Shown here piece after piece: positions 1 to 64,000 of a stretch of 64,000 bases of DNA (positions are counted from its first letter, which is position 1; every line of letters starts with the position of its first letter). The notes beneath the pieces are model-generated. The model did not search any database and was not told the DNA's origin. It worked only from the letters and a program-made list of their open reading frames with translations. The stretch is from the NCBI GenBank assembly GCA_016841525.1, contig JAENYZ010000002.1, positions 268,078-332,077 on the forward strand, given 5' to 3'. The DNA is from Anaerolineaceae bacterium (lineage in GTDB: Bacteria; Chloroflexota; Anaerolineae; Anaerolineales; Anaerolineaceae). The translations under genes were made by a program, and so were the position numbers.

Positions 1-859
1 TGATGGATAATGTGAAGACCGGGATGGGTTCTGCAGTGTACACATCGGATTCCTGGTCCATCTCAACAGCCTGGTTGTAAATATCAAAGATGCCTTTATA
101 GCCAACCGGTCTTGCAACAGCCGGGTCTACATTGCCGCTGATTAAACGACCCGGCAGCAGAATAGTTTCTCGGATAATGTAACCGGTGGTTTCGAAGGCG
201 TAGCCAATGGATTGGAACAAAGGTGTTGGCTCGAGGGGATTGCTTAATCCCACGCCCATTGCCCCTTCGCCCTGCGGCGGGTTCTCCCTCGGTGTGATAC
301 GGATATCCTGGGTTGTGCCGTCCCTGTTGATTGTCAGTACGATTTCGTTGCCAACATTGTTATTGACGGTTTCAATCAATTGTTCAATATTTTCGATATT
401 CTCCCCGTCGACAGCCAGGATGATATCACCGGGAAGCATGCCGACTTGCATGGCAGGGGAGTCGGGTGCAATTTGGGTGACCATGGCTTCATTGGAGACA
501 GGCGTGCCCATTGCGCCGTAAACGATGACCAGCACAATGATGCCTATGATGAAGTTCATCACGGGTCCCGAAAGGGCAATTACCAGGCGTTTCCATGCGG
601 GCGCAGCAGCCATGCCGCCTTCAACGGTTTCATCCGCTTCCCCTTTGGGACGGACAAAGCCGCCAAAGGGAATCCAGTTAATAGTGATTTCTGTGCCCTT
701 CCATTCGCCAATTTTTGCCAGGCGCGGTGGGTAGCCGAAACCAAATTCTTCAATCGGGACGCCAACTGCCCGGGCAGCAATAAAGTGACCCAGTTCGTGG
801 AAAAATACCAGTAAACCGATCACAAAAACTACCTGTAATAGTACTAAGAGAAAGCTCAT
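1..859 (-). CDS. rseP: RseP-like M50 site-2 zinc metalloprotease, C-terminus cut by window edge
   Basis: This is a membrane-embedded regulated-intramembrane-proteolysis protease. The ATG at 859 is preceded by a GAGGTAA ribosome binding site, and the frame stays open to base 1, so about 286 residues are visible. The first membrane segment carries the zinc motif HELGH at residues 21-25. It is followed by the FGFGYPPRL and INWIPFGGFV blocks typical of the family, and a second hydrophobic segment begins GPVMNFIIG. A PDZ domain spans roughly residues 115-200 (APDSPAMQVGMLPGDIILAVDG). The second metal motif (NxxPxPxLDGG) would lie just beyond the left edge, because the visible frame ends PVFTLSI. 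Family membership is clear. The substrate, usually an anti-sigma factor, cannot be told from here. Confidence 0.93.
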   Translation of the reverse strand, partial: MSFLLVLLQVVFVIGLLVFFHELGHFIAARAVGVPIEEFGFGYPPRLAKIGEWKGTEITINWIPFGGFVRPKGEADETVEGGMAAAPAWKRLVIALSGPVMNFIIGIIVLVIVYGAMGTPVSNEAMVTQIAPDSPAMQVGMLPGDIILAVDGENIENIEQLIETVNNNVGNEIVLTINRDGTTQDIRITPRENPPQGEGAMGVGLSNPLEPTPLFQSIGYAFETTGYIIRETILLPGRLISGNVDPAVARPVGYKGIFDIYNQAVEMDQESDVYTAEPIPVFTLSI

Positions 860-1068
860 TGAATTACCTCGTTAAATTCATGTGTCTGACGACACTTTTA
901 TTATTATCTTTATTTTGATTAATTATACCTGTCAGGCAAAGGCCTGGTGTTTTTGTCTGGATTCATATTGACAGCAAAGACGCGCTTGTCCAAGCAAGTG
1001 TTAATATAACTTTATTCTATTTTGACTTCATTCTGTTGGATTTGTATAAGCGTTTTTGAATTTTTTGG
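860..1068. other. Intergenic gap between rseP and mvaD
   Basis: About 209 AT-rich bases separate the stop of the decarboxylase from the start of the protease gene on the same strand. Apart from the protease ribosome binding site I see no ORF, RNA gene or strong hairpin. A promoter for the protease probably lies here. Confidence 0.4.
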
Positions 1069-2070
1069 TTAATTTGGGGAGGTCCCGCTGTCTTCATTGG
1101 GGACCAGTTTTGCAGGTCCGCCGGGTTTTCCGTGAAGCACATTGATCACGCCAGGAAAGGCGCTTACACGTTCAATGAGGGCATCAAAGGTATTTGGAAT
1201 GCAGATCAGGTGAACGTTGGGGCCGGCATCCAGGGTGTAGGTGACTTCAAGGCCTTCTGACTGCCATTCTTTAACGGCTTTCATCAATGCCAGGGAACCA
1301 GGCTGCCAGTAAAACAGGGGTGGTTTGGAGGTCATCATGACGGCGTGCATCATGTTGCTATCCAGTTCGGTGATGGCTGACAGGGCAGCGAAATCTTTAT
1401 TCAATATTGCTGAACGGCAAATCTCAAGCCGGCGTGTTGAGTCCTGCAGGCGTGCTGCCTGGAACGGGCTGGTGTCCGCTAAAAGCATGCCTGCTTGGGA
1501 GCCTACGGGTTTATGGTCTTCGCTGAAGATGGCGATGCAGTCGACCAGGTGCCAGTGGTCAGCCGGGGCAATCGACTTCGCATAGCTTTCGCCTGTGTCA
1601 GGGTCGGTGTGCCATTCCACGAAACCGCTTGGTATGGATCGGCTGGCGGAACCGGAGCCAAAACGGGCTAAAGCGGAGAGTTCTTCGCTGCTCAGGTCCA
1701 GACCCAGGGCTGCGGTGCCTGCCAGAGCGAGGGCGGCAAAACCAGACGCCGAAGAAGCCACTCCTGCACCGGTTGGGAAGTTGTTTTCGCTGGTGATATA
1801 CGCGAAAAGATGAATATCCGCAAGCTGGCGCATGCGATCCATAAACTTCTGGACGCGGGATAGGCTTTTGCCTGTGATTTCATCTCCATTAAGGGACAGC
1901 TGGTCTTCCTGTAAGGAAGTGTCGAATTCAACACTTGTGCGCGTGGTCAGCCCATCAATATTCATGGAGATCGAATCGTTGGCAGGCAGGCGATTTTCCT
2001 CGTCTCTCAAACCCCAGTATTTAATGAAGGCAATGTTTGGGTGTGCGATGGCGGATGCTTTATGGATCAT
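1069..2070 (-). CDS. mvaD: Mevalonate-pathway decarboxylase (diphosphomevalonate or phosphomevalonate decarboxylase)
   Basis: This is a GHMP-superfamily ATP-dependent decarboxylase of isoprenoid synthesis, 333 residues long. The N-terminus has AHPNIAFIKYWG and the substrate-binding LPANDSISMNI block. The phosphate loop is FPTGAGVASSASGFAALA. The catalytic Asp sits in TLDAGPNVHLI near residue 277. In bacteria the usual reaction is diphosphomevalonate to isopentenyl diphosphate. In Roseiflexus, another Chloroflexota member, a homologue is known to act on mevalonate 5-phosphate and feed isopentenyl phosphate kinase, so the exact substrate is open. The start is the ATG at 2070. No other mevalonate gene is in the window. 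An RseP-like gene lies downstream on the same strand. Confidence 0.9.
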   Translation of the reverse strand: MIHKASAIAHPNIAFIKYWGLRDEENRLPANDSISMNIDGLTTRTSVEFDTSLQEDQLSLNGDEITGKSLSRVQKFMDRMRQLADIHLFAYITSENNFPTGAGVASSASGFAALALAGTAALGLDLSSEELSALARFGSGSASRSIPSGFVEWHTDPDTGESYAKSIAPADHWHLVDCIAIFSEDHKPVGSQAGMLLADTSPFQAARLQDSTRRLEICRSAILNKDFAALSAITELDSNMMHAVMMTSKPPLFYWQPGSLALMKAVKEWQSEGLEVTYTLDAGPNVHLICIPNTFDALIERVSAFPGVINVLHGKPGGPAKLVPNEDSGTSPN

Positions 2071-2115
2071 GATGACAGAATACCATAAGATTGGTGATTA
2101 GTGAATGGGACATAT

Positions 2116-2143
2116 GTATTAGGTACTGGGTATTAGGTATTAG
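2116..2143. repeat. Short degenerate direct repeat (GTATTAGGT units)
   Basis: Three imperfect tandem units of GTATTAGGT / GTACTGGGT lie just upstream of mvaD. This looks like the short intergenic filler repeat scattered through many bacterial genomes. No function can be read from it. Confidence 0.5.
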
Positions 2144-2192
2144 TGACCCGTCCTGATGTGCGTTTGCAGGATAAACTGAGCATTTGCGTTGG

Positions 2193-3347
2193 TTATGATG
2201 CCCCTTCCCATCCCTGTGCTTTGGCAATGCGTGCATTCAGCGGTGGGTGGTTGAAGAAGAGGAAGACCACCCAGGGCTCGGGGTCGACGTCGCCTAGGTT
2301 CTGGTTGGCAAGTCGGATGAAGGCTGAGGCGAAAGCCTTGGGTTTGCCTGTGGATTGGAGCGCGTAGTCATCTGCCATGCCCTCCCGCCAGCGCGAGAAG
2401 GCGTTGTCGATGGGCATCATGATCAGCTCATAAAGCGAAAGCAAAATCATCAACGCGGGGAGCCCGGCAGGATCCGCGACGCCCGTCAGCCCAAATGCGT
2501 TGATCGCCCAGTTCATGGCGAGGGAAACCAGGTAGAAGCCCAGTGCGGTCAACAGGGTTCCAAAACCGATCAGCCAGGGGATGTCCTTGTGGACGTGGTG
2601 CCCCAGTTCGTGTGCCAGCACGGTTTCGATCTCATCAGCCGAGAATTCTTCAATCATCGTATCGCCAAGAACGATTCGGCGGGTATTTCCAATCCCTGTC
2701 AGAAAGGCGTTGGCTTGTTTAGATTGCTTTGACATATCCATTTTGTAAACCCCTTTAACCCTTGCGCCCGCATTTTCTGCCAGCTTAATCAGGCGTTCTT
2801 CCAGGTCGGCATGTTCTTCGCCGAGGGGGGTGAATTTATTAAAGATGGGCATGATCAGGACGGGTGACAGGTTGGTCAATATCACGGTAAACAGAAGCAT
2901 CGCGCCAGTCATCCACAGCCACCATACATCCCCGGTAGCCCTGAGCAGGAGATAGACCACCTCGATCAGGATCAAGCCCATCACAGCGCCAATCGCCATG
3001 CTCTTAATCAAATCCGTGATCCAATCCTTCAAAGCCTGGTTGGAAAGGTCAAACTGATGGGGGAGCAAAAAGCCGGCGTAATAGCTGAGGGGCAGGTTGA
3101 GAAGAAAATAAATGCCACCAAAAACTGCTGCAAAGGCAGGCACCAGAAGCCAGTCGCTGTTGATAAATCCGCTCAGCCAGGCGCGCAGCCCGACAGACCA
3201 ACCCGTTGTCAACCAAAGGAGGGCATAAACCAGGCTGATGCCCTGGTCCACCAGCCACAGTCGTCGTTTGATACGGGCGTACTGCTTGGCTTGTTTTTGG
3301 CGGTCGGCGTCAATATTCGGCATTGTTTGAATCTTTTCCTGGCTCAT
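2193..3347 (-). CDS. M48 family (Ste24/CAAX-type) integral membrane metalloprotease
   Basis: This 384-residue protein has about six hydrophobic segments. The zinc motif HELGHH (near residue 244) sits in VLAHELGHHVHKDIPW, and the downstream ligand motif is EGMADDYAL. The substrate-side signature FNKFTPL and the conserved SKQSKQANAF and NTRRIVLGDT blocks place it with Ste24-type M48 peptidases rather than the shorter HtpX. In eukaryotes Ste24 trims prenylated proteins. In bacteria the family is linked to membrane protein quality control. The ATG at 3347 begins a soluble N-terminal stretch of about 25 residues before the first helix. It is followed on the same strand by mvaD, with a gap of about 120 bases. 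Confidence 0.93.
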   Translation of the reverse strand: MSQEKIQTMPNIDADRQKQAKQYARIKRRLWLVDQGISLVYALLWLTTGWSVGLRAWLSGFINSDWLLVPAFAAVFGGIYFLLNLPLSYYAGFLLPHQFDLSNQALKDWITDLIKSMAIGAVMGLILIEVVYLLLRATGDVWWLWMTGAMLLFTVILTNLSPVLIMPIFNKFTPLGEEHADLEERLIKLAENAGARVKGVYKMDMSKQSKQANAFLTGIGNTRRIVLGDTMIEEFSADEIETVLAHELGHHVHKDIPWLIGFGTLLTALGFYLVSLAMNWAINAFGLTGVADPAGLPALMILLSLYELIMMPIDNAFSRWREGMADDYALQSTGKPKAFASAFIRLANQNLGDVDPEPWVVFLFFNHPPLNARIAKAQGWEGAS

Positions 3348-3513
3348 GCTTTTTCTCTCTCATTATTTATTTTTGCATTTTGAATTATAGCAGGTAACCC
3401 ATCCGGATGAATGATTTGAATGGATTTTAGGCTGGCATGCTTCTTGCTGTGTTAAAGGTACTTAAATATTAGATGAGCAGCAAGCGTCATCATTATTGGT
3501 TTTGGAGCAAGTT

Positions 3514-5883
3514 ATGAAACACAAAAAAGCATTGGTTATCGGCTCAATCATCTTATTGATTGTTATTGTCACATTGTGGGCAAAGGATATCCTTCAATGG
3601 GAGAAAAATGATGCCAATTTTTCAGAACCGGTGGTTGACCCCGCTTTGGTATCAGCGGCAAAGCTTGCCGACTCTCTGGATTACCTGATTTATTTTGAGG
3701 AAAAGGCAGACCTGACGGGTGCTTTTGAGCTGCCCTGGGATGAGCGGGGCTGGTATGTCTATGATACCCTTGTGGCGCAGGCTGAAGAGTCACAGGCGAA
3801 GGTGCGAAAATTCCTTGATAAACGCGGTGTGACCTACCAGTCATTTTGGATCGATAATGTGATCGCTGTTGAAGATTCGAATGCCTTAACCTTTAACGGC
3901 TTGATGAAATTCATGGAAATCGAGTCCATTCAATCAATCCCGGTGATTTCCCTTGCAAACCCAATTGGCGGCGTGATTGATGAGGCGCCAGAGGCATTGG
4001 TTCAAGCGACCCCGAACCAGCTGCATATCAATGCAGATGATGCCTGGTCTGCTGGCTACAAGGGGCAGGGATTGGTTGTGGGCAGTATAGATACAGGTGT
4101 GCGTTACACCCATGAAGCGCTCAAGGACCAATACCGGGGATATTCGCAGGAGACATATTTTTCCCACGGCTTTCAATGGTGGGATGCGGTGAATGGTTCC
4201 ATTGCGCCCTATGATGACCATGGGCACGGGACACATACGACGGGTATCATGGTCGGTACAGATAGGTTTGGAAACATTCTCGGTGTGGCACCGGAAGCCC
4301 AGTGGATGGCTTGCAAAGCGATTGATAAGAATGGCAGCGGTTTGGGCTGGGATTTCCTGGAGTGCGGCCAGTTCATGCTTGCCCCCTGGGATCAGGACGG
4401 GCAAAATAACAACCCCAATTTGCGGCCGCATGTGGTCAATAATTCCTGGGGAAACTGCAGTCAGAGCTACACAGACTGGTTTGCGGGCACAATTGATGCC
4501 TGGCTTGCTGCTGGCATCTACCCAGTTTTCGCGAATGGCAACGCCAGCAACTGCGGCTATGAGATGCCGCCCGGTCTGGGCACGGTGGGCAGCCCAGCGC
4601 GTGCTTATAACGTGACCGCGGTTGGCGCCACGGGTGCCGATGACGGGCAATTAGCCAATTTCTCAACCTGGGGACCAACGGACAATCCTGACTCCCTGAA
4701 TGGCGAACCTTTTCCCTTGATCAAACCGCAGGTGGTAGCACCCGGGGTCAACATTCGGTCTTCGGTTAGCTCTGCTGATAATGACTATGCTTATTGGGGC
4801 GGCACATCCATGGCAGCACCGCATGTTTCTGGTTTGGTGGCATTGATGTGGCAAGCAGGAGACTGCCTGCTTGGTGATTATGCCCAGACTGAAAATCTGA
4901 TTGAGAAATCAGCCGTACCGATCCCGTATGAAACGGGCAGCGGTGATGAAGGACCGGGGAATGTGCCCAACCACGCAACTGGTTGGGGAGAGATTGATGT
5001 GATTGCTGCCGTAAAGGAAGCAGAAAACTTTTGCGGCGATAGCGATGAAATGATCCTCTTATCGGGCAGCGTCAGGGACGGCGGCGGTCATGGTTACCCG
5101 CTTTATGCCAGGGTCAGCCTGGTGTCTGACCATCACAAGCCTGTGACCTACACAGATCCATTTGACGGCAGCTATTCCCTGAAAGTTTATCGGGACGTCC
5201 TCTATGACCTGGAAGTCACTTCAGAAATCCCGGGCTATCAGCCGATCCAGGAAACCAGGCTGGTTTTCAGTGAACAGAACGCGATACGGGATTACTCAAT
5301 GCCGGTGGCGCTGAGCTGTGATGCGCCAGGTTACCAGCTTGATGAAGGGCTTTGTGAAATTCAAGGAGGCGGCGTTTTAGCCGGTTTCGTTGTGGATATT
5401 AGAACCGGTTTGCCAGCGGATGATGCTTCGATTTCGAGGGATGGTTATTTTGTCGAGTCACAAAGGACACCTGAAGACCCGATTCTCCCGGATGGCTTTT
5501 ACTGGGCATTTCAACCCACAACACAGGACCAGGAAAGCATCACGATTCTTGCGGCTAAGGATTTCTATCAAAGTCAGGAAGTGAATGTTCTGATAAGTCG
5601 GGACAACATCACTCAAAAAGATTTTGCATTACGACATTATCAAGACATCCTCAAGGCAACCCTTTCAATGCTTTGGGAAAAGATTGTAGATTTTTCAGAT
5701 ATAGCCTGGGATAGAATTGCTGCATTTGGGATGATGATCTGGGATCACATTGCACAATTCTTTGTTCAGATTTGGGAAAAAATCGCCGCCTTCTTTGCAA
5801 ACATTTGGCAAAGTATTGTCGCATTCTTCAACAGGTTGTCGGAAATTCTCACAGCTTGGTTTATCCGCACCTTTAAGCCTTGA
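3514..5883 (+). CDS. Subtilisin-like S8 serine protease with N-terminal anchor and C-terminal 11-residue repeats
   Basis: This secreted or membrane-anchored endopeptidase has 789 residues from the ATG at 3514, which has GGAG six bases upstream. A TTG at 3496 is in frame but has no ribosome site. Residues 5-24 form a signal anchor. The catalytic triad is visible: Asp about 193 (GSIDTGVRYTHE), His about 238 (DDHGHGTHTTG) and Ser about 432 (GGTSMAAPHVSG), with the oxyanion Asn in FANGNAS. Residues about 160-500 are the peptidase domain. Carboxypeptidase-regulatory-like beta domains follow (SGSVRDGGGHGYPLYARV and LAGFVVDIRTGLPADD). The last 75 residues contain five tandem 11-residue units of the form (L/A/I)W(E/D/Q)xI(A/V)xF. 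It appears to be a single-gene unit. Confidence 0.95.
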   Translation: MKHKKALVIGSIILLIVIVTLWAKDILQWEKNDANFSEPVVDPALVSAAKLADSLDYLIYFEEKADLTGAFELPWDERGWYVYDTLVAQAEESQAKVRKFLDKRGVTYQSFWIDNVIAVEDSNALTFNGLMKFMEIESIQSIPVISLANPIGGVIDEAPEALVQATPNQLHINADDAWSAGYKGQGLVVGSIDTGVRYTHEALKDQYRGYSQETYFSHGFQWWDAVNGSIAPYDDHGHGTHTTGIMVGTDRFGNILGVAPEAQWMACKAIDKNGSGLGWDFLECGQFMLAPWDQDGQNNNPNLRPHVVNNSWGNCSQSYTDWFAGTIDAWLAAGIYPVFANGNASNCGYEMPPGLGTVGSPARAYNVTAVGATGADDGQLANFSTWGPTDNPDSLNGEPFPLIKPQVVAPGVNIRSSVSSADNDYAYWGGTSMAAPHVSGLVALMWQAGDCLLGDYAQTENLIEKSAVPIPYETGSGDEGPGNVPNHATGWGEIDVIAAVKEAENFCGDSDEMILLSGSVRDGGGHGYPLYARVSLVSDHHKPVTYTDPFDGSYSLKVYRDVLYDLEVTSEIPGYQPIQETRLVFSEQNAIRDYSMPVALSCDAPGYQLDEGLCEIQGGGVLAGFVVDIRTGLPADDASISRDGYFVESQRTPEDPILPDGFYWAFQPTTQDQESITILAAKDFYQSQEVNVLISRDNITQKDFALRHYQDILKATLSMLWEKIVDFSDIAWDRIAAFGMMIWDHIAQFFVQIWEKIAAFFANIWQSIVAFFNRLSEILTAWFIRTFKP
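5671..5835 (+). repeat. Five tandem 33-base units encoding 11-residue amphipathic repeats
   Basis: The end of the S8 protease encodes LWEKIVDFSDI, AWDRIAAFGMM, IWDHIAQFFVQ, IWEKIAAFFAN and IWQSIVAFFNR without gaps. Trp is fixed at position 2, Ile at 5 and Phe at 8. An 11-residue period fits a continuous amphipathic helix with an aromatic face. Confidence 0.85.
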
Positions 5884-5986
5884 GAAAATCAGCCTTGTGC
5901 TTGTGAATTTGTTTTAATCTTGCCATATGGACAAATGCCAGGGTGATCGGGGTGTGGGCGAGGGAAATTATCAATAAGGACTGAGT

Positions 5987-5992
5987 ATAATC
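5987..5992 (+). promoter_or_regulatory. Candidate -10 box (TATAAT) for a leaderless transcript
   Basis: A perfect TATAAT ends eight bases before the ATG at 6001, which has no Shine-Dalgarno sequence. No good -35 box is seen at the usual distance. Confidence 0.4.
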
Positions 5993-6000
5993 AGGTCATC

Positions 6001-6408
6001 ATGCAGACTGCACTCTATGATGTGGTGACCCTTTATGATTGTATGCAAGACCCGGCGACGATGGCATGGCTGGTTCATCTTGACCTGCCCCTGCCCAATA
6101 CCGCGCCGCCCGGCCGAAACCCTGCACCCCTGGAAATTGCCTGGGTGCTGGATAACATGAAAAACACTCGGGTTTCATACCGGGTTTATAACAATGCCTG
6201 GGAAGCGGCGATCCTATCTCGTTTGGATGTTTCATGGGCAAGTTTGGCTGTTAAAAATTTTTCAGGTGAGCTTGAAGAAGGGCATGCCTTTTGTTTTCCT
6301 GCCGGTTGGGATGAAATGATCTTGCAGGTGACATCGCAGCTGGCGAAGCTTTGCGGACCGCTGGTCTTGCTGCCGGATTCGGGGGATAAGCCGCAGGTGG
6401 TTTATTGA
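6001..6408 (+). CDS. Hypothetical protein, 135 aa
   Basis: I do not recognise this protein. It is soluble by eye, with no signal peptide or membrane segment, and is rich in Trp and Pro in its first half (LPLPNTAPPGRNPAPLEIAW). It lies between the S8 protease and a convergent UvrA-like gene. There is no ribosome binding site at the ATG, but a TATAAT box just upstream suggests a leaderless mRNA. Codon use resembles that of its neighbours, and no overlapping frame is more convincing, so I take it as probably real. Confidence 0.6.
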   Translation: MQTALYDVVTLYDCMQDPATMAWLVHLDLPLPNTAPPGRNPAPLEIAWVLDNMKNTRVSYRVYNNAWEAAILSRLDVSWASLAVKNFSGELEEGHAFCFPAGWDEMILQVTSQLAKLCGPLVLLPDSGDKPQVVY

Positions 6409-6450
6409 GCCTTCAGAAAGACCAATCTTCAAAATGAAATTGGAAGTGTT

Positions 6451-8685
6451 TTAGCTGATATCGAGCTGTGCTCGCAGATGATCTGTGGTGTGTGAGTTTT
6501 TAGCGTTAAGCATTTCACGGGGTGTACCCTCAAAGATAATCTTCCCACCTTTTGTGCCGCCTTCAGGGCCCAGGTCAATCACCCAATCGGCATTTTTGAC
6601 GATTTCCAGGTTGTGTTCAATGACGATCACGGTGTTTCCTTCATCCACAAGTTGATTTAACATTAATAGGATTTTCTCTAAATCTGCCATGTGCAGGCTG
6701 ACGGTAGGCTCATCAAGAATGAATATGCTGCCCGATTTTTGGAGCACCGCTGTTAACTTGATGCGCTGGCATTCACCGCCTGAATACGTGCTCAGGGTTT
6801 GACCGAGGGTCAGATAGCCCAGGCCGACATCTTCCAGGGATTTGAGCTGCTTGATCAGGCTGGTTCCCTCGAAAAATGATAAAGCCTCCAGGACTGTCAT
6901 CTCCAGGACATCGCTGATGGATTTTCCCCGCCATGTATAATCAAGCACCGCTTGTTTGAAGCGTTTTCCCTTGCAGCTTTCACACCTTGATTTCACAGGG
7001 TCCATGAAGGGGAGTGATATCTCAATTGTCCCCGAGCCATTACATGTAGGGCAGGCACCTTTGGAATTGAAACTGAAAAGGGACCGGTTCACCTTATAGG
7101 CATTTGCAAAAAGATCACGAATCTCATCCATCATCCCAGCGTAAGTTGCTGTAATTGATCGTGAGGAGCCTTGGATTGGGGACTGGTCGAAATAGATGGC
7201 TTGTGGGTAATCTTCTAAAAACGTTTCCATCAAGCTGCTCTTACCAGCACCTGCTACACCGGTGATTACGGTCAGGACCCCCTCAGGGATGTCAACGGTG
7301 ACATTTTTTAGATTGTGTTTTGTGGCATTATGGACGGTGAATTTTCCAGCGGCTTGTCTAAATGAACGCTTGATACTATTTTTACGATTCAAATACTGTC
7401 CTGTCAGGGTTTGTGACTTTAACAAACCCTCCAGAGTCCCCTGGTAAACGATTTCACCGCCGTCTTTCCCTGCTCCCGGTCCTAAATCGACGATGTGATC
7501 GGCAATGGCAATCACATCGGGGTCGTGTTCCACAACCAGCACGGTATTTCCAACATCTCTGAATGCCTGCAGCATCTTGTTCAATCCCTGGACATCATGC
7601 GGGTGCAGACCGATGGTGGGCTCATCAAAGATATAAGTGAGATCTGTCAGGCTGCTGCCAAGATGCTGAATCATTTTGATGCGCTGGGCTTCACCCGCAG
7701 AAAGGGTCATGGTTGGACGATCAAGCGTCAGGTAGCCCAAGCCCAGGGTGACCAGGTGTGACAAAGCATCAGTGATTGAGGAAATGATGGGCGCAGCCTT
7801 TGGACTTTCAATGGCAGATAAAAACGCAAGGAGCGGTTTAGTTTCTAAGCTTGCCAGCTGGGCGATATTTTTCACGTTGATTTTGCTGCTCAATGCTTGT
7901 TGATTAAGGCGGGTCCCATGGCACAGCGGACAGATTCCCCGTGTTGTGGACTGTTCGATACCCAGTCGTGTTTCTTCACTTAAAGCTGTGATATCTTTCT
8001 TTAAATAACGGCGTGTGAATGTGTCTACCAGGCCAGCGTAATTGCGCAGAAAAATGTCCTGCTCGTCTTTCAATCGAGGGTGTTCTTTGTCACCGTGTAA
8101 TAACATATGCCATACTTCATCAGTGTAATCTGCTAATTTTTTGTCCCCATCAAAAAGGCCCAGTCTGGCATAGCGCTGCCATTGATAACTGAGGATTGAA
8201 AACCGGATTGCCTCCTGGTTGATTGATTTTTCTCGATCCAGGAGTTTCTCTAGGTCAAGATTTACTTTTTCACCTAGTCCGTCGCACTCAGGGCACATGC
8301 CCTCTGGTTCGTTAAATGAGAAGGCATTGGAAAAACCGATGTGCGGTTCACCGATGCGCGAAAACAAGAGGCGAAGCAATGAGAATATCTCGGTAATGGT
8401 CCCGATTGTTGATCGATTGTTCCCCCGAATTTGTTTCTGATTGATGATCACCGATGCAGTCAGGTTTTGCAGCGAATCGGCATCCGGCCTGCTGGCAGGC
8501 AGGTAGTTGGTGAAGGTCGCGTTGAGCTGTCTTTGCGCCTCTGCTGCGATTGTGTCAAAAACCAGAGAGGATTTCCCTGCCCCTGAGACGCCTGTGAAGA
8601 CCGTAATTTTACCTTTAGGTATTTCCAGGGAGATGTTTTTAAGGTTATTCTCCCTTGCGCCTGTTATCCTGATTGCGTTTTTCAT
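6451..8685 (-). CDS. Short UvrA-like ABC ATPase (UvrA paralogue, DrrC/UvrA3 type)
   Basis: This 744-residue protein has two ABC ATPase halves like UvrA, but canonical UvrA is about 940 residues. The Walker A motifs are [14 protein letters not shown] near the N-terminus and [14 protein letters not shown] past the middle. The signature motifs are [11 protein letters not shown] and [11 protein letters not shown], and the Walker B motifs are [12 protein letters not shown] and [12 protein letters not shown]. Zinc-type Cys pairs are [24 protein letters not shown] and CESCKGKR. The missing length corresponds to the UvrB-binding/insertion region, so it is probably not the repair UvrA. Members of this class are associated with self-resistance to DNA-binding drugs. 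I prefer the ATG at 8685 over the in-frame TTG at 8691. Confidence 0.9.
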
Positions 8686-8850
8686 CGGCAAGGATCATCT
8701 TTCTGCTATCAATCTATTGTAACAAAAATGTTGGATGATTATTTAAATTTGGAGAAAACACAGCGGATTTGAGAGGGCGAAAATCTAAAGAAGGAATATA
8801 AGTTTTGTGGAATATGCCGGGTAGAAATAAATCCTTATGACTGTCATCAA

Positions 8851-8934
8851 CCTAACCCTAAATCCCTTCCCTGAAAGGAAGGGATTTTAAAAATCCCCTT
8901 CCCTTCAGGGAGGGGGCAGGGGGTAGGTATTTCT
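8851..8934. repeat. Nested palindromic intergenic repeat (REP/MITE-like)
   Basis: The core is a perfect 11-bp inverted repeat, AAATCCCTTCC (8860-8870) and GGAAGGGATTT (8877-8887), followed by a second C-rich then G-rich block. The outer ends CCTAACCCT and AGGGGGTAGG are imperfect inverted copies of each other. The design resembles the CCTAACCC-type interspersed repeats of many bacterial genomes. It encodes nothing visible. Confidence 0.6.
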
Positions 8935-8955
8935 TCGTCTTGATGAAACCAACTA

Positions 8956-9147
8956 TTAGAAAATCGCAATTAACAGGACAATTGGTAAGGCTAAGAATAA
9001 GCCTACAACCACCAGGATGGCAAGCGCTGCACCCAGGAGTCCAAAGACCAGGCCAAAGGCACCGCCGATCAAGCCCGTCACGAGGCCAAATAAGCCCTCA
9101 ATTAATCCAACGACCAATCCAAAAAAACCTTCAATTAAACCAAACAT
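8956..9147 (-). CDS. Small glycine-rich repeat membrane protein, 63 aa
   Basis: The protein is wholly hydrophobic apart from two Glu residues. Its first two thirds are an 11-residue repeat: FGLVVGLIEGL, FGLVTGLIGGA and FGLVFGLLGAA, preceded by a partial unit, MFGLIEGF. Gly recurs on one face as in a glycine zipper. The rest is a plain membrane helix ending LPIVLLIAIF. An AAAGGAG ribosome site lies eight bases before the ATG but within the 3' arm of a long hairpin. It is on the same strand as the photolyase gene upstream. I do not recognise the family. Membrane assembly or pore formation is possible but is inference. Confidence 0.75.
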   Translation of the reverse strand: MFGLIEGFFGLVVGLIEGLFGLVTGLIGGAFGLVFGLLGAALAILVVVGLFLALPIVLLIAIF

Positions 9148-9149
9148 TG

Positions 9150-9187
9150 TTAAGCTCCTTTCATAACGATCTACGAAAGGAGCTTAA
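9150..9187 (-). promoter_or_regulatory. 13-bp hairpin burying the ribosome binding site of the small membrane protein
   Basis: TTAAGCTCCTTTC (9150-9162) and GAAAGGAGCTTAA (9175-9187) are perfect inverted copies around a 12-base loop. On the minus-strand mRNA the 3' arm holds the AAAGGAG site and ends two bases before the ATG at 9147. No U-tract follows, so it is not a typical terminator. A four-codon ORF (M-K-G-A-stop) starts in the loop. Confidence 0.75.
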
Positions 9188-9251
9188 AAAAGTTGCAAGG
9201 AAGTAGATACCAGTTTTCGATAAAATACCATCGATCCTGATTTCTTCTGGT

Positions 9252-10652
9252 TCAGCCAGATCTTGCCGACTTGTATGCATCCAGCGTGCGCTGCCGGGCG
9301 AACTTATGATCCACGAGTCTTTGAGGATAATCTTTACCGAGTTTGAAATTACGGGATTTGCCTTCCTCTTGGCTCATTTTCCAGGGTTCGTGGCGATATT
9401 TCACAGGCAGTTCGCTTAACTCAGGCACCCACCTGGCGATATATTCGCCATCCGGGTCATGTTTCTGCCCCTGGAGAACCGGGTTGAAAATTCTGAAATA
9501 GGGCGCTGCATCGGTGCCGGTACCGGCGGACCACTGCCAGCCGCCGTTGTTGGCAGCAGGATCGCCGTCGATGAGATTTGCCATGAACCAGGATTCACCC
9601 TTCTGCCAGTTGATGAGCAGGTCTTTGGTCAGGAAGGACGCGACGATCATCCGTCCGCGGTTATGCATCCAACCGGTGTTTAGAAGCTGGCGCATACAGG
9701 CATCCACAATGGGGAAGCCGGTTTGCCCCGCCTGCCAGGCTTGGAGATCTTCCGGTGCATACCGCCAGCGAATATCCTTGTAATCCTCACGGAAGGGTCC
9801 GTCCATAACTCGTGGGAAGTGATAAAGGATGGCTGTGTAAAATTCTCGCCAAACAAGTTCATCCATCCAGGTGCTGATCTCTGAGCGTTTTTGATCACCT
9901 TTTGCCTGTATCCTGGCGACCTGGGCTTTTGCAAAGGCTTCCCTTGGTGAGATCAGGCCAAAACGCAGGTAAGGGGAGAGCTGCGAAGTACCTTCAAGAT
10001 CCATGCGATCGCGCCGGCTCTGGTATTTTTCAATCTCATTCTCAATGAAGCTTGATAGGCGATTCCTGGCTTCTTCTTCCGTTCCCGGGAAACCAGCCGG
10101 GGCATCTGCTTCTGGCAGGGAGTCTGTTTTCAAGCCTTCAGGTAGAGGGGGCAGTCTTCCTGGTGCAGGCAGGATGTCAGCAGGTGTTGGCAGCGGTTTT
10201 TCGTACCAGGTGTTTTTATAGGGTGTGAATACCACATACGGATCACCATCGTTCTTCAGAACTGATGTTGGATGACGCAGAACCACGCCCTGTGAAAATT
10301 TAAGGTTAAAATTTACCTTTATTTCCTCATCCCGATGACGGGCAAAGGGACTGAAGTCCTCATGGGAATAAATTGCCATGTCCTCAAGGTCTTCACTTAA
10401 AGATTGGAAAGCTTTTCTTGCTGGCCCCTGGCGGATGATCAACTGGCTTCCCCTTTTTCTAAGCTGCTGGTCCAGCTCAGCAAGGGAACTCAGAAGGAAT
10501 GCCCGCCGTTTTAGTGCTGCTTCTGCCATCAACTCGGGTTCGATGATGAACAGAGGCACCAGGTATTCTGCCCCTTCAAGGGCGGCATGCAAGGTTTGAT
10601 TATCATTAAGGCGGATATCCCTCCGGATCCACCAAATATTTATTTGGCTCAT
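9252..10652 (-). CDS. phr: Deoxyribodipyrimidine photo-lyase (class I CPD photolyase)
   Basis: This enzyme uses FAD and blue light to split cyclobutane pyrimidine dimers in DNA. It has 466 residues, normal for class I enzymes. The N-terminal antenna domain starts INIWWIRRDIRLNDNQTL. The FAD domain shows GTSQLSPYLRFGLISPRE, ELVWREFYTAILYHFPR, DACMRQLLNTGWMHNR and the signature NNGGWQWSAGTGTDAAPYFR, which includes the Trp residues of the electron-transfer path. The ATG at 10652 has AAAGGAG upstream. About 65 bases further upstream lie a terminator hairpin and a 20-codon ORF on the same strand, so expression may pass through an attenuator. A cryptochrome-like role is possible but less likely given the motifs. 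Confidence 0.95.
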   Translation of the reverse strand: MSQINIWWIRRDIRLNDNQTLHAALEGAEYLVPLFIIEPELMAEAALKRRAFLLSSLAELDQQLRKRGSQLIIRQGPARKAFQSLSEDLEDMAIYSHEDFSPFARHRDEEIKVNFNLKFSQGVVLRHPTSVLKNDGDPYVVFTPYKNTWYEKPLPTPADILPAPGRLPPLPEGLKTDSLPEADAPAGFPGTEEEARNRLSSFIENEIEKYQSRRDRMDLEGTSQLSPYLRFGLISPREAFAKAQVARIQAKGDQKRSEISTWMDELVWREFYTAILYHFPRVMDGPFREDYKDIRWRYAPEDLQAWQAGQTGFPIVDACMRQLLNTGWMHNRGRMIVASFLTKDLLINWQKGESWFMANLIDGDPAANNGGWQWSAGTGTDAAPYFRIFNPVLQGQKHDPDGEYIARWVPELSELPVKYRHEPWKMSQEEGKSRNFKLGKDYPQRLVDHKFARQRTLDAYKSARSG

Positions 10653-10716
10653 CGTTTCTCCTTTGTTATTTAATTGTAATAAATTTCTTGGAAATGATGT
10701 GAACTTGTATGTGCTT

Positions 10717-10745
10717 AAAAGAAAGCCGCCCGGTTTTCGGGCGGC
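10717..10745 (-). terminator. Intrinsic terminator between the 20-codon ORF and phr
   Basis: GCCGCCCG and CGGGCGGC form an 8-bp GC stem around a five-base loop. The minus strand continues TTTCTTTT. It lies about 65 bases before the phr start, so it could attenuate phr transcription. Confidence 0.85.
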
Positions 10746-10760
10746 GTTTCCTCGTTCTTT

Positions 10761-10853
10761 GGCTGCAGCACCAATTATCGAATGTTCCCGAGGAGTGGTG
10801 CCACAGCCGTTGTTAAGTAACTACTACTATCTAACATTGTACACCACCTCCTC
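10761..10853 (-). promoter_or_regulatory. Mutually exclusive RNA stems over the 20-codon ORF
   Basis: Bases 10790-10800 can pair with 10842-10853, the ribosome site of the small ORF, giving 11 pairs with one bulge. Alternatively 10796-10808 can pair with 10761-10773 (11 of 13 pairs). The two stems share 10796-10800, so only one can form. A terminator follows directly on the minus strand. Confidence 0.6.
10775..10837 (-). CDS. 20-residue leader-type peptide upstream of phr
   Basis: The ORF reads MLDSSSYLTTAVAPLLGNIR and stops. A strong AGGAGG site sits nine bases before the ATG, and a promoter lies about 70 bases further upstream. The Ser codons are three consecutive AGT. It ends 30 bases before a strong terminator. 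The excellent ribosome site and tight promoter-ORF-terminator layout suggest that it is translated, either as a leader peptide controlling phr or as an independent micro-gene. I recognise no family. Confidence 0.55.
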   Translation of the reverse strand: MLDSSSYLTTAVAPLLGNIR

Positions 10854-10904
10854 TTGTCGTGGGATAGCAAGGCGAGAAGCGAGAAAGCTTCTGAATTATT
10901 GCCT

Positions 10905-10935
10905 ATAGTATCACATAAGAGCCTGGCTTTGTCAA
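10905..10935 (-). promoter_or_regulatory. Sigma-70-type promoter for the phr leader
   Basis: On the minus strand a perfect TTGACA (10930-10935) is followed after 17 bases by GATACT, or after 19 bases by TACTAT. Transcription would start about 60 bases before the 20-codon ORF. Confidence 0.65.
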
Positions 10936-11049
10936 TTATGAAGGATGTACAAACAAAAGGGATAAATCAGCCTATAAATTTTTAAATTATCCCGATTTTA
11001 ATCCTTTGTTGATTTTGTTTAATATGAATTTCTGTGGATTTGATGCTGG

Positions 11050-11055
11050 TATAAT
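11050..11055 (+). promoter_or_regulatory. Extended -10 promoter of the aldo/keto reductase gene
   Basis: TGG followed by a perfect TATAAT forms an extended -10 element about 35 bases before the ATG at 11090. The -35 region is poor, which is common for extended -10 promoters. Confidence 0.6.
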
Positions 11056-11089
11056 TATCAGGCAATTTTCAACCAGGCAGGAGGCAGCC

Positions 11090-12241
11090 ATGCAATACCG
11101 TAAATTTGGAACTTTAGATTGGGAAGTGTCAGCCCTGGGTTTTGGTGCGATGCGTTTGCCCATTCTTGATGATGACAGCAGCAAAATCAACGAGCCCTTA
11201 GCAACAGAAATGATTCGATATGCCATTGATCACGGCGTTAATTATGTTGATACCGCCTATCCATATCACCAAGAGCAGAGCGAGCGTTTTGTTGGTAAAG
11301 TATTGAAGGATGGTTACCGGGAAAAAGTACGTCTGGCGACAAAGATGCCCTGCTGGTTGGTGAAAGAAGAAGCTGATTTTGACCGATTGTTAGAAGACCA
11401 ATTGAAGCGATTGGATGTCAATCACATCGATTTTTACCTATTGCACGCCCTGAACGCTAAATCCTGGAAGAAAATGCAGGATCTGGCTGTATTTGATTGG
11501 GCAGAAAAGCGCATGGCAGAAGGGTTGTTTGGTCACCTTGCTTTCTCCTTCCATGATGATTACCCTGTCTTTGAGTCGATCGTAAATGGCTACGATAACT
11601 GGACCGTTGCCCAGATCCAATATAATTTTATTGATGTTGATTACCAGGCTGGGAAGAAAGGATTGGATCTTGCCACCGATCGCGGTTTGGCAGTCGTGGT
11701 GATGGAGCCATTGCGCGGCGGTATGATCGCTAAAAATCCACCACCGAAGCCAGTTGCAGATGCGTGGGAAAAAAGTGACCGTGATTGGACGCCAGCAGGC
11801 TGGGCTTTTAACTGGTTATGGGATCAACCTGGGGTTTCGACAACATTGAGCGGTATGAATACCATGGCAGATGTTGAAGAAAATATTCGGCTTTCTTCTG
11901 AAGCTGAAGTTGGCAATTTAACTGAATTGGATCGGGAACTTGTGGCAGAAGCACGAAAAGCCTATGCTTCGTTAGCGCCGATTCCTTGCACGCAATGTGA
12001 GTACTGCTTGCCCTGTCCAAGCGGCGTTGCTATTCCCACAATCTTTGCAATCTATAACGACGCTGTCTCTTTTGACGCCTGGGGACATGGTCGCTGGGCA
12101 TATAACAACACCGTAAAACTTGAAGCACAGGCGGATAAATGCGTTGAATGCGGCGAGTGTGAGGCAGTTTGCCCACAGCAAATTGAAATTATTGACTGGC
12201 TGGCAAAGGTTCATGAGGCACTGGCACAACCCGCTGAATAA
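11090..12241 (+). CDS. Aldo/keto reductase with C-terminal 4Fe-4S ferredoxin domain
   Basis: This protein has 383 residues from the ATG at 11090, which follows a GGAGG site. An in-frame TTG-type extension to 11006 would overlap the promoter and is rejected. Residues 1-290 form the TIM-barrel reductase, with FGAMRLP, DTAYPYHQEQSE (catalytic Asp and Tyr) and HIDFYLLHALN. The C-terminal 100 residues carry CTQCEYCLPCPSGV and CVECGECEAVCPQQ, two cysteine clusters of which the second is a classic 4Fe-4S motif. The family is common in anaerobes, and its substrates are largely unknown. It is a single-gene unit with its own promoter and terminator. Confidence 0.93.
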   Translation: MQYRKFGTLDWEVSALGFGAMRLPILDDDSSKINEPLATEMIRYAIDHGVNYVDTAYPYHQEQSERFVGKVLKDGYREKVRLATKMPCWLVKEEADFDRLLEDQLKRLDVNHIDFYLLHALNAKSWKKMQDLAVFDWAEKRMAEGLFGHLAFSFHDDYPVFESIVNGYDNWTVAQIQYNFIDVDYQAGKKGLDLATDRGLAVVVMEPLRGGMIAKNPPPKPVADAWEKSDRDWTPAGWAFNWLWDQPGVSTTLSGMNTMADVEENIRLSSEAEVGNLTELDRELVAEARKAYASLAPIPCTQCEYCLPCPSGVAIPTIFAIYNDAVSFDAWGHGRWAYNNTVKLEAQADKCVECGECEAVCPQQIEIIDWLAKVHEALAQPAE

Positions 12242-12261
12242 ATAGACATAAGAAAAAATGA

Positions 12262-12304
12262 AGGCTGTCTCATTCATATTTGAAGAGACAGCCTCTTTGT
12301 TTTA
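12262..12304 (+). terminator. Intrinsic terminator after the aldo/keto reductase
   Basis: AGGCTGTCTC and GAGACAGCCT form a 10-bp stem with a short loop, followed by CTTTGTTTT. It lies between convergent genes and may also work on the minus strand. Confidence 0.85.
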
Positions 12305-12320
12305 ATGGCCTATTTTACTG

Positions 12321-13454
12321 TCAGGATATGGCATCCGCTAATAAGTCTTCATACCAGATGTCGGGCTCCCCAATTTTTGTCTGCCAATCCGGCATCAATA
12401 TATCTAATAAACGTGCCTGTAGCATACCGGAGTAATAGAATAATGTTTCGCTGCCATTTTTTGCAGCGGTTTTTACATTATTAATCTCGTTTTTCCAGCG
12501 TTTTTCATAAGCCTGGTAGGCATCGAAATCTTTGTCTTCTAAAATGCTTGAGATGGGTTGATAGCTGGCGGAGTCGGAAGCGTTTTCCCAGGTTTCTAAT
12601 TCGACGTACTTTGCGGACCCCTCAAGCCACTCAAATCGTTTTTCATACAGTTCAAATGCTTCAGATAATCTAATATCATTTCGCCGTTGTTCCCTGGTTT
12701 TCAGAAAGCGCCGGATGAGTTCAATTTGTGTTGTTGGGTCCGTCTCCTCAACGGCATCGATAAGATATTGAACTTCTGTTTCCCAGGCTTCATCCATCTC
12801 CGGGAAAAGGTTTTCGTAAGCTTCTGTAGATCGATATGCTTTTTCCGCGTCCTCAAATCGCTCAGAGTAATTTTCAGCCTGGTATGCATGAAAACTTTCA
12901 TGGACGAGCGCTGTAATGTAGTGATCCGTTGGAAGCAGAATCATCTGGTAAGGGAAAATCTGCGAAATTACCGGCGGCAGGTCTTGTTTAAAGAGATTGA
13001 TGAAACCAACATTCGTCGCGTTTTTTGTTGTCATGCTGCCGGCATATTGCCCATTTGACAAGGGTTCTGTAAAAGCCTGGTAATTTCTTTCTTTTTCCTG
13101 GACATAAACAGGAAGCTTGTTGACTTCTGCACCCTCAAGCAAACGCCAATTCTCCAGGTTTTCCTGCGAATTAATTAAGAAAGCATGGGTGTTGTTGAAC
13201 AGTAATAATGGCATGCTGCCATCCAGACCCAGCCAGGTTTGATCGCCGAGACGATTCATCAAGTTAAGTGTCTCTTCTGCTCGATACAGGTCTTCCTGGG
13301 ACAGCTTGTCTGGCGTGGAAGAGGCTCTTGGCAGGAATTGATTGGAGATAAAGGCTATTCCGGCTGTTAGCAAACATAAGCCTAATAGGCTCAAAATGAC
13401 AATGCTTATCCACCGAGTACGTGATTTTGGCTTTTGTTCTTCAGTATTTCGCAT
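12321..13454 (-). CDS. Membrane-anchored HExxH putative metallopeptidase of unknown family
   Basis: The protein has 377 residues from the ATG at 13454, which has a clear AGGAGG site. A longer reading to 13526 has none. A short basic N-terminus (PKSRTRW) precedes one membrane helix at about residues 15-40, so the body is extracytoplasmic. A zinc-type motif, HESFH, lies in ALVHESFHAYQAEN, and a plausible third ligand is the Glu in EGSAKYVE about 110 residues later. The region between is acidic and helical. I do not recognise a named family. The HExxH plus Glu arrangement makes a gluzincin-like peptidase the best guess. Confidence 0.8.
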   Translation of the reverse strand: MRNTEEQKPKSRTRWISIVILSLLGLCLLTAGIAFISNQFLPRASSTPDKLSQEDLYRAEETLNLMNRLGDQTWLGLDGSMPLLLFNNTHAFLINSQENLENWRLLEGAEVNKLPVYVQEKERNYQAFTEPLSNGQYAGSMTTKNATNVGFINLFKQDLPPVISQIFPYQMILLPTDHYITALVHESFHAYQAENYSERFEDAEKAYRSTEAYENLFPEMDEAWETEVQYLIDAVEETDPTTQIELIRRFLKTREQRRNDIRLSEAFELYEKRFEWLEGSAKYVELETWENASDSASYQPISSILEDKDFDAYQAYEKRWKNEINNVKTAAKNGSETLFYYSGMLQARLLDILMPDWQTKIGEPDIWYEDLLADAIS

Positions 13455-13596
13455 GGGGCCTCCTTGATAATTTTCTTGGTTAATATACCCGAACAGGATT
13501 GGAGGTGAAAGTCTCAGGTGATTCAAATCATTCAGTTAATATATCTTTGCAACTAATTTTTAACAAACTCGTATATTGAGTAAGAGGGCAATTTCC

Positions 13597-13625
13597 TTGC
13601 GCTCATTATACGAAGCTTCTATAAT
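13597..13625 (+). promoter_or_regulatory. Promoter of the DUF2085 membrane-protein operon, possibly leaderless
   Basis: TTGCGC and a perfect TATAAT are separated by 17 bases. The -10 box ends only nine bases before the ATG at 13635, so the transcript would start essentially at the start codon. Confidence 0.55.
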
Positions 13626-13634
13626 CAAATGATC

Positions 13635-14516
13635 ATGGATATATCACAAAAACAAAAAACAAAAGCGTCAACCTGGCGGTGGGTTTTATTAAGCCTAACA
13701 GTGATATTAAGCCTTGCCTGGTTATATTTGACTCCCCCAGGGATATTGGGCAAAGCAAATGCTGTGGGTTATGCAGTCTGCCACCGTATCCCAGAACGCA
13801 GTTTTAATATTGGTAATCTTGAAATGGCAATGTGTGCCCGATGTTCAGGGCTGTTTTTGGGCGCGTTGCTTGGACAAATCTTCCAGATCACTCAGGGACG
13901 AAAAGGGAAAATGCCGCCGATCCCTGTTGCAATTTTGTTTGGTGTGTTTGCCCTTTCATGGGTGTTGGACGGCATTAATTCATTCTCAATGCTGACGCCA
14001 AAGATCCCGTCACTCTATCAAACACAAAACTGGACTCGCCTGGTAACTGGCACTGGTATGGGTTTGGCGATCTCTGCAATATTACTGCCTGCTTTTATTC
14101 AAACGATGTTTACAGACTGGGAAGAAACTTCAGGTTTTAGCAAGTGGTATCGCATTCTAATGCTGCTGGCTCTGGCAGCGATTTTGGACGTGCTGATCTT
14201 GCTCGAGATACCTGCAGTCCAATATCTTCTTTCATTATTAAGTGCTGCCAGTGTGCTGGTGCTTTTGACAATGATTTACAGCATGGTTTTGGTGATGATA
14301 TTCAAAAAAGAAAACACTTTTGAGTCAACAAATCAGCTTTTCATCCCGCTGGTCGGCGGCTTTATCATTGGATTGATCCAAATTGGCGCAATTGACCTGC
14401 TGCGATACAAATTAACAGGCACGTGGGACGGTTTCAATATTGCCATCCTATCCACTATAATTAAGTTGGAAGATACTGCGGTCACATTTTATCAAGGCTC
14501 AGGACCTCAGATTTAG
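13635..14516 (+). CDS. DUF2085 family membrane protein
   Basis: This is an integral membrane protein of about 293 residues. The DUF2085 signature is near the N-terminus: CHRIPERSF followed by MAMCARCSGLFLG, that is, conserved Cys, His and paired Cys that may bind a metal. Six to seven hydrophobic segments follow. The ATG at 13629 is in frame but lies upstream of the predicted transcription start, so I prefer 13635. Neither has a ribosome site. It heads a run of four small membrane-protein genes on the plus strand (DUF2085, DUF4126, DUF4190 and a 68-aa protein). The function of the family is unknown. Confidence 0.88.
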   Translation: MDISQKQKTKASTWRWVLLSLTVILSLAWLYLTPPGILGKANAVGYAVCHRIPERSFNIGNLEMAMCARCSGLFLGALLGQIFQITQGRKGKMPPIPVAILFGVFALSWVLDGINSFSMLTPKIPSLYQTQNWTRLVTGTGMGLAISAILLPAFIQTMFTDWEETSGFSKWYRILMLLALAAILDVLILLEIPAVQYLLSLLSAASVLVLLTMIYSMVLVMIFKKENTFESTNQLFIPLVGGFIIGLIQIGAIDLLRYKLTGTWDGFNIAILSTIIKLEDTAVTFYQGSGPQI

Positions 14517-14532
14517 GAGAGGAAACAATTTT

Positions 14533-15093
14533 ATGGACATCTTAGCAGCTTTTGGATTGTCTGCCAGTGCGGGCTTGAACGCTTATATCCCGCTCTTGGT
14601 GGTATCAATCCTGGCCCGGTTTACGGATGTCATCCAATTATCAGAGCCATGGAACGCCATGGAGAGCTGGTGGATTATTGGCACTTTGCTTGTCTTATCA
14701 GTCATAGAGTTTTTTGCAGATAAAATACCAGCAGTAAATCACATTAACGACGCCATTCAAACCTTTATTCGCCCGACGGCTGGAGCTGTGTTGTTCGCTG
14801 CCAGCGCAAATGTTATCACGGAGATTCATCCCATTCTTTCGCTGGCCGCAGGCTTGTTAGTGGCGGGCAGCGTCCATGTCGTTAAATCGGCTGCCGTCCG
14901 CCCGGCAATCACAGCCACAACAGCAGGCTTGGGGGATGTCCCGGTGAGCATTCTCGAGGATGTTATTTCGACCGCACTTTCGGTCTTATCTGTGCTGCTG
15001 CCGATTGTGGTCGGGATTGTGCTGGTGTTGATGGCAATCTGGATCATTCTGTGGTTATCCAGGCGATCAAAACGTTATGAGCGTAAAGCTTGA
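14533..15093 (+). CDS. DUF4126 family membrane protein
   Basis: The protein has 186 residues. The family-typical opening is FGLSASAGLNAYIPLLVV, followed by several membrane helices and a central Gly/Ala-rich stretch (HPILSLAAGLLVAGSVH). An AGGAGAGG ribosome site precedes the ATG by about nine bases. It starts 16 bases after the DUF2085 stop, so the two are almost surely co-transcribed. The family has no assigned biochemical role. Confidence 0.9.
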   Translation: MDILAAFGLSASAGLNAYIPLLVVSILARFTDVIQLSEPWNAMESWWIIGTLLVLSVIEFFADKIPAVNHINDAIQTFIRPTAGAVLFAASANVITEIHPILSLAAGLLVAGSVHVVKSAAVRPAITATTAGLGDVPVSILEDVISTALSVLSVLLPIVVGIVLVLMAIWIILWLSRRSKRYERKA

Positions 15094-15147
15094 TGCGATT
15101 GAATAGATTAGAGAATACCAATCATTTTTAATTTTTAGGAGGAAGAA

Positions 15148-15489
15148 ATGTCAGAACAAGATTATCGTCAAGTACCACCCCCGGGATATGGGCAGCAGAC
15201 TTCTTCTCTTGCTGTGATTAGTTTAATTTCCGGCATTGCCAGCTATTTTATTATCCCGCTTATCGGCGCGATTGCAGCGATAATCACCGGGAATATTGCC
15301 ATGAAAGAAATTCGTCAAAGTGCCGGTCAATTTACGGGCGAGGGCATGGCTCGCTGGGGAATGATATTGGGCTGGATCAATATCGGCCTTAGCGTGATCG
15401 GTTTGTGCTTCCTGGTTCTTGCCATTGCTGGTGTTGTTTCACTGCCGTTTTGTTTCATGCCATTTGCTAACATGGATTTCATGCAATAA
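15148..15489 (+). CDS. DUF4190 domain membrane protein
   Basis: This is a 113-residue protein with a short polar N-terminus (PPPGYGQQ) and two membrane helices. The DUF4190 pattern is visible: SLISGIASYFIIPLIGAI, then GNIAMKEIR, then GMARWGMILGWINIGL. AGGAGGAAG precedes the ATG. It is third in the membrane-protein cluster. The role is unknown. Confidence 0.85.
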   Translation: MSEQDYRQVPPPGYGQQTSSLAVISLISGIASYFIIPLIGAIAAIITGNIAMKEIRQSAGQFTGEGMARWGMILGWINIGLSVIGLCFLVLAIAGVVSLPFCFMPFANMDFMQ

Positions 15490-15522
15490 GCATTTCTATT
15501 TCAAATATTTGAGGAGGATGTA

Positions 15523-15729
15523 ATGACAGAGAATCAATTTGACACGCCCGAAATTCTTGAGGTACCTGAGAAGAAAAATAACAAGACGCTGTGGATTATC
15601 CTGGCTGTCCTTGCTGTGTTAGTGATTTGCTGCTGCGTTATTTTTGTACTGGCTTTGATGTTTGTAATACCAGCAGACCGCTATCAACAGCTTCGTTATG
15701 GGTTGGTGCCCTTACTCGCTTTTCTTTAA
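15523..15729 (+). CDS. Small single-pass membrane protein, 68 aa
   Basis: An acidic cytosolic N-terminus (residues 1-23) is followed by one helix with three adjacent cysteines (VICCCVIF), then a short tail. GAGGAGG lies at the correct distance before the ATG, and the gene starts 33 bases after the DUF4190 gene. I recognise no family. The layout resembles small companions of DUF4190 proteins. Confidence 0.75.
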   Translation: MTENQFDTPEILEVPEKKNNKTLWIILAVLAVLVICCCVIFVLALMFVIPADRYQQLRYGLVPLLAFL

Positions 15730-15760
15730 CTGGCAGCATTAATTCATAAATTAATGGAGC

Positions 15761-15786
15761 TAAGAGGTGCTTGAAAGCATCTCTTA
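15761..15786. terminator. Bidirectional terminator hairpin
   Basis: TAAGAGGTGCT and AGCATCTCTTA pair around a short loop between convergent genes. The hairpin overlaps the last codon of the minus-strand DUF402 gene. Confidence 0.65.
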
Positions 15787-16266
15787 TTGCTTTAAAATTT
15801 CGCTGAGCTTTTTCTCTTCTACGATCGTCTTTAGTGTATCCAAGGCTTGCAGTGCTTTTTGCTGGCTGTATTCATCCAGGTCCAATGACTCGAATTCATC
15901 TTCGTCCAAAATTAAATAGTCCCCATTCGGGTAGACCAGGATATCGAAGGCAAGATCAATGTAGGTGATCTTTCCCGGGCTGAATTGTGCTGGGCTTGTC
16001 ACGTTGCAGTACCATGCCTTTAGCCGGTCATCATCCCGATCATGGATCTCAAATATGTTGTACCAGCGATTTGAATAATATCGTTCTATGGATCGGTCGT
16101 TGGTGCGCAAGGTTATGCCGTGGAAAGGTCGGTCGTCAATGTTGAAGAAAGCTTCGACCAGCACGCTGTGCATGTCTTTCGCGATAATGCGACCCGGATA
16201 GCGCCAAACTTCTTCACGCTGCGTATTCATTTTGATGATATTTACCAAATTGTCAGCCTGGCTCAT
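15784..16266 (-). CDS. DUF402 family protein (predicted nucleotide phosphatase), last gene of the thiamine operon
   Basis: This 160-residue protein has the DUF402 blocks RYYSNRWYNIFEIHD, LKAWYCNVTSP, YIDLAFDILVYPNGDY and LDEDEFE, whose acidic residues bind metal in the family. Characterised relatives (FomD, Staphylococcus Ntdp) hydrolyse nucleotides or nucleotide conjugates. Its ATG overlaps the thiQ stop by four bases (ATGA), so it is translationally coupled to the thiamine transporter. That context suggests a substrate linked to thiamine phosphates, but this is inference. Confidence 0.9.
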   Translation of the reverse strand: MSQADNLVNIIKMNTQREEVWRYPGRIIAKDMHSVLVEAFFNIDDRPFHGITLRTNDRSIERYYSNRWYNIFEIHDRDDDRLKAWYCNVTSPAQFSPGKITYIDLAFDILVYPNGDYLILDEDEFESLDLDEYSQQKALQALDTLKTIVEEKKLSEILKQ

Positions 16267-17321
16267 GACTGATCCCCTTCATCTTCCAAACAAAGCACAT
16301 CACCCGGTTTAAAGTAAATCGTTAATTTATCTCCCACAGGCACTGGTTCGCTCAAGCTTACATTAAACAGGGGGATGCTTTCGTTGATCCTCATCGTCAG
16401 GTGATAGGCTTCCCCCTGGAATACCTGGTCAACAACCTCACCGGCGATCTGGTTAGGACAATGCGCTTCATTTCTGCATGCCCGTGTGGGTCTGAAAAGC
16501 AATGTTGCTTTCTCACCTATTTGCGGTGGATCCTGTTCACAGCTTGCCTGGATGATCCCCAAAGGTGTGTCCACTTTCAGCGGCGAGCGCTCAATCACAC
16601 GCCCTTCTATCAGGTTGCCAAGCCCAAAAAATTTTGCCACCCAAACGTTTTTGGGATGGTGATAAATCTCATGGGGTGCGCCGCTTTGTAAGATGACCCC
16701 ATCATGTAACAGCAGCAATCGGTCTGCAATCGCAAAAGCTTCTTCCTGGTCGTGGGTGACGTAAATGGCGGGCACTTTTGTGTCCCTGAGGATGCGGCGC
16801 AATTCTGTGCTGAGCTGTTCTCGAAGGCTGCGGTCGAGGGCACCTAAAGGTTCATCCAGCATCAATAAACGTGGCTGTGGTGCGAGTGCCCTGGCAAGGG
16901 CAACACGCTGCTGTTCACCGCCCGATAATTCCGTCACCTTTCGGTCAGCAAATCCACGCATATTGATGGTTTCCAGCGCGTTCGTGACGCTTTTTTGGAT
17001 TTCCTCCTGGGGACGATTTTGCATGCGGAGGCCAAAAGCGATATTTTCTGCGACATTTCGATGGGGAAAAAGGGCGTAGTCCTGGAACATCAAACCAAAA
17101 CGACGCTGGTGTGCCGGTGTCCCTGCCAGGTCCTGGCCATTCCAAATTACCCGTCCGCCTTCAGGTTCCTCGAGCCCAGCGATGATTCTGAGCAGCGTAC
17201 TTTTACCGCTGCCGGATGAACCTAAAAGGCAAATGGTCTCATCCTGCTCTACGACAAAAGAAATCTTCTTTAGAAGGGGTTTGCCCTCATATGATTTTTC
17301 GATATTTTCAACGGTTAGCAT
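16263..17321 (-). CDS. thiQ: ABC transporter ATPase, thiamine uptake (ThiQ-like)
   Basis: This is the energy-coupling subunit of the importer. It has 352 residues. Walker A is GSSGSGKSTLL, the signature is LSGGEQQRVALARAL, Walker B is LLMLDEPLGALD and the switch His is in YVTHDQEEAF. A C-terminal TOBE-type domain (about residues 240-350) makes it longer than Enterobacterial ThiQ (about 230) and closer to iron and polyamine importers, so sequence alone would not prove thiamine. The riboswitch and neighbouring thiN, thiB and thiP do. The start overlaps the thiP stop by one base. Confidence 0.9.
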   Translation of the reverse strand: MLTVENIEKSYEGKPLLKKISFVVEQDETICLLGSSGSGKSTLLRIIAGLEEPEGGRVIWNGQDLAGTPAHQRRFGLMFQDYALFPHRNVAENIAFGLRMQNRPQEEIQKSVTNALETINMRGFADRKVTELSGGEQQRVALARALAPQPRLLMLDEPLGALDRSLREQLSTELRRILRDTKVPAIYVTHDQEEAFAIADRLLLLHDGVILQSGAPHEIYHHPKNVWVAKFFGLGNLIEGRVIERSPLKVDTPLGIIQASCEQDPPQIGEKATLLFRPTRACRNEAHCPNQIAGEVVDQVFQGEAYHLTMRINESIPLFNVSLSEPVPVGDKLTIYFKPGDVLCLEDEGDQS

Positions 17322-19042
17322 TAGAAAATGTCCTTACCCGGGAGGCGAAGTCGTTCAATTACAAGGATACCACCCGCACAAACCACCATCAATATTGTGG
17401 ACATTGCCAGCGCCTGGCCGTAGTTCATGGCACCGGGTTGGGAAATGTAGCGGAAGATTGCTACCGGCAGAGTCGGGTATTCAGGCCTGGAAAGAAAGGT
17501 GCTGGCGCCAAATTCTCCAAGTGAGATCGTTAGCGCAAAAATGATCGCCACCAATATGGATGGTGCCATTAAAGGCAGATCTACCTCCCGCCAAACCCTG
17601 AATGGCGGTGCACCAAGTACTTTTGCAGCGCTTCTTAAGGAATAAGGAATGCTCTGCAGAGCAGGGCTGAGGGTTCGAACGACAAAGGGTAGGGCAACCA
17701 GGCTGTGAGCGATCGGCAGAAGAATTGGGAAATTGATATTACTGAAGGGTGGTCGATTGAAAACGATGATGAATCCCAGCCCTAATGTGATGGCGGATGC
17801 ACCTAAAGGCAGCATTAGCAATGGGTCGAGGATGTTGTTGATTGGGCTGGATTGCTGAAGGGCATAAGCAACGAGCAATCCGAAGAAGAGCGTAATTACA
17901 ATGGTTATCAGGGCAAACATAAAGGAATTTCTTGCCGCTGCAATCGGCGGCACGTAGAACAGGGAGCCGCGGCGGTTGATCCCCAATTCTTTGTAATAGT
18001 TCAGGGTAAAACCGCGCTCGATTTCGCCGCGTTCTCCCCGGTTTGGTTCCAGTTTGACAAAGGATCGCAAAGCAAGGGACGCCATGGGGGAAATTAGTAA
18101 ACTGAACAATGCGACCACAAGCAGGATCACTAAAATTTTTTCAAACCCTTTCCTGGGTTTTCGAACCCCTATTTCCTGTGCACGCGGTGAGATTGGCAGC
18201 GCTTGCTGGCCGCTTAACCTGCGATGTGCGATGGTAATAATTAATGTGCATACCAGCTGCAGGATGGAAAGGACGCTGGCGAGCGGCAGGTTAAGGAGAT
18301 GGAGAGCTTGAATATAAATTTCTACTTCAAGGGTTGCATACTGCGGGCCTCCCAACATCAGCACCACGCCAAAACTGGTGAAGTTGAATAAAAAAACCAA
18401 TAGTGTGGCAGCATATATTGAAGGTCTCAGCAAGGGCAGGGTGACCTCCTTGAAGGTCTGCCATGGGCTTGCGCCGAGAACTTTTGCAGCATGGGTCAGT
18501 CGGATGTTCTGCTTTGCCCAGGCATTGCTGACCACACGGATGACGATGGTGGTGTTGTAGAAAACATGCGCTGTCAGGATTGCCCCGAAGGTGTTTAGAA
18601 ACTGAATAGGGGGAGAGTCAAGATTGAATAAGAGCATCAAACCCAGGTTGATCCAGCCGCGAGGCCCTAATAGTGCGTTGAAGCCGGCGGCGACAACAAC
18701 TGTCGGTAAAATGAAGGGCAGTGTTGTTAATGTTCGTAAAGCTCTTTTTCCTGGAAAGCTGAAATGGGTGAATAACCAAGCCCCGGGCAAACCGATGACC
18801 AGGGTCAGCAGGGTCGATAGGGAAGCCTGGAAAACGGTAAACCTGAGGGGCGCCCAGATTTTATTAAGATTCAGTTCTGAGAAGGAAAATCCCCATCTCG
18901 GTGAAATTAACAGGTTGAACAAAGCCAGCAAGGGTTGGTAGAAAAAGTACCCGAGGAATATTGCAGGCAGGAGCCAAAAGGCTACTGCCCGCCAGGTGGG
19001 ATTTTTTGCCCAATTCCTTAATTGGTCAGCAAATGAACTCAA
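17321..19042 (-). CDS. thiP: ABC transporter permease with two fused membrane domains (ThiP-like)
   Basis: The protein has 573 residues and about twelve membrane helices in two homologous halves. Each half has an EAA-type loop that docks to the ATPase: AAKVLGASPWQTFKEV in the first half and AAKVLGAPPFRVWREV in the second. This two-domain architecture matches ThiP and FbpB. The ATG overlaps the thiB stop by four bases. It acts in the cytoplasmic membrane with ThiQ and the lipoprotein ThiB. Confidence 0.92.
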   Translation of the reverse strand: MSSFADQLRNWAKNPTWRAVAFWLLPAIFLGYFFYQPLLALFNLLISPRWGFSFSELNLNKIWAPLRFTVFQASLSTLLTLVIGLPGAWLFTHFSFPGKRALRTLTTLPFILPTVVVAAGFNALLGPRGWINLGLMLLFNLDSPPIQFLNTFGAILTAHVFYNTTIVIRVVSNAWAKQNIRLTHAAKVLGASPWQTFKEVTLPLLRPSIYAATLLVFLFNFTSFGVVLMLGGPQYATLEVEIYIQALHLLNLPLASVLSILQLVCTLIITIAHRRLSGQQALPISPRAQEIGVRKPRKGFEKILVILLVVALFSLLISPMASLALRSFVKLEPNRGERGEIERGFTLNYYKELGINRRGSLFYVPPIAAARNSFMFALITIVITLFFGLLVAYALQQSSPINNILDPLLMLPLGASAITLGLGFIIVFNRPPFSNINFPILLPIAHSLVALPFVVRTLSPALQSIPYSLRSAAKVLGAPPFRVWREVDLPLMAPSILVAIIFALTISLGEFGASTFLSRPEYPTLPVAIFRYISQPGAMNYGQALAMSTILMVVCAGGILVIERLRLPGKDIF

Positions 19043-20112
19043 GGTAAGACGGTCTCCATCCAGGCTTCAATCCAGGCTTCACGGTTTTCATCAATCAGCT
19101 CAGGGGCTAATGTGGCGGGTTGGTCGGGTATCTGAATATTTTCTACAAATGCCTCTGGAAGCTGCGCATCCGGGTTGACAGGGAAAACGAACATTTGCAT
19201 CGGGATGTCCTCCTGGAAGGGAGGGCTGAGCATAAAGTCCACAAATTTTTCTGCCAGGTCACGGTTGGGTGTGCCTTTGAGAATGCCGACAAATTCGATT
19301 TGCCTGAAGCAGGTGTTGGCTCCAATGATGGAAGCTGTTGGGGCTTCATCTAAGGGTGTTTCGGCAAAGATGACCTCGGCGGCGGGGCTGGAACCGTAGG
19401 AAACCACCATGGGCTGTGGCCCCTGGCCAGTGGAACCACTGAAGTTTGAGTAATAGGCAGTTTCCCAGTCGCTGGCGACAACCAGGCCATTTTGTGAAAG
19501 CTCTGCCCAGAAATCCAGGTAGCCTTCTTGTCCAAATTGGGCGATGGTTGCCATCAGGAAAGCCAGCCCTGGTGAAGAGGTGGCAGGGTTTTCGGTAACA
19601 AGTAAGCCCTCATACTCAGGTTGGGTCAGGGCTTCGAGGGATTCGGGCACAGCCAGGTTGTTCGTTTCAAAATAGGCTTTATCGTAGTTGATGCATACAT
19701 CCCCATAGTCCACAGGGAGGGCATTGTTGGTGGGATCCAGTTTGAATTGGTCAGGAATATTTTCCAGCAAAGGGAATGCATAGGGTTCAAAAATATCTTC
19801 CTGCAGTGCTCGCGTGAGGAAAGTGTTATCAATGCCGTAAAATACATCCGCTAAGGGGTTGTCCCTGGAGAGGATTGCCTGATTCAACGCTGATCCCGTA
19901 TCGCCGCTGCGAATGAAACTGATGTCAACATTGTTCTCGCTTTCGAATTGGGCGATCAGGTCTTCACTGACGGCAAAGGAGTCGTGGGTCATGACCCGTA
20001 GTGTACGCGTCTCACCAGGTGCCGCTGTTTCTTGCGGTGAACATCCTGCCAGAATCAATGCAAGAATCAATACAACTACCAGGTGGTGAATTTGTCTTTT
20101 TTGAATAAACAT
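19039..20112 (-). CDS. thiB: Thiamine ABC transporter substrate-binding lipoprotein (ThiB-like)
   Basis: The ATG at 20112 follows a strong GGAGG site that lies inside the last codons of thiN. This gives 357 residues. The signal peptide ends in the lipobox LILAGC, so the mature protein is lipid-anchored. The mature start (TLRVMTHDSFAVSEDLIAQF) is characteristic of ThiB, as are DVFYGIDNTFLTRAL, PVDYGDVCINYD and the NPATSSPGLAFL block. A longer reading to 20148 would have no ribosome site and would overlap thiN. Confidence 0.93.
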   Translation of the reverse strand: MFIQKRQIHHLVVVLILALILAGCSPQETAAPGETRTLRVMTHDSFAVSEDLIAQFESENNVDISFIRSGDTGSALNQAILSRDNPLADVFYGIDNTFLTRALQEDIFEPYAFPLLENIPDQFKLDPTNNALPVDYGDVCINYDKAYFETNNLAVPESLEALTQPEYEGLLVTENPATSSPGLAFLMATIAQFGQEGYLDFWAELSQNGLVVASDWETAYYSNFSGSTGQGPQPMVVSYGSSPAAEVIFAETPLDEAPTASIIGANTCFRQIEFVGILKGTPNRDLAEKFVDFMLSPPFQEDIPMQMFVFPVNPDAQLPEAFVENIQIPDQPATLAPELIDENREAWIEAWMETVLP

Positions 20113-20113
20113 A

Positions 20114-20785
20114 TCAACCCCTCCTTTCATATTCGGTTGTTGTTTCATGAATACATAATAACAAACCTTTTTCCATGGTGATGGTCGCTTCTGTACCAGT
20201 CAAACGGTTGCTGATGCCGCGAGTCTGATCCGGGTAGAGTGTTTCGTTTTCTAGCGGGTATTTTAATCCTGAGGTTGTGATGCCTTCAGCAGGTCCGTTG
20301 ATGGGGAGCAGTGAAACGAGCTGACCCGGTTTACCTGAAAGCAAAGCCTGCTCTCGAATCAGGAAGACATCTCTTTTCCCGTCGACAAGGTGGGTGTCAA
20401 TACCTCGCAAATCATCCCGTGTCAGCAAGAAGATGTTGGCAAGGGTTTGATCGATGCGGTTTCCAAGTGCAGCGACGATCCAGATGGTTTTGGGATTCAT
20501 CTCGATAGCAGCCTGGATGGCAAGCTCAAGGTCGTTTTGGTCTTTATCGGTGGGGAATTTTCGAATTTCTGTTTTCTTTTCTCGGTAGGTCTGCAAGGTA
20601 GCATCATCAATCGAATCGAGGTCGCCGATGATCAGGTCAGGCTCTAAATTCAGGGGGATCATATGATTCAATCCACCGTCTACTGCGATCAGGAAATCAG
20701 CATCCCCCAGTTTTTTGGCAAGCGCTTTTGGTTTTGGCAATTCCCCATTTGCAAAAAGGACAATTTTTTCGTGTTTTGGGCTCAT
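20114..20785 (-). CDS. thiN: Thiamine pyrophosphokinase
   Basis: This enzyme converts imported thiamine to thiamine diphosphate with ATP. It has 223 residues from the ATG at 20785. An ATG at 20806 is in frame but lies within the terminator stem. Motifs are AVDGGLNHM, LIIGDLDSID, FPTDKDQNDLELA and GNRIDQTLAN, covering the metal and ATP sites of the family. The gene sits directly behind a TPP riboswitch and ends one base before thiB. The likely ribosome site (AAAGGG) is inside the 3' arm of the terminator hairpin, so termination and ribosome access are probably linked. Confidence 0.95.
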   Translation of the reverse strand: MSPKHEKIVLFANGELPKPKALAKKLGDADFLIAVDGGLNHMIPLNLEPDLIIGDLDSIDDATLQTYREKKTEIRKFPTDKDQNDLELAIQAAIEMNPKTIWIVAALGNRIDQTLANIFLLTRDDLRGIDTHLVDGKRDVFLIREQALLSGKPGQLVSLLPINGPAEGITTSGLKYPLENETLYPDQTRGISNRLTGTEATITMEKGLLLCIHETTTEYERRG

Positions 20786-20822
20786 AAAAATAAAACACCC
20801 TTTCATTTTATGGAGGGTGTTT
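20785..20822 (-). terminator. Riboswitch-controlled terminator before thiN
   Basis: AAACACCCT and AGGGTGTTT form a 9-bp stem with a 12-base loop, followed on the minus strand by TATTTTT. It lies about 15 bases after the TPP aptamer and immediately before the thiN start, the standard position for a TPP-controlled expression platform. Confidence 0.85.
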
Positions 20823-20834
20823 GTGTCGTTGCAA

Positions 20835-20930
20835 TCTCATCCCTCCGCCGGCATTATCCGGATCAGGTCTTGCGGGTCGAAGATTTGCATCTTCCTCTCA
20901 GCCTGTGTGATCAGGCTCCCCGTTCAACTG
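20835..20930 (-). ncRNA. TPP (THI-box) riboswitch
   Basis: The minus-strand RNA has the conserved TPP aptamer elements in order: GGGGAGCC, CTGAGAGG, the ACCC junction, CCTGATCCGGATAATGCCGG and GGAGGGATGAG. It precedes a terminator and thiN-thiB-thiP-thiQ. By analogy with known TPP switches, ligand binding should promote termination and shut down thiamine uptake. Confidence 0.97.
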
Positions 20931-20954
20931 TCATGATTATTTTATTATGTTGAT

Positions 20955-20984
20955 ATCCTACCACATGTGGGGCTTTGTAGTCAA
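20955..20984 (-). promoter_or_regulatory. Promoter of the thiamine operon
   Basis: On the minus strand TTGACT and TAGGAT are separated by 18 bases. Transcription would start about 15-20 bases before the riboswitch aptamer. Confidence 0.7.
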
Positions 20985-21059
20985 TTAAAACCAGGGTAAC
21001 GACGGGAATAGTGGATAACTTTCAATTGCTATTGCACCTTGGAACTGTTCAACCAAGAA

Positions 21060-21081
21060 GGGTAGGGACAGATCCCTACCC
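21060..21081. repeat. Short perfect inverted repeat
   Basis: GGGTAGGG and CCCTACCC flank a six-base loop in the long gap between the thiamine operon and csbD. There is no clear U-tract. It resembles a REP-type scattered palindrome. I see no gene in the rest of 20985-21230. Confidence 0.5.
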
Positions 21082-21232
21082 CTACAAAAATTTTAACAAA
21101 TATAAAAATGTATTGATTAAATGAAATCGCTTTTGCTTCGATGAAGTGCACTGCCAGTAATGTCTAAAAGCAGCAATTGTGGTTTGTTTTTCATTACACT
21201 GTTTTTTGATTAAATTGATGAAAACCAGATCT

Positions 21233-21270
21233 TAAAAACCATAGAGACACTTGGGTAGCATCTCTATGGT
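21233..21270 (-). terminator. Intrinsic terminator after csbD
   Basis: ACCATAGAGA and TCTCTATGGT form a perfect 10-bp stem. The minus strand then reads TTTTTAAG. It sits 75 bases after the csbD stop. Confidence 0.8.
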
Positions 21271-21344
21271 GATGTATTGAACCAAACCGATGTAATTAAT
21301 TTATCATTTGAACAGAAAAATTAAATCGTTCAGTTTTGAGAGAG

Positions 21345-21548
21345 TTATTCTTTGCCAGTCAGAAATTCGTTAACTTCTGATTCTGCTTTTGAGCGTGTTA
21401 TCTCGTATTTCTCCTGGATGACACCAACCAATTGGTCAAATTGACCTGAGACCTTATCCAGATCATCGTCGGTCAATTCTCCCCATTTTTCTTTAGCTTT
21501 GCCTCGCAATTGATTCCATTGCGATTTCATCATTGTTGATAGATCCAT
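21345..21548 (-). CDS. CsbD family stress protein
   Basis: This 67-residue hydrophilic, helix-forming protein has the CsbD core QLRGKAKEKWGELTDDDL followed by KVSGQFDQLVGVIQEKY. AGAAAGG precedes the ATG. The family is abundant in general stress responses, but no activity is known. It is a single-gene unit with its own terminator. Confidence 0.92.
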   Translation of the reverse strand: MDLSTMMKSQWNQLRGKAKEKWGELTDDDLDKVSGQFDQLVGVIQEKYEITRSKAESEVNEFLTGKE

Positions 21549-21858
21549 GTTTTTCCTTTCTTGACATTTTACGTTTGACGTTTTTGTTTATAAATTAATT
21601 CTATTTGGGATTTTTTCTCTTAGGGAAAGGTTTTGGTTTGAGATGGGTTTGTTTTGCGTTCATAAGGATAGGAATGAAATAAAATTAATCACAGTAAAAA
21701 CCTTTTATGACCCGATCTTGCCATTGATTATTAATTCTCCGGGTACCTAATTGGCGATTAAATTCCTGGAATTAAGGCCTTGTCTTCTATGTGTAGAACA
21801 GCCTGACAGAGTATACTAAAATTATTCAAGTATTAATCAATCTACACTGGAGGTGGCT

Positions 21859-22563
21859 GTGAGTTTACATATCGGTGCTAAAGATGGTCAGATTGCAAAG
21901 AGCATTCTCTTGCCAGGCGATCCCTTGCGAGCAAAATTCATTGCTGAACAACTTCTGGATGGGGCTGAATGCTTCAACCAGGTGCGGGGAATGTATGGGT
22001 ATACGGGAACATACAAAGGCAAACGCGTTTCAGTGATGGGTACCGGCATGGGGATGCCTTCGCATTCGATCTATGTCCATGAGCTGATTGTCGACTATCA
22101 GGTGGAAAATTTAGTCCGTGTTGGCACCTGTGGCGCGATCCAAAAAGATTTAAAGATTGGGGATATTGTCCTGGCGATGACAGCGTCAACGGATTCTCAA
22201 ATGAACAAGTTGGCATTTAATGGGATTGACTTTGCACCCAGCGCTAATTTTGATTTATTGCTTTCAGCCTGGCAAGCGGCACAGGCGCGAGGCTTGAAGG
22301 TTAATGTGGGTGGTATCTTGAGCTCGGACGTGTTCTACAATGATGAGAATCCCGATTGGTGGCAGATCCTGGAAAAATTCGGCATCATGGTGGTGGAGAT
22401 GGAAACAAGTGCGCTTTACAGCCTGGCAGCAAGTTTCAATACCAGGGCGCTTTCAATTCTGACGGTGAGTGACAATATCCAGACTGGTGAAAATGCATCC
22501 CACCAGCAGCGCGAGCAGGGCTTTTTAGCTATGGCAGAATTGGCTTTGGAGATTGTGCCTTAG
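21859..22563 (+). CDS. deoD: Purine-nucleoside phosphorylase (DeoD type)
   Basis: This enzyme cleaves purine (deoxy)nucleosides with phosphate in nucleotide salvage. It has 234 residues. Motifs are [13 protein letters not shown] (phosphate site), [32 protein letters not shown] (ribose-binding Glu) and LTVSDN with the catalytic Asp. The GGAGGT site best fits the GTG at 21859, and an in-frame GTG at 21853 would overlap it. A TATACT box lies about 60 bases upstream. Confidence 0.93.
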
Positions 22564-22953
22564 CATCTATGATTGCAAGAAATGATGCAGTGGCGATTTA
22601 GGATTCGCTATTGGTCTGTGTCTGAGCTAAAGTATAAGCCTGCTGCTGTGCTTAAAAGTATGCCGTTTGTTCATAAGTGAAGTTCAGATTATCAAGAATT
22701 GCAAGTTTATAGAAGCTTGCAATCCCAAAGTCCCATACTTTTCCCGCTGTTAATAAATTAACAAAGCGGTTTTTGAAAAATGAGTTACACTGCGGAGATA
22801 TTTATCAATAAACCAATGCATTTATCGAATAAATGGGGTAGAATACCCCTGCTTCAGAAACGGGATTTTTAGGTAAAATCAAATTGTGAAATTATCTGCT
22901 TTGAGAGGGAGTTTGAACAAATCAAGATTCATAACAGAAAAAATCAACTTTGC
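22564..22953. other. Intergenic region before the rpoB promoter
   Basis: About 390 AT-rich bases hold no supported ORF. A small GGGGTAGAATACCCC palindrome lies near 22850. The rplJ-rplL pair that usually precedes rpoB is absent. Confidence 0.5.
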
Positions 22954-22982
22954 TTGACTCTTGTGTTTCATTTTGCTATAAT
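22954..22982 (+). promoter_or_regulatory. Near-consensus promoter of rpoB
   Basis: TTGACT (22954-22959), a 17-base spacer and a perfect TATAAT (22977-22982). The predicted 5' leader is about 80 bases. Confidence 0.85.
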
Positions 22983-23071
22983 GATAACTTGCGCTTTGCG
23001 CTGATTAATCTATTTAAACAGATGTTTTTTATGTCAAAATCCCGGCAACCATAGTTTCCCAGGAGAGTTTA

Positions 23072-26000
23072 ATGGCAGATTTATTGCCCGTCAAATCATA
23101 CAGACGTATTCCGGTTGGATTAGACTTACCGAAATTAATACAAGTCCAAATGGATTCCTTTGAGCGGCTTAAGCGAGAAGGATTTCATAGTTTATTCGCA
23201 GAAGTTTCCCCGATCGAATCTTACAACAAGGGAATGCAGTTATATTTCCCCACAGGTGATGACTTTTCAAAAGAGTGGGATCTTAAGTACTGGTACGAAG
23301 ACCCCAAGAATACCATTGAGGAATGCCTTGAGCGTGACTTAACTTATGCGTCACCTTTATATGTGACCGTGTTATTAAAAGGAAAAGAAATCCCTGAACC
23401 GATCAAACAGGACCTTTTCATGGGTGATTTCCCCGAGATGACCCCCAAGGGTACCTTCATTATAAACGGCACCGAGCGTGTTGTGGTCAATCAGTTGATC
23501 CGATCACCTGGTGTGTATTTTGAACGAGAGCTTGACCGAGCAACCGGGCGCTACCTTTCAACAGCAAAGATGATCCCTGACCGCGGCGCCTGGATGGAAT
23601 TTGAAACCCGCAAGCATGATTATATCATTATTAAATTTAACCGACGCCGAACAACACCGATCACGGTGTTCTTGCGTGCCCTGGCTGAAGTTGATGACGG
23701 AATACCATTAGAAGACAGCCCAATCAAAACTGGCTCTGATGAAGAATTGATGGCGTTGTTTGAAGATGTCGATAACAATCCAGATCGACCTTTCATCGCT
23801 TCATCCATCAACCAGGAACCTGACTGGGACCTATCTGATGGGAAGACAGTTGCACAGGCAGCTTTGATTGAATTCTTCAAACGTTTACGTCCTGGCGACC
23901 CGCCAACATTAGAAAACGCAAAAGAATTCCTTGAGGAACAACTTTTTGACTATCGACGTTATGACCTTGAAAGGGTCGGGCGTTATAAATTAAATCAAAA
24001 ACTGGATCAGGACATCCCGATCAGTCATCGAACAATTACGAAGTCTGATATTGTTTTGCTTGTTCGCCGAATGATTGAGATCAACAACGGCGTTGAACGC
24101 GGGGATGATATTGATCACCTTGGCAATCGCCGTGTAAAAACTGTGGGTGAGCTCATCCAGAATAAACTGCGTGTTGGCTTGCGACGGATGGAACGTGTCA
24201 TTCGTGAGCGTATGTCAATTCGCGATCAGGATCAGGTTTCACCAACCAGTTTGGTAAATATTCGTCCAGTTGTGGCATCGCTGCGAGAATTCTTTGGATC
24301 CAGCCAGTTATCCCAATTCATGGAAGAGACAAACCCGCTCTCCGAGCTGCGGCACAAACGAACGCTGTCAGCTTTAGGTCCGGGTGGCTTGCGCCGTGAA
24401 CGCGCTGGGTTTGACGTTCGTGACGTGCACCATACGCACTACGGGCGTATTTGCCCGATTGAGACACCAGAAGGTCCAAACATTGGTTTGATTGGTCGTA
24501 TGGCAACGTATGCCACAGTGAATGAATACGGCTTTATTGAAACACCCTATCGCAAAGTTCTTAAATCCCTCAAGCCCTCGGATGATCTCCTTGGTCGTGA
24601 ATTGCGGGAAGATATCAAAGATCCTGAAACTGACGAAGTGGTTGCAGAGAAGGGTGAAAGAATAACAGAAGCGCTGGCTAAGAAACTGTCAAAGCTGGAA
24701 CGTGACAGGATTTTGGTGACGCCTTTTGTGACTGATGATTATCAATATTTGTCCGCAGACCGCGAAGACAAATTTGTGATTGCCCAGGCTAATGCGCCAT
24801 TGAATGAACATAATGAGTTCATGCGACGTGTTTCTTGCCGCTATCACTCCGGGTTCAAGATCAGCACCCCTGAAGAAATCGACTATATGGATGTGGCACC
24901 GCAGCAGATTGTGGGTGTAAGCGCTGCCTTGATCCCATTCCTTGAGCATGATGATGCGAACCGGGCTTTGATGGGCTCCAACATGATGGCGCAAGCCGTC
25001 CCGCTGGTGAGACCGGAAATCCCGATTGTTTCTACGGGTATGGAAGCGCATTCTGCAATAGACTCAGGTCAGCTTGTTGTCGCTGAGGAAGATGGCGAAG
25101 TTGTTTCTGTTACCGGGCGGATGATCAAGGTTCGAGAGAGCGACGGCAACATTCGCATTTATAACTTGCAGAAATATCGCCGTTCGAACCAATCAACCTG
25201 TATTGACCAGCGCCCGGCCGTTATCAAAGGCCAGCGGGTGAAGAAGGGGCAGATCATTGGCGATTCATCCTCATCCGTTGACGGCAATTTAGCCCTTGGG
25301 CAGAATGTCCTGATAGCTTTTGTCTCCTGGGAAGGCGGCAACTTTGAGGATGCGATCCTGATTTCCGAGAAATTGGTTCAGGAAGATCGCTATACCTCTG
25401 TTCACATTGAGAAGCACGAAGTAGAAGCACGTGATACCAAACTTGGCCCCGAGGAGATCACCCGGGATATACCCAATGTTGGCGAAGAGACCATTCGCAA
25501 CCTCGACGAACATGGCATCATCCGCATTGGAGCAGAAGTCGGTCCCAATGACATCCTTGTCGGCAAAATTACACCAAAGGGTGAAAAAGAATTGACACCT
25601 GAAGAACGACTGCTCAGGGCAATCTTTGGTGAAAAATCACGCGATGTCAAAGATACCTCCTTACGCATGCCCCATGGTGAAAAGGGGACGGTTGTTGATG
25701 TAAAAGTCTTCACTCGTGAGGAGAACTCCGATCTCAAAGCCGGCGTGGATATGATGGTCCGTGTGTCCGTTGCCCAAAGGCGAAAGGTCACGGAAGGTGA
25801 CAAGATGGCTGGACGGCACGGAAACAAGGGTGTCATCTCGATGGTGGTTCCTGTTGAAGACATGCCATTCCTAGAAAATGGACGTCCGATTGAGATCATT
25901 TTGAATCCTTTGAGTGTGCCTGGTCGTATGAACCTGGGTCAGCTGCTTGAAGTTCACCTTGGCTGGGCTGCCGAACGTCTTGCTTTCAGAGCCCTGACCC

Positions 26001-26977
26001 CCGTCTTTGACGGTGCAACGGAATATGAAATTGAAGCTGAATTAGCCCGTGCCTGGATGATCGACAGGGCATGGGAAGTCACAGGTGATAAAGCCTGGGA
26101 TTGGTTGAAACAGCAAGAATATGACCCGGATGCGATTCAGGATGATGACGAAGTACGATTACTTTATCTTGAAGAATGGTTGGGTGATCGCGGTTATGAT
26201 GTCTACGAATTCAGCGCAAACCGTGACTATGCACGCCGCGTGACATTGAAAGAATGGCTCCGTGACGAAGGTTATGATCCGGAGAAGATCACTTTCTTTG
26301 AAACGGATGAAGTTTCTTTGTTGGAGCGTGACGATCAGGATACTGCAGCTATCAATGCTTGTCTTCAGCTGTGGATAGAATCCTACGGATATGAGGTTGA
26401 TAAAAAACTGGGCGAAGAAGAATTAAAGGTAAGGGCACGTGAGGTGATGAAGGAAGTTGATCGCCCCATGCCAACCCTTGGTAAACAAAAATTGCGTGAC
26501 GGCATGACTGGTGAATATTATGATCATCCTGTCACTGTAGGTTTGATGACAGTACTCAAACTTCACCATCTTGTTGAAGACAAAGTGCACGCCCGGTCAA
26601 CTGGCCCATACAGCCTTGTGACTCAGCAGCCCTTGGGCGGCAAAGCTCAATTCGGCGGACAGCGCTTTGGTGAGATGGAAGTTTGGGCGCTTGAAGCTTA
26701 CGGCGCAGCTTATACATTGCAAGAAATGCTAACTGTGAAATCCGATGATGTAACAGGTCGTGTGAGCACCTACGAGGCAATCGTAAAGGGAGAACCCATT
26801 GAAGACCCGGGCATTCCTGCAGCCTTCAAGGTTCTGGTAAAAGAGATGCAAAGTTTGGGTCTTGCAATTGAAGCTGTTCTGGATAACGGTGATATAAACA
26901 CCTTTGGTAAGGACGAAGATAAAGCACGAATTCCAAACACGCCCACTGGTCTGATCAGCATTGGGAGGGATATCTAA
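23072..26977 (+). CDS. rpoB: DNA-directed RNA polymerase subunit beta, with lineage-type insertion
   Basis: This is a catalytic core subunit of RNA polymerase, 1301 residues long, starting at an ATG behind AGGAGAG. The rifampicin region [20 protein letters not shown] is intact in layout, with Glu at the position of E. coli Asp516. Other core motifs are [43 protein letters not shown] and [20 protein letters not shown]. Between [11 protein letters not shown] (about residue 977) and [11 protein letters not shown] (about 1139) lie roughly 160 residues where E. coli and Thermus have about 30. This insert holds a repeated W-L-x4-G-Y-D motif. rpoC does not follow: the next gene is rpsL behind its own promoter. 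Confidence 0.98.
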
Positions 26978-27015
26978 AGCCAACTTTTTGGGAAAAATGA
27001 TTCAAGCAAATTTGC

Positions 27016-27044
27016 TTGACGACCCCGAAGGTGCATGGTAGAAT
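27016..27044 (+). promoter_or_regulatory. Promoter of the str operon (rpsL)
   Basis: TTGACG, a 17-base spacer and TAGAAT. It lies about 40 bases after the rpoB stop and about 145 bases before the rpsL start. Confidence 0.8.
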
Positions 27045-27064
27045 CATCCCTCGTTACCTTCAAG

Positions 27065-27143
27065 CTGGCCCTATAATACCGGCCAGTCCCTGGAGGAAAA
27101 ATTGGATAGCAGTGAGGCCATCTTGAAAGATGATGATGGCCTC
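27065..27143 (+). promoter_or_regulatory. Two-hairpin leader of rpsL
   Basis: CTGGCC/GGCCAG (27065-27070, 27081-27086) and GAGGCCATC/GATGGCCTC (27114-27122, 27135-27143) form two stems within the str leader. This is plausible for ribosomal-protein feedback control, but no known consensus is recognised. Confidence 0.5.
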
Positions 27144-27189
27144 CATTATTGGAAGAAGATATTATTTAGTTTTAGATTTGGAGGCAAAT

Positions 27190-27606
27190 GTGCCAACCAT
27201 TAACCAATTGATACGCAAAGGCCGAAAATCGAAACGCAACAAGAGCAAGTCACCTGCGCTGCAGTATACGTATAATTCTCAAAAGCAGAAACGTATTCGT
27301 CAGCCCAAGGGTGCACCGCAGAAACGCGGTGTTTGCACGGTCGTGCGTACAATGACCCCTAAGAAACCGAACTCCGCTTTGCGGAAGATCGCCCGTGTGC
27401 GATTAACGAACCATATGGAAGTAACGGCTTATATTCCTGGCGAAGGGCACCAATTACAGGAGCACTCTGTTGTGCTCGTGCGAGGTGGTCGTGTTAAGGA
27501 CCTGCCTGGTGTTCGTTATCATGTTGTCCGCGGCACACTGGATTCGACTGGTGTTGAGGATCGCTCACGCGGTCGCTCAAAATATGGCGCCAAAAAGCCC
27601 AAATAG
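27190..27606 (+). CDS. rpsL: 30S ribosomal protein S12
   Basis: S12 lies at the decoding centre. It has 138 residues from a GTG at 27190 (GGAGG at -6), giving the usual start [11 protein letters not shown]. The longer reading from 27130 runs into the leader hairpin. KKPNSALRK and GGRVKDLPG, the loops where streptomycin mutations occur, are wild type. It is the first gene of the str group. Confidence 0.97.
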
Positions 27607-27625
27607 CCAGTTGGTCCGTTTAAGT

Positions 27626-27696
27626 TAGGGCGAAGCATTTTAATCGGTCTCATAGGGGATAGTTTAGATGCTTTGCCCTATTTTAATTTTTGTTTT
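27626..27696 (+). terminator. Terminator-like stem between rpsL and rpsG
   Basis: TAGGGCGAAGCAT (27626-27638) pairs with ATGCTTTGCCCTA (27668-27680), 12 Watson-Crick pairs plus one G-U. A U-rich run (TTTTAATTTTTGTTTT) follows. It is either an attenuator or a partial terminator inside the str operon, directly before the rpsG ribosome site. Confidence 0.7.
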
Positions 27697-27711
27697 ATGT
27701 AAGGAGTAAGA

Positions 27712-28182
27712 ATGGCGCGTAGATATACACCAGAAAAACGAGAAATCACACCTGATGTTCGATTTAAGAATCTGGATGTTCAGATGATGATCAATCGAAT
27801 CATGATCAAAGGTAAAAAGAGCACAGCCACAAGGCTGATGTATGATGCCCTTGATTTGATTGAAGATCGCACTGGTAAAGACCCGATAGAGACATTCGAT
27901 GCAGCACTGAAGAACGTCTCCCCACTGATGGAAGTACGCCCACGACGAGTGGGTGGTGCGACCTACCAGGTGCCAATGGAAGTGGACCCCAGCCGCCGGA
28001 AGACTCTGGCGATGCGCTGGATCATCACAGCCTCGCGGGCACGACCGGGTAAATCCTATGCGGAAAAGCTGGCGAATGAATTGATGGATGCTGCCACAAA
28101 CAGCGGCGCAGCATACCGCCGTCGAGAAGAAGCTCACCGTATGGCAGAAGCCAACCGCGCTTTTTCCCATTTTCGCCTCTAA
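27712..28182 (+). CDS. rpsG: 30S ribosomal protein S7
   Basis: This is the primary binder of the 16S 3' domain and has 156 residues. It begins MARRYTPEKREI and has GKKSTATRLMYDAL and the MRWIITASRARPGKSYAEKL block. An AAGGAG site precedes the ATG. S7 is the classic feedback regulator of the str operon, and the stem just upstream could be its target (inference). Confidence 0.97.
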   Translation: MARRYTPEKREITPDVRFKNLDVQMMINRIMIKGKKSTATRLMYDALDLIEDRTGKDPIETFDAALKNVSPLMEVRPRRVGGATYQVPMEVDPSRRKTLAMRWIITASRARPGKSYAEKLANELMDAATNSGAAYRRREEAHRMAEANRAFSHFRL

Positions 28183-28222
28183 GAACTTTGTGATTTTACT
28201 GAATCCGATTGGATGAATAGTC

Positions 28223-30301
28223 ATGCCTGACGTACAAGAATATCCATTAGAAAGATACCGCAACATTGGTATTATCGCGCATATTGATGCCGGTAAAACC
28301 ACGACAACTGAGCGGATTCTTTTCTACACTGGCAAGACTTACCGTTTGGGTTCAGTTGACGAGGGGACAACCGTCACAGATTGGATGGAGCAGGAGCGCG
28401 AGCGTGGGATCACTATTGTTTCTGCTGCTATAACAACCTTATGGAAAGATTACAAAATCAATTTAATTGATACCCCCGGTCACATTGACTTCACTGCTGA
28501 AGTTCAGCGATCCTTGCGTGTGTTGGATGGCGGTGTTGTGGTCTTTGATTCGGTGCAAGGTGTGGAGCCTCAGAGTGAGACTGTGTGGCGGCAGGCTGAT
28601 CGTTATGCTGTCCCAAGAATTTGCTTTGCTAACAAGATGGACCGCGTTGGCGCTTCTTACGAACGTACGCTGGCATCCATTGAAGATCGCCTAGGTGCGA
28701 AACCTTTGGGCATGCAAGTTCCGATTGGCAGGGAAGAGGCTTTTGTTGGTATGATTGATTTACTGACAGAGCAAGCGATCTTTTTTGAAGATGAATTAGG
28801 CAGCCAACCGAGGTATGCTGAAATCCCTGAAAACATGGTGGATATTGTCAAGGAAAGGCGTTTTGAACTTGTTGAGCGCATTGTTGAACTTGACGATGAT
28901 TTGACCATGAAATATCTTGAAGGCAAAACGCTCCCACTGGACGAAATGAAATCTGTATTGCGAAAAGCAGTGTTGGAAAACAAGATTTACCCGGTGTATT
29001 GCGGTTCTTCCTTAAAGAATAAAGGCGTACAGCCCTTGCTGGATGCCGTTATTGATTATTTGCCATCCCCGCTTGACGTACCTCCTGTTGTGGGCATTCA
29101 GCCTTCAACGGAAGAAGAAGTCTCACGACCGCCGGAAGATGATGCACCAATGTCTGCGCTGGTCTTTAAAATTGTGACCGATCCATATGTTGGGCGCTTA
29201 GCCTATATTCGGGTTTATTCGGGCAAAATCAAAAAAGGTTCCACCTATCAAAACACCTCACAGGATAAAAAAGAACGCGTAGGACGTTTGCTGCGTATGT
29301 ATGCAGACCACCGTGAAGATGTGGATGAATTAGGTCCTGGCGATATTGGCGCCATTTTGGGGTTGAAGCAAAGTTACACTGGTGATACCTTAAGCGATCC
29401 TTCGAATCATATCATTCTTGAAACTATCAGCTTCCCTGAACCGGTTATCTCTGTTGCGATTGAACCCAAAACCATTGCTGACCAGGATAAAATGGGCATC
29501 GCTCTGCAGAAACTGTCAGAAGAAGATCCAACATTCAAGGTCAGGCAGGACGAGGAAACGGGTCAAACGATCATCTCTGGTATGGGTGAACTTCACCTGG
29601 ATATTCTCGTTGATAGAATGCTGCGCGAGTTCAAAGTTCAGGCAAATGTCGGCAATCCACGTGTTGCCTACCACGAGACGATCACAAGAACTGTCCCTGA
29701 ATCTGAATACAAGTTTGTAAAACAAACGGGTGGGCATGGGCAATACGGTCATGTTGTTTTGCGAATTGAGCCCCTTGAAAGTGGGTCGGGTTTTGTATTT
29801 GATGAAGAAATCCGCGGCGGATCCATTCCACAAGAATTTATCCCCGCTGTTGAAAAGGGTGTCAAAGAAGCGGTTGAAAGCGGCGTTGTTTCTGGTTACC
29901 CGATGACGGACCTGAAAGTGACACTGCTTGATGGTTCGTACCACGAGGTCGATTCAAGTGATATGGCTTTTCGAATGGCAGCCATTTTCGCGTTTCGCGA
30001 AGGCGTGCCAAAGGGAAGGCCTGTATTACTCGAACCGATTATGAAGGTTGAGGTTGTTGTACCTGAAGAACACACAGGCGATGTTCTGGGACAGATCAGC
30101 TCCCGACATGGAAATGTGTTAGGCATGGATTTGCGGCCTGGTAATGCCCAGGCAGTTCATGCGGAAGTACCTTTAGCAGAAATGTTTGGTTATGCAACTG
30201 AACTCCGTTCTGCTACAAAAGGACGCGGTGTGTTTACCATGGAGTTTAAGCATTATGCACCGGTCTCAGAAGCTGTTATGAAAAAAATAACAGGATACTA
30301 A
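28223..30301 (+). CDS. fusA: Elongation factor G
   Basis: This is the translocation GTPase, 692 residues. G-motifs are AHIDAGKTTTTE, ERERGITI, DTPGHIDF and NKMDR. Domain IV carries TGGHGQYGHV and domain V carries MEPIMKVEV-like LEPIMKVEVVVPEE. The length and the DWMEQERERGITI signature fit canonical EF-G rather than the EF-G2 paralogue. It starts 40 bases after rpsG. Confidence 0.98.
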   Translation: MPDVQEYPLERYRNIGIIAHIDAGKTTTTERILFYTGKTYRLGSVDEGTTVTDWMEQERERGITIVSAAITTLWKDYKINLIDTPGHIDFTAEVQRSLRVLDGGVVVFDSVQGVEPQSETVWRQADRYAVPRICFANKMDRVGASYERTLASIEDRLGAKPLGMQVPIGREEAFVGMIDLLTEQAIFFEDELGSQPRYAEIPENMVDIVKERRFELVERIVELDDDLTMKYLEGKTLPLDEMKSVLRKAVLENKIYPVYCGSSLKNKGVQPLLDAVIDYLPSPLDVPPVVGIQPSTEEEVSRPPEDDAPMSALVFKIVTDPYVGRLAYIRVYSGKIKKGSTYQNTSQDKKERVGRLLRMYADHREDVDELGPGDIGAILGLKQSYTGDTLSDPSNHIILETISFPEPVISVAIEPKTIADQDKMGIALQKLSEEDPTFKVRQDEETGQTIISGMGELHLDILVDRMLREFKVQANVGNPRVAYHETITRTVPESEYKFVKQTGGHGQYGHVVLRIEPLESGSGFVFDEEIRGGSIPQEFIPAVEKGVKEAVESGVVSGYPMTDLKVTLLDGSYHEVDSSDMAFRMAAIFAFREGVPKGRPVLLEPIMKVEVVVPEEHTGDVLGQISSRHGNVLGMDLRPGNAQAVHAEVPLAEMFGYATELRSATKGRGVFTMEFKHYAPVSEAVMKKITGY

Positions 30302-30346
30302 ACTATTATTTGATATTATTTATTAGATTGAGGAGTAATTTATAAA

Positions 30347-31549
30347 ATGGCCAAGGAAAAATTTGATCGCTCAAAGCCGCACCTCAACGTGGGAACAATG
30401 GGACATATTGACCATGGTAAGACCACGCTGACAGCGGCGATCACCAAGGTTCAGGGATTAAAGAAACTTGCGGATTATCGAGACTTCTACTCGATTGACA
30501 ATGCGCCGGAAGAAAAAGAGCGCGGCATCACCATCAACATTTCGCACGTTGAATACCAGACAGAAAAACGGCACTATGCGCACATCGACATGCCTGGGCA
30601 CCGAGACTACATCAAGAACATGATCACAGGTGCAGCGCAGGTTGACGGTGCGATATTGGTGGTGGCAGCACCCGATGGTGCCATGCCCCAAACCAAAGAG
30701 CACGTGTTGTTAGCGCGCCAGGTGGAAGTGCCCAGCATTGTGGTATTCCTGAACAAAATTGACATGATGGATGACCCGGAACTGTTGGAGCTGGTGGAGC
30801 TGGAACTTCGAGAGATGTTGGACGGCTACGGCTTCCCCGGGGATGAAATTCCGATCATTCACGGCAGTGCATTGAAGGCGCTGGAGTCAGAATCAACAGA
30901 TCCGAATGCACCGGAATACCAGTGCATCATCGAGTTGATGGACGCAGTAGACAGCTACATTCCGGAACCGGTACGTGAGACGGACAAACCCTTCATGATG
31001 CCAGTGGAAGATGTGTTCTCGATCAAGGGACGCGGCACGGTTGTGACGGGACGAATTGATCGCGGCGTGATCCACACGGGAGACCCGGTGGAAATCGTTG
31101 GTTTGCAAGAGAAGAGCATGAACTCGGTCGTAACGGGTGTTGAGATGTTCCACAAACTGCTTGACGAAGGTATGGCGGGCGACAATGTAGGTTTGCTGCT
31201 GCGCGGTATCGGTCGAGATGAGGTGGAGCGCGGTATGGTTGTATCTAAACCAGGCAGCATCACACCGCACACCAAGTTTGAAGGTGAAGTATATGTCTTG
31301 ACCCGAGAAGAAGGTGGACGACACAGTGCGTTCTTCAGCGGTTATCGACCGCAGTTCTTCATCCGGACGATGGATGTGACCGGAACGGTGACATTACCGG
31401 AAGGTGTTGAGATGGTCTTGCCTGGCGATCGTGTGACCATTGAAGTAGAGCTGATTGTGCCAGTGGCATTGGAAAACGGTTCACAGTTCGCAATCCGCGA
31501 AGGTGGTCTGACGGTAGGTGCTGGCGTTATCTCAAAGATTATTGAGTAA
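30347..31549 (+). CDS. tuf: Elongation factor Tu
   Basis: EF-Tu delivers aminoacyl-tRNA to the ribosome. It has 400 residues. P-loop [10 protein letters not shown], effector [12 protein letters not shown]3 [12 protein letters not shown] (catalytic His kept, Arg in place of the usual Ala) and NKID are all visible. The GGAG site is at the normal distance. Base composition is richer in G+C at third positions than the flanking genes, as expected for a highly expressed gene. Confidence 0.98.
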
Positions 31550-31568
31550 GGTTTATTAGGAAAACATT

Positions 31569-31877
31569 ATGGCTAAACAAAAGATTCGTATACGTCTGAA
31601 GGCTTATGATCATCGAGTCATCGATCAATCTGCAAGGCGGATTGTGGAAACAGCTGAGCGCAGCGGCGCACAGGTTGCTGGTCCGGTACCCTTGCCAACC
31701 AAAATTGAACGATTCACAGTGATGCGTTCACCATTTATCGATAAAGACTCGCAGGAGCATTTTGAGATCCGAACTCACAATCGTTTGATTGATGTTATGG
31801 ACCCGGACTCAAAAACCATTGATATGTTGATGCGCCTGAATTTGCCGGCTGGCGTCGATATCGAAATTAAGATTTAG
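31569..31877 (+). CDS. rpsJ: 30S ribosomal protein S10
   Basis: S10 also serves as antitermination factor NusE. It has 102 residues. [17 protein letters not shown] and [18 protein letters not shown] are diagnostic. It follows tuf by 19 bases. A 288-base gap separates it from rplC, which is unusual because S10 normally leads the L3 block directly. Confidence 0.97.
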
Positions 31878-31957
31878 CATTTGTGTCGTAGGGTTGCCTG
31901 CGGGTGAATTCCGACAAAATTGAAATTCAGCTGCAGGGAATCAATAAAAATTGATAC

Positions 31958-31986
31958 TTGGCAAACTTACCTTAAGATGGTAAAAT
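31958..31986 (+). promoter_or_regulatory. Internal promoter for the rplC block
   Basis: TTGGCA, a 17-base spacer and TAAAAT lie in the rpsJ-rplC gap, about 180 bases before rplC. Confidence 0.65.
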
Positions 31987-31992
31987 AGGCAG

Positions 31993-32130
31993 GTTTGGGC
32001 TTAAAGCCCAACTTTTAAGGTGGCATAAGAACATTTCTTGCCGTAGTCCCAAAGAATACGGAAGGGTCGCGGAGGAAAGGTTGACTGTGCTGCGGTCGGA
32101 GATGATGCAGCCGTGCCCAGGCTGACAGTC
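31993..32130 (+). ncRNA. Structured leader RNA upstream of rplC
   Basis: Several stems follow the internal promoter: TTGGGC/GCCCAA near 32000, AAGAA/TTCTT near 32030, CCGTA/TACGG near 32050, and a long two-part arm with GACTGT-GCTGC (32083-32093) against GCAGC (32107-32111) and ACAGTC (32125-32130). This is consistent with a ribosomal-protein autoregulatory leader. I cannot match it to a known L3/L4 leader family. Confidence 0.5.
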
Positions 32131-32165
32131 TCGTCAAAATAATTTGTAACAGGAGAATATCGAAT

Positions 32166-32795
32166 ATGTTTAAAGGGCTAATTGGACGAAAAGTTGGTAT
32201 GACCCAGGTTTTCGATGAAAATGGGGCTGCGTTCCCCGTAACACTCATCGAAGCTGGGCCTTGTTATGTAACCCAGGTTAAGACCGATGAAAAGGATGGT
32301 TATTCTTCGGTTCAAATTGGGTTCGAAGAGGTGAAACCTGATCGTTTAACTCGGGGGGAGCTCGGACACCTCAAACGCAATAATTTGCCACCATTAAAAG
32401 TACTACGAGAATTTAAGACGAAATCTCCAGACGTCTCGGAAGGCGACCAGCTAAAGGCTGACGTCTTTGAAAAGGACGAACATGTAGATATTATCGGAAC
32501 CAGCAAGGGCCGTGGTTTCGCCGGTGTGGTGAAACGATACGGTTTTGCAGGTGGTCCGAAAACACACGGTCAGTCAGACCGATGGCGCGCACCCGGTTCC
32601 CTGGGCTCCGGCACGACCCCCGGTCGTGTTTGGAAAGGCAAACGTGGCCCTGGGCGAATGGGAAACGAGATCGTGACATCGTCGAATGTTCGCGTAGTGT
32701 TGGTGGACCCGGAACGTAATTTATTAGCAGTTGATGGCTCTGTGCCAGGCCCAAAGGGCGGCATGGTAGTAATCAAGCCTGCCCGGAAACAATAA
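32166..32795 (+). CDS. rplC: 50S ribosomal protein L3
   Basis: L3 has 209 residues and is an early assembler of 23S rRNA. GLIGRKVGMTQVFDENG opens the protein, and GTSKGRGFAGVVKRYGF with GSLGSGTTPGRVWKGKRGPG forms the loop near the peptidyl-transferase centre. CAGGAG precedes the ATG. It is the first gene after the structured leader. Confidence 0.97.
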   Translation: MFKGLIGRKVGMTQVFDENGAAFPVTLIEAGPCYVTQVKTDEKDGYSSVQIGFEEVKPDRLTRGELGHLKRNNLPPLKVLREFKTKSPDVSEGDQLKADVFEKDEHVDIIGTSKGRGFAGVVKRYGFAGGPKTHGQSDRWRAPGSLGSGTTPGRVWKGKRGPGRMGNEIVTSSNVRVVLVDPERNLLAVDGSVPGPKGGMVVIKPARKQ

Positions 32796-32838
32796 GAAGC
32801 CCGGTTGGGCGATAGCCAGTAATGGGAGTTGAGTAATC

Positions 32839-33468
32839 ATGGAAGTTGATGTCTTCAACATGCAGGGTAAAAAAGTCAGCACGGTAGATCTACCTGCTGC
32901 AATTTTTGAAGCCCCAGTAAAAGTTGATTTGATGCATCAGGCATATGTCAGGCAGATGGCCAACAGCCGCCTTGGGACGCATTCGACAAAAGGTCGAAGT
33001 GAAGTTTCCGGTGGTGGTCGTAAACCCTGGCGCCAAAAAGGTACAGGGCGTGCCCGGCAAGGCTCTATCCGAGCTGCGCAATGGGTTGGCGGCGGTAAAA
33101 TTTTTACCCCCAAACCACGCTCATACGAAAAGGCAATGCCTAAAAAGATGCGCAGGGCTGCTTTACGGTCTGCTTTAACAGTAAAAGCTTCAGAAGGCGA
33201 AATCATCATGATGGATGAGTTCAAATTGGATGAAGTGAAGACCCGTAAAATGGCAGAAGTATTCCAGGCAGTTGCAGGCGAGAGCACCGTTTTATTGGTG
33301 ATCCCAGAAAACAGCCCGGAATACAGCGATGTAAAAAAGGCTTGTGCCAACCTCGCCAATGTAAAGACCCTGATAGCCAGTTATTTAAATATCCGTGATC
33401 TTTTGGGTTATAAAAATATTGTCATGCCCGTTGCGTCACTGGATGTAATTGAAGCTTATCTCGGATAG
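32839..33468 (+). CDS. rplD: 50S ribosomal protein L4
   Basis: L4 has 209 residues and lines the exit tunnel. The loop [21 protein letters not shown] is family-typical. In enterobacteria L4 represses its own operon, so the rplC leader is a candidate target here (inference). Confidence 0.97.
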
Positions 33469-33481
33469 GTAGGAAGGAATC

Positions 33482-33787
33482 ATGAAAAAATCAGTATTTG
33501 ACATCATCCGCCGACCGATCGTTACCGAGAAATCGAATTATCAGTCTTCATATTTGAACCAATATGTGTTTGAAGTTGATCTTGATGCAACCAAAACAAG
33601 CGTCAAAGATGCAATTGAAACGATTTTCGATGTCAAGGTAGAACGAGTTAATGTAATGATCGTGCCCGCCAAACAATCACGAAGCATGCGAAACCGTCGA
33701 ATGCGGACTCGCTCAAGCGCTTATAAAAAAGCAATCGTGACCCTAGCTGAAGGCGAGCGCATCCCGATTTTTGAAGGGGTGGAGTAA
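33482..33787 (+). CDS. rplW: 50S ribosomal protein L23
   Basis: L23 has 101 residues and sits at the tunnel exit, where trigger factor and SRP dock. [16 protein letters not shown] and [19 protein letters not shown] are diagnostic. Its stop overlaps the rplB start by one base. Confidence 0.97.
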
Positions 33788-34632
33788 TGGCAGTAAAAGT
33801 ATATAAACCAAAAACACCCGGTACTCGTCATAAGACCAGCTACACTTTTGAAGAGATTACCAAGACAACGCCGGAACGTTCATTAATTGTTCCATTGAAA
33901 AAGCGTTCTGGACGAAACATGTACGGCCGGATAACTGTTCGCCATCGTGGTGGTGCTCATAAGCGTTATATCCGATTGGTGGATTTCAAGCGGGATAAGC
34001 TTGAAGTACCTGCGACAGTTGCGGCCATTGAATATGATCCAAACCGGACTGCCCGTTTAGCTTTATTGCACTATGCAGACGGTGAGAAGCGCTACATTGT
34101 CGCTCCTGTTGGCTTGATGGTTGGCGATAAGGTTTTATCCGGTGAGGTTGCCGATATTCGTCCTGGCAACAGCATGGCCCTGGCGAACATTCCTGTCGGC
34201 ACAACAATTCACAATATTGAATTGCAACCCGGTAAGGGCGGCCAGATGGTCCGTTCAGCAGGAACCTCAGCGCAACTGCTTGCAAAAGAAGGCAAATATG
34301 TACAGGTGCGATTGCCATCGGGAGAGGTCAGACTTGTTTTGCAAAATTGTCGGGCAACCATTGGCCAGGTAGGCAATGTGGATCATTCAAACATTAAACT
34401 TGGCAAAGCTGGACGCAAACGCCATATGGGTCGACGTCCTGAAGTACGCGGTTCTGCGATGAGTCCCCGCGACCATCCACATGGTGGTGGTGAAGGACGA
34501 TCGCCAATTGGTATGCCTGGTCCGAAGAGTCCCTGGGGTAAACCCACTTTGGGCAAGAAGACCCGACATAACAAACGAACAGACAAATACATTGTTCGCC
34601 ATCGCTCACAAGCGAAACGGCGACGTAAGTAA
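33787..34632 (+). CDS. rplB: 50S ribosomal protein L2
   Basis: L2 has 281 residues. [18 protein letters not shown] and the C-terminal [14 protein letters not shown] block, with the conserved His near the peptidyl-transferase centre, identify it. It is translationally coupled to rplW. Confidence 0.98.
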
Positions 34633-34664
34633 TCGATTAGTATAGCGAGAAAGAGGACGCAATT

Positions 34665-34952
34665 ATGTCGCGATCGCTGAAGAAGGGGCCCTATATCGCC
34701 CCGAAGTTATTGAAGAAAATTGAAACGATGAACGACAAAGGTGAAAAGAAAGTTATCCGCACCTGGAGTCGTGCCAGTACGATTTTCCCCCAGATGGTAG
34801 GTCATACCATTGCCGTTCATGATGGACGTCGTCATGTGCCGATCTACATCACTGAAAACATGGTCGGTCATCGTCTGGGTGAATTTGCCCCAACACGATT
34901 TTTCCGTGGCCACGTTGTCGCTGGTCGAGCTGAAAAGCGCGCCAAGAAATAA
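34665..34952 (+). CDS. rpsS: 30S ribosomal protein S19
   Basis: S19 has 95 residues. [36 protein letters not shown] and [11 protein letters not shown] are diagnostic of this 16S head protein. A GAGAAAGAGG site precedes the ATG. Confidence 0.97.
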
Positions 34953-34967
34953 GAAGGGTAATGAGAA

Positions 34968-35309
34968 ATGGCTACTGATATTCGAGCGAAATTAAGTAAT
35001 CTTGATACGTCAGCCCAGAAAGCCCGTCTTGTGGTTGATCTGGTCCGTGGTAAACCTGCGGAAGAGGCGTTGACAATTTTGAAGTTTATACCAAACAAGG
35101 CTGCAAAACCGGTTCATAAGCTGATCCAATCAGCAATCGCCAATGCAGAGGAAAATTTTGGTGTCTCAAGAGATGATCTGTATGTGCACAAGATTTTTGC
35201 AGACGAAGCACCTACCCGAAAATGGCGGCGTTTTGGCGCACGAGGCAGATTTAAGCCGATACTGCGACGGAAGTCTCATGTCACAGTGATCTTGCGAGAA
35301 ATGGAGTAA
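34968..35309 (+). CDS. rplV: 50S ribosomal protein L22
   Basis: L22 has 113 residues and contributes to the exit tunnel. SAQKARLVVDLVRGKPAEEA and the C-terminal hairpin GARGRFKPILRRKSHVTVIL are typical. It starts 16 bases after rpsS. Confidence 0.97.
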   Translation: MATDIRAKLSNLDTSAQKARLVVDLVRGKPAEEALTILKFIPNKAAKPVHKLIQSAIANAEENFGVSRDDLYVHKIFADEAPTRKWRRFGARGRFKPILRRKSHVTVILREME

Positions 35310-35351
35310 AAAAATGCTGGATACTATTATTGAGAAGAGCCAGGAGTAATT

Positions 35352-36029
35352 ATGGGTCGTAAAGTACATCCGACTGGATTTCGATTAGGAATTAATAAGC
35401 CTTGGAAAGCACGCTGGTTTGCAGAAGGCATCGATTTTCAAGATCAACTGCACCAGGATCTTGCGATCCGCAAATTGATCCGCGAGAAGAATGACCGAGC
35501 AGGCGTTTCTGATATTCAAATCGAACGTTTTCCTGGTAAAGTGAAAATTTTTGTCCACACAGCAAAACCTGGTATTTTGATCGGGCGCGGCGGCGAAAAT
35601 GTGAAGGATCTGCGAAGTGATTTGGAAGCACTCACAGGTGAGAAAATTGATCTTGAAGTCAAAGAGATCAAGACTCCCGATTTGGATGCTTATCTTGTCG
35701 CTGAAAATATTGCAGGTCAGCTTGTTCGCCGAATCAGCTACCGACGGGCAATGCAGCGCGCAATTCAGCAAGGAATGCGCCAGGGCGCTGAAGGCGTCAA
35801 GGTAATGGTTTCTGGCCGTTTAGGCGGCGCTGAAATGTCCCGCAGCGTTTGGTTGCGAGAGGGACGTGTGCCTTTGCAGACGCTTCGTGCCGATATTGAT
35901 TACGCCCAAACAGAAGCCCTGACAACCTATGGACAAATTGGTATCAAGGTTTGGATTTATAAAGGTGAGATCATGCCTCAGGTGGAAGAGGAAGCAGAAT
36001 CCACTGAAGGCGTCTATGTCAGTGAGTAA
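35352..36029 (+). CDS. rpsC: 30S ribosomal protein S3
   Basis: S3 has 225 residues and a central KH domain ([19 protein letters not shown]). The C-terminal domain contains [20 protein letters not shown]. It forms part of the mRNA entry channel. A small TGCCGG/CCGGCA hairpin follows at 36035-36055, before rplP. Confidence 0.97.
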
Positions 36030-36073
36030 AAAAATGCCGGCAAGGGCGTCCGGCAGTTAGTGAGGAAGTCATT

Positions 36074-36496
36074 ATGTTAATGCCAAAACGAGTGAAGTAT
36101 CGTAAGCAAATGCGGGGTCGCATGACGGGTAAAGCCTACCGCGGCTCTGACGTCTCCTTTGGAGAATTTGGCTTACAGGCTTTAGAGCCGGGTTGGGTCA
36201 GTGCTCGACAAATTGAAGCTGCACGTCGTGCTATCGTCCATGAAATGAAACGACGTGGTAAGGTGTGGATCCGAATTTTCCCGGACAAACCTTATACCAA
36301 GCGAGCTCAAGAAACCCGAATGGGTAAGGGTAAAGGACCCGTCGAATACTGGGTTGCAGTTGTCAAGCCAGGTCGTATTATGTTTGAAGTAGGCGGCACG
36401 GATCCGGAAACCGCCAAAGAGGCGCTCCTCCGTGCAAAATATAAATTATCCGTGAAGACAAAGATCGTCTCGCGTGATGTGGCAGGAGAAGCGTAA
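36074..36496 (+). CDS. rplP: 50S ribosomal protein L16
   Basis: L16 has 140 residues. [19 protein letters not shown] and [20 protein letters not shown] are diagnostic. The GAGGAAG site fits the ATG at 36074 better than the second Met at 36080. It contacts tRNA in the A site. Confidence 0.97.
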
Positions 36497-36498
36497 TA

Positions 36499-36714
36499 AT
36501 GAAAGCAGCAGAAATTCGTAAATTAAAAGATGCTGAATTAGAAGAACAGCTTACGGAAGCTCGTCACGAGTTGCTGAACCTCAGGTTCCAAACAATCACC
36601 GGTCAGTTAACCGATACCACTAGAATTCGTATTGTGCGTCGGGATATTGCTCGGATGGAGACCATCATGAGAGAACGACAATTGGCTGAGACAGCTGAGG
36701 AGAGTGAAGCATGA
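36499..36714 (+). CDS. rpmC: 50S ribosomal protein L29
   Basis: L29 has 71 residues in a two-helix fold. AAEIRKLKDAELEEQLTEAR and LLNLRFQTITGQLTDTTRI are typical. Its stop overlaps the rpsQ ATG (ATGA). Confidence 0.96.
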   Translation: MKAAEIRKLKDAELEEQLTEARHELLNLRFQTITGQLTDTTRIRIVRRDIARMETIMRERQLAETAEESEA

Positions 36715-36992
36715 ACAATCGACGTCGATTGGTTGGAACTGTTGTCAGTAATAAGATGGAAAAAACCGTTGTGGTTGAAGTGGAACGCGTTTTCAGACAC
36801 CCTTTATACCGTAAGGTTGTCCGCACAGCAAAAACATTTAAAGTACACGATGAGCTTGGTGCCACACCTGGTGACAAAGTGAGAATTGTAGAAAGTAAGC
36901 CAATTTCACGAACGAAATATTGGGTTGTGGAAGAAATCCTACGAGTTGAAGAACGGTCTCAAGACGATACTGTTGAGGAATTAGGAGTTTAG
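36711..36992 (+). CDS. rpsQ: 30S ribosomal protein S17
   Basis: S17 has 93 residues and an OB fold. RRRLVGTVVSNKMEKTVVVE and the SKPISRTKYWVV block identify it. It overlaps rpmC by four bases, so the two are translationally coupled. Confidence 0.96.
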   Translation: MNNRRRLVGTVVSNKMEKTVVVEVERVFRHPLYRKVVRTAKTFKVHDELGATPGDKVRIVESKPISRTKYWVVEEILRVEERSQDDTVEELGV

Positions 36993-36995
36993 GCC

Positions 36996-37367
36996 ATGAT
37001 TCAACAAGAAACTGTGATGAAAGTTGCCGATAACACCGGCGCAAAACTTATGCTGGTTATTCACATTACCGGCAGTTCTCGCCAACGTTATGGCTATGTC
37101 GGTGACATTGTTGTTGGTACGGTAAAAAGTGCCACACCTCAAGCCACTGTCAAGAAGAGTGAGATTGTGAAGGCAGTTATTGTACGGGCTTCAAAAGAGT
37201 GGCGCCGTGAAGATGGCTCCAGCATACGTTTTGATGATAATGCTGTTGTTATCCTTGACAATGATGGCGTAAACCCTCGTGGATCACGTATCTTTGGGCC
37301 TGTTGCTCGTGAGCTTCGTGAAAAGGGCTTCACTAAGATCGTTTCACTGGCACCTGAAGTTCTATAG
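36996..37367 (+). CDS. rplN: 50S ribosomal protein L14
   Basis: L14 has 123 residues and lies at the subunit interface. [37 protein letters not shown] and [21 protein letters not shown] are diagnostic. It starts four bases after the rpsQ stop. Confidence 0.97.
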
Positions 37368-37389
37368 CCAGGTTAATAGGAGTTATGAG

Positions 37390-37713
37390 ATGAAGCAGAA
37401 GATACGAAAAGGCGACCGAGTTATTGTCGTCAGCGGTAAAGATAAAGGCACTGTGGGTGAAGTTATTCGGGTCATTCCGGATGAATCACGTGTGGTTGTT
37501 CAGGGTGTGAATATTCGCATCAAACATCAACCCCAGACGCAGTCCGGTGGCAAGACCATACCGGCAGGTAAGATTGAATTTGAGGCACCTATTGCGATCT
37601 CAAATGTGATGCTTGTGGATCCTAAGGACGGCAAGCCCACTCGAGTCCGGCTTGAACGGAAAGATGGAAAACCGGTTCGAATTGCAAAACGCAGTGGCAC
37701 GAAAATTGATTAG
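37390..37713 (+). CDS. rplX: 50S ribosomal protein L24
   Basis: L24 has 107 residues and a KOW motif ([20 protein letters not shown]). The ATG at 37390 has AGGAG upstream. Longer readings in this frame overlap rplN and are rejected. It is an initiator of large-subunit assembly. Confidence 0.96.
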
Positions 37714-37736
37714 TGGATTGCCATTTGGAGTTATAA

Positions 37737-38279
37737 ATGAACAGATTAAAAGAAATATATAAGGAAGAGATCGCACCAGCCCTTTTTGAGGAATTGAACC
37801 TCGAAAATGTGATGCAGATCCCAAATATTGAGAAGATTGTGTTAAATATCGGCGTTGGTGAAGCGATCGATAACCCAAAGGCGCTCGATGAAGCAGTACG
37901 GGATTTGACAACAATCACAGGACAGCGTCCTGTTGTTACCAAAGCTAAAAAATCGATTGCGAACTTCAAATTACGAGAAGGTCGCGTGATTGGCACCAAG
38001 GTAACACTGCGTGGTGACCGAATGTGGGCGTTTTTGGATCGTCTGGTCAATGTTGCGCTGCCCCGTGTACGTGACTTTCGAGGAATTTCCCCAGACTCAT
38101 TTGATGGACGTGGAAACTACACACTGGGCTTGCAAGAGCAATTGATTTTCCCTGAGATCAATTACGATGATGTCGGGACAGTTCGAGGTATGGAAATCAC
38201 AATTGTGACAACGGCTGAGAATGATGATCAGGCTCGTGCGTTATTAACAAAAGTTGGAATGCCGTTCAGGAAAGGATAG
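37737..38279 (+). CDS. rplE: 50S ribosomal protein L5
   Basis: L5 has 180 residues and binds 5S r[42 protein letters not shown] and [20 protein letters not shown] are diagnostic. It ends one base before rpsN. Confidence 0.97.
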
Positions 38280-38280
38280 T

Positions 38281-38463
38281 ATGGCTAAAAAGTGTATGAT
38301 ATATCGCGAGAAGCGGCGGAAATATCCCAATCAGGTTGTTAACCGATGCCGACGCTGTGGGCGTCCCAGAGGTTATATTCGCAAGTTTGGTTTGTGCCGT
38401 ATTTGTTTTCGGGAATTAGCCCTGCAAGGAAAAATTCCTGGTGTAACCAAATCGTCGTGGTAG
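38281..38463 (+). CDS. rpsN: 30S ribosomal protein S14, zinc-binding type Z
   Basis: This S14 has 60 residues, the short zinc-dependent form. Cysteines at 23, 26, 39 and 42 ([17 protein letters not shown]) form the zinc site. It is an authentic gene despite its size and immediately follows the rplE stop. Confidence 0.96.
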
Positions 38464-38482
38464 ATCGGCGGAGGTATTATTT

Positions 38483-38896
38483 ATGAATGTTACAGACCCT
38501 ATTGCTGATATGTTGACCCGTATCCGGAACGTTGCTATAAGCAACGGAACGCTGGTAAGCATGCCCAGTTCAAAGATTAAAGCAGAAATTGCTCGAATTC
38601 TTACAGAAGAGGGCTATGTTGAAAGTTACGACGTCGTTGATGGTGATCAACCTTATCAAAAAGTATTACGAATTCGTTTGAAATATATTGGTGAGAGACG
38701 TCACCGTCGGCCATTGATCACGGGACTTGAACGTGTAAGCCGACCTGGGTGCCGGATTTACACCAAGAAAACGGATATCCCCTGGGTGCTTTCGGGCATT
38801 GGTGTGGCAATTTTGTCCACCCCCAAGGGTGTTATGACAGGCCAACGCGCTAGGAAAATGGGCGTGGGTGGTGAATTATTGTGCAAAATATGGTAG
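38483..38896 (+). CDS. rpsH: 30S ribosomal protein S8
   Basis: S8 has 137 residues. TDPIADMLTRIRNVAISNGT and GIGVAILSTPKGVMTGQRAR identify it. It binds the central domain of 16S rRNA. In E. coli S8 regulates the spc operon at the L5 gene. No such site is obvious here. Confidence 0.97.
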   Translation: MNVTDPIADMLTRIRNVAISNGTLVSMPSSKIKAEIARILTEEGYVESYDVVDGDQPYQKVLRIRLKYIGERRHRRPLITGLERVSRPGCRIYTKKTDIPWVLSGIGVAILSTPKGVMTGQRARKMGVGGELLCKIW

Positions 38897-38923
38897 CGCC
38901 TGGCGCTATAGGAGGAACGAGAC

Positions 38924-39472
38924 GTGTCTCGAGTTGGACGTTTACCGATTGAAGTGCCAGCAGGCGTTGAAGTAAAAATCGACGGTGCTAATGTCAAGGT
39001 CAAAGGACCTAAAGGTGAAATGGAATTTACCTTTAATCCTGAGATCAGCATCAAACAAGAGGATGGATCGATTCTTGTTGAGCGCCCCACCGATCAACCT
39101 ATGCATCGTGCCTTACATGGCACAACAAGAACAGTTATTGATAACATGGTGGTTGGTGTTAGCAAAGGCTTTGAACGAGTGTTGGAGATTGAAGGCGTGG
39201 GGTACCGCGCTGAGATGAATGGCGATAATCTGGTTATCAATGTTGGTTATTCACACCCCGTTGTTGTTGAACCCCCTAAAGGGATCAGCTTTGAAGCGGA
39301 TTTGAAAACACGCCAGATTAAAGTTCTTGGTTATGATAAACAGGCTGTCGGCCAGGTTGCTGCGAATATTCGAAAGATTCGCCCACCTGAACCCTACAAA
39401 GGCAAAGGTATTCGCTATCAGGGTGAATATGTACGCCGTAAACCGGGTAAAGCCGGCAAGACTGCACTATAA
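38924..39472 (+). CDS. rplF: 50S ribosomal protein L6
   Basis: L6 has 182 residues and starts with GTG behind [24 protein letters not shown] and the C-terminal [20 protein letters not shown] are diagnostic. It lies near the sarcin-ricin loop. Confidence 0.97.
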
Positions 39473-39491
39473 AGTTTGAAGGTGAAATAAT

Positions 39492-39857
39492 ATGGCAAAG
39501 AAAACACGGAATGAGGCTCGTTTACGCCGACATCGTCGTGTGCGTAAGAATATCTTTGGCACACCAGATCGACCGCGATTGAATGTTTTTCGCAGTTCAT
39601 CTGAGATTTATGCACAGGTAATTGATGATGTGCAGGGTGTTACACTGGCTTCAGCGTCGAGCATTGATGCGGAATTGCGCCCTGATATGGAAGGGCTGTC
39701 AAATATGGAAAAGGCGCAAAAGGTAGGTCAGACGATCGCTGAACGCGCTAAAGAAGCAGGAATCAACCAGGTTGTTTTTGACCGTGGTGGATACAAGTAT
39801 ATTGGCCGTGTGAAAGCCATGGCTGATGCTGCCCGTGAAGGCGGCTTGGATTTCTAG
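39492..39857 (+). CDS. rplR: 50S ribosomal protein L18
   Basis: L18 has 121 residues. [20 protein letters not shown] and [20 protein letters not shown] are typical. It binds 5S rRNA with L5. Confidence 0.97.
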
Positions 39858-39870
39858 GAAAGAGGCGAAT

Positions 39871-40392
39871 ATGTCGGACTACCAAAACGAGAATCAATTT
39901 GATGAACGCGTTATTGATATTGCACGAGTAGCCAAAGTTGTAAAGGGCGGCCGCCGGTTTTCTTTCCGGGTGGTTATGGTGATTGGCGACAATGCCGGCC
40001 GCGTTGGCTTCGGCATGGGAAAAGCAAACGCTGTTCCCGATGCTATTCGTAAGGCAAGCGATAGGGCACGCAAAAACATGCACAAGGTTAACTTGAATGG
40101 TACCTCAATTCCCCATGAGGTCATTGGGAAGCAGAGCGGTGCGAAGGTTTTATTGCGCCCAGCCAGCACCGGCACCGGAGTTATTGCTGGCGGTGGTGTG
40201 CGTGCGGTATTGGAGGCTGTAGGTGTTCATGATATTTTAACCAAGTCATTGGGAAGCAAAAACATTTTAAATGTTGTTCGTGCGACCTTTAATGCACTTG
40301 ACCAGTTGAAGTCACCCGCAGAACAAGCAGCGCATCGCGGAAAATCTCTTGATGCGATTAAACCTTATTGGGAGCGAGAGACAAATGGCTAA
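39871..40392 (+). CDS. rpsE: 30S ribosomal protein S5
   Basis: S5 has 173 residues from the ATG at 39871 (AGAGG upstream). The longer frame to 39826 overlaps rplR and is rejected. [20 protein letters not shown] and the [19 protein letters not shown] block are diagnostic. Its last eight bases overlap rpmD. Confidence 0.97.
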
Positions 40393-40579
40393 GAAAAAAG
40401 AAGTTAAATTATCAGTTACCCTTGTCAAGAGCCCAATTGGGTACTCAAAACGACAAAAGGCAACATTAAAAGCAATGGGCCTCAAGAAAATTAATCAGAC
40501 CGTGGTACAGGTTGATAATGATGCCGTACGAGGCATGATTAACAAAGTGTCCCACCTGGTCGTGGTTGAAGAGGCATAG
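40385..40579 (+). CDS. rpmD: 50S ribosomal protein L30
   Basis: L30 has 64 residues from the ATG at 40385, eight bases inside rps[21 protein letters not shown] and [19 protein letters not shown] are typical. Overlap with rpsE implies coupled translation. Confidence 0.95.
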
Positions 40580-40587
40580 GTGTTATT

Positions 40588-41043
40588 ATGCAATTACATG
40601 ATTTAAAACCAAACGAAGGTGCACGTAAAGATAAAAACCGTGTTGGACGCGGTACCGCTGCAGGACAGGGAAAAACCTGCGGGCGCGGCATGAAAGGCCA
40701 AAATTCTCGTGCAGGCGGCGGCGTTCCTCTGTATCACCAGGGCGGCAATCTTCCATTTTTTAGGAAGCTTCCCTTTAAACGTGGTGAAGGTATGAACGTT
40801 GTTAACCGTGTACGGTATGCGGAAGTGAACCTGGAAAATTTGGCGCAGTTTGAGGCAGACACAGAAATTACCCCCGAGGTTTTGCTCGAGTCGGGATTGG
40901 TTAATGACCTTTCCAAACCTGTCAAGATCCTTGGCCGTGGTGATGTGTCTGTGGCTCTAAAAATCAAAACACACGCCATAACAAAAAGCGCGCAAGAAAA
41001 GGTTGAAGGCGCTGGCGGCAGTGTGGAAATCGTCCAGGAGTAA
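40588..41043 (+). CDS. rplO: 50S ribosomal protein L15
   Basis: L15 has 151 residues. MQLHDLKPNEGARKDKNRVG and the Gly-rich GRGTAAGQGKTCGRGMKGQ stretch are diagnostic. It is followed by secY with a 34-base gap. Confidence 0.97.
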   Translation: MQLHDLKPNEGARKDKNRVGRGTAAGQGKTCGRGMKGQNSRAGGGVPLYHQGGNLPFFRKLPFKRGEGMNVVNRVRYAEVNLENLAQFEADTEITPEVLLESGLVNDLSKPVKILGRGDVSVALKIKTHAITKSAQEKVEGAGGSVEIVQE

Positions 41044-41077
41044 ATTTTGTCTTTGAGGCAATGAAGGAGACCTGAAT

Positions 41078-42412
41078 ATGAAGCGGTCGGCTTGGCGTCA
41101 CCTTTGGAAATCACATGACATTCGGCGGAAATTAATTATTTCCTTAGCCTTACTTGCCATCTATCGTTTGGCATCAAATGTCCCGGTACCCGGTATTGAC
41201 CGGACACTGGTTGCACAATTGACCCAAACCGGTGGCGCAGCGGGTGGCTTGATCAATTTACTTGACATGCTGTCTGGTGGTGCGGTATCGAATTTCTCGG
41301 TGCTCGCGATGGGTGTATACCCTTATATTACCGCCCAAATTATTCTCCAGCTCTTGATCCCGATCATCCCCGCGTTAGAGCGAAAAATGCAAGATGATCC
41401 CCGAGAAGGTCGTCGCTGGATGGAAAAGTGGACAATTATTTTAACAGTACCGATGGCAGCATTGTCTGCTGTTGGTCAGATCAATATCTTTAATGCTATC
41501 TTAGGTCAATCGGTGGTTGCTCAATTTGGCTTTTCTGGTGATGTATTGATCCCAACCCTGGCAACGGTTATTTCTATGATGGCTGGCACCATGTTTGGTG
41601 TTTGGCTGGGTGAGTTAATCTCAGAGTTTGGAATCAGGCAGCAAGGTTTATCGCTGATCATCTTTGCGGGTATTGTGTCACAAATCCCACAAAACCTGTA
41701 TCGCTTATTGAGTGACCCGAATTATTGGTGGCTGATCTTTATCGTGGTGGCTTTGCTTGTCGTGACCATTTTTGCAGTGGTCTACGTTCAGCAAGGACGC
41801 CGCCATGTTCCTGTCATGTTCCCCGGCCGCCGTGTTGGCAGCAGAATGTCCATGCCTGTAAAGAGCAGCTTACCCTTGATGGTCAATATGGCTGGTATGA
41901 TCCCGATCATCTTTGCTCAATCCATTATGACATTCCCGACGATTTTGGCGAGTTTTTTCAACAATTCAAACGTGGAGTGGCTTAGAAACGCTGCAGCGTG
42001 GATTCAAAGTGTGTTGAGTGGTGAAGGTGTTATCTATCCAATTTTGTTCTTTACTATGGTTGTGCTCTTCACCTTCTTCTACACAGATATCCTGTTTGCA
42101 CAACAGAATTATGGTGAGAACTTAAAGAAACAAGGTGCGCAAATCCCGGGTGTCGCTCGCGGCGGCCCAACCCAACGTTACCTGACAAAGGTTCAACGCA
42201 GAATTACATTGCCAGGTGCTTTATTCCTTGGTTTGGTAGCTGCAATGCCTTATATTCTGGGTTTATTCTTACCAGAAGGTTTGCAGCAGAGAAATATTTT
42301 CCTTGTTTCCTCATCAGGTTTATTGATTGTAGTTGGTGTTGTTCGTGACACCTTCCAGATCATCGAAACAGATCTGAAGATGCACGGTTATGACGACCGC
42401 TTGATCAGCTGA
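41078..42412 (+). CDS. secY: Preprotein translocase subunit SecY
   Basis: This is the channel of the Sec translocon, 444 residues with ten membrane helices. The plug and pore region GGLINLLDMLSGGAVSNFSV, helix 7 onward LPLMVNMAGMIPIIFAQSIM and the cytosolic loop near RYLTKVQRRITLPGALFLG are all typical. Its place in the spc group after rplO is standard. Confidence 0.98.
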   Translation: MKRSAWRHLWKSHDIRRKLIISLALLAIYRLASNVPVPGIDRTLVAQLTQTGGAAGGLINLLDMLSGGAVSNFSVLAMGVYPYITAQIILQLLIPIIPALERKMQDDPREGRRWMEKWTIILTVPMAALSAVGQINIFNAILGQSVVAQFGFSGDVLIPTLATVISMMAGTMFGVWLGELISEFGIRQQGLSLIIFAGIVSQIPQNLYRLLSDPNYWWLIFIVVALLVVTIFAVVYVQQGRRHVPVMFPGRRVGSRMSMPVKSSLPLMVNMAGMIPIIFAQSIMTFPTILASFFNNSNVEWLRNAAAWIQSVLSGEGVIYPILFFTMVVLFTFFYTDILFAQQNYGENLKKQGAQIPGVARGGPTQRYLTKVQRRITLPGALFLGLVAAMPYILGLFLPEGLQQRNIFLVSSSGLLIVVGVVRDTFQIIETDLKMHGYDDRLIS

Positions 42413-42423
42413 GGACGAAAATT

Positions 42424-43077
42424 ATGGCACCGATGTATATTGTAATGTTAGGACCTCCAGGGGCTGGAAAAGGCACCCAGGCAAAACGCTTAGCCCAGGA
42501 ACTGGATTTGGTTCATGTTTCGACAGGTGATCTCTTTCGTGAGAATCTGAAGAATGAAACAGAACTTGGGAAACTGGCACAGCAATATATGGATCAGGGT
42601 GAGTTAGTGCCTGACGATGTTACCATTCGCATGGTTGAAGAACGGCTTTCAAGACCTGATTGTGAAGTTGGGGCAGTTCTTGATGGTTTTCCCCGTACGG
42701 ATGACCAAGCGGAGGCATTGGACTCCCTGATTGAGAAATTTGAAGGCGAGGTCAATCTTGTGCCATTCATCAAAGTTCCGGATGATGTTCTTGTTGAGCG
42801 ATTGAGCGGCCGCTGGATGAGCCCCTCAGGACGTGTGTATCACGAGAAATTCAACCCACCAACTGTTAAATGGATTGATGACATTGATGGGTCGCAGCTC
42901 TATCAACGTGAAGATGATAAACCTGGTACCGTTCGTCATCGAATAGAAGTTTACAATGAGCAAACAGCGCCTTTGATTGCCTATTATCGGGATAAGGATA
43001 TTTTGGTCGAGATCGATGGGACGCAATCCATTGACGATGTTTTTGCAGATATTATGAAAATGATCGAGGCGGTTTAA
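42424..43077 (+). CDS. adk: Adenylate kinase
   Basis: This enzyme interconverts ATP + AMP and 2 ADP. It has 217 residues. P-loop GPPGAGKGTQAKRL, the AMP site STGDLFREN and DGFPRTDDQA, and a long LID (GRVYHEKFNPP) without zinc cysteines, similar to E. coli, are visible. The ATG at 42424 gives MAPMYIVMLG; the second Met at 42433 is also possible. It abuts map. Confidence 0.97.
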   Translation: MAPMYIVMLGPPGAGKGTQAKRLAQELDLVHVSTGDLFRENLKNETELGKLAQQYMDQGELVPDDVTIRMVEERLSRPDCEVGAVLDGFPRTDDQAEALDSLIEKFEGEVNLVPFIKVPDDVLVERLSGRWMSPSGRVYHEKFNPPTVKWIDDIDGSQLYQREDDKPGTVRHRIEVYNEQTAPLIAYYRDKDILVEIDGTQSIDDVFADIMKMIEAV

Positions 43078-43851
43078 ATGGTATCCTTTGAAAAATCAAT
43101 CAATATCAAATCATCTTTTGAGCTTGATATTATGCGAGAGGCTGGCCGGATCAATGCTGAAGCATTGTATGCGGCAGTTGATATGGTGAAACCTGGCGTA
43201 ACCACGGCCGAATTGAACGAAATTTTTGAATCCGTTCAAAAGAAGTATGGTGTTTATTCGCCCTTTAAAAATTATCCGGGTCCTTACCCCTATCCAGCGA
43301 GCATCTGCGCCAGTGTAAATGAGGAGCTGGTACACGGCATTCCTGGTAAACGTGTACTTAACGAAGGCGACATCATCAGCATGGATGCAGGAACTGTCTA
43401 CCAGGGTTTTGTTGGTGACATGGCAGTTACTGTGGCTGTCGGTGAGATTGATCCCCAGACAACACGATTGCTTGAAGTGACCAAACAAGCGTTGGATATT
43501 GCCGTTTCAAAAATGGTGCCGGGAAATACGGTTGGTGATATTGGCTACGCTGTAGAAACCTTTGTCGAAAGCCAGGGTTTTTACATCACGCGAACTTATA
43601 CCGGGCATGGCGTGGGCAGAAAAATGCATGAAGGACCACAGGTGCCCAATTACGGTAGGCCTGGCAAAGGCATGCGGCTCAGGGAAGGGATGACGATTGC
43701 CCTTGAGCCCATGGTTTTAGCAGGTACATCCAGGACAATTGTCAAGGATGATGAATGGACGGTTGCATCTGCTGATGGCTCAATGACAGCTCATTTTGAG
43801 CATACAGTGGCTGTAACTGCCAATGGACCAGAGATTTTAACGCTTTTATAG
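43078..43851 (+). CDS. map: Methionine aminopeptidase type I
   Basis: This enzyme removes N-terminal Met co-translationally. It has 257 residues. The five metal ligands are seen: Asp in SMDAGTVYQG and VGDMAVT, His in TYTGHGVGRKMHEGP, and Glu in TIALEPM and AHFEHTVAVT. It starts directly after the adk stop. infA, which normally follows, is absent. Confidence 0.97.
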   Translation: MVSFEKSINIKSSFELDIMREAGRINAEALYAAVDMVKPGVTTAELNEIFESVQKKYGVYSPFKNYPGPYPYPASICASVNEELVHGIPGKRVLNEGDIISMDAGTVYQGFVGDMAVTVAVGEIDPQTTRLLEVTKQALDIAVSKMVPGNTVGDIGYAVETFVESQGFYITRTYTGHGVGRKMHEGPQVPNYGRPGKGMRLREGMTIALEPMVLAGTSRTIVKDDEWTVASADGSMTAHFEHTVAVTANGPEILTLL

Positions 43852-43862
43852 ACTTATAAAAC

Positions 43863-43891
43863 TGGACGAACTTAATTGTAGCAAGTATAAT
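43863..43891 (+). promoter_or_regulatory. Internal promoter ahead of rpmJ
   Basis: TGGACG, a 17-base spacer and a perfect TATAAT lie in the map-rpmJ gap. They could drive rpmJ-rpsM-rpsK-rpsD-rpoA-rplQ separately. Confidence 0.65.
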
Positions 43892-43923
43892 AATAACTTT
43901 GCAGCAAGATTGAGGAGTTAGAA

Positions 43924-44037
43924 ATGAAAGTATCAGCATCAATAAAGAAACGCTGTGCAAAATGCCAGATTGTGAAACGCAATGGGCGATTGTATGTGAT
44001 TTGTGAAAATCCGAAACATAAACAGCGACAAGGATAA
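43924..44037 (+). CDS. rpmJ: 50S ribosomal protein L36, zinc-binding form
   Basis: L36 has only 37 residues. It begins [20 protein letters not shown] and carries the zinc ligands Cys11, Cys14, Cys27 and His32 in the CAKCQ and [10 protein letters not shown] blocks. GAGGAG precedes the ATG. It starts 12 bases before rpsM. Confidence 0.95.
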
Positions 44038-44049
44038 GGAATTTATACT

Positions 44050-44439
44050 ATGGCACGTATTGAAGGTGTTGACCTGCCTCGCGACAAGCGCGTTGAGATT
44101 GGTCTGAGATATATTTATGGCGTTGGCCCAACCCGGGCAAATGAAATTATTGAAGCGACTGGTGTTGATCCTGACACACGCGTTCGTGACCTATCAGATA
44201 ATGATGTTTCGAAAATGCGCGATTATATTGCCAGCAGTTACACTGTCGAAGGTGACTTACGCCGGCAAGTACAAATGAATATCAAGCGCCTGATCGAAAT
44301 CGGGACCTATCGCGGTCTGCGTCACCGACGCGGATTACCCGTGCATGGTCAGCGAACCAAGACCAATGCCCGAACCCGTAAGGGTCCGAAGAAGACTGTG
44401 GCAGGACGCGGCCGACGTCGTGGTGTTGGCAAGAAATAG
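44050..44439 (+). CDS. rpsM: 30S ribosomal protein S13
   Basis: S13 has 129 residues and contacts P-site t[23 protein letters not shown] and the basic tail [20 protein letters not shown] are diagnostic. A 107-base gap with a hairpin separates it from rpsK. Confidence 0.97.
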
Positions 44440-44466
44440 TTATTATAGCGAATTCCTTCCAGGTAT

Positions 44467-44507
44467 GCTTCTGGGGTTCTCCTTCCTTTCTCCCCGCGGC
44501 GAGAAGC
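44467..44507 (+). promoter_or_regulatory. Hairpin in the rpsM-rpsK gap
   Basis: GCTTCT (44467-44472) and AGAAGC (44502-44507) pair, with GGGG/CCCC extending the stem on the inside. The gap of about 107 bases is long for this operon. It could be an S4- or S11-type control site, but no known consensus is recognised. Confidence 0.4.
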
Positions 44508-44546
44508 AAATTTGGATGGGTAAAGAGATTGAATTAGTGAGGTACT

Positions 44547-44951
44547 ATGGCTAAAAAACCACAAAAAACGCGGCGAACAAGTGGATCCCGCAAAATTAAA
44601 CGCCAGATGTCAACTGCCCAGGTGCATGTGATGGCTTCTTTCAATAACACGATTATTACTGTGACAGATCAGCAAGGTAATACGGTATGTTGGGGAAGCG
44701 CTGGGGCAGCTGGTTTCAAGGGTTCTCGCAAGAGTACCCCCTTTGCTGCACGTTTGGCAACAGAACAGGTCATGAAAACAGCACAAAGCTTTGGTATCCA
44801 GGAAGTTGATGTGATCATCAAAGGCCCTGGCCCTGGTCGTGAAGCGACCATCCGTGCTGTGCAAGGTATGGGGATTACCGTGCGTTCTATTGAGGACGTG
44901 ACTCCAGTACCGCATAACGGATGCAGACCACCAAAGCGACGCCGCGTTTAG
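44547..44951 (+). CDS. rpsK: 30S ribosomal protein S11
   Basis: S11 has 134 residues in the 30S platform. [36 protein letters not shown] and [16 protein letters not shown] are diagnostic. TAGTGAGG precedes the ATG. Confidence 0.97.
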
Positions 44952-44974
44952 TAATAAGATTAAGAGAGGAATAA

Positions 44975-45610
44975 ATGGCAAGATATACTGGTCCGGCGTG
45001 TAAATTATGCCGGCGTGAAGGTGAAAAATTATTTTTGAAAGGTGAACGTTGTTTCACCCCGAAATGTTCTTTTGAAAAACGAGCCTATCCCCCTGGGGAA
45101 CATGGACGTTTTAGTGGACGAAGAGGTCGTGAATCTGACTATCAGCGCCAATTACGCGCGAAGCAGAAGGCAAAACGAATTTACGGCGTGCTTGAACGTC
45201 AATTCAGACGTTATTTCCGAGACGCTCAGAGTAAGCCGGGTTTGACGGGCTTAAACTTATTGCAGGTTCTCGAATCTCGTTTGGATAATGTTGTTTATCG
45301 CTCGGGTTTTGCCGAAAGTCGAAGCCAGGCTCGCCAATTGGTGAATCATGGTCACTTTATGGTCAATGGTCGCAATAATGACATTGCTTCAACCATTCTT
45401 AAACCCGGTGATACAGTTTTGGTTAAGGAAAATTCCAAACAAAACACGTATTTTAAGACGCTAAGGCAATCTGAGGAAACGCGCACACCACCAGCATGGG
45501 TTGATTCTGATGTAGACAAGCTAACTGGCCGTGTTATCCGTTTACCCGAACGTGCTGAAATTGACGGCAATTTGAATGAACAACTTATCGTTGAATACTA
45601 CTCACGATAA
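44975..45610 (+). CDS. rpsD: 30S ribosomal protein S4, zinc-binding form
   Basis: S4 has 211 residues and starts 16S assembly. Cysteines 9, 12, 26 and 31 form a zinc-type motif (CKLC, then CFTPKC). The S4 RNA-binding fold follows ([20 protein letters not shown]). Together with S14 type Z and zinc L36 this points to a zinc-using ribosome. Confidence 0.97.
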
Positions 45611-45658
45611 AGTGGCTCACTGGTTAGTGCAAAAGGATGCACTGGTAAGGGGTATGAC

Positions 45659-46633
45659 GTGTCTGGAATAATGAATATGGTAAAACCTAAAGTTGAACGA
45701 GTTGCAGAAGCTCGGAATTATGGCAAATTCGCAATCAGCCCGCTTGAACGCGGCTTTGGTACGACCATTGGTAATGCCCTGCGCCGAGTCTTACTTTCTT
45801 CCCTGGAAGGTGCAGCGATCACATCTGTACGCATTAAGGATGTACTGCACGAGTTCAGTGAAATTGAGGGTGTGCGGGAAGATGTCATTCAGATTATTCT
45901 GCAGTTAAAACAATTGCGTATGATCTTGTTTGATGTTGAGGTAGCACATTTGCATCTGGAAGTTAGCGGTGAAGGTACCGTCACAGCAGCGGATATTATC
46001 TGCCCGCCTGAGGTTGAAATTGTCAACCCGGATCTGTATTTGTTTACAGTTGACAGCGGTAAGGTCGATCTTGAGATGGACCTGACGGTAGAACGCGGTC
46101 GCGGTTATTTGCCAGCAAATGATCGTAACGATAATCTGCCCATTGGCGAGCTACCGGTTGATGCGATCTTCACACCTGTTCGAAAGGTTAATTGGACAAT
46201 TGGTTCTGCACGCGTTGGTCAGAGTACGGATTATGACCGACTGATGCTTGAAATTTGGACCGATGGAACCGTTTCTCCTGAACAGGCGATGAGTGACTCC
46301 TCAAAGATTTTAATTGATCACTTGCGCTTTATTGCTGGGATCAGTGAAGAATTGTTGTCCGTACCGATTGAGCAAGCGGAACCACAACCTGTGGTCAACA
46401 ACGAAGCGGCAGAGATGCCGATTGAAAACCTCGATCTTACAGTCCGGGTATTCAATTCACTCAAGCGTACCGGTATTACAACTGTAGCTGACGTCCTTGA
46501 ACTCCTTGATAAAGGTGAAGAAGCAATCCTCGCAATTCGTAATTTTGGCGAGAAGAGCCTTGTAGAGCTGACGGAAAAGCTGGTTGAGAAAGGCTTCCTG
46601 GACGAGGAAGAGGAAGAAATAACGGAGAGTTAA
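45659..46633 (+). CDS. rpoA: DNA-directed RNA polymerase subunit alpha
   Basis: The alpha subunit has 324 residues, starting with GTG behind AAGGGG. The N-terminal dimerisation domain has PLERGFGTTIGNALRRVLLS and the C-terminal DNA-binding domain has FNSLKRTGITTVADVLELL. It organises beta and beta' and contacts UP elements and activators. Place within the alpha group is canonical. Confidence 0.98.
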   Translation: MSGIMNMVKPKVERVAEARNYGKFAISPLERGFGTTIGNALRRVLLSSLEGAAITSVRIKDVLHEFSEIEGVREDVIQIILQLKQLRMILFDVEVAHLHLEVSGEGTVTAADIICPPEVEIVNPDLYLFTVDSGKVDLEMDLTVERGRGYLPANDRNDNLPIGELPVDAIFTPVRKVNWTIGSARVGQSTDYDRLMLEIWTDGTVSPEQAMSDSSKILIDHLRFIAGISEELLSVPIEQAEPQPVVNNEAAEMPIENLDLTVRVFNSLKRTGITTVADVLELLDKGEEAILAIRNFGEKSLVELTEKLVEKGFLDEEEEEITES

Positions 46634-46637
46634 AGTT

Positions 46638-47021
46638 ATGCGACATAAAATAAAGGGATATCGTTTAAATCGCAGCGGCGGGCACAGAACAGCCATGCGA
46701 CGAACGATGATCCGACAATTATTAGAAAACGAACGGATTAAAACAACGCTTCCCAAAGCGAAATCAATCCAGGCAGATGCCGAAAAATTGATCACATTGG
46801 CTCGAAACAGCCAGGATCTTGAAGAATCAGCAGCCGTTTACGCTCGCCGAAAGGCTTCAGCAAAACTTGGAAATGGTTCACGTCCGATCGTGCAGAAATT
46901 ATTTGATGATATTGGTCCGCGCTATACAAAACGAAATGGCGGTTATACCCGTATTTTGAAGTTAGGTCCCCGCAGCAGTGATGGGGCTGAGATGGCGCTG
47001 ATTGAACTGGTTGAAGAGTAA
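46638..47021 (+). CDS. rplQ: 50S ribosomal protein L17
   Basis: L17 has 127 residues. MRHKIKGYRLNRSGGHRTAM and RYTKRNGGYTRILKLGPRSS are diagnostic. It starts four bases after the rpoA stop. Confidence 0.97.
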   Translation: MRHKIKGYRLNRSGGHRTAMRRTMIRQLLENERIKTTLPKAKSIQADAEKLITLARNSQDLEESAAVYARRKASAKLGNGSRPIVQKLFDDIGPRYTKRNGGYTRILKLGPRSSDGAEMALIELVEE

Positions 47022-47043
47022 TCCAGCCCGGATTTATCACCGG

Positions 47044-47784
47044 ATGGGTTTAGCACATTACAAAGTTATTCTTTCATACAACGGCTCAAAATTTGCTGGC
47101 TTTCAACGGCAGAAGGATGCACGAACAGTGCAGAGCGAATTTGAAGCAGCCTTGCGCAAGATTGGCTGGCAGGGAAAAAGTATTTTAGCTGCCGGTCGCA
47201 CGGATGGTGGGGTTCATGCTGTAGGTCAGGTGGTTAGCTTTCACCTTGATTGGCAGCACAGCCTTAAAGATTTGAGAAATGCCCTCAATTATTATTTTCC
47301 GGAGGACATGGCTGTGAAATCGGTTGAAATGGCTGATAAGGATTTTCATCCCCGTTTTGATGCGCAGCGTCGATGTTACCGGTACCAAGCATTCTCTTCG
47401 CCAGTGCGAGATCCGATTCGAGAAGTTTTTGCCTGGCGGGTTTGGCCAGAGCTTGACATGGAACGGATGCAAAAAGCAGGAAAAGGGCTGATAGGCGTGC
47501 ACGATTTTCAGGCTTTCGGCAGCCCAACCAGCGAGAAGGGTGTCACCATTCGGGAAGTGTTTGACCTGAACTGGCAGCAAGATGGTGAGGCTTATGCGTT
47601 TGAGATATGTGCAAATGCTTTTTTGTACCACATGGTGCGGCGAATTGTGTTTGTACTTGTGAAGATTGGTCAGGGTGAAGTTTCTCCGGATATACTTTTG
47701 GAGAGCCTCCAAACCGGAACCTTATCCTTAACAGGCCTGGCACCAGCAGCAGGACTTGTATTGAAAGAAGTACGTTATCAGTAA
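47044..47784 (+). CDS. truA: tRNA pseudouridine synthase A
   Basis: TruA modifies uridines 38-40 of tRNA anticodon arms. It has 246 residues from the ATG at 47044. A TTG at 47002 is in frame but overlaps rplQ. YKVILSYNGSKFAGFQRQ, the catalytic Asp in AGRTDGGVHAVGQV and FLYHMVRRIVFVLVKIGQGE are typical. It lies between rplQ and rplM, a common arrangement. Confidence 0.95.
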   Translation: MGLAHYKVILSYNGSKFAGFQRQKDARTVQSEFEAALRKIGWQGKSILAAGRTDGGVHAVGQVVSFHLDWQHSLKDLRNALNYYFPEDMAVKSVEMADKDFHPRFDAQRRCYRYQAFSSPVRDPIREVFAWRVWPELDMERMQKAGKGLIGVHDFQAFGSPTSEKGVTIREVFDLNWQQDGEAYAFEICANAFLYHMVRRIVFVLVKIGQGEVSPDILLESLQTGTLSLTGLAPAAGLVLKEVRYQ

Positions 47785-47858
47785 GTAAATCTATTTAGAT
47801 TTCAGCTTCAAGTCTGGTGACTTAGAGCAGGGATCTTTGAATGATGGAGAGTTAGACA

Positions 47859-48293
47859 GTGAGAAAAACATTTGTACCTAAAGGAAAAGTTGAACAAGAA
47901 TGGCTGTTGATTGACGCCGAAGGACAAAATCTGGGACGTTTATCGACAAAAATTGCCCAATTGTTAATTGGAAAACACAAACCCAATTACACACCGGGTG
48001 TGGTGACGGGTGCCAATGTGGTTGTGATAAACGCGGAGAAGGTTGCCGTGTATCCAACCCGTTTGGACAGTAAAATTTATTACCATCATACAAATTACCC
48101 CGGTGGTTTGAAATCGATCGATTTACGAACCCAGTTGGAGAGGCACCCAGAACGTGTGATTGAGCACGCTGTGAAGGGAATGATCCCAAAGAATAAACTT
48201 GGGCGCCGTATTTTTAAAAATTTGCATGTTTATGCTGGTCCGGAACATCCGCACTACGCTCAGGAACCTGAGTTAGTTGGAAAAGAGGAGTAA
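47859..48293 (+). CDS. rplM: 50S ribosomal protein L13
   Basis: L13 has 144 residues, starting with GTG behind [46 protein letters not shown] and [20 protein letters not shown] are diagnostic. It is paired with rpsI as usual. Confidence 0.97.
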
Positions 48294-48302
48294 TAAAGGT
48301 TT

Positions 48303-48698
48303 ATGGATAAACAATATTACGAAGGTATTGGTCGTCGAAAAGAAAGCTCTGCACGTGTTCGACTTATGTCTGGCACCGGCACTTTCATTGTAAATGAAAA
48401 AGAAATCGACGCTTATTTCACTCGATTTGGTGACATGGAAGCTATTCTAAAAGCATTCCAGATCGCTAACCAATCAAATGAAACATATGATGTAACTGTT
48501 TTAGTCAACGGCGGCGGTGTGACCGGTCAGCGAGATGCTGTCAAGCTAGGTTTATCCCGTGCATTGGTTAAAATGGACGAGGAATTACGAGCACCTCTGC
48601 GACACAACGGTTATTTGACAAGAGACCCACGCGTCAAGGAACGCAAGAAGCCAGGTCTCAAACGAGCGCGTAAGGCTCCTACTTACACCAAGCGCTAA
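48303..48698 (+). CDS. rpsI: 30S ribosomal protein S9
   Basis: S9 has 131 residues. YYEGIGRRKESSARVRLMSG and the tail KERKKPGLKRARKAPTYTKR, whose last Lys-Arg reaches P-site tRNA, are diagnostic. It ends the ribosomal array. Confidence 0.97.
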   Translation: MDKQYYEGIGRRKESSARVRLMSGTGTFIVNEKEIDAYFTRFGDMEAILKAFQIANQSNETYDVTVLVNGGGVTGQRDAVKLGLSRALVKMDEELRAPLRHNGYLTRDPRVKERKKPGLKRARKAPTYTKR

Positions 48699-48813
48699 AG
48701 CAATTCCATTATTCTTTTGGGATATCCTTGTTCGCTACACGGCGGCAGTGATCTCCCCTATGTGAGGCAGATGTAGATGCCTTATCTAATGGATAATATA
48801 ATTAGAAGTATTG

Positions 48814-48845
48814 ATAGAGACGTTTTATGACGTCTCTATTTGTTA
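48814..48845 (+). terminator. Terminator after the ribosomal protein array
   Basis: ATAGAGACGT and ACGTCTCTAT form a perfect 10-bp stem with a six-base loop, followed by TTGTT. It lies about 115 bases after rpsI and just before mazG. Confidence 0.7.
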
Positions 48846-48866
48846 ATCAGGGATAATAGGAAAAAA

Positions 48867-50345
48867 ATGACACAGGTTGAACATCAGACGACCGGGATAA
48901 CCTTAATGGGGCTGGGTCCCGGTGACCCTAAAAACTTGACAATTGAGGCTTTGACCTGGTTGAAGTCAATAAAGGTTTTATATTTGCGCACCTCTCAGCA
49001 TCCGACGGTAGCACATTTGCCCGAACACCTGGAATTGATCAGTTTTGATGAGTTGTATGAAAAGCACGAAGGCTTTGAAGAAGTTTATGAGGAAATTATT
49101 GATCGAGTGTTGGACCTGGGGAGAGCGCCAGGTGGCATTACGTATGCGGTACCCGGCCATCCCTTTGTCGCCGAAGCAACCTGCCCCGAAATTTATCGGC
49201 GGGCAAAACTAGAAGCTATTCCTGTGTGGCTTATTGATGGCTTGAGTTTTTTAGAGCCAACATTTAGAGCGCTAGAGCTAGACCCATTCCCAAATTTGGT
49301 GCTTTCGGACGCAATTAATATGGCTGGGTCGCAAACGCCGCAGACGCCCCCATCTTCACCAGTTCTGATTGCTCAAATCTACTCAAGAATGGTCGCATCT
49401 GATGTCAAGCTGACGTTGATGAACACCTATCCAGATGACCACCCGGTCAGGCTGGTGCACAGCGCTGGGACGGATAAGGAACTTGTAGAGGACTTGCCTT
49501 TATACGCGGTAGACCACAGCGAGCACCTGGGCTTGTTGAGTGCTTTATTTGTGCCGCCCCTCTCGCCTTATACGTCTTTCGAGTCATTTCAGGAAATTAT
49601 TGCAAAATTACGGGCACCTGATGGCTGCCCCTGGGATCGAGAACAAACGCATGAGAGCTTGCGGCCTTTTTTACTTGAAGAAGCTTATGAGACACTGGAT
49701 GCTTTAGATCGACAGGATATGCAGGACCTTAAAGAAGAATTAGGTGATTTGCTCTTGCAAATTCTCCTTCATGCTCAAATCGCTAATGAAGAAGGTGATT
49801 TCAACATCCACCATGTATTGGATGGCATTGGGTCCAAGCTGGTTCGCAGGCATCCACATGTCTTTGCTAATAAAAAGGTGAGCGGCGTTTCAGGCGTGCT
49901 GCATAATTGGGAGGAAATAAAATCTGAAGAACGCAAGGATAATGGCGATAATGGTAAAAAAGGTCTGCTGGATGGTGTGCCTAAAGCACTGCCAGCTTTA
50001 TCGCAAGCAGGTGAAATCATTGAACGGACCAGGCGTGTAGGGTTTGATCATTTAATTTTGAAGGGTGACCCTGCTTACCTGATTAAACAGATAGATAATT
50101 TTTTAACTAATGAAGAGAAAGATAAATTCCTTGCGGAATTATTACTGGGTCTTTCAGCTTTAGCGTACAAACATGAGATGGATGCAGAAAGCCTTTTGAG
50201 AGAAGCGAGCAAGCGCTTCAGGGAACAATTTGGGATCATGGAAGCTTCAGCTATGAAAAGTGGAGAAACGCTTGTAAATCTTTCAAAGGAACAAAAAGAA
50301 GACTTATGGGCGCAGGCTGGGAAAGCGATGAGGGAAGAAGAATGA
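48867..50345 (+). CDS. mazG: MazG-type nucleoside triphosphate pyrophosphohydrolase with N-terminal SAM-methylase-like domain (YabN type)
   Basis: This is a two-domain protein of 492 residues from the ATG at 48867. Residues 1-225 resemble tetrapyrrole methylases (MGLGPGDPKNLTIEAL, YAVPGHPFVAEATC). Residues about 230-480 are MazG: LRAPDGCPWDREQTHESL, EEAYETLDALDRQDM, EELGDLLLQILLHAQIA and VRRHPHVFANKKV, with the acidic Mg site ExxE. Such fusions are known in Bacillus YabN. The enzyme likely cleanses non-canonical NTPs. Its stop overlaps murJ by four bases. Confidence 0.93.
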   Translation: MTQVEHQTTGITLMGLGPGDPKNLTIEALTWLKSIKVLYLRTSQHPTVAHLPEHLELISFDELYEKHEGFEEVYEEIIDRVLDLGRAPGGITYAVPGHPFVAEATCPEIYRRAKLEAIPVWLIDGLSFLEPTFRALELDPFPNLVLSDAINMAGSQTPQTPPSSPVLIAQIYSRMVASDVKLTLMNTYPDDHPVRLVHSAGTDKELVEDLPLYAVDHSEHLGLLSALFVPPLSPYTSFESFQEIIAKLRAPDGCPWDREQTHESLRPFLLEEAYETLDALDRQDMQDLKEELGDLLLQILLHAQIANEEGDFNIHHVLDGIGSKLVRRHPHVFANKKVSGVSGVLHNWEEIKSEERKDNGDNGKKGLLDGVPKALPALSQAGEIIERTRRVGFDHLILKGDPAYLIKQIDNFLTNEEKDKFLAELLLGLSALAYKHEMDAESLLREASKRFREQFGIMEASAMKSGETLVNLSKEQKEDLWAQAGKAMREEE

Positions 50346-51940
50346 CCCCCAATCCACCGCTAAAAGAACAGGCAACTGCTAATCAGCAAATTGCCCGGGC
50401 TGCCGGTACGGTAATGCTTGCCTTTATCATCAGCAACATGGTCGGCTTAATGCGGGGGATTGTGATTACGGATGCTTTTGGTACATCATCTGACCTGGAT
50501 TCTTTTAATGCAGCTAACAGAATTGTTGAATTGCTGTTTAACCTTGTCGCAGGTGGGGCTTTGGGTTCGGCATTTATTCCTGCATTCACAGGCTATCTAA
50601 CACGTGAAGATCGCCCGGGTGCCTGGCGATTGGCTTCAGGTGTGGTCAACCTTGTGTTTTTAGCCCTGGTAATTATCAGTATTCTATCCTGGATTTTTGC
50701 ACCATTCATCGTTTCAGAAGGCTTATATTTGCTTGTTCCTGGTTCTGACCCCGTGCAGGAAGCCTTGACCGTTTCATTGCTGCGGATTATGCTGCCCTCA
50801 GTTGTTATTTTTGGCTTGAGCGGGCTGGTGATGGGCATCCTCAATGCGCACCAGGTATTCCTTATCCCGGCGATTGCACCTGCGATGTATTCCATTGGGA
50901 TGATTTTGGGGACCATTCTCTTGCCACGAGCATGGGGCATTCAGAGGCTGGCGTATGGCGTTGTGGGGGGCGCTTTGCTACATTTGCTGGTGCAGCTTCC
51001 CCGTTTGTTGAAGCTGCAAGACCGAGCCTATCATGCCTATCTTGGTTTAAGGGATAGGGCAGTGCTTGGCGTCTTTCGCCTGATGGGTCCCCGGTTGTTG
51101 GGTGTAGCCGTTGTGCAAATGAATTTTATCGTCAACACCATTATTGCTTTGGGTCAGCCGGAAGGCAGTGTCACAGCCATTACCCTGGCTTTTTCATTAA
51201 TGCTCATGCCGCAGATGGCAGTGGCGCAGTCAGCAGCCATCGCTTCACTGCCAACTTATTCAGCACAGGCAGCATTGGGAAAATTTGATGAAATGCGCGC
51301 CTCACTGGCTTCTACGCTGCGTGCTGTTTTGCTGCTGGCGATCCCTGCATCCGTGGGTTTGATTTTATTGCGGACGCCTTTAGTGGCAGCGCTTTATCAG
51401 CGCGGCGCTTTTACAGCACGATCGACTGAATTGGTCACCTGGGCGTTGTTGTGGTATGCGGCCGGGCTGGTTGGGCACTCGCTGGTAGAGATCCTCAGCA
51501 GGGCATTTTATGCCTTGCATGACACACGTACCCCTGTTATCGTCGGCGTGGTTGCTATGGGATTGAACATTGGTTTGAGTTTGCTGTTTTCTGCGTTATT
51601 TGAACGCGTTGGCTGGCTACCGCATGGCGGATTAGCACTGGCAAATTCAGCGGCAACAGCCCTGGAAAGCCTGGTTCTGATTGGCTTGATGCGCAGACGG
51701 TTGAATGGTTTGAACGGGGGATATATTTGGAAGGGTGTGAGCATCGCTTTCTTGGGGACTGCATTAATGGCTGGTGGTGTCATTGGCTGGCAGGCGTTTT
51801 TTGGCGATGGTTCCCGCTGGGTGGCATTGTTTGGTGCTTTGGGGGTCGGGGTTGTGATCTATGTTGGTTTGATGTGGATGTTGAAGATGCCGGAACTGCT
51901 GGGGATGTTCCGTACCCTCCTTCGCAGAATAAGAAAATAA
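50342..51940 (+). CDS. murJ: Lipid II flippase MurJ (MviN)
   Basis: MurJ flips the peptidoglycan precursor lipid II. It has 532 residues and about 14 membrane helices. The opening AAGTVMLAFIISNMVGLMRG and FNLVAGGALGSAFIPAFTGY are family-typical. The ATG at 50342 overlaps the mazG stop (ATGA). Its presence implies peptidoglycan synthesis, although other cell-wall genes are not in the window. Confidence 0.93.
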   Translation: MTPNPPLKEQATANQQIARAAGTVMLAFIISNMVGLMRGIVITDAFGTSSDLDSFNAANRIVELLFNLVAGGALGSAFIPAFTGYLTREDRPGAWRLASGVVNLVFLALVIISILSWIFAPFIVSEGLYLLVPGSDPVQEALTVSLLRIMLPSVVIFGLSGLVMGILNAHQVFLIPAIAPAMYSIGMILGTILLPRAWGIQRLAYGVVGGALLHLLVQLPRLLKLQDRAYHAYLGLRDRAVLGVFRLMGPRLLGVAVVQMNFIVNTIIALGQPEGSVTAITLAFSLMLMPQMAVAQSAAIASLPTYSAQAALGKFDEMRASLASTLRAVLLLAIPASVGLILLRTPLVAALYQRGAFTARSTELVTWALLWYAAGLVGHSLVEILSRAFYALHDTRTPVIVGVVAMGLNIGLSLLFSALFERVGWLPHGGLALANSAATALESLVLIGLMRRRLNGLNGGYIWKGVSIAFLGTALMAGGVIGWQAFFGDGSRWVALFGALGVGVVIYVGLMWMLKMPELLGMFRTLLRRIRK

Positions 51941-52068
51941 CAAAAAATTTCTCTTAATTTTTATCTACCTATAGCGATGGTTACTATTAGGCGTGGTCTA
52001 GTGACAAGATGTGGCCTAAACTGGGGGATAACCGAAACTATTAATTTGAAACTTTACAAAATTGGATA

Positions 52069-52097
52069 TTGAAGAATCCAAATTGTTATATTATAAT
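52069..52097 (+). promoter_or_regulatory. Promoter of the GntR/LacI hybrid regulator
   Basis: TTGAAG, a 17-base spacer and a perfect TATAAT. The -10 lies inside a 22-bp palindrome, and the start codon follows seven bases later, so the mRNA is probably leaderless. Confidence 0.7.
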
Positions 52098-52104
52098 ATA
52101 ACAA
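52083..52104. promoter_or_regulatory. Perfect 22-bp palindrome, likely autoregulatory operator
   Basis: Bases 52083-52104 are identical on both strands, with half-site TTGTTATATTA. The palindrome covers the -10 box and ends directly at the ATG of a regulator gene. GntR-type proteins bind such symmetric GT/AC-flanked sites as dimers. Confidence 0.75.
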
Positions 52105-53226
52105 ATGAAACTCATAAAATACCTGGATATTGATCGCACAAACGCAAAAACCCTCAGGCAACAAATTAGGGAACAAATCACCTGGCTAATAGCGGATGGG
52201 GTTTTAAAAATCGGCGATAAGCTGCCATCCATCCATGATTTATCAGAGCAGCTTGGTGTTAATTTACACACAATTCGGCAGGCATATCACCAGCTTGAGG
52301 ACGATGGACTGGTTGAATCACGACAGGGTCGCGGCACGCACATCATCCCCTTCAATTTGTCGAATCTCATCAATGCGGCTGGTGATACACGCAGTCACAC
52401 CGTTGGGGTTGTTGTCCCAAACTGGTCGAATCCTTTCTATCACAATTTCTTGCAAGGTGTGGAATCTGTAGCAGCAGCAAACAAAACTATGATCTTCTTG
52501 TGTATGACACAGGATGACCCGCTTACTGCCTGGCGTGAGATTGCAAGGCTTGTCACGAAAGGTGTAGACGGTCTTTTGATTGTTTCACATGATATTGATG
52601 CCATTCTCGATAAGGAAAACGATCCAGAGAGCATCGCTGGAATCCCTTGTGTATCTGTAGATTCACCTGATTCAAGTGGATATGTTGTCAATATTGATTT
52701 GTTTTCTGCCGGTTACCAGGCAACGCAACATTTATTAGAATTGGGACATCAGCGAATCGCTTTGATGACTTATTATAAAGATTTTCATAATGTTAAGCCG
52801 ATTAACCGGGGTTATGAAGGGGCATTGAAAGATGCAGGCGTTAAGATTGATAAAAATTTGATCTGTAAGGTGCCCGGATTTCAGTTCGCCGCCGGAAAAC
52901 AAGGGATGCGCAATTTATTAAAAAGTGATGCGTTACCAACCGCGATATTTGCAATTACGGACTTGATGGCACTTGGCGCAATGAAGGTTATCAAAGAAGC
53001 AGGCTTGCGAATACCGGACGATATATCCATTGTTGGCTTCAACGACATTCCTATGGTTGAGGTGGTTGAACCCCCCCTGACTACGGTTTTTGCCCCCAGT
53101 GAGACATTAGGGCGAGAATCAATGAAAATGCTTGGACAATTAATCGAGGGGTCAACCCCTTCTGATCGAAAGATTCTATTACCGACGACCCTTGTACTCC
53201 GCGAAAGCACCAAAAAACTTGGTTAG
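52105..53226 (+). CDS. Transcriptional regulator: GntR-type DNA-binding domain with LacI-type sensor domain
   Basis: This is a hybrid regulator of 373 residues. Residues 10-80 are a GntR winged helix (LRQQIREQITWLIADGVLKI, LPSIHDLSEQLGVNLHTIRQ, LVESRQGRGTHI). Residues about 95-370 are a periplasmic-binding-like sensor (HTVGVVVPNWSNPFYHNFLQ, LLIVSHDID, HLLELGHQRIALMTYY, DISIVGFNDIPMVE). The layout matches AraR-type sugar regulators. A ligand such as a sugar or nucleoside is likely but unproven. It precedes a nucleoside hydrolase gene. There is no ribosome binding site. Confidence 0.92.
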   Translation: MKLIKYLDIDRTNAKTLRQQIREQITWLIADGVLKIGDKLPSIHDLSEQLGVNLHTIRQAYHQLEDDGLVESRQGRGTHIIPFNLSNLINAAGDTRSHTVGVVVPNWSNPFYHNFLQGVESVAAANKTMIFLCMTQDDPLTAWREIARLVTKGVDGLLIVSHDIDAILDKENDPESIAGIPCVSVDSPDSSGYVVNIDLFSAGYQATQHLLELGHQRIALMTYYKDFHNVKPINRGYEGALKDAGVKIDKNLICKVPGFQFAAGKQGMRNLLKSDALPTAIFAITDLMALGAMKVIKEAGLRIPDDISIVGFNDIPMVEVVEPPLTTVFAPSETLGRESMKMLGQLIEGSTPSDRKILLPTTLVLRESTKKLG

Positions 53227-53540
53227 TAGATGAAGAAGTTATTCTCAAAATCATTTTTTATGATTACATAATTATGAAAAATATTGATCCTGTAACGAAC
53301 TTATCGACTCAGCCTTTTGCAACAAAATTCATTCACTTCTGCACAGAAAAGGAGATCGAAATTAATATAGGGCATTCAGCCTACATGTCAAAGGCACTCA
53401 TTTTTTTTGAAGTTGTGAGTTCATAACATGTTTGGTAGATGACGGGGAGACTAATCAAAAGTTGACAGCTAACTTGTTGTGATGATCCCGTGTTGATTTC
53501 AAAAAGATATCGACAATTTTGGTCAAGAAAGGAGCTTGTG
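53227..53540. other. Intergenic region before the nucleoside hydrolase
   Basis: About 310 AT-rich bases. A 50-codon ORF (53274-53426) has no ribosome site and is not convincing. The AAAGGAG site for the next gene lies at the end. No operator like the 22-bp palindrome is seen. Confidence 0.4.
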
Positions 53541-55004
53541 ATGAAAATAAAAGTCTGGTTAATTGTGGTGATGCTTGGATTTCTTCTGGTCTCGGGTTGT
53601 ACATCCCCGAAAGTGAGTCCAACAGCAACACCTACCAAAGAAAATAATCCATTGTTTACATTTACCTTTAGAGATGGCACATGTGAATATGATGGTCCCA
53701 GCAGTGTAGAGGCTGGGATGGTAAAGCTGAAAATTGTCATTGAAGAAGGCAATCAGGATGCCATGGATGGGGTAGCAGTGATCACAGTTAAACTGCGCGA
53801 AGGAAAAACGATAGCTGATCTTCAAGCATGGCCCAGTATGGACAAACCACCTTGGGCGGACATCGTTGCTATGAACGAACTTTTCCCAGGACCTATGGAA
53901 AAAGAATTTTCTTTACGAGTGCCAAATGAGCCAGTGTATTTTGTTTGTTTTCATCCTGAGGCGAAGATTTGCGCCCTTGGCCCAGTTGAAGTTCAGGAGG
54001 CACATGCGCAGATGCAGGATACTCAGGCATCACAGATTGTTAGAACTGTTCCAACCAGGGCACCAAATCCTATCCCTGTTGCTATTGACACGGATATGGC
54101 TGCTGACGATTGGATGGCTATTTTGTATTTACTTAACCGCACGGATATTGAAATTGTAGCAATTACAGTCACGGGTGCGGGTGAAGCTCATTGTGAGCAA
54201 GGAGTAAGCAATGCATTGAAATTGATAAAATTGGCTGGGAAAAGTGAAATCCCGGTTGCATGTGGACTTGAGACGCCTTTAGCTGGTAATCACACCTTTC
54301 CACAAGAATGGCGTTTTTTTGCTGATTCGCTGGCAGGGAAAGACCTGCCGGAGGAGACAAATCCGAACAAGGAAATGGATGCTGTGACATTGCTTCAATC
54401 CATATTGGAAGACCGCAGCCAGAAAGTGACCTTACTCACCCTTGGACCGCTTACAAATATTGCAGAATTTTTAAGTGCGTATCCTGAATCACGTGATTTA
54501 ATCCAAATGATATTTATAATGGGCGGTGCTTATGAAGTGCCAGGCAATGTGGGATTTTACGTCGATGGTAATCAATCTGCAGAGTGGAATATTTATATCG
54601 ACCCGAAGGCAGCCAGCGAGGTTTTGTCCTCTGGCGTCCCGGTTACATTGGTGCCTCTGGATGCAACCAATCAGGTCCCCCTGGAAATGGATTTTTATGA
54701 TCGTCTGGAAATGGATCGTCCGGAACCAGAGGCGTCTTTCGTCTTCGATGTTCTGACGGGCAACATGGGCATGATCCAATCCAACAGCTACTATTTTTGG
54801 GATCCGCTGGCTGCAGCTATCATGGTAAATGGATCTTTTGCTACATTTGAAACCAATAACATCTGTGTTGAAACTGATGAAGGAAACACCAGTGGAGCAA
54901 CCGAAAAAGGGGATAATTGCCCTGAAGTTCGAATAGCTGTGGATGTGAATGCTGATTTATTTGAAAAGGATTTTATTGACACATTGAATACACCAATGGA
55001 TTAG
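53541..55004 (+). CDS. Lipoprotein inosine-uridine-type nucleoside hydrolase with extra N-terminal domain
   Basis: The protein has 487 residues from the ATG at 53541, behind AAAGGAG. The signal peptide ends at the lipobox LLVSGC, followed by a Thr/Pro linker. Residues about 30-170 form a small beta-rich domain (FTFRDGTCEYDGPSSVEAGM) resembling cupredoxin-like lipoprotein domains. Residues about 180-480 are the hydrolase: the calcium site DTDMAADDWMA, TLGPLTNIAEFL, FIMGGAY, AEWNIYIDPKAA and FWDPLAAA. It should release bases from nucleosides outside the membrane. The DTDxGxDD motif has Ala in place of Gly. Confidence 0.9.
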   Translation: MKIKVWLIVVMLGFLLVSGCTSPKVSPTATPTKENNPLFTFTFRDGTCEYDGPSSVEAGMVKLKIVIEEGNQDAMDGVAVITVKLREGKTIADLQAWPSMDKPPWADIVAMNELFPGPMEKEFSLRVPNEPVYFVCFHPEAKICALGPVEVQEAHAQMQDTQASQIVRTVPTRAPNPIPVAIDTDMAADDWMAILYLLNRTDIEIVAITVTGAGEAHCEQGVSNALKLIKLAGKSEIPVACGLETPLAGNHTFPQEWRFFADSLAGKDLPEETNPNKEMDAVTLLQSILEDRSQKVTLLTLGPLTNIAEFLSAYPESRDLIQMIFIMGGAYEVPGNVGFYVDGNQSAEWNIYIDPKAASEVLSSGVPVTLVPLDATNQVPLEMDFYDRLEMDRPEPEASFVFDVLTGNMGMIQSNSYYFWDPLAAAIMVNGSFATFETNNICVETDEGNTSGATEKGDNCPEVRIAVDVNADLFEKDFIDTLNTPMD

Positions 55005-55266
55005 TTCATTGAAATGAGAATGAGTAACGCCTTCAATTAACGATTTAAACGCACCACCAAAAAAGTTTATTTTGGGCAAATTTCAAGGAGGTTTTGCCTA
55101 TTGTTAAATTTTAAAATAAGATTATAATTTACAGTCGATAGGTAAAGCAATTTCTACTTAAGACATTATTTTCTATCGGAATTTTTAGCGTCTTACTTTA
55201 TAAATTTCCCTACCATTTCATCCTGCTTATCTAAGAATTCGTTGAATTTGAGGTTAAGATGTTAAG
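55005..55266. other. Intergenic region before the APC-USP permease
   Basis: AT-rich, with a candidate promoter TTGTTA-16-TATAAT near 55101-55130. No ORF is supported. Confidence 0.35.
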
Positions 55267-57489
55267 ATGGCGAAACGAAAATTAAAGCGGCAATTGAATT
55301 TGATTCACGTGATTATGCTGGGTACAGCCGGCACAATTGCGGCGGAAATATTTGTTCTGACGGGTCATGCTGCTGGTATTGCAGGGCCAGATGCTGTATT
55401 GGCGATTATTATCGGCGGCATTCTCTCGTTGAGCATTGCTCTTAATTACGCCGAATTAGCCACAACTTACCCCGTCACTGGCGGTGCAATGACCTATGTC
55501 AAAGAGGGATTTGGGAATGGTCTCCTCATGTTTTTGGTAGGCTCATTGGATGGCCTTTCAAGCACCTTTTATGCTGCTTTGTCCGCTGTTGGTTTTGCTT
55601 ATTCCCTGAAAGTTTTTCTCCCTGCCTTACCAATTATTCCTATAGCTCTGCTCGTTATCGTCTTTGTGGCAATCCTGCATGTTCGTGGAATCACCCAGGT
55701 AGGTAACTTGCAGATCGGCATGGGTGTGTTTTTGCTGGTTGTCTTTGGTTTGTATGTTTTTTTGGGATTGACACGGGAAAGTGGATTTGACAGGGAAATC
55801 TTCCTGTCAGGCAGAGTTTTATTTGAAAATAAATCCATTTGGGCAAATATTGGGCGGATGTTGACGACTGTTGCGTTGATTTATAATGCCTATGTTGGTT
55901 TTGAGGTCATAGCGGATGATGCTGAGGAGATAAAAATGCCAAGTAAGAATATTCCAATTGGCATTCTTGTCAGCCTGGGATTAACGACACTGATTTACAC
56001 TTTGGTGTCTTATGTGACCATAGGAGTCATTCCTTATTCTGAGCTTGCCGGCTCAGAAACAGCGTTAACGGATGCAGCGAGCGTATTTTGGCCTAAAGTG
56101 GGTGTGCCAGTGATGGCTGCTGCGGGTATTGTTGCCACATTAACGTCTGTCAATTCAGCGATGCTTTCAGCAACAAGAGAAGCTTTCACGCTCAGCAGGG
56201 ATCAGGTCTGGCCGCCAATCCTTTCTCGCCTGAGCCGGTGGCGGACACCGTATGTGTCCATTTTCTTTGTGATGATAATCAGCGGCTTAATCACCATCAT
56301 AGGCCTGGTGGATTTTCTAAGTTTCATCTCAAGTGCTGGGTATATGTTTGTTCTTTTTTGGGCATCCCTGGCAATGGTGAACTTGCGGAAGAAATATCCT
56401 GATATTGAGCGTCCATTCAAAACACCCCTGTTTCCTTTGACGGCGATTTTAGCAGCAGGCAGTGGCTTATTAATCATTACTTTTGCCAATCCAACAGCAT
56501 TGATTTTCTTAGGGGGTGTAATTGTCATTTTGGCAATCGTCTATTTTGTCTCTCAATATTTTAAGAAAAGAATGATTATTGAATCACAGCTTGAAGAGGC
56601 TATTGGCGGCGGGCGTATCCTTGTTGCTGCAATCAATCCCAAAACTGCTGAGGGTTTAGTTGATTTGGCTTCTCGTTTAGCAGAACATCAGGAAGATACA
56701 AGTATCAGTTTGCTGTCGGTCATTAAAGTGCCTTCGATGCCATCACAAAAAGAGATCAATGAGATTATTCAAAAGAGTAAATCTGATCGGATTGCCCTGC
56801 TTGAAAGAACGGCGCCCATTGCTCAAAAACGTAATGTTGCAATTTCAGCCAAAACCAAGGTTGCAAACAATGTTGAGAGTGCAATCTATAAGGAGTTGAA
56901 ATCACCCAATCCTGTCCGGTTGATCATGTTGGGTTGGCCAAGCCTGGAAACTAAGCTAAGAATTCCACATAATATTATCAAAGAAGTGATGGTGAATGCA
57001 CGCGGCGATGTTGTTGTGTTTCGCAATCGAGGCATTAATGGATTGAAAAAAATTCTCATGCCTTTTACTGGGGGGCCAAACTCCCGTTTGCTGCTGAATT
57101 TGGCACAATCCTTAGCTTATTCGCCAGATGTCCATGTGACTGCTTTGCATCTAGCACCTCTGGATTTGGATGAAGAGGGAAAAGAAGATGCTAGTTTATA
57201 TGTTCAGGAGATAATTGAAGAAATGCTGGGGGAAATTCCCACATGGATGGACATTAAAGTTGTGCAAACTGCTTTTATGAGTAATGGAATATTGGATGAG
57301 GCTAGGGCAGGAAATTACGATTTACTAATGATTGGTGCAGGGAGTGAGGCATTTTCACATAAGTATCTATTTGGTTCTTTGAATGATACATTAATTGAAG
57401 AGGTAGATTGTTCAATGATAATCGTTCGTCGATATCAAGCTGAAGCATCACTTTGGTTAAGAAATCGTATGCGGGTGTTAGAGAAATAG
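55267..57489 (+). CDS. APC-family amino acid permease fused to universal stress protein domains
   Basis: This protein has 740 residues. Residues 1-440 carry about 12 membrane helices of the amino acid-polyamine-organocation family (MLGTAGTIAAEIFVLTGHAA, YPVTGGAMTYVKEGFGNGLL, VNSAMLSATREAFTLSRDQV). The C-terminal 290 residues are cytosolic and contain two UspA-like repeats, the second with LMIGAGSEAFSHKYLFGSLN, which resembles the nucleotide-binding G-x2-G-x9-G(S/T) motif. This fusion is known from other bacteria. The substrate is not predictable. GAGGTTAAG precedes the ATG. Confidence 0.9.
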   Translation: MAKRKLKRQLNLIHVIMLGTAGTIAAEIFVLTGHAAGIAGPDAVLAIIIGGILSLSIALNYAELATTYPVTGGAMTYVKEGFGNGLLMFLVGSLDGLSSTFYAALSAVGFAYSLKVFLPALPIIPIALLVIVFVAILHVRGITQVGNLQIGMGVFLLVVFGLYVFLGLTRESGFDREIFLSGRVLFENKSIWANIGRMLTTVALIYNAYVGFEVIADDAEEIKMPSKNIPIGILVSLGLTTLIYTLVSYVTIGVIPYSELAGSETALTDAASVFWPKVGVPVMAAAGIVATLTSVNSAMLSATREAFTLSRDQVWPPILSRLSRWRTPYVSIFFVMIISGLITIIGLVDFLSFISSAGYMFVLFWASLAMVNLRKKYPDIERPFKTPLFPLTAILAAGSGLLIITFANPTALIFLGGVIVILAIVYFVSQYFKKRMIIESQLEEAIGGGRILVAAINPKTAEGLVDLASRLAEHQEDTSISLLSVIKVPSMPSQKEINEIIQKSKSDRIALLERTAPIAQKRNVAISAKTKVANNVESAIYKELKSPNPVRLIMLGWPSLETKLRIPHNIIKEVMVNARGDVVVFRNRGINGLKKILMPFTGGPNSRLLLNLAQSLAYSPDVHVTALHLAPLDLDEEGKEDASLYVQEIIEEMLGEIPTWMDIKVVQTAFMSNGILDEARAGNYDLLMIGAGSEAFSHKYLFGSLNDTLIEEVDCSMIIVRRYQAEASLWLRNRMRVLEK

Positions 57490-57762
57490 GAATTTTCTAG
57501 ATCATTGCTCTACAAAATAGATATTTTATTTCTTAAAGTTGATTAATTAATCATCAAAGAGAAATAAAATATGATTTTTGGAATTTATAACAATCATGAA
57601 GGTGCCAATATGCTTATCTATGAAAATTTACTTTCATGATTTTGGAGAGATAAAAGAGTAGAAGAAACTTTTCTTAATTTTTCGAGTAAATACCCTGTAA
57701 TTATCATGGTTATAATAAAGAGAACGATTTGATTTAGAATTGTCTCTATAGTTAAGTAATGG

Positions 57763-58224
57763 TCACGGCCAGATTTGCCAGGTGATCCAGCTGATAACTA
57801 TTCCCAAAATGATTCCGCCGACAGCCTCACCAGGTGAATGGCCTAAAACTTCCCGCAATTCATTAAATTCATCCACAGGTTTAACCTTGCCTGCGAAGAT
57901 CTCTTCTATGATCCGGTTAATTTGCTGGGCATGAAAACCCGCCTGTCGGCGAATGTTGGTTGCATCATAAATGACCACGGTTGCGATGGCAAAAGCCAGG
58001 CCAAATAAGGGCGTGTCAAAACCAACATAATGTCCTATACCTGCTGCTGCAGCTGTAACAACCGCTGAATGGGAGCTGGGCATGCCTCCCGTCCCGAATA
58101 TAAGGGACCAATCCCATTTTTTAGTTCTCAAATATTCCAGAGGTAATTTTAGAATTTGTGCAAGCAGTGAGGCGATAATGCAGGCAATGAACACCGGGTT
58201 GTTGAAAATTCCTGTGAAAGGCAT
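57763..58224 (-). CDS. Divergent PAP2 (DUF212) family membrane protein
   Basis: The protein has 153 residues and four to five hydrophobic segments. GGMPSSHSAVVTAAA and LREVLGHSPGEAVGGIILG are the two conserved histidine motifs of the family, which is distantly related to PAP2 phosphatases. YDATNIRRQAGFHAQ is also typical. The natural substrate is unknown. It lies just after xseB. Confidence 0.92.
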   Translation of the reverse strand: MPFTGIFNNPVFIACIIASLLAQILKLPLEYLRTKKWDWSLIFGTGGMPSSHSAVVTAAAAGIGHYVGFDTPLFGLAFAIATVVIYDATNIRRQAGFHAQQINRIIEEIFAGKVKPVDEFNELREVLGHSPGEAVGGIILGIVISWITWQIWP

Positions 58225-58229
58225 AGGTA

Positions 58230-58469
58230 TTATTCTTCTGTTTCTATGGGTTGTGTGGCATCCATGGCGAGCGTACGCACCTGGAGCTCTGCCTTTTCGA
58301 GCAATTCTGCGCAGTGTCTGGCAAGTGCTTGACCGCGTTGATATTGGTTGAGGGCGTCTTCGAGAGACAATTCCTCACCCTCGAGTTTTTTGACATTTTC
58401 TTGCAGCGCTTCAAATGCTGTTTCAAAATCCATCTCTTGTATAGCTTGTAATTCTTCGCTTTCTAACAT
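58230..58469 (-). CDS. xseB: Exodeoxyribonuclease VII small subunit
   Basis: This subunit has 79 residues. FETAFEALQENVKKLEGEEL and LEDALNQYQRGQALARHC are diagnostic coiled helices. The start overlaps the xseA stop by one base, so the two are translationally coupled. Confidence 0.95.
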   Translation of the reverse strand: MLESEELQAIQEMDFETAFEALQENVKKLEGEELSLEDALNQYQRGQALARHCAELLEKAELQVRTLAMDATQPIETEE

Positions 58470-59707
58470 CAGGATTCTCCTGTATGAATTTGGGTGATTC
58501 GGGCGTCCATTTCACCGCGATTGACTTTAATTTTAACGAATTCGTCAGTTTCAATTTGATCTACATCTTTAACAAGGCTGCCATCCTTGTGACGTGTGAC
58601 AATGGCATATCCCCGCTGCAGAACGGCTTGTGGATTTAAGCCTCGAAGGGATTGCCTGAAGTTATCCAGACGCAGTTTCTTGCGTTCAAGGTCAGATTGG
58701 ATTCCTCGATCAAGACGATGGATCAACTCATCCAAACGCTGGACGTAGGTATCAATTTTATGCGCAGGAGATAATCGTTCCAGGTCCTTCTGTAATTGTC
58801 CTTGATCCCAACGCAGGTCTGAGATTTTCTCGGATACCAGGTTTGTCTGCCGATTGATGAGCTCAGCAATAATGCCAAGCAGTTCAGTTTGGTCGGGCGT
58901 GGCGATTTCAGCTGCTGCAGTTGGCGTTGGTGCTCTAAAATCAGCCGCAAAATCGGTCAGGGTGAAATCGGTTTCATGGCCGACCCCTGAGATGATCGGT
59001 GCAGCGGATGCTGCCACAGCTCTGACCACCGCTTCATCATTGAACGCCCACAAGTCCTCAATGGAACCACCGCCGCGACCGATCAGGATCACATCGGGTT
59101 TGGCTTCCTGGTTGATCCTTGTAAGTGCATTCACAATGCCTGGTGGTGCTTCGCTGCCCTGGACTGCAGTTGGCGCTAACATGACTATTGCGATGGGAAA
59201 TCGCCGCTGGATCGTGTTGAGCATATCCTGTAAGGCTGCCCCCGTCGGCGATGTCACGATGCCAATGAGTTTGGGCATCTGGGGGATAGGGCGTTTGCGT
59301 TCAGGATCAAACAAGCCCTCAGCTTCCAACTTTGCCTTTAAGCGTAAATATTCCTGGTAAAGAGCGCCCTCACCTGCGGGCTGCATCATGTCTAAATAGA
59401 GTTGGACCTGGCCGCTGACTTCATAGACGCTCATGCTTCCATGAACTTCAACCGCCATGCCCTCTCGCGGTTTAAAGGTTAGCCTGGCTGCGGTGTTGCG
59501 CCACATCACACAGCGTATCGCTGCCTCGGTGTCTTTTAATGTGAAGTACAGGTGACCCGATGAAGGTTGAGAAAGATTGGAAATCTCTCCCTGTACCCAG
59601 ATGTCCTGCAGGATTTCATCACTTTCAAGTAATTGACGCAGGTAGCTGTTGAGCTGACTGACACTCAGGATATTTTTGCGTTGAAAAAGCGTGTATTGTT
59701 CCATCAT
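58469..59707 (-). CDS. xseA: Exodeoxyribonuclease VII large subunit
   Basis: This is the catalytic subunit degrading single-stranded DNA, 412 residues. The N-terminal OB fold has SVSQLNSYLRQLLE and DIWVQGEISNLSQPSSGHLY. The catalytic core has GIVTSPTGAALQDMLNTI, ILIGRGGGSIEDLWAFNDE and ISGVGHETDFTLTDFAAD. A coiled-coil region follows, for binding XseB. It is divergent from the HIT gene. Confidence 0.96.
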   Translation of the reverse strand: MMEQYTLFQRKNILSVSQLNSYLRQLLESDEILQDIWVQGEISNLSQPSSGHLYFTLKDTEAAIRCVMWRNTAARLTFKPREGMAVEVHGSMSVYEVSGQVQLYLDMMQPAGEGALYQEYLRLKAKLEAEGLFDPERKRPIPQMPKLIGIVTSPTGAALQDMLNTIQRRFPIAIVMLAPTAVQGSEAPPGIVNALTRINQEAKPDVILIGRGGGSIEDLWAFNDEAVVRAVAASAAPIISGVGHETDFTLTDFAADFRAPTPTAAAEIATPDQTELLGIIAELINRQTNLVSEKISDLRWDQGQLQKDLERLSPAHKIDTYVQRLDELIHRLDRGIQSDLERKKLRLDNFRQSLRGLNPQAVLQRGYAIVTRHKDGSLVKDVDQIETDEFVKIKVNRGEMDARITQIHTGES

Positions 59708-59797
59708 GGTTACTGCCTAAGTATAACAAACAAATCAGAGCATTTTATAAATCTGATACAATTAATCTTACCTGACAGTCGATAAAAACATTAAGGG

Positions 59798-60301
59798 ATG
59801 AAAACTTTGGATCATATCTGGACACCCTGGCGTATGAAATATATTCAAGAAAATCATGATAAAGAGAATTGTATTTTTTGCTCTGCAGCAACGGGCGAGG
59901 ATGATTTTGAGAATCTGGTCTTTTTCCGTGGAGAGCATGTTTTTATGATCCTTAACCGCTACCCTTATACCAGCGGACACGTGATGTGTGTACCTTACGT
60001 TCATGAAAGCACCTTGCAAGGATTGTCCAGGGAAATCAGGGTAGAGATGATGGATTTTACCAGCAAGGCTGTGACGGTGCTGCAAAAGGTTTATACACCT
60101 GAAGGTTTCAATGTTGGTTTGAATTTGGGGAAGGTAGCAGGTGCCGGTGTTGCCGATCACGTACACATGCATATCGTGCCGCGCTGGATGGGGGATACGA
60201 ATTTTATGTCTGCAGTGGGTGAAACGAGGGTTTTACCAGAGTCGCTTGATGAAACGTATCGGCGGGTCAAGGACACCTGGGAGGCTGTTGGGAAAGTTTG
60301 A
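59798..60301 (+). CDS. HIT family nucleotide hydrolase or phosphorylase
   Basis: The protein has 167 residues. The histidine triad DHVHMHIVPRW and the N-terminal zinc-type Cys pair CIFC in ENCIFCSAATGED are visible. The LDHIWTPWRMKYI opening is typical of the Ap4A phosphorylase-like branch. It hydrolyses dinucleoside polyphosphates or AMP conjugates. AAGGG abuts the ATG, so the ribosome site is poor. Confidence 0.93.
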   Translation: MKTLDHIWTPWRMKYIQENHDKENCIFCSAATGEDDFENLVFFRGEHVFMILNRYPYTSGHVMCVPYVHESTLQGLSREIRVEMMDFTSKAVTVLQKVYTPEGFNVGLNLGKVAGAGVADHVHMHIVPRWMGDTNFMSAVGETRVLPESLDETYRRVKDTWEAVGKV

Positions 60302-60331
60302 TTTATTTTTAGAGTAACCGGGAAAAAATTT

Positions 60332-60347
60332 GCAGACTAAAGTCTGC
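60332..60347. repeat. Short palindrome GCAGAC/GTCTGC
   Basis: A small perfect inverted repeat around TAAA, followed by GCTCCGG. It is the type of short intergenic element found scattered in many genomes. Confidence 0.45.
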
Positions 60348-60372
60348 GCTCCGGAAATTAACAGTATTGTAG

Positions 60373-60403
60373 GGCGGGATGCGATCTTCATCCCGCCGTT
60401 TTA
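60373..60403 (+). terminator. Terminator-like hairpin after the HIT gene
   Basis: GGCGGGATG and CATCCCGCC form a perfect 9-bp stem, followed by GTTTTAC. It may be the HIT-gene terminator or a repeat element. Confidence 0.6.
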
Positions 60404-60444
60404 CTTAAAGGGTTTTGCGGCGCTCCTAATGGGTGTGTCATTCT

Positions 60445-60539
60445 TGGAGTGAGGGGCTTTAGCCCGGAAAGATTGGAATTTTTTAATTCATTTCGATATC
60501 GGGAGAATATGATTCTATCGACCTGAAGACCTCACTCCA
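60445..60539. repeat. Wide inverted repeat with an internal small palindrome
   Basis: TGGAGTGAGG (60445-60454) and CCTCACTCCA (60530-60539) are perfect inverted copies 75 bases apart. A GGGCT/AGCCC palindrome overlaps the left arm. No ORF lies inside. It could be a small non-coding element. Confidence 0.5.
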
Positions 60540-60556
60540 GGATATGTGTTGAAATT

Positions 60557-61063
60557 TCAAACCTTTCGTTTACTACCTGCAACAAGCGCACGAACCAGTG
60601 AGATTAGCCCAAGAGCAATCAACAGAGCAGGCCAATATTTTGTGAATTGTGGGTCCAATCCAAATGCAGCCCCAAAGGAAAACAGCATAATTGCACTGAT
60701 CAAAATCAGGATTAAACCAGCGCTGATGGATTGTTTGAAATTACGATCAATCAGGCTGCTGATGATAATGCCGATGCCAACAAAACCTGGAATGAGCGCC
60801 CAAATATAAGTCCAGCTTTCCCAGTCTCCAGTCATGTTTTGGTAATAGAAAATGCCGCCGAGACCAGCAAGGATTGAACCGGGTACTGCCAGTCCGCCTG
60901 TGCCGCTTAAAATAGCCCAAATGATGAAAAGTAAACCCAGACCGATGATAATAAAGGGCCAATCCCAAAATTGGAAATATTGTGGGGCAATCTCCCTGAT
61001 GAGGAACAAAATGCCGAGCAAAATAAGAAAGAAACCGCTTACAACACTCGCTCTACGATTCAT
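60557..61063 (-). CDS. LiaF/LiaI-like membrane protein (DUF5668 type)
   Basis: The protein has 168 residues and six to seven short membrane helices. The repeated GFFLILLGILFLIREI and ALLIALGLISLVRAL pattern is typical of the LiaI-LiaF transmembrane region. AAGGAG precedes the ATG. It is co-directional with the DUF2807 lipoprotein upstream. These two families often co-occur in envelope-stress loci, but no sensor kinase is present here. Confidence 0.8.
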   Translation of the reverse strand: MNRRASVVSGFFLILLGILFLIREIAPQYFQFWDWPFIIIGLGLLFIIWAILSGTGGLAVPGSILAGLGGIFYYQNMTGDWESWTYIWALIPGFVGIGIIISSLIDRNFKQSISAGLILILISAIMLFSFGAAFGLDPQFTKYWPALLIALGLISLVRALVAGSKRKV

Positions 61064-61139
61064 GATGTACTCCTTTTCAATTGATTATTTCTAGAAGCCT
61101 GAGTCAATCCCCAGGCTTCGTTAATGAAGAATTGTAAAT

Positions 61140-61886
61140 TTATTTTTCGCCAAGATTATCAATATCACCAAAGCCATTGATATTCTGGGTGACGTTGGGA
61201 GATCCGTAATAACGCAGGTTGCCGCCGCCGTCAATTGAGATGTCTAGGTTTTCAGATGCCCAAACTGTGGCGCTGCCCAAACCGTCAATCTCGATAGATG
61301 TGGTGCTGGTTTGCAGGTCGCCAGCTTTATAATTGCCAGCGCCTTCAATGCTGACAAGCTGCTGCGTGACCTGTCCAGCGATCGTCATGTCAGTCGTTCC
61401 GGCAATCTTCACGTTTAAACTTTCAGCGGACAACTGGTCAATTGTAACCTGCCCAGCACCGTTAATGGTCAATGCCAGTGCACCGGTTTCCAGGGAGTCA
61501 ATCTCCAGGTCTGCTGCGCCGTTGATGGTTATTTCTGACAAATCGTCGATGGTTAATGTATAGATGATCCTTTTTGTTGGGATGATTGAATTCCGCCAGA
61601 CAGAATCCCGGTAGCCCAAAACGAGGGTGTTTCCCTGCACTTCAGATGTAAGCCTGTCGATAATATTATCTTCAGCCTGAATTTCAAGGGATTCCTCTTC
61701 ACCCTGAAGGATAATTATTTGACCAGCACCATCAACCTGCACGGAATCAAAGCCGCCGACTTCCCTGTTTTGTGTCGTGACTACACCTGAGCCGCGAGTC
61801 ACATTGATGTATGGGATGCCGCAAGCACTCAGCAAGATGCTGCTCATGATTATGATTGATAACGTTCGAACTTTTTTCCAGTTCAT
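61140..61886 (-). CDS. DUF2807 (head GIN) domain lipoprotein
   Basis: The protein has 248 residues. Its lipobox is ILLSAC. The opening ITVTRGSGVVTTQNREVGGF-like region leads into a beta-helix of short repeats (ITINGAADLEIDSL, LTINGAGQVTIDQL, VSIEGAGNYKAGDL, IEIDGLGSATVWAS, ISIDGGGNLRYYGS). These N-G-A-G-type turns are characteristic of DUF2807. It is surface-exposed. GAAAGGAAA precedes the ATG, and a TTGCAA-19-TATACT promoter lies upstream. Confidence 0.92.
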   Translation of the reverse strand: MNWKKVRTLSIIIMSSILLSACGIPYINVTRGSGVVTTQNREVGGFDSVQVDGAGQIIILQGEEESLEIQAEDNIIDRLTSEVQGNTLVLGYRDSVWRNSIIPTKRIIYTLTIDDLSEITINGAADLEIDSLETGALALTINGAGQVTIDQLSAESLNVKIAGTTDMTIAGQVTQQLVSIEGAGNYKAGDLQTSTTSIEIDGLGSATVWASENLDISIDGGGNLRYYGSPNVTQNINGFGDIDNLGEK

Positions 61887-62049
61887 TTTTTCCTTTCACT
61901 ATTTCTTTTCTACTTAAGTATACGTTATTGATTTAAAAAAGTTGCAATAAGGAACTTATAAAATTCCCGTGTTTGCTGTAATCCTAAATTGAGGATAAAA
62001 TCAACGAAATAGATATTGAACCTTTGTTAACTAACCTTAAAGGTTTTTC

Positions 62050-63033
62050 ATGATAAAGTCAAACATTCTACACCCTTCGCGATATCACGGCTTTGGGACA
62101 AAGCCTCCCTTTTTTGAGGGATGGTATTACAAACTGGTCAGTATGAATGAAAAGCAGCGATTGGCAGTTATCCCTGGCGTCTTTTTATCTGAAGACAAAA
62201 CAAAAAGCCATAGTTTTATACAGGTTTTTGATTCTGAGAAAGCGCAGGTGCATTACCATCGCTTTTCCATCGATGCCTTCAGTGCAGCAAGCGATTTATT
62301 TGAGATCAAGATTGGCCCTAACACATTCACCTCCAGCAAGGTCAGATTGGCAATAGATGATGAACTGGAGAAGGTCCACGGCAGCTTAACTTTTGAGGGA
62401 CTGAATCAGTGGCCAGTGCGATTTAACTCACCCGGGGCGATGGGTTGGTTTGCCTGGGTGCCATTTATGGAATGCTATCATGGCGTGATCAGTATGAACC
62501 ATATTATTAATGGCCATCTGGAAATTGAAGGTCGGCTTTTTGATTTTTCAGGCGGCAAAGGTTATATCGAAAAGGATTGGGGAAAACAATTTCCTTCAGC
62601 GTGGATTTGGGGTCAGAGTAATCATTTTGATGTACCAGGCGTGAGCCTGATGCTCTCAGTCGCAGTCATTCCCTGGTTGCGTAATTCCTTTGGCGGTTTC
62701 ATCATTGGATTGTTGTACCAGGGGGAGATTTTGCGCTTTGCTACTTACAACCGGAGTAAAATCGAACAATTATCAGTTGACGACAAACAGGTAAACCTGG
62801 TTGTTCGGAACGCTAATTATCGTTTGGAGATTCAAGCCTTTAGGACGGGAGGAGGATTGCTGCATGCGCCAACAAAACTTGAGATGGGCAGACGAATCCT
62901 GGAGACGCTGGATGCAGAAATTTTTATCCGGTTAAAGAATATGAAGGGAAATGTATTGTATCAAGGGACAGGTAAAAATGGCGGCCTTGAGGTCGTTGGG
63001 GATATGGACCAACTTCTGACTTTGGTCCTGTAA
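62050..63033 (+). CDS. Tocopherol cyclase family protein
   Basis: The protein has 327 residues. HGFGTKPPFFEGWYYKLV, WFAWVPFMECYHGVISMNH and YIEKDWGKQFPSAWIWGQSN are the conserved blocks of the family. Plant and cyanobacterial VTE1 closes the tocopherol ring. Most bacterial homologues come from non-phototrophs and are uncharacterised, and at 327 residues this one is shorter than VTE1. AAAGG precedes the ATG. It has no neighbouring quinone or tocopherol genes. Confidence 0.88.
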   Translation: MIKSNILHPSRYHGFGTKPPFFEGWYYKLVSMNEKQRLAVIPGVFLSEDKTKSHSFIQVFDSEKAQVHYHRFSIDAFSAASDLFEIKIGPNTFTSSKVRLAIDDELEKVHGSLTFEGLNQWPVRFNSPGAMGWFAWVPFMECYHGVISMNHIINGHLEIEGRLFDFSGGKGYIEKDWGKQFPSAWIWGQSNHFDVPGVSLMLSVAVIPWLRNSFGGFIIGLLYQGEILRFATYNRSKIEQLSVDDKQVNLVVRNANYRLEIQAFRTGGGLLHAPTKLEMGRRILETLDAEIFIRLKNMKGNVLYQGTGKNGGLEVVGDMDQLLTLVL

Positions 63034-63079
63034 CCTTTTTGATTAGTTGAGTTAGATTATTGAAGTGAATATTCGATGA

Positions 63080-64000
63080 TCAGTTCGCCGAAATTCGGGC
63101 TTTAAATTCATCGAGAGAGTAATTGCCGTAAATTTCGATACGTTCTAAATAGAACAGGTTTCGCCATGTATGAACGATATTTGTTCCCAGGCCCATCCCT
63201 GCCCGATAGCCGTAATCATTAACTTTTTGTGCAAGAAAAGGATCAATTGTGCCAAAGGGATAAGCAAAGGTGAGTATCTGCGTAGAAAGTGCATTACTAA
63301 GCCGAGATTTGGATTCTCCAATTTCTTTTGCGACGCTGTCATGCGCCAAGGTCAGATCTATATGGGAAAATCCGTGACTGCCGACATCCCAACCGGCATC
63401 CATCATTTCATTCAGCTCTTTGACATCTACAAAATTTTCCACACCGCCGAGTCGATTCGCAACGATGTAGAATACCCCGGTGAAGTTGAATTCTTTCATT
63501 ATTGGGAAGGCATTTTCATAGACACTTCTATGACCATCGTCAAAACTTATCAGGATCGGTTTTTCAGGCAGTTCTGCCCCATCTACAAGCGCGTCCAGGA
63601 ATAAGGATAGCGAGATCGTTGTATAACCCATCTCAGACAAAGCTTCCATCTGTACTCGAAAATCTGGAATGGAGACGGTGTACCGGTTGTTGAATTCCTG
63701 TCCCTCAACGTGGTGGTAGAGCAGGATGGGAGCAACAATCTGCCCAGCTTCGTTGTAAACTAATTTGGGTGTGGGCGTATTCGTGGTTGTTGGCGTTGGC
63801 GGCAGCGGAGTTGAGGTCACTGTGCTGGTAGGTGGAATCGTTTGGGTTACTGTTGGCGGGGCGGATGTGGGCGTTGTCTCTTCAGTTGATGTAACCGTGA
63901 TTGTCGCAAGTGAGCTTCCCTGAGCAGGATTACAGGCGTTTAATAAAAGTATGCTTGAAATTAGGCAAGTTAACAATAAAAGCCGAACTTGAAATTTTGA
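63080..64000 (-). CDS. Polysaccharide deacetylase family lipoprotein, start beyond the window edge
   Basis: The frame is open to base 64000. A TTG at 63976 is possible, but the eight codons before it (ending KFQVRLLL) look like the charged and hydrophobic part of the signal peptide, so the true start is probably off the edge. The lipobox is LLLNAC. A Thr/Pro-rich linker spans about 45 residues. The catalytic domain shows ILLYHHVEG, ISFDDGHRSVYENA (metal Asp) and GSHGFSHIDL (two His). It is a NodB-type deacetylase of cell-wall or capsule sugars. Confidence 0.92.
   Translation of the reverse strand, partial: SKFQVRLLLLTCLISSILLLNACNPAQGSSLATITVTSTEETTPTSAPPTVTQTIPPTSTVTSTPLPPTPTTTNTPTPKLVYNEAGQIVAPILLYHHVEGQEFNNRYTVSIPDFRVQMEALSEMGYTTISLSLFLDALVDGAELPEKPILISFDDGHRSVYENAFPIMKEFNFTGVFYIVANRLGGVENFVDVKELNEMMDAGWDVGSHGFSHIDLTLAHDSVAKEIGESKSRLSNALSTQILTFAYPFGTIDPFLAQKVNDYGYRAGMGLGTNIVHTWRNLFYLERIEIYGNYSLDEFKARISAN

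Follow-up and report, generated by a model that had tools for sequence, protein, structure and literature searches.

The locus and its parts

Is the compact locus that lies on the minus strand between a DNA photolyase gene and a divergent aldo/keto reductase gene a leader of the photolyase, or is it a gene in its own right? The sequence-only reading of the window (the whole 64,000-nucleotide stretch of DNA that was analyzed) proposed an attenuator, in which ribosome movement on a 20-codon open reading frame (ORF) chooses between competing stems ahead of a terminator and the photolyase gene phr. All elements that it named were found, at 10716-10935 of the minus strand. Transcription would start from a sigma-70 promoter (10935-10907) composed of TTGACA (10935-10930), a 17-nt spacer and the extended -10 element TGTGATACT (10915-10907), which contains GATACT with TG before it, and the promoter scored 10/12 matches. 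The 5' element GCTATCCCAC (10868-10859; consensus GCYATCC) can pair with part of the extended Shine-Dalgarno site (SD) GAGGAGGTGGTGT (10853-10841), and this pairing is referred to as helix 1. The tail of the genome's own 16S rRNA is GGATCACCTCCTTTCT. With this strong ribosome site, the 20-codon ORF MLDSSSYLTTAVAPLLGNIR extends from 10837 to 10775 and ends with the stop codon TAA, and its codons 4-6, read from the sequence, are three AGT serine codons (10828-10820).

The stretch inside the ORF that is complementary to the SD, the anti-SD GGCACCACTCCTC, lies at 10802-10790, close to the 10790-10800 given before. It overlaps the 5' arm of hairpin 2, GGCTGTGGCACCA (10808-10796), whose 3' arm, TGGTGCTGCAGCC (10773-10761), follows directly 3' of the ORF and can pair with the anti-SD stretch, exactly where the competing arm had been placed. 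An intrinsic terminator (10745-10716) follows, with a GC stem at 10745-10725 and a U-tract at 10724-10716, and the next gene downstream is phr (PF03441, PF00875). The divergent gene upstream encodes the aldo/keto reductase (PF00248). The transcript would thus be ~185 nt in length, from a predicted start near 10901 to 10716. The leader between the predicted start and GCTATCC (10900-10869) contains a small hairpin, AGAAGC/GCTTCT, and its sequence is not conserved in relatives.

Two other features of the window were recorded. A 63-codon ORF after phr (8956-9147, minus strand) encodes repeated glycine-/leucine-rich, membrane-like units (MFGLIEGFFGLVVGLIEGLFGLVTGL...) and had no Pfam match. A TPP riboswitch (RF00059, 66.7 bits) at 20823-20932 of the minus strand is the sole Rfam match of the window at threshold.

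The RNA from 10901 to 10718 folds at -68.5 kcal/mol, compared with a mean of -47.5 (sd 4.1) for 200 dinucleotide shuffles (z = -5.1). Within 4 kb, promoter-like sites (6 vs 5.4 in shuffles) and terminator-like sites (8 vs 5.0) were not above chance in number, so a promoter and a terminator alone prove nothing and conservation must carry the case. The stems covary across 87 distinct sequences, and the comparison of relatives that had been suggested shows the ORF and the stems to be conserved, with compensatory changes.

Distribution of the RNA

BLAST with a 246-base query gave matches in 21 of the 61 genomes searched, namely the own genome (one match), 14 of the 15 other genomes of the same genus, and six more. 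The single miss within the genus was G008, which is 71% complete, and the match in G026 covered only 24 bases of the terminator. A covariance model built from 19 sequences (R1) detected the RNA in 199 of the 301 genomes of the order (132 of the 174 of good quality) and in 203 of the 396 of the class. Eight of the 199 genomes had two R1 matches; in G014, the one inspected, the second was the antisense of the same hairpin. A second model, R2, was built from 88 matches and applied to a class sample of 397 genomes with completeness of at least 90%, and 243 of these contained exactly one match each. The other 154 were without a match and included whole genera of the own family. A laxer search of 12 matchless genomes, mainly from the own family and the class, gave six weak hits in four of them (E 0.03 to 0.53), and a narrow search near these hits for GGAGG followed by CCYC found nothing. 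Because only weak hits were obtained, real losses are likely, for example in genera g15 and g17.

The listed genomes of g15 and g17, which belong to the own family (f1), were without a match or had weak ones only, in contrast to the own genus, where the RNA is almost always present. Their lack of it offers a natural test of what goes missing along with the RNA. A scan of 84,980 species genomes with one class-type pattern yielded 42 hits, and every record concerned carries in its title Chloroflexi, Chloroflexota, Anaerolineae, Anaerolinea, Caldilineae or one of their orders or families.

A search of 400 genomes with R2 turned up 11 weak matches (E 2.0e-4 to 5.6e-4) beyond the class, in other families of the phylum. 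By eye, nine of the 11 share the layout: AAAGGAGGTGATGCC is followed by an ATG-initiated ORF of 14-16 codons that contains a complement of the SD (GGGCATCACC in four of the nine), and beyond the stop codon come another arm and a terminator. The fit is poorer for L207 and L208; L208 is doubtful, yet it was kept among the 112 homologues. An independent pattern (AGGAGGTGATG, 12-42 bases, GCATCACC) was found in 16 of 400 genomes, and its reversed control in none. Five of the 16 hits were in the class and 11 outside it. Four of the latter belong to family f118, and L231, L236, L237, L240 and L241 add families f121, f123, f113 and f76, the hits in f76 having GTG starts; L238 and L239 look like chance and were set aside. 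These sequence comparisons indicate that other parts of the phylum Chloroflexota have diverged versions of the RNA that share its layout.

Several sequences were left out of particular counts. L021 (terminator only) and L013 and L022 (one gene split between two contig ends) were removed before the first alignment (A1), and L023 and L024 (short secondary matches) before sequence extraction. The antisense match L039:6659-6706 and L072, which comes from the same genome as L147, were excluded from most homologue counts, namely from the ORF, frame, SD:anti-SD count, folding, promoter, 16S, antisense and codon analyses. Both remain in alignment A2, which was used for covariation with identical rows counted once, and L072 also remains among the 87 gene-order contexts. 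L100, which is without a full ORF, is absent from the frame, folding, substitution and codon-enrichment counts, and two further sequences that are out of frame with the anchor are absent from the nearest-neighbor substitution test and the close-pair test.

Gene order and the photolyase

We examined gene order at the 86 loci for which a downstream gene was called, taking ORFs of at least 80 residues; one genome occurs twice among them. The next gene was on the same strand in 44 loci and on the opposite strand in 42. A gene of the photolyase cluster was next in only 12 of the 86, and 11 of the 15 same-genus genomes have this arrangement; in the remaining four same-genus genomes the next gene is MoeA (two) or a convergent gene (two). 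After photolyase, the commonest next-gene clusters were phosphofructokinase (9, opposite strand), an AIR-synthase-like protein (7, same strand) and an HNH endonuclease (7, opposite strand). The clusters, for each of which one member was identified, had no common theme and gave no clue to function.

A sigma-70-like site with at least 9/12 matches was found upstream of 99 of 110 homologues, compared with 8.2% of mononucleotide shuffles. The terminator is also conserved as a structure, with two-sided changes at 8/8 modeled pairs, and in the consensus structure its columns are separate from those of hairpin 2 and of the SD:anti-SD pairing. The terminator and the competing stems have no bases in common, and its formation is therefore not governed by those stems. 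Moreover, TACAAT precedes phr in eight of the 12 phr-adjacent loci (10678-10673 of the minus strand in the window), and its conservation suggests that phr has its own promoter, of which this is likely the -10 element.

A leader or attenuator of the downstream gene, phr here, is very improbable in spite of phr being next in most genomes of the genus and of the attenuator-like ORF, stems and terminator. Neither a constant same-strand gene downstream nor competition between a terminator stem and an antiterminator was found. A short ORF with a codon run was found, with at least two AGY codons in 79 of 111 ORFs, for which a regulatory role is putative. The photolyase attenuator was rejected on gene order, strand, independence of the terminator and the TACAAT before phr. 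Thus the sequence-only reading had the elements right and their interpretation mostly wrong; some read-through into phr may occur within the genus. The comparisons suggest that the locus is most likely a free-standing, single-copy small RNA gene and not a photolyase leader.

Two mutually exclusive pairings of the anti-SD

Hairpin 2 had two-sided changes at all 13 of its pairs, and 94.8% of its cells were paired. For the whole model of 31 pairs, 428 cells carried two-sided changes compared with 107 in shuffles, none of 500 shuffles reached any of five measures, and slid controls reached at most 0.104 compared with 0.514, these shuffle and slid controls taking no account of relatedness. In helix 1, between the 5' element and the SD, 93.6% of cells were paired and the changes were almost all one-sided.

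The predicted pairing of the ribosome site with the inside of the ORF was supported by comparison. With one bulged U allowed, all 10 SD:anti-SD pairs could form in 79 of 86 sequences and nine in the other seven, and the mean of 9.92 pairs was above that of all 1000 shuffles (mean 9.64, maximum 9.73). Five of these pairs were scored by covariation: 97.6% of their cells were paired compared with 92.2% in shuffles, and none of 500 shuffles reached the covariation score. The number of pairs with two-sided changes (2/5) was reached by 306 of the 500 shuffles and is not above chance. The covariation resides chiefly in one column pair (A-U 40, G-C 25, G-U 10, U-A 3, U-G 2). As a further caveat, the anti-SD is also constrained by hairpin 2. 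The same anti-SD base tracks both the SD base and the 3'-arm base, and among 86 sequences the triples A/U/A (25) and G/C/G (23) were the commonest. Because the SD:anti-SD pairing and hairpin 2 use the same bases, they are mutually exclusive.

Folding with ViennaRNA (n = 85) predicted a switch between the two. In RNA ending at the stop codon the median SD:anti-SD pairing was 1.00, compared with 0.00 in the full RNA, in which hairpin 2 stood at 0.92. The accessibility of GGAGG was higher in the full RNA than in the stop-ended RNA in 81 of 85 sequences; it was still low (median 0.22), some of the SD being taken up by the 5' element GCYAUCC. For the RNA encoded in the window, SD:anti-SD pairing decreased from 0.996 to 0.002 and GGAGG accessibility increased only from 0.20 to 0.28. 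The anti-SD core was partly unpaired in the full RNA (median 0.50).

The 3' end of the genome's own 16S rRNA reads ...GCGCCTGGATCACCTCC, and the in-ORF sequence resembles it, for example ...GCGCCGTGGCATCACCTC in L105. In L105:3991-4126 and similar sequences, the 5' arm and the anti-SD together look like the 16S 3' end, GCGCC included, through either mimicry or coincidence. Such likeness would let the in-ORF sequence compete for SDs in general.

A proposed mechanism and its possible output

Among the homologues, which were gathered with models and patterns that include these very features, the promoter, SD, start codon, in-frame ORF, in-ORF anti-SD, stop codon, 3' arm and terminator are kept together. 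We propose that the locus is a free-standing, self-gated small mRNA or riboregulator, with its own promoter and terminator, that is set by transcript completion and ribosome position. From conservation and predicted folding, we give this reading a probability of roughly 0.55. While the RNA extends only to the stop codon, the anti-SD is predicted to hold the SD. Once the 3' arm has been made, the anti-SD would be drawn into hairpin 2 and the SD freed, save for the weak pairing with the 5' element, and initiation would wait for completion of the RNA. On reaching the stop codon, a ribosome would then cover the 3' arm and leave the anti-SD near its trailing edge; with the 3' arm covered, the anti-SD may return to the SD, which would make initiation self-limiting. 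If true, this would be a natural system for the control of initiation by transcript completion and ribosome position. Its effect may be exerted by pairing of the loop with other mRNAs, by the stability of the RNA or by the peptide.

A possible account, away from which we lean, concerns the output of the RNA and overlaps the mechanism above. The RNA would be a base-pairing dual-function sRNA, in which the CCUC loop of hairpin 2 pairs with the SDs of other mRNAs and the ORF or the switch sets the availability of the loop. The free-standing transcript suggested by gene order and promoter, the partly unpaired anti-SD core in the full RNA and the resemblance to the 16S 3' tail are consistent with it. 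However, the loop bases beyond the anti-SD vary, and the partner within the same RNA already explains the anti-SD. A bolder conjecture, which we consider rather unlikely, is a phylum-wide "attenuator without a gene," in which ribosome transit over the AGU-rich ORF would toggle a copy of the 16S tail, located within the ORF, between masking of the RNA's own SD and display in a loop, and would thereby signal to other mRNAs, in trans, how translation or the pool of free 30S subunits stands.

The ORF, its codons and the peptide

An ORF of 12-22 codons with a start codon at normal SD spacing was present in 111 of the 112 homologues. The exception is L100 (G348, 4010-4144), in which the frame is broken and the stems are intact; its genome is a single contig rated 77% complete, so the break may be an assembly indel, and otherwise the ORF may be decaying. 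The frame was kept in 83 of 85 sequences, with 27, 30, 33 or 36 nt from the start codon to the anchor and 15, 18, 21 or 24 nt from the anchor to the stop codon.

These figures would be expected of a micro-protein gene, in which the RNA structures would do no more than adjust the dose of the product, a peptide of 12-22 residues. Synonymous changes were indeed above expectation in close independent pairs, with nine synonymous and 12 nonsynonymous changes (9/21; 18% synonymous expected), and with 12:25 (12/37; 17% expected) and 19:44 (19/63; 16% expected) at wider cut-offs. Among nearest neighbors in the wider set, however, no synonymous excess was detected in the N-terminal part (42:219, 42/261 vs 17% expected) or in the tail (36:137, 36/173 vs 26% expected), in a count that scored codons with several changes as nonsynonymous. 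In addition, the conserved part of the peptide coincides with paired RNA. Taken together, these substitution counts suggest that the peptide is constrained weakly at most, and we consider a micro-protein gene unlikely. The fallback of the sequence-only reading, an independent micro-gene, thus came nearer the truth than the photolyase attenuator as regards a free-standing unit, and the result was mixed as regards the peptide as its product.

The codons behind the start are strongly biased. AGT makes up 180 of the 888 codons at positions 2-9 of 111 ORFs, which is 37.5 times its frequency in neighboring long ORFs, and AGC (3.5-fold), TGT (10.5-fold) and CGT (4.6-fold) are also enriched there. AGT or AGC occurs among codons 2-9 of 109 of the 111 ORFs, AGY is in phase 230 times and out of phase 26 times, and serine is encoded by 227 AGY codons compared with 12 TCN codons. 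This bias would suit a sensor of charged tRNA for the AGU/AGC serine codons, in which pausing ribosomes alter which stem forms. Against it, TGT and CGT are enriched too, which could mean that the enriched codons reflect an RNA sequence motif around GUAGU, and no serine gene was a regular neighbor among the few neighbor clusters identified; such a sensor is distinctly unlikely. For the self-gated RNA, the rare AGU codons near the start may slow the ribosome. From the comparison of homologues, constraint seems to be stronger on the frame and codons than on the peptide, and ribosome position is therefore probably what matters.

The last alternative, a type I toxin mRNA whose translation is delayed by metastable SD-masking structures, is scarcely credible: masking of the SD by such structures is indicated by folding and comparison, and the upstream SD-pairing element and in-ORF anti-SD recall the two successive hairpins of Helicobacter pylori aapA3 (PMC6733600), but no conserved antisense promoter was detected (promoter-like sites in 7 of 112 homologues vs 6.2% in shuffles), inspection of the translations revealed no hydrophobic stretch in the peptides, and there is one copy per genome.

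Comparison with known systems

No Rfam 15 family matched the window locus or 19 homologous loci at the gathering score. At a permissive threshold, L105 and L217 gave sub-threshold matches only, the best being Leu_leader (30.3 bits vs the required 50), on both strands and over the terminator. Two known RNAs were considered and rejected: the 6S RNA (RF00013) match of the genome is at another locus (G000:C5:540358-540530, 64.5 bits) with none at the RNA locus, and SRP RNA had no Rfam match at the RNA locus. A word search of the open-access literature found no counterpart of the RNA among the papers listed, and passages of PMC2864571, PMC6733600 and PMC10339803 likewise contained none. The RNA family is apparently undescribed so far. 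It is a single-copy family across the class and beyond with a conserved three-part pairing switch, in which coding sequence, anti-Shine-Dalgarno sequence and hairpin arm are one and the same stretch.

Leader-peptide attenuators of the trp, his and phe type combine a short ORF rich in one codon, alternative stems and a terminator. The RNA described here resembles them in all three, but it has no constant downstream gene and its terminator lies outside the alternative pairing; if the proposed mechanism is true, it would represent leader-type logic without a downstream gene. Some sRNAs carry a CCUCC-type anti-SD sequence in a hairpin loop. The anti-SD here is likewise in a hairpin loop, but it is part of an ORF, and its conserved partner belongs to the same transcript. 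The CCUCC-type motif is mentioned in PMC10746234. Like the dual-function sRNAs Spot 42, whose short ORF encodes 15 residues (PMC10339803), and SR1, the RNA is small and free-standing with a short ORF. It differs from both in that the anti-SD for its ribosome site lies inside the ORF, and its action in trans is hypothetical.

The nearest described logic is that of the H. pylori aapA3 toxin mRNA (PMC6733600), in which the SD is masked successively, while transcription proceeds, by an anti-SD upstream of it and another in the ORF. These masking hairpins give way to sequence made later, and the complete RNA is shut until 3' processing. Both RNAs thus appear to share upstream and in-ORF anti-SD masking that is displaced by later sequence. 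In contrast to aapA3, the Chloroflexota RNA yielded no antisense promoter, its peptide is not toxin-like by inspection, and the complete RNA is predicted to be open.
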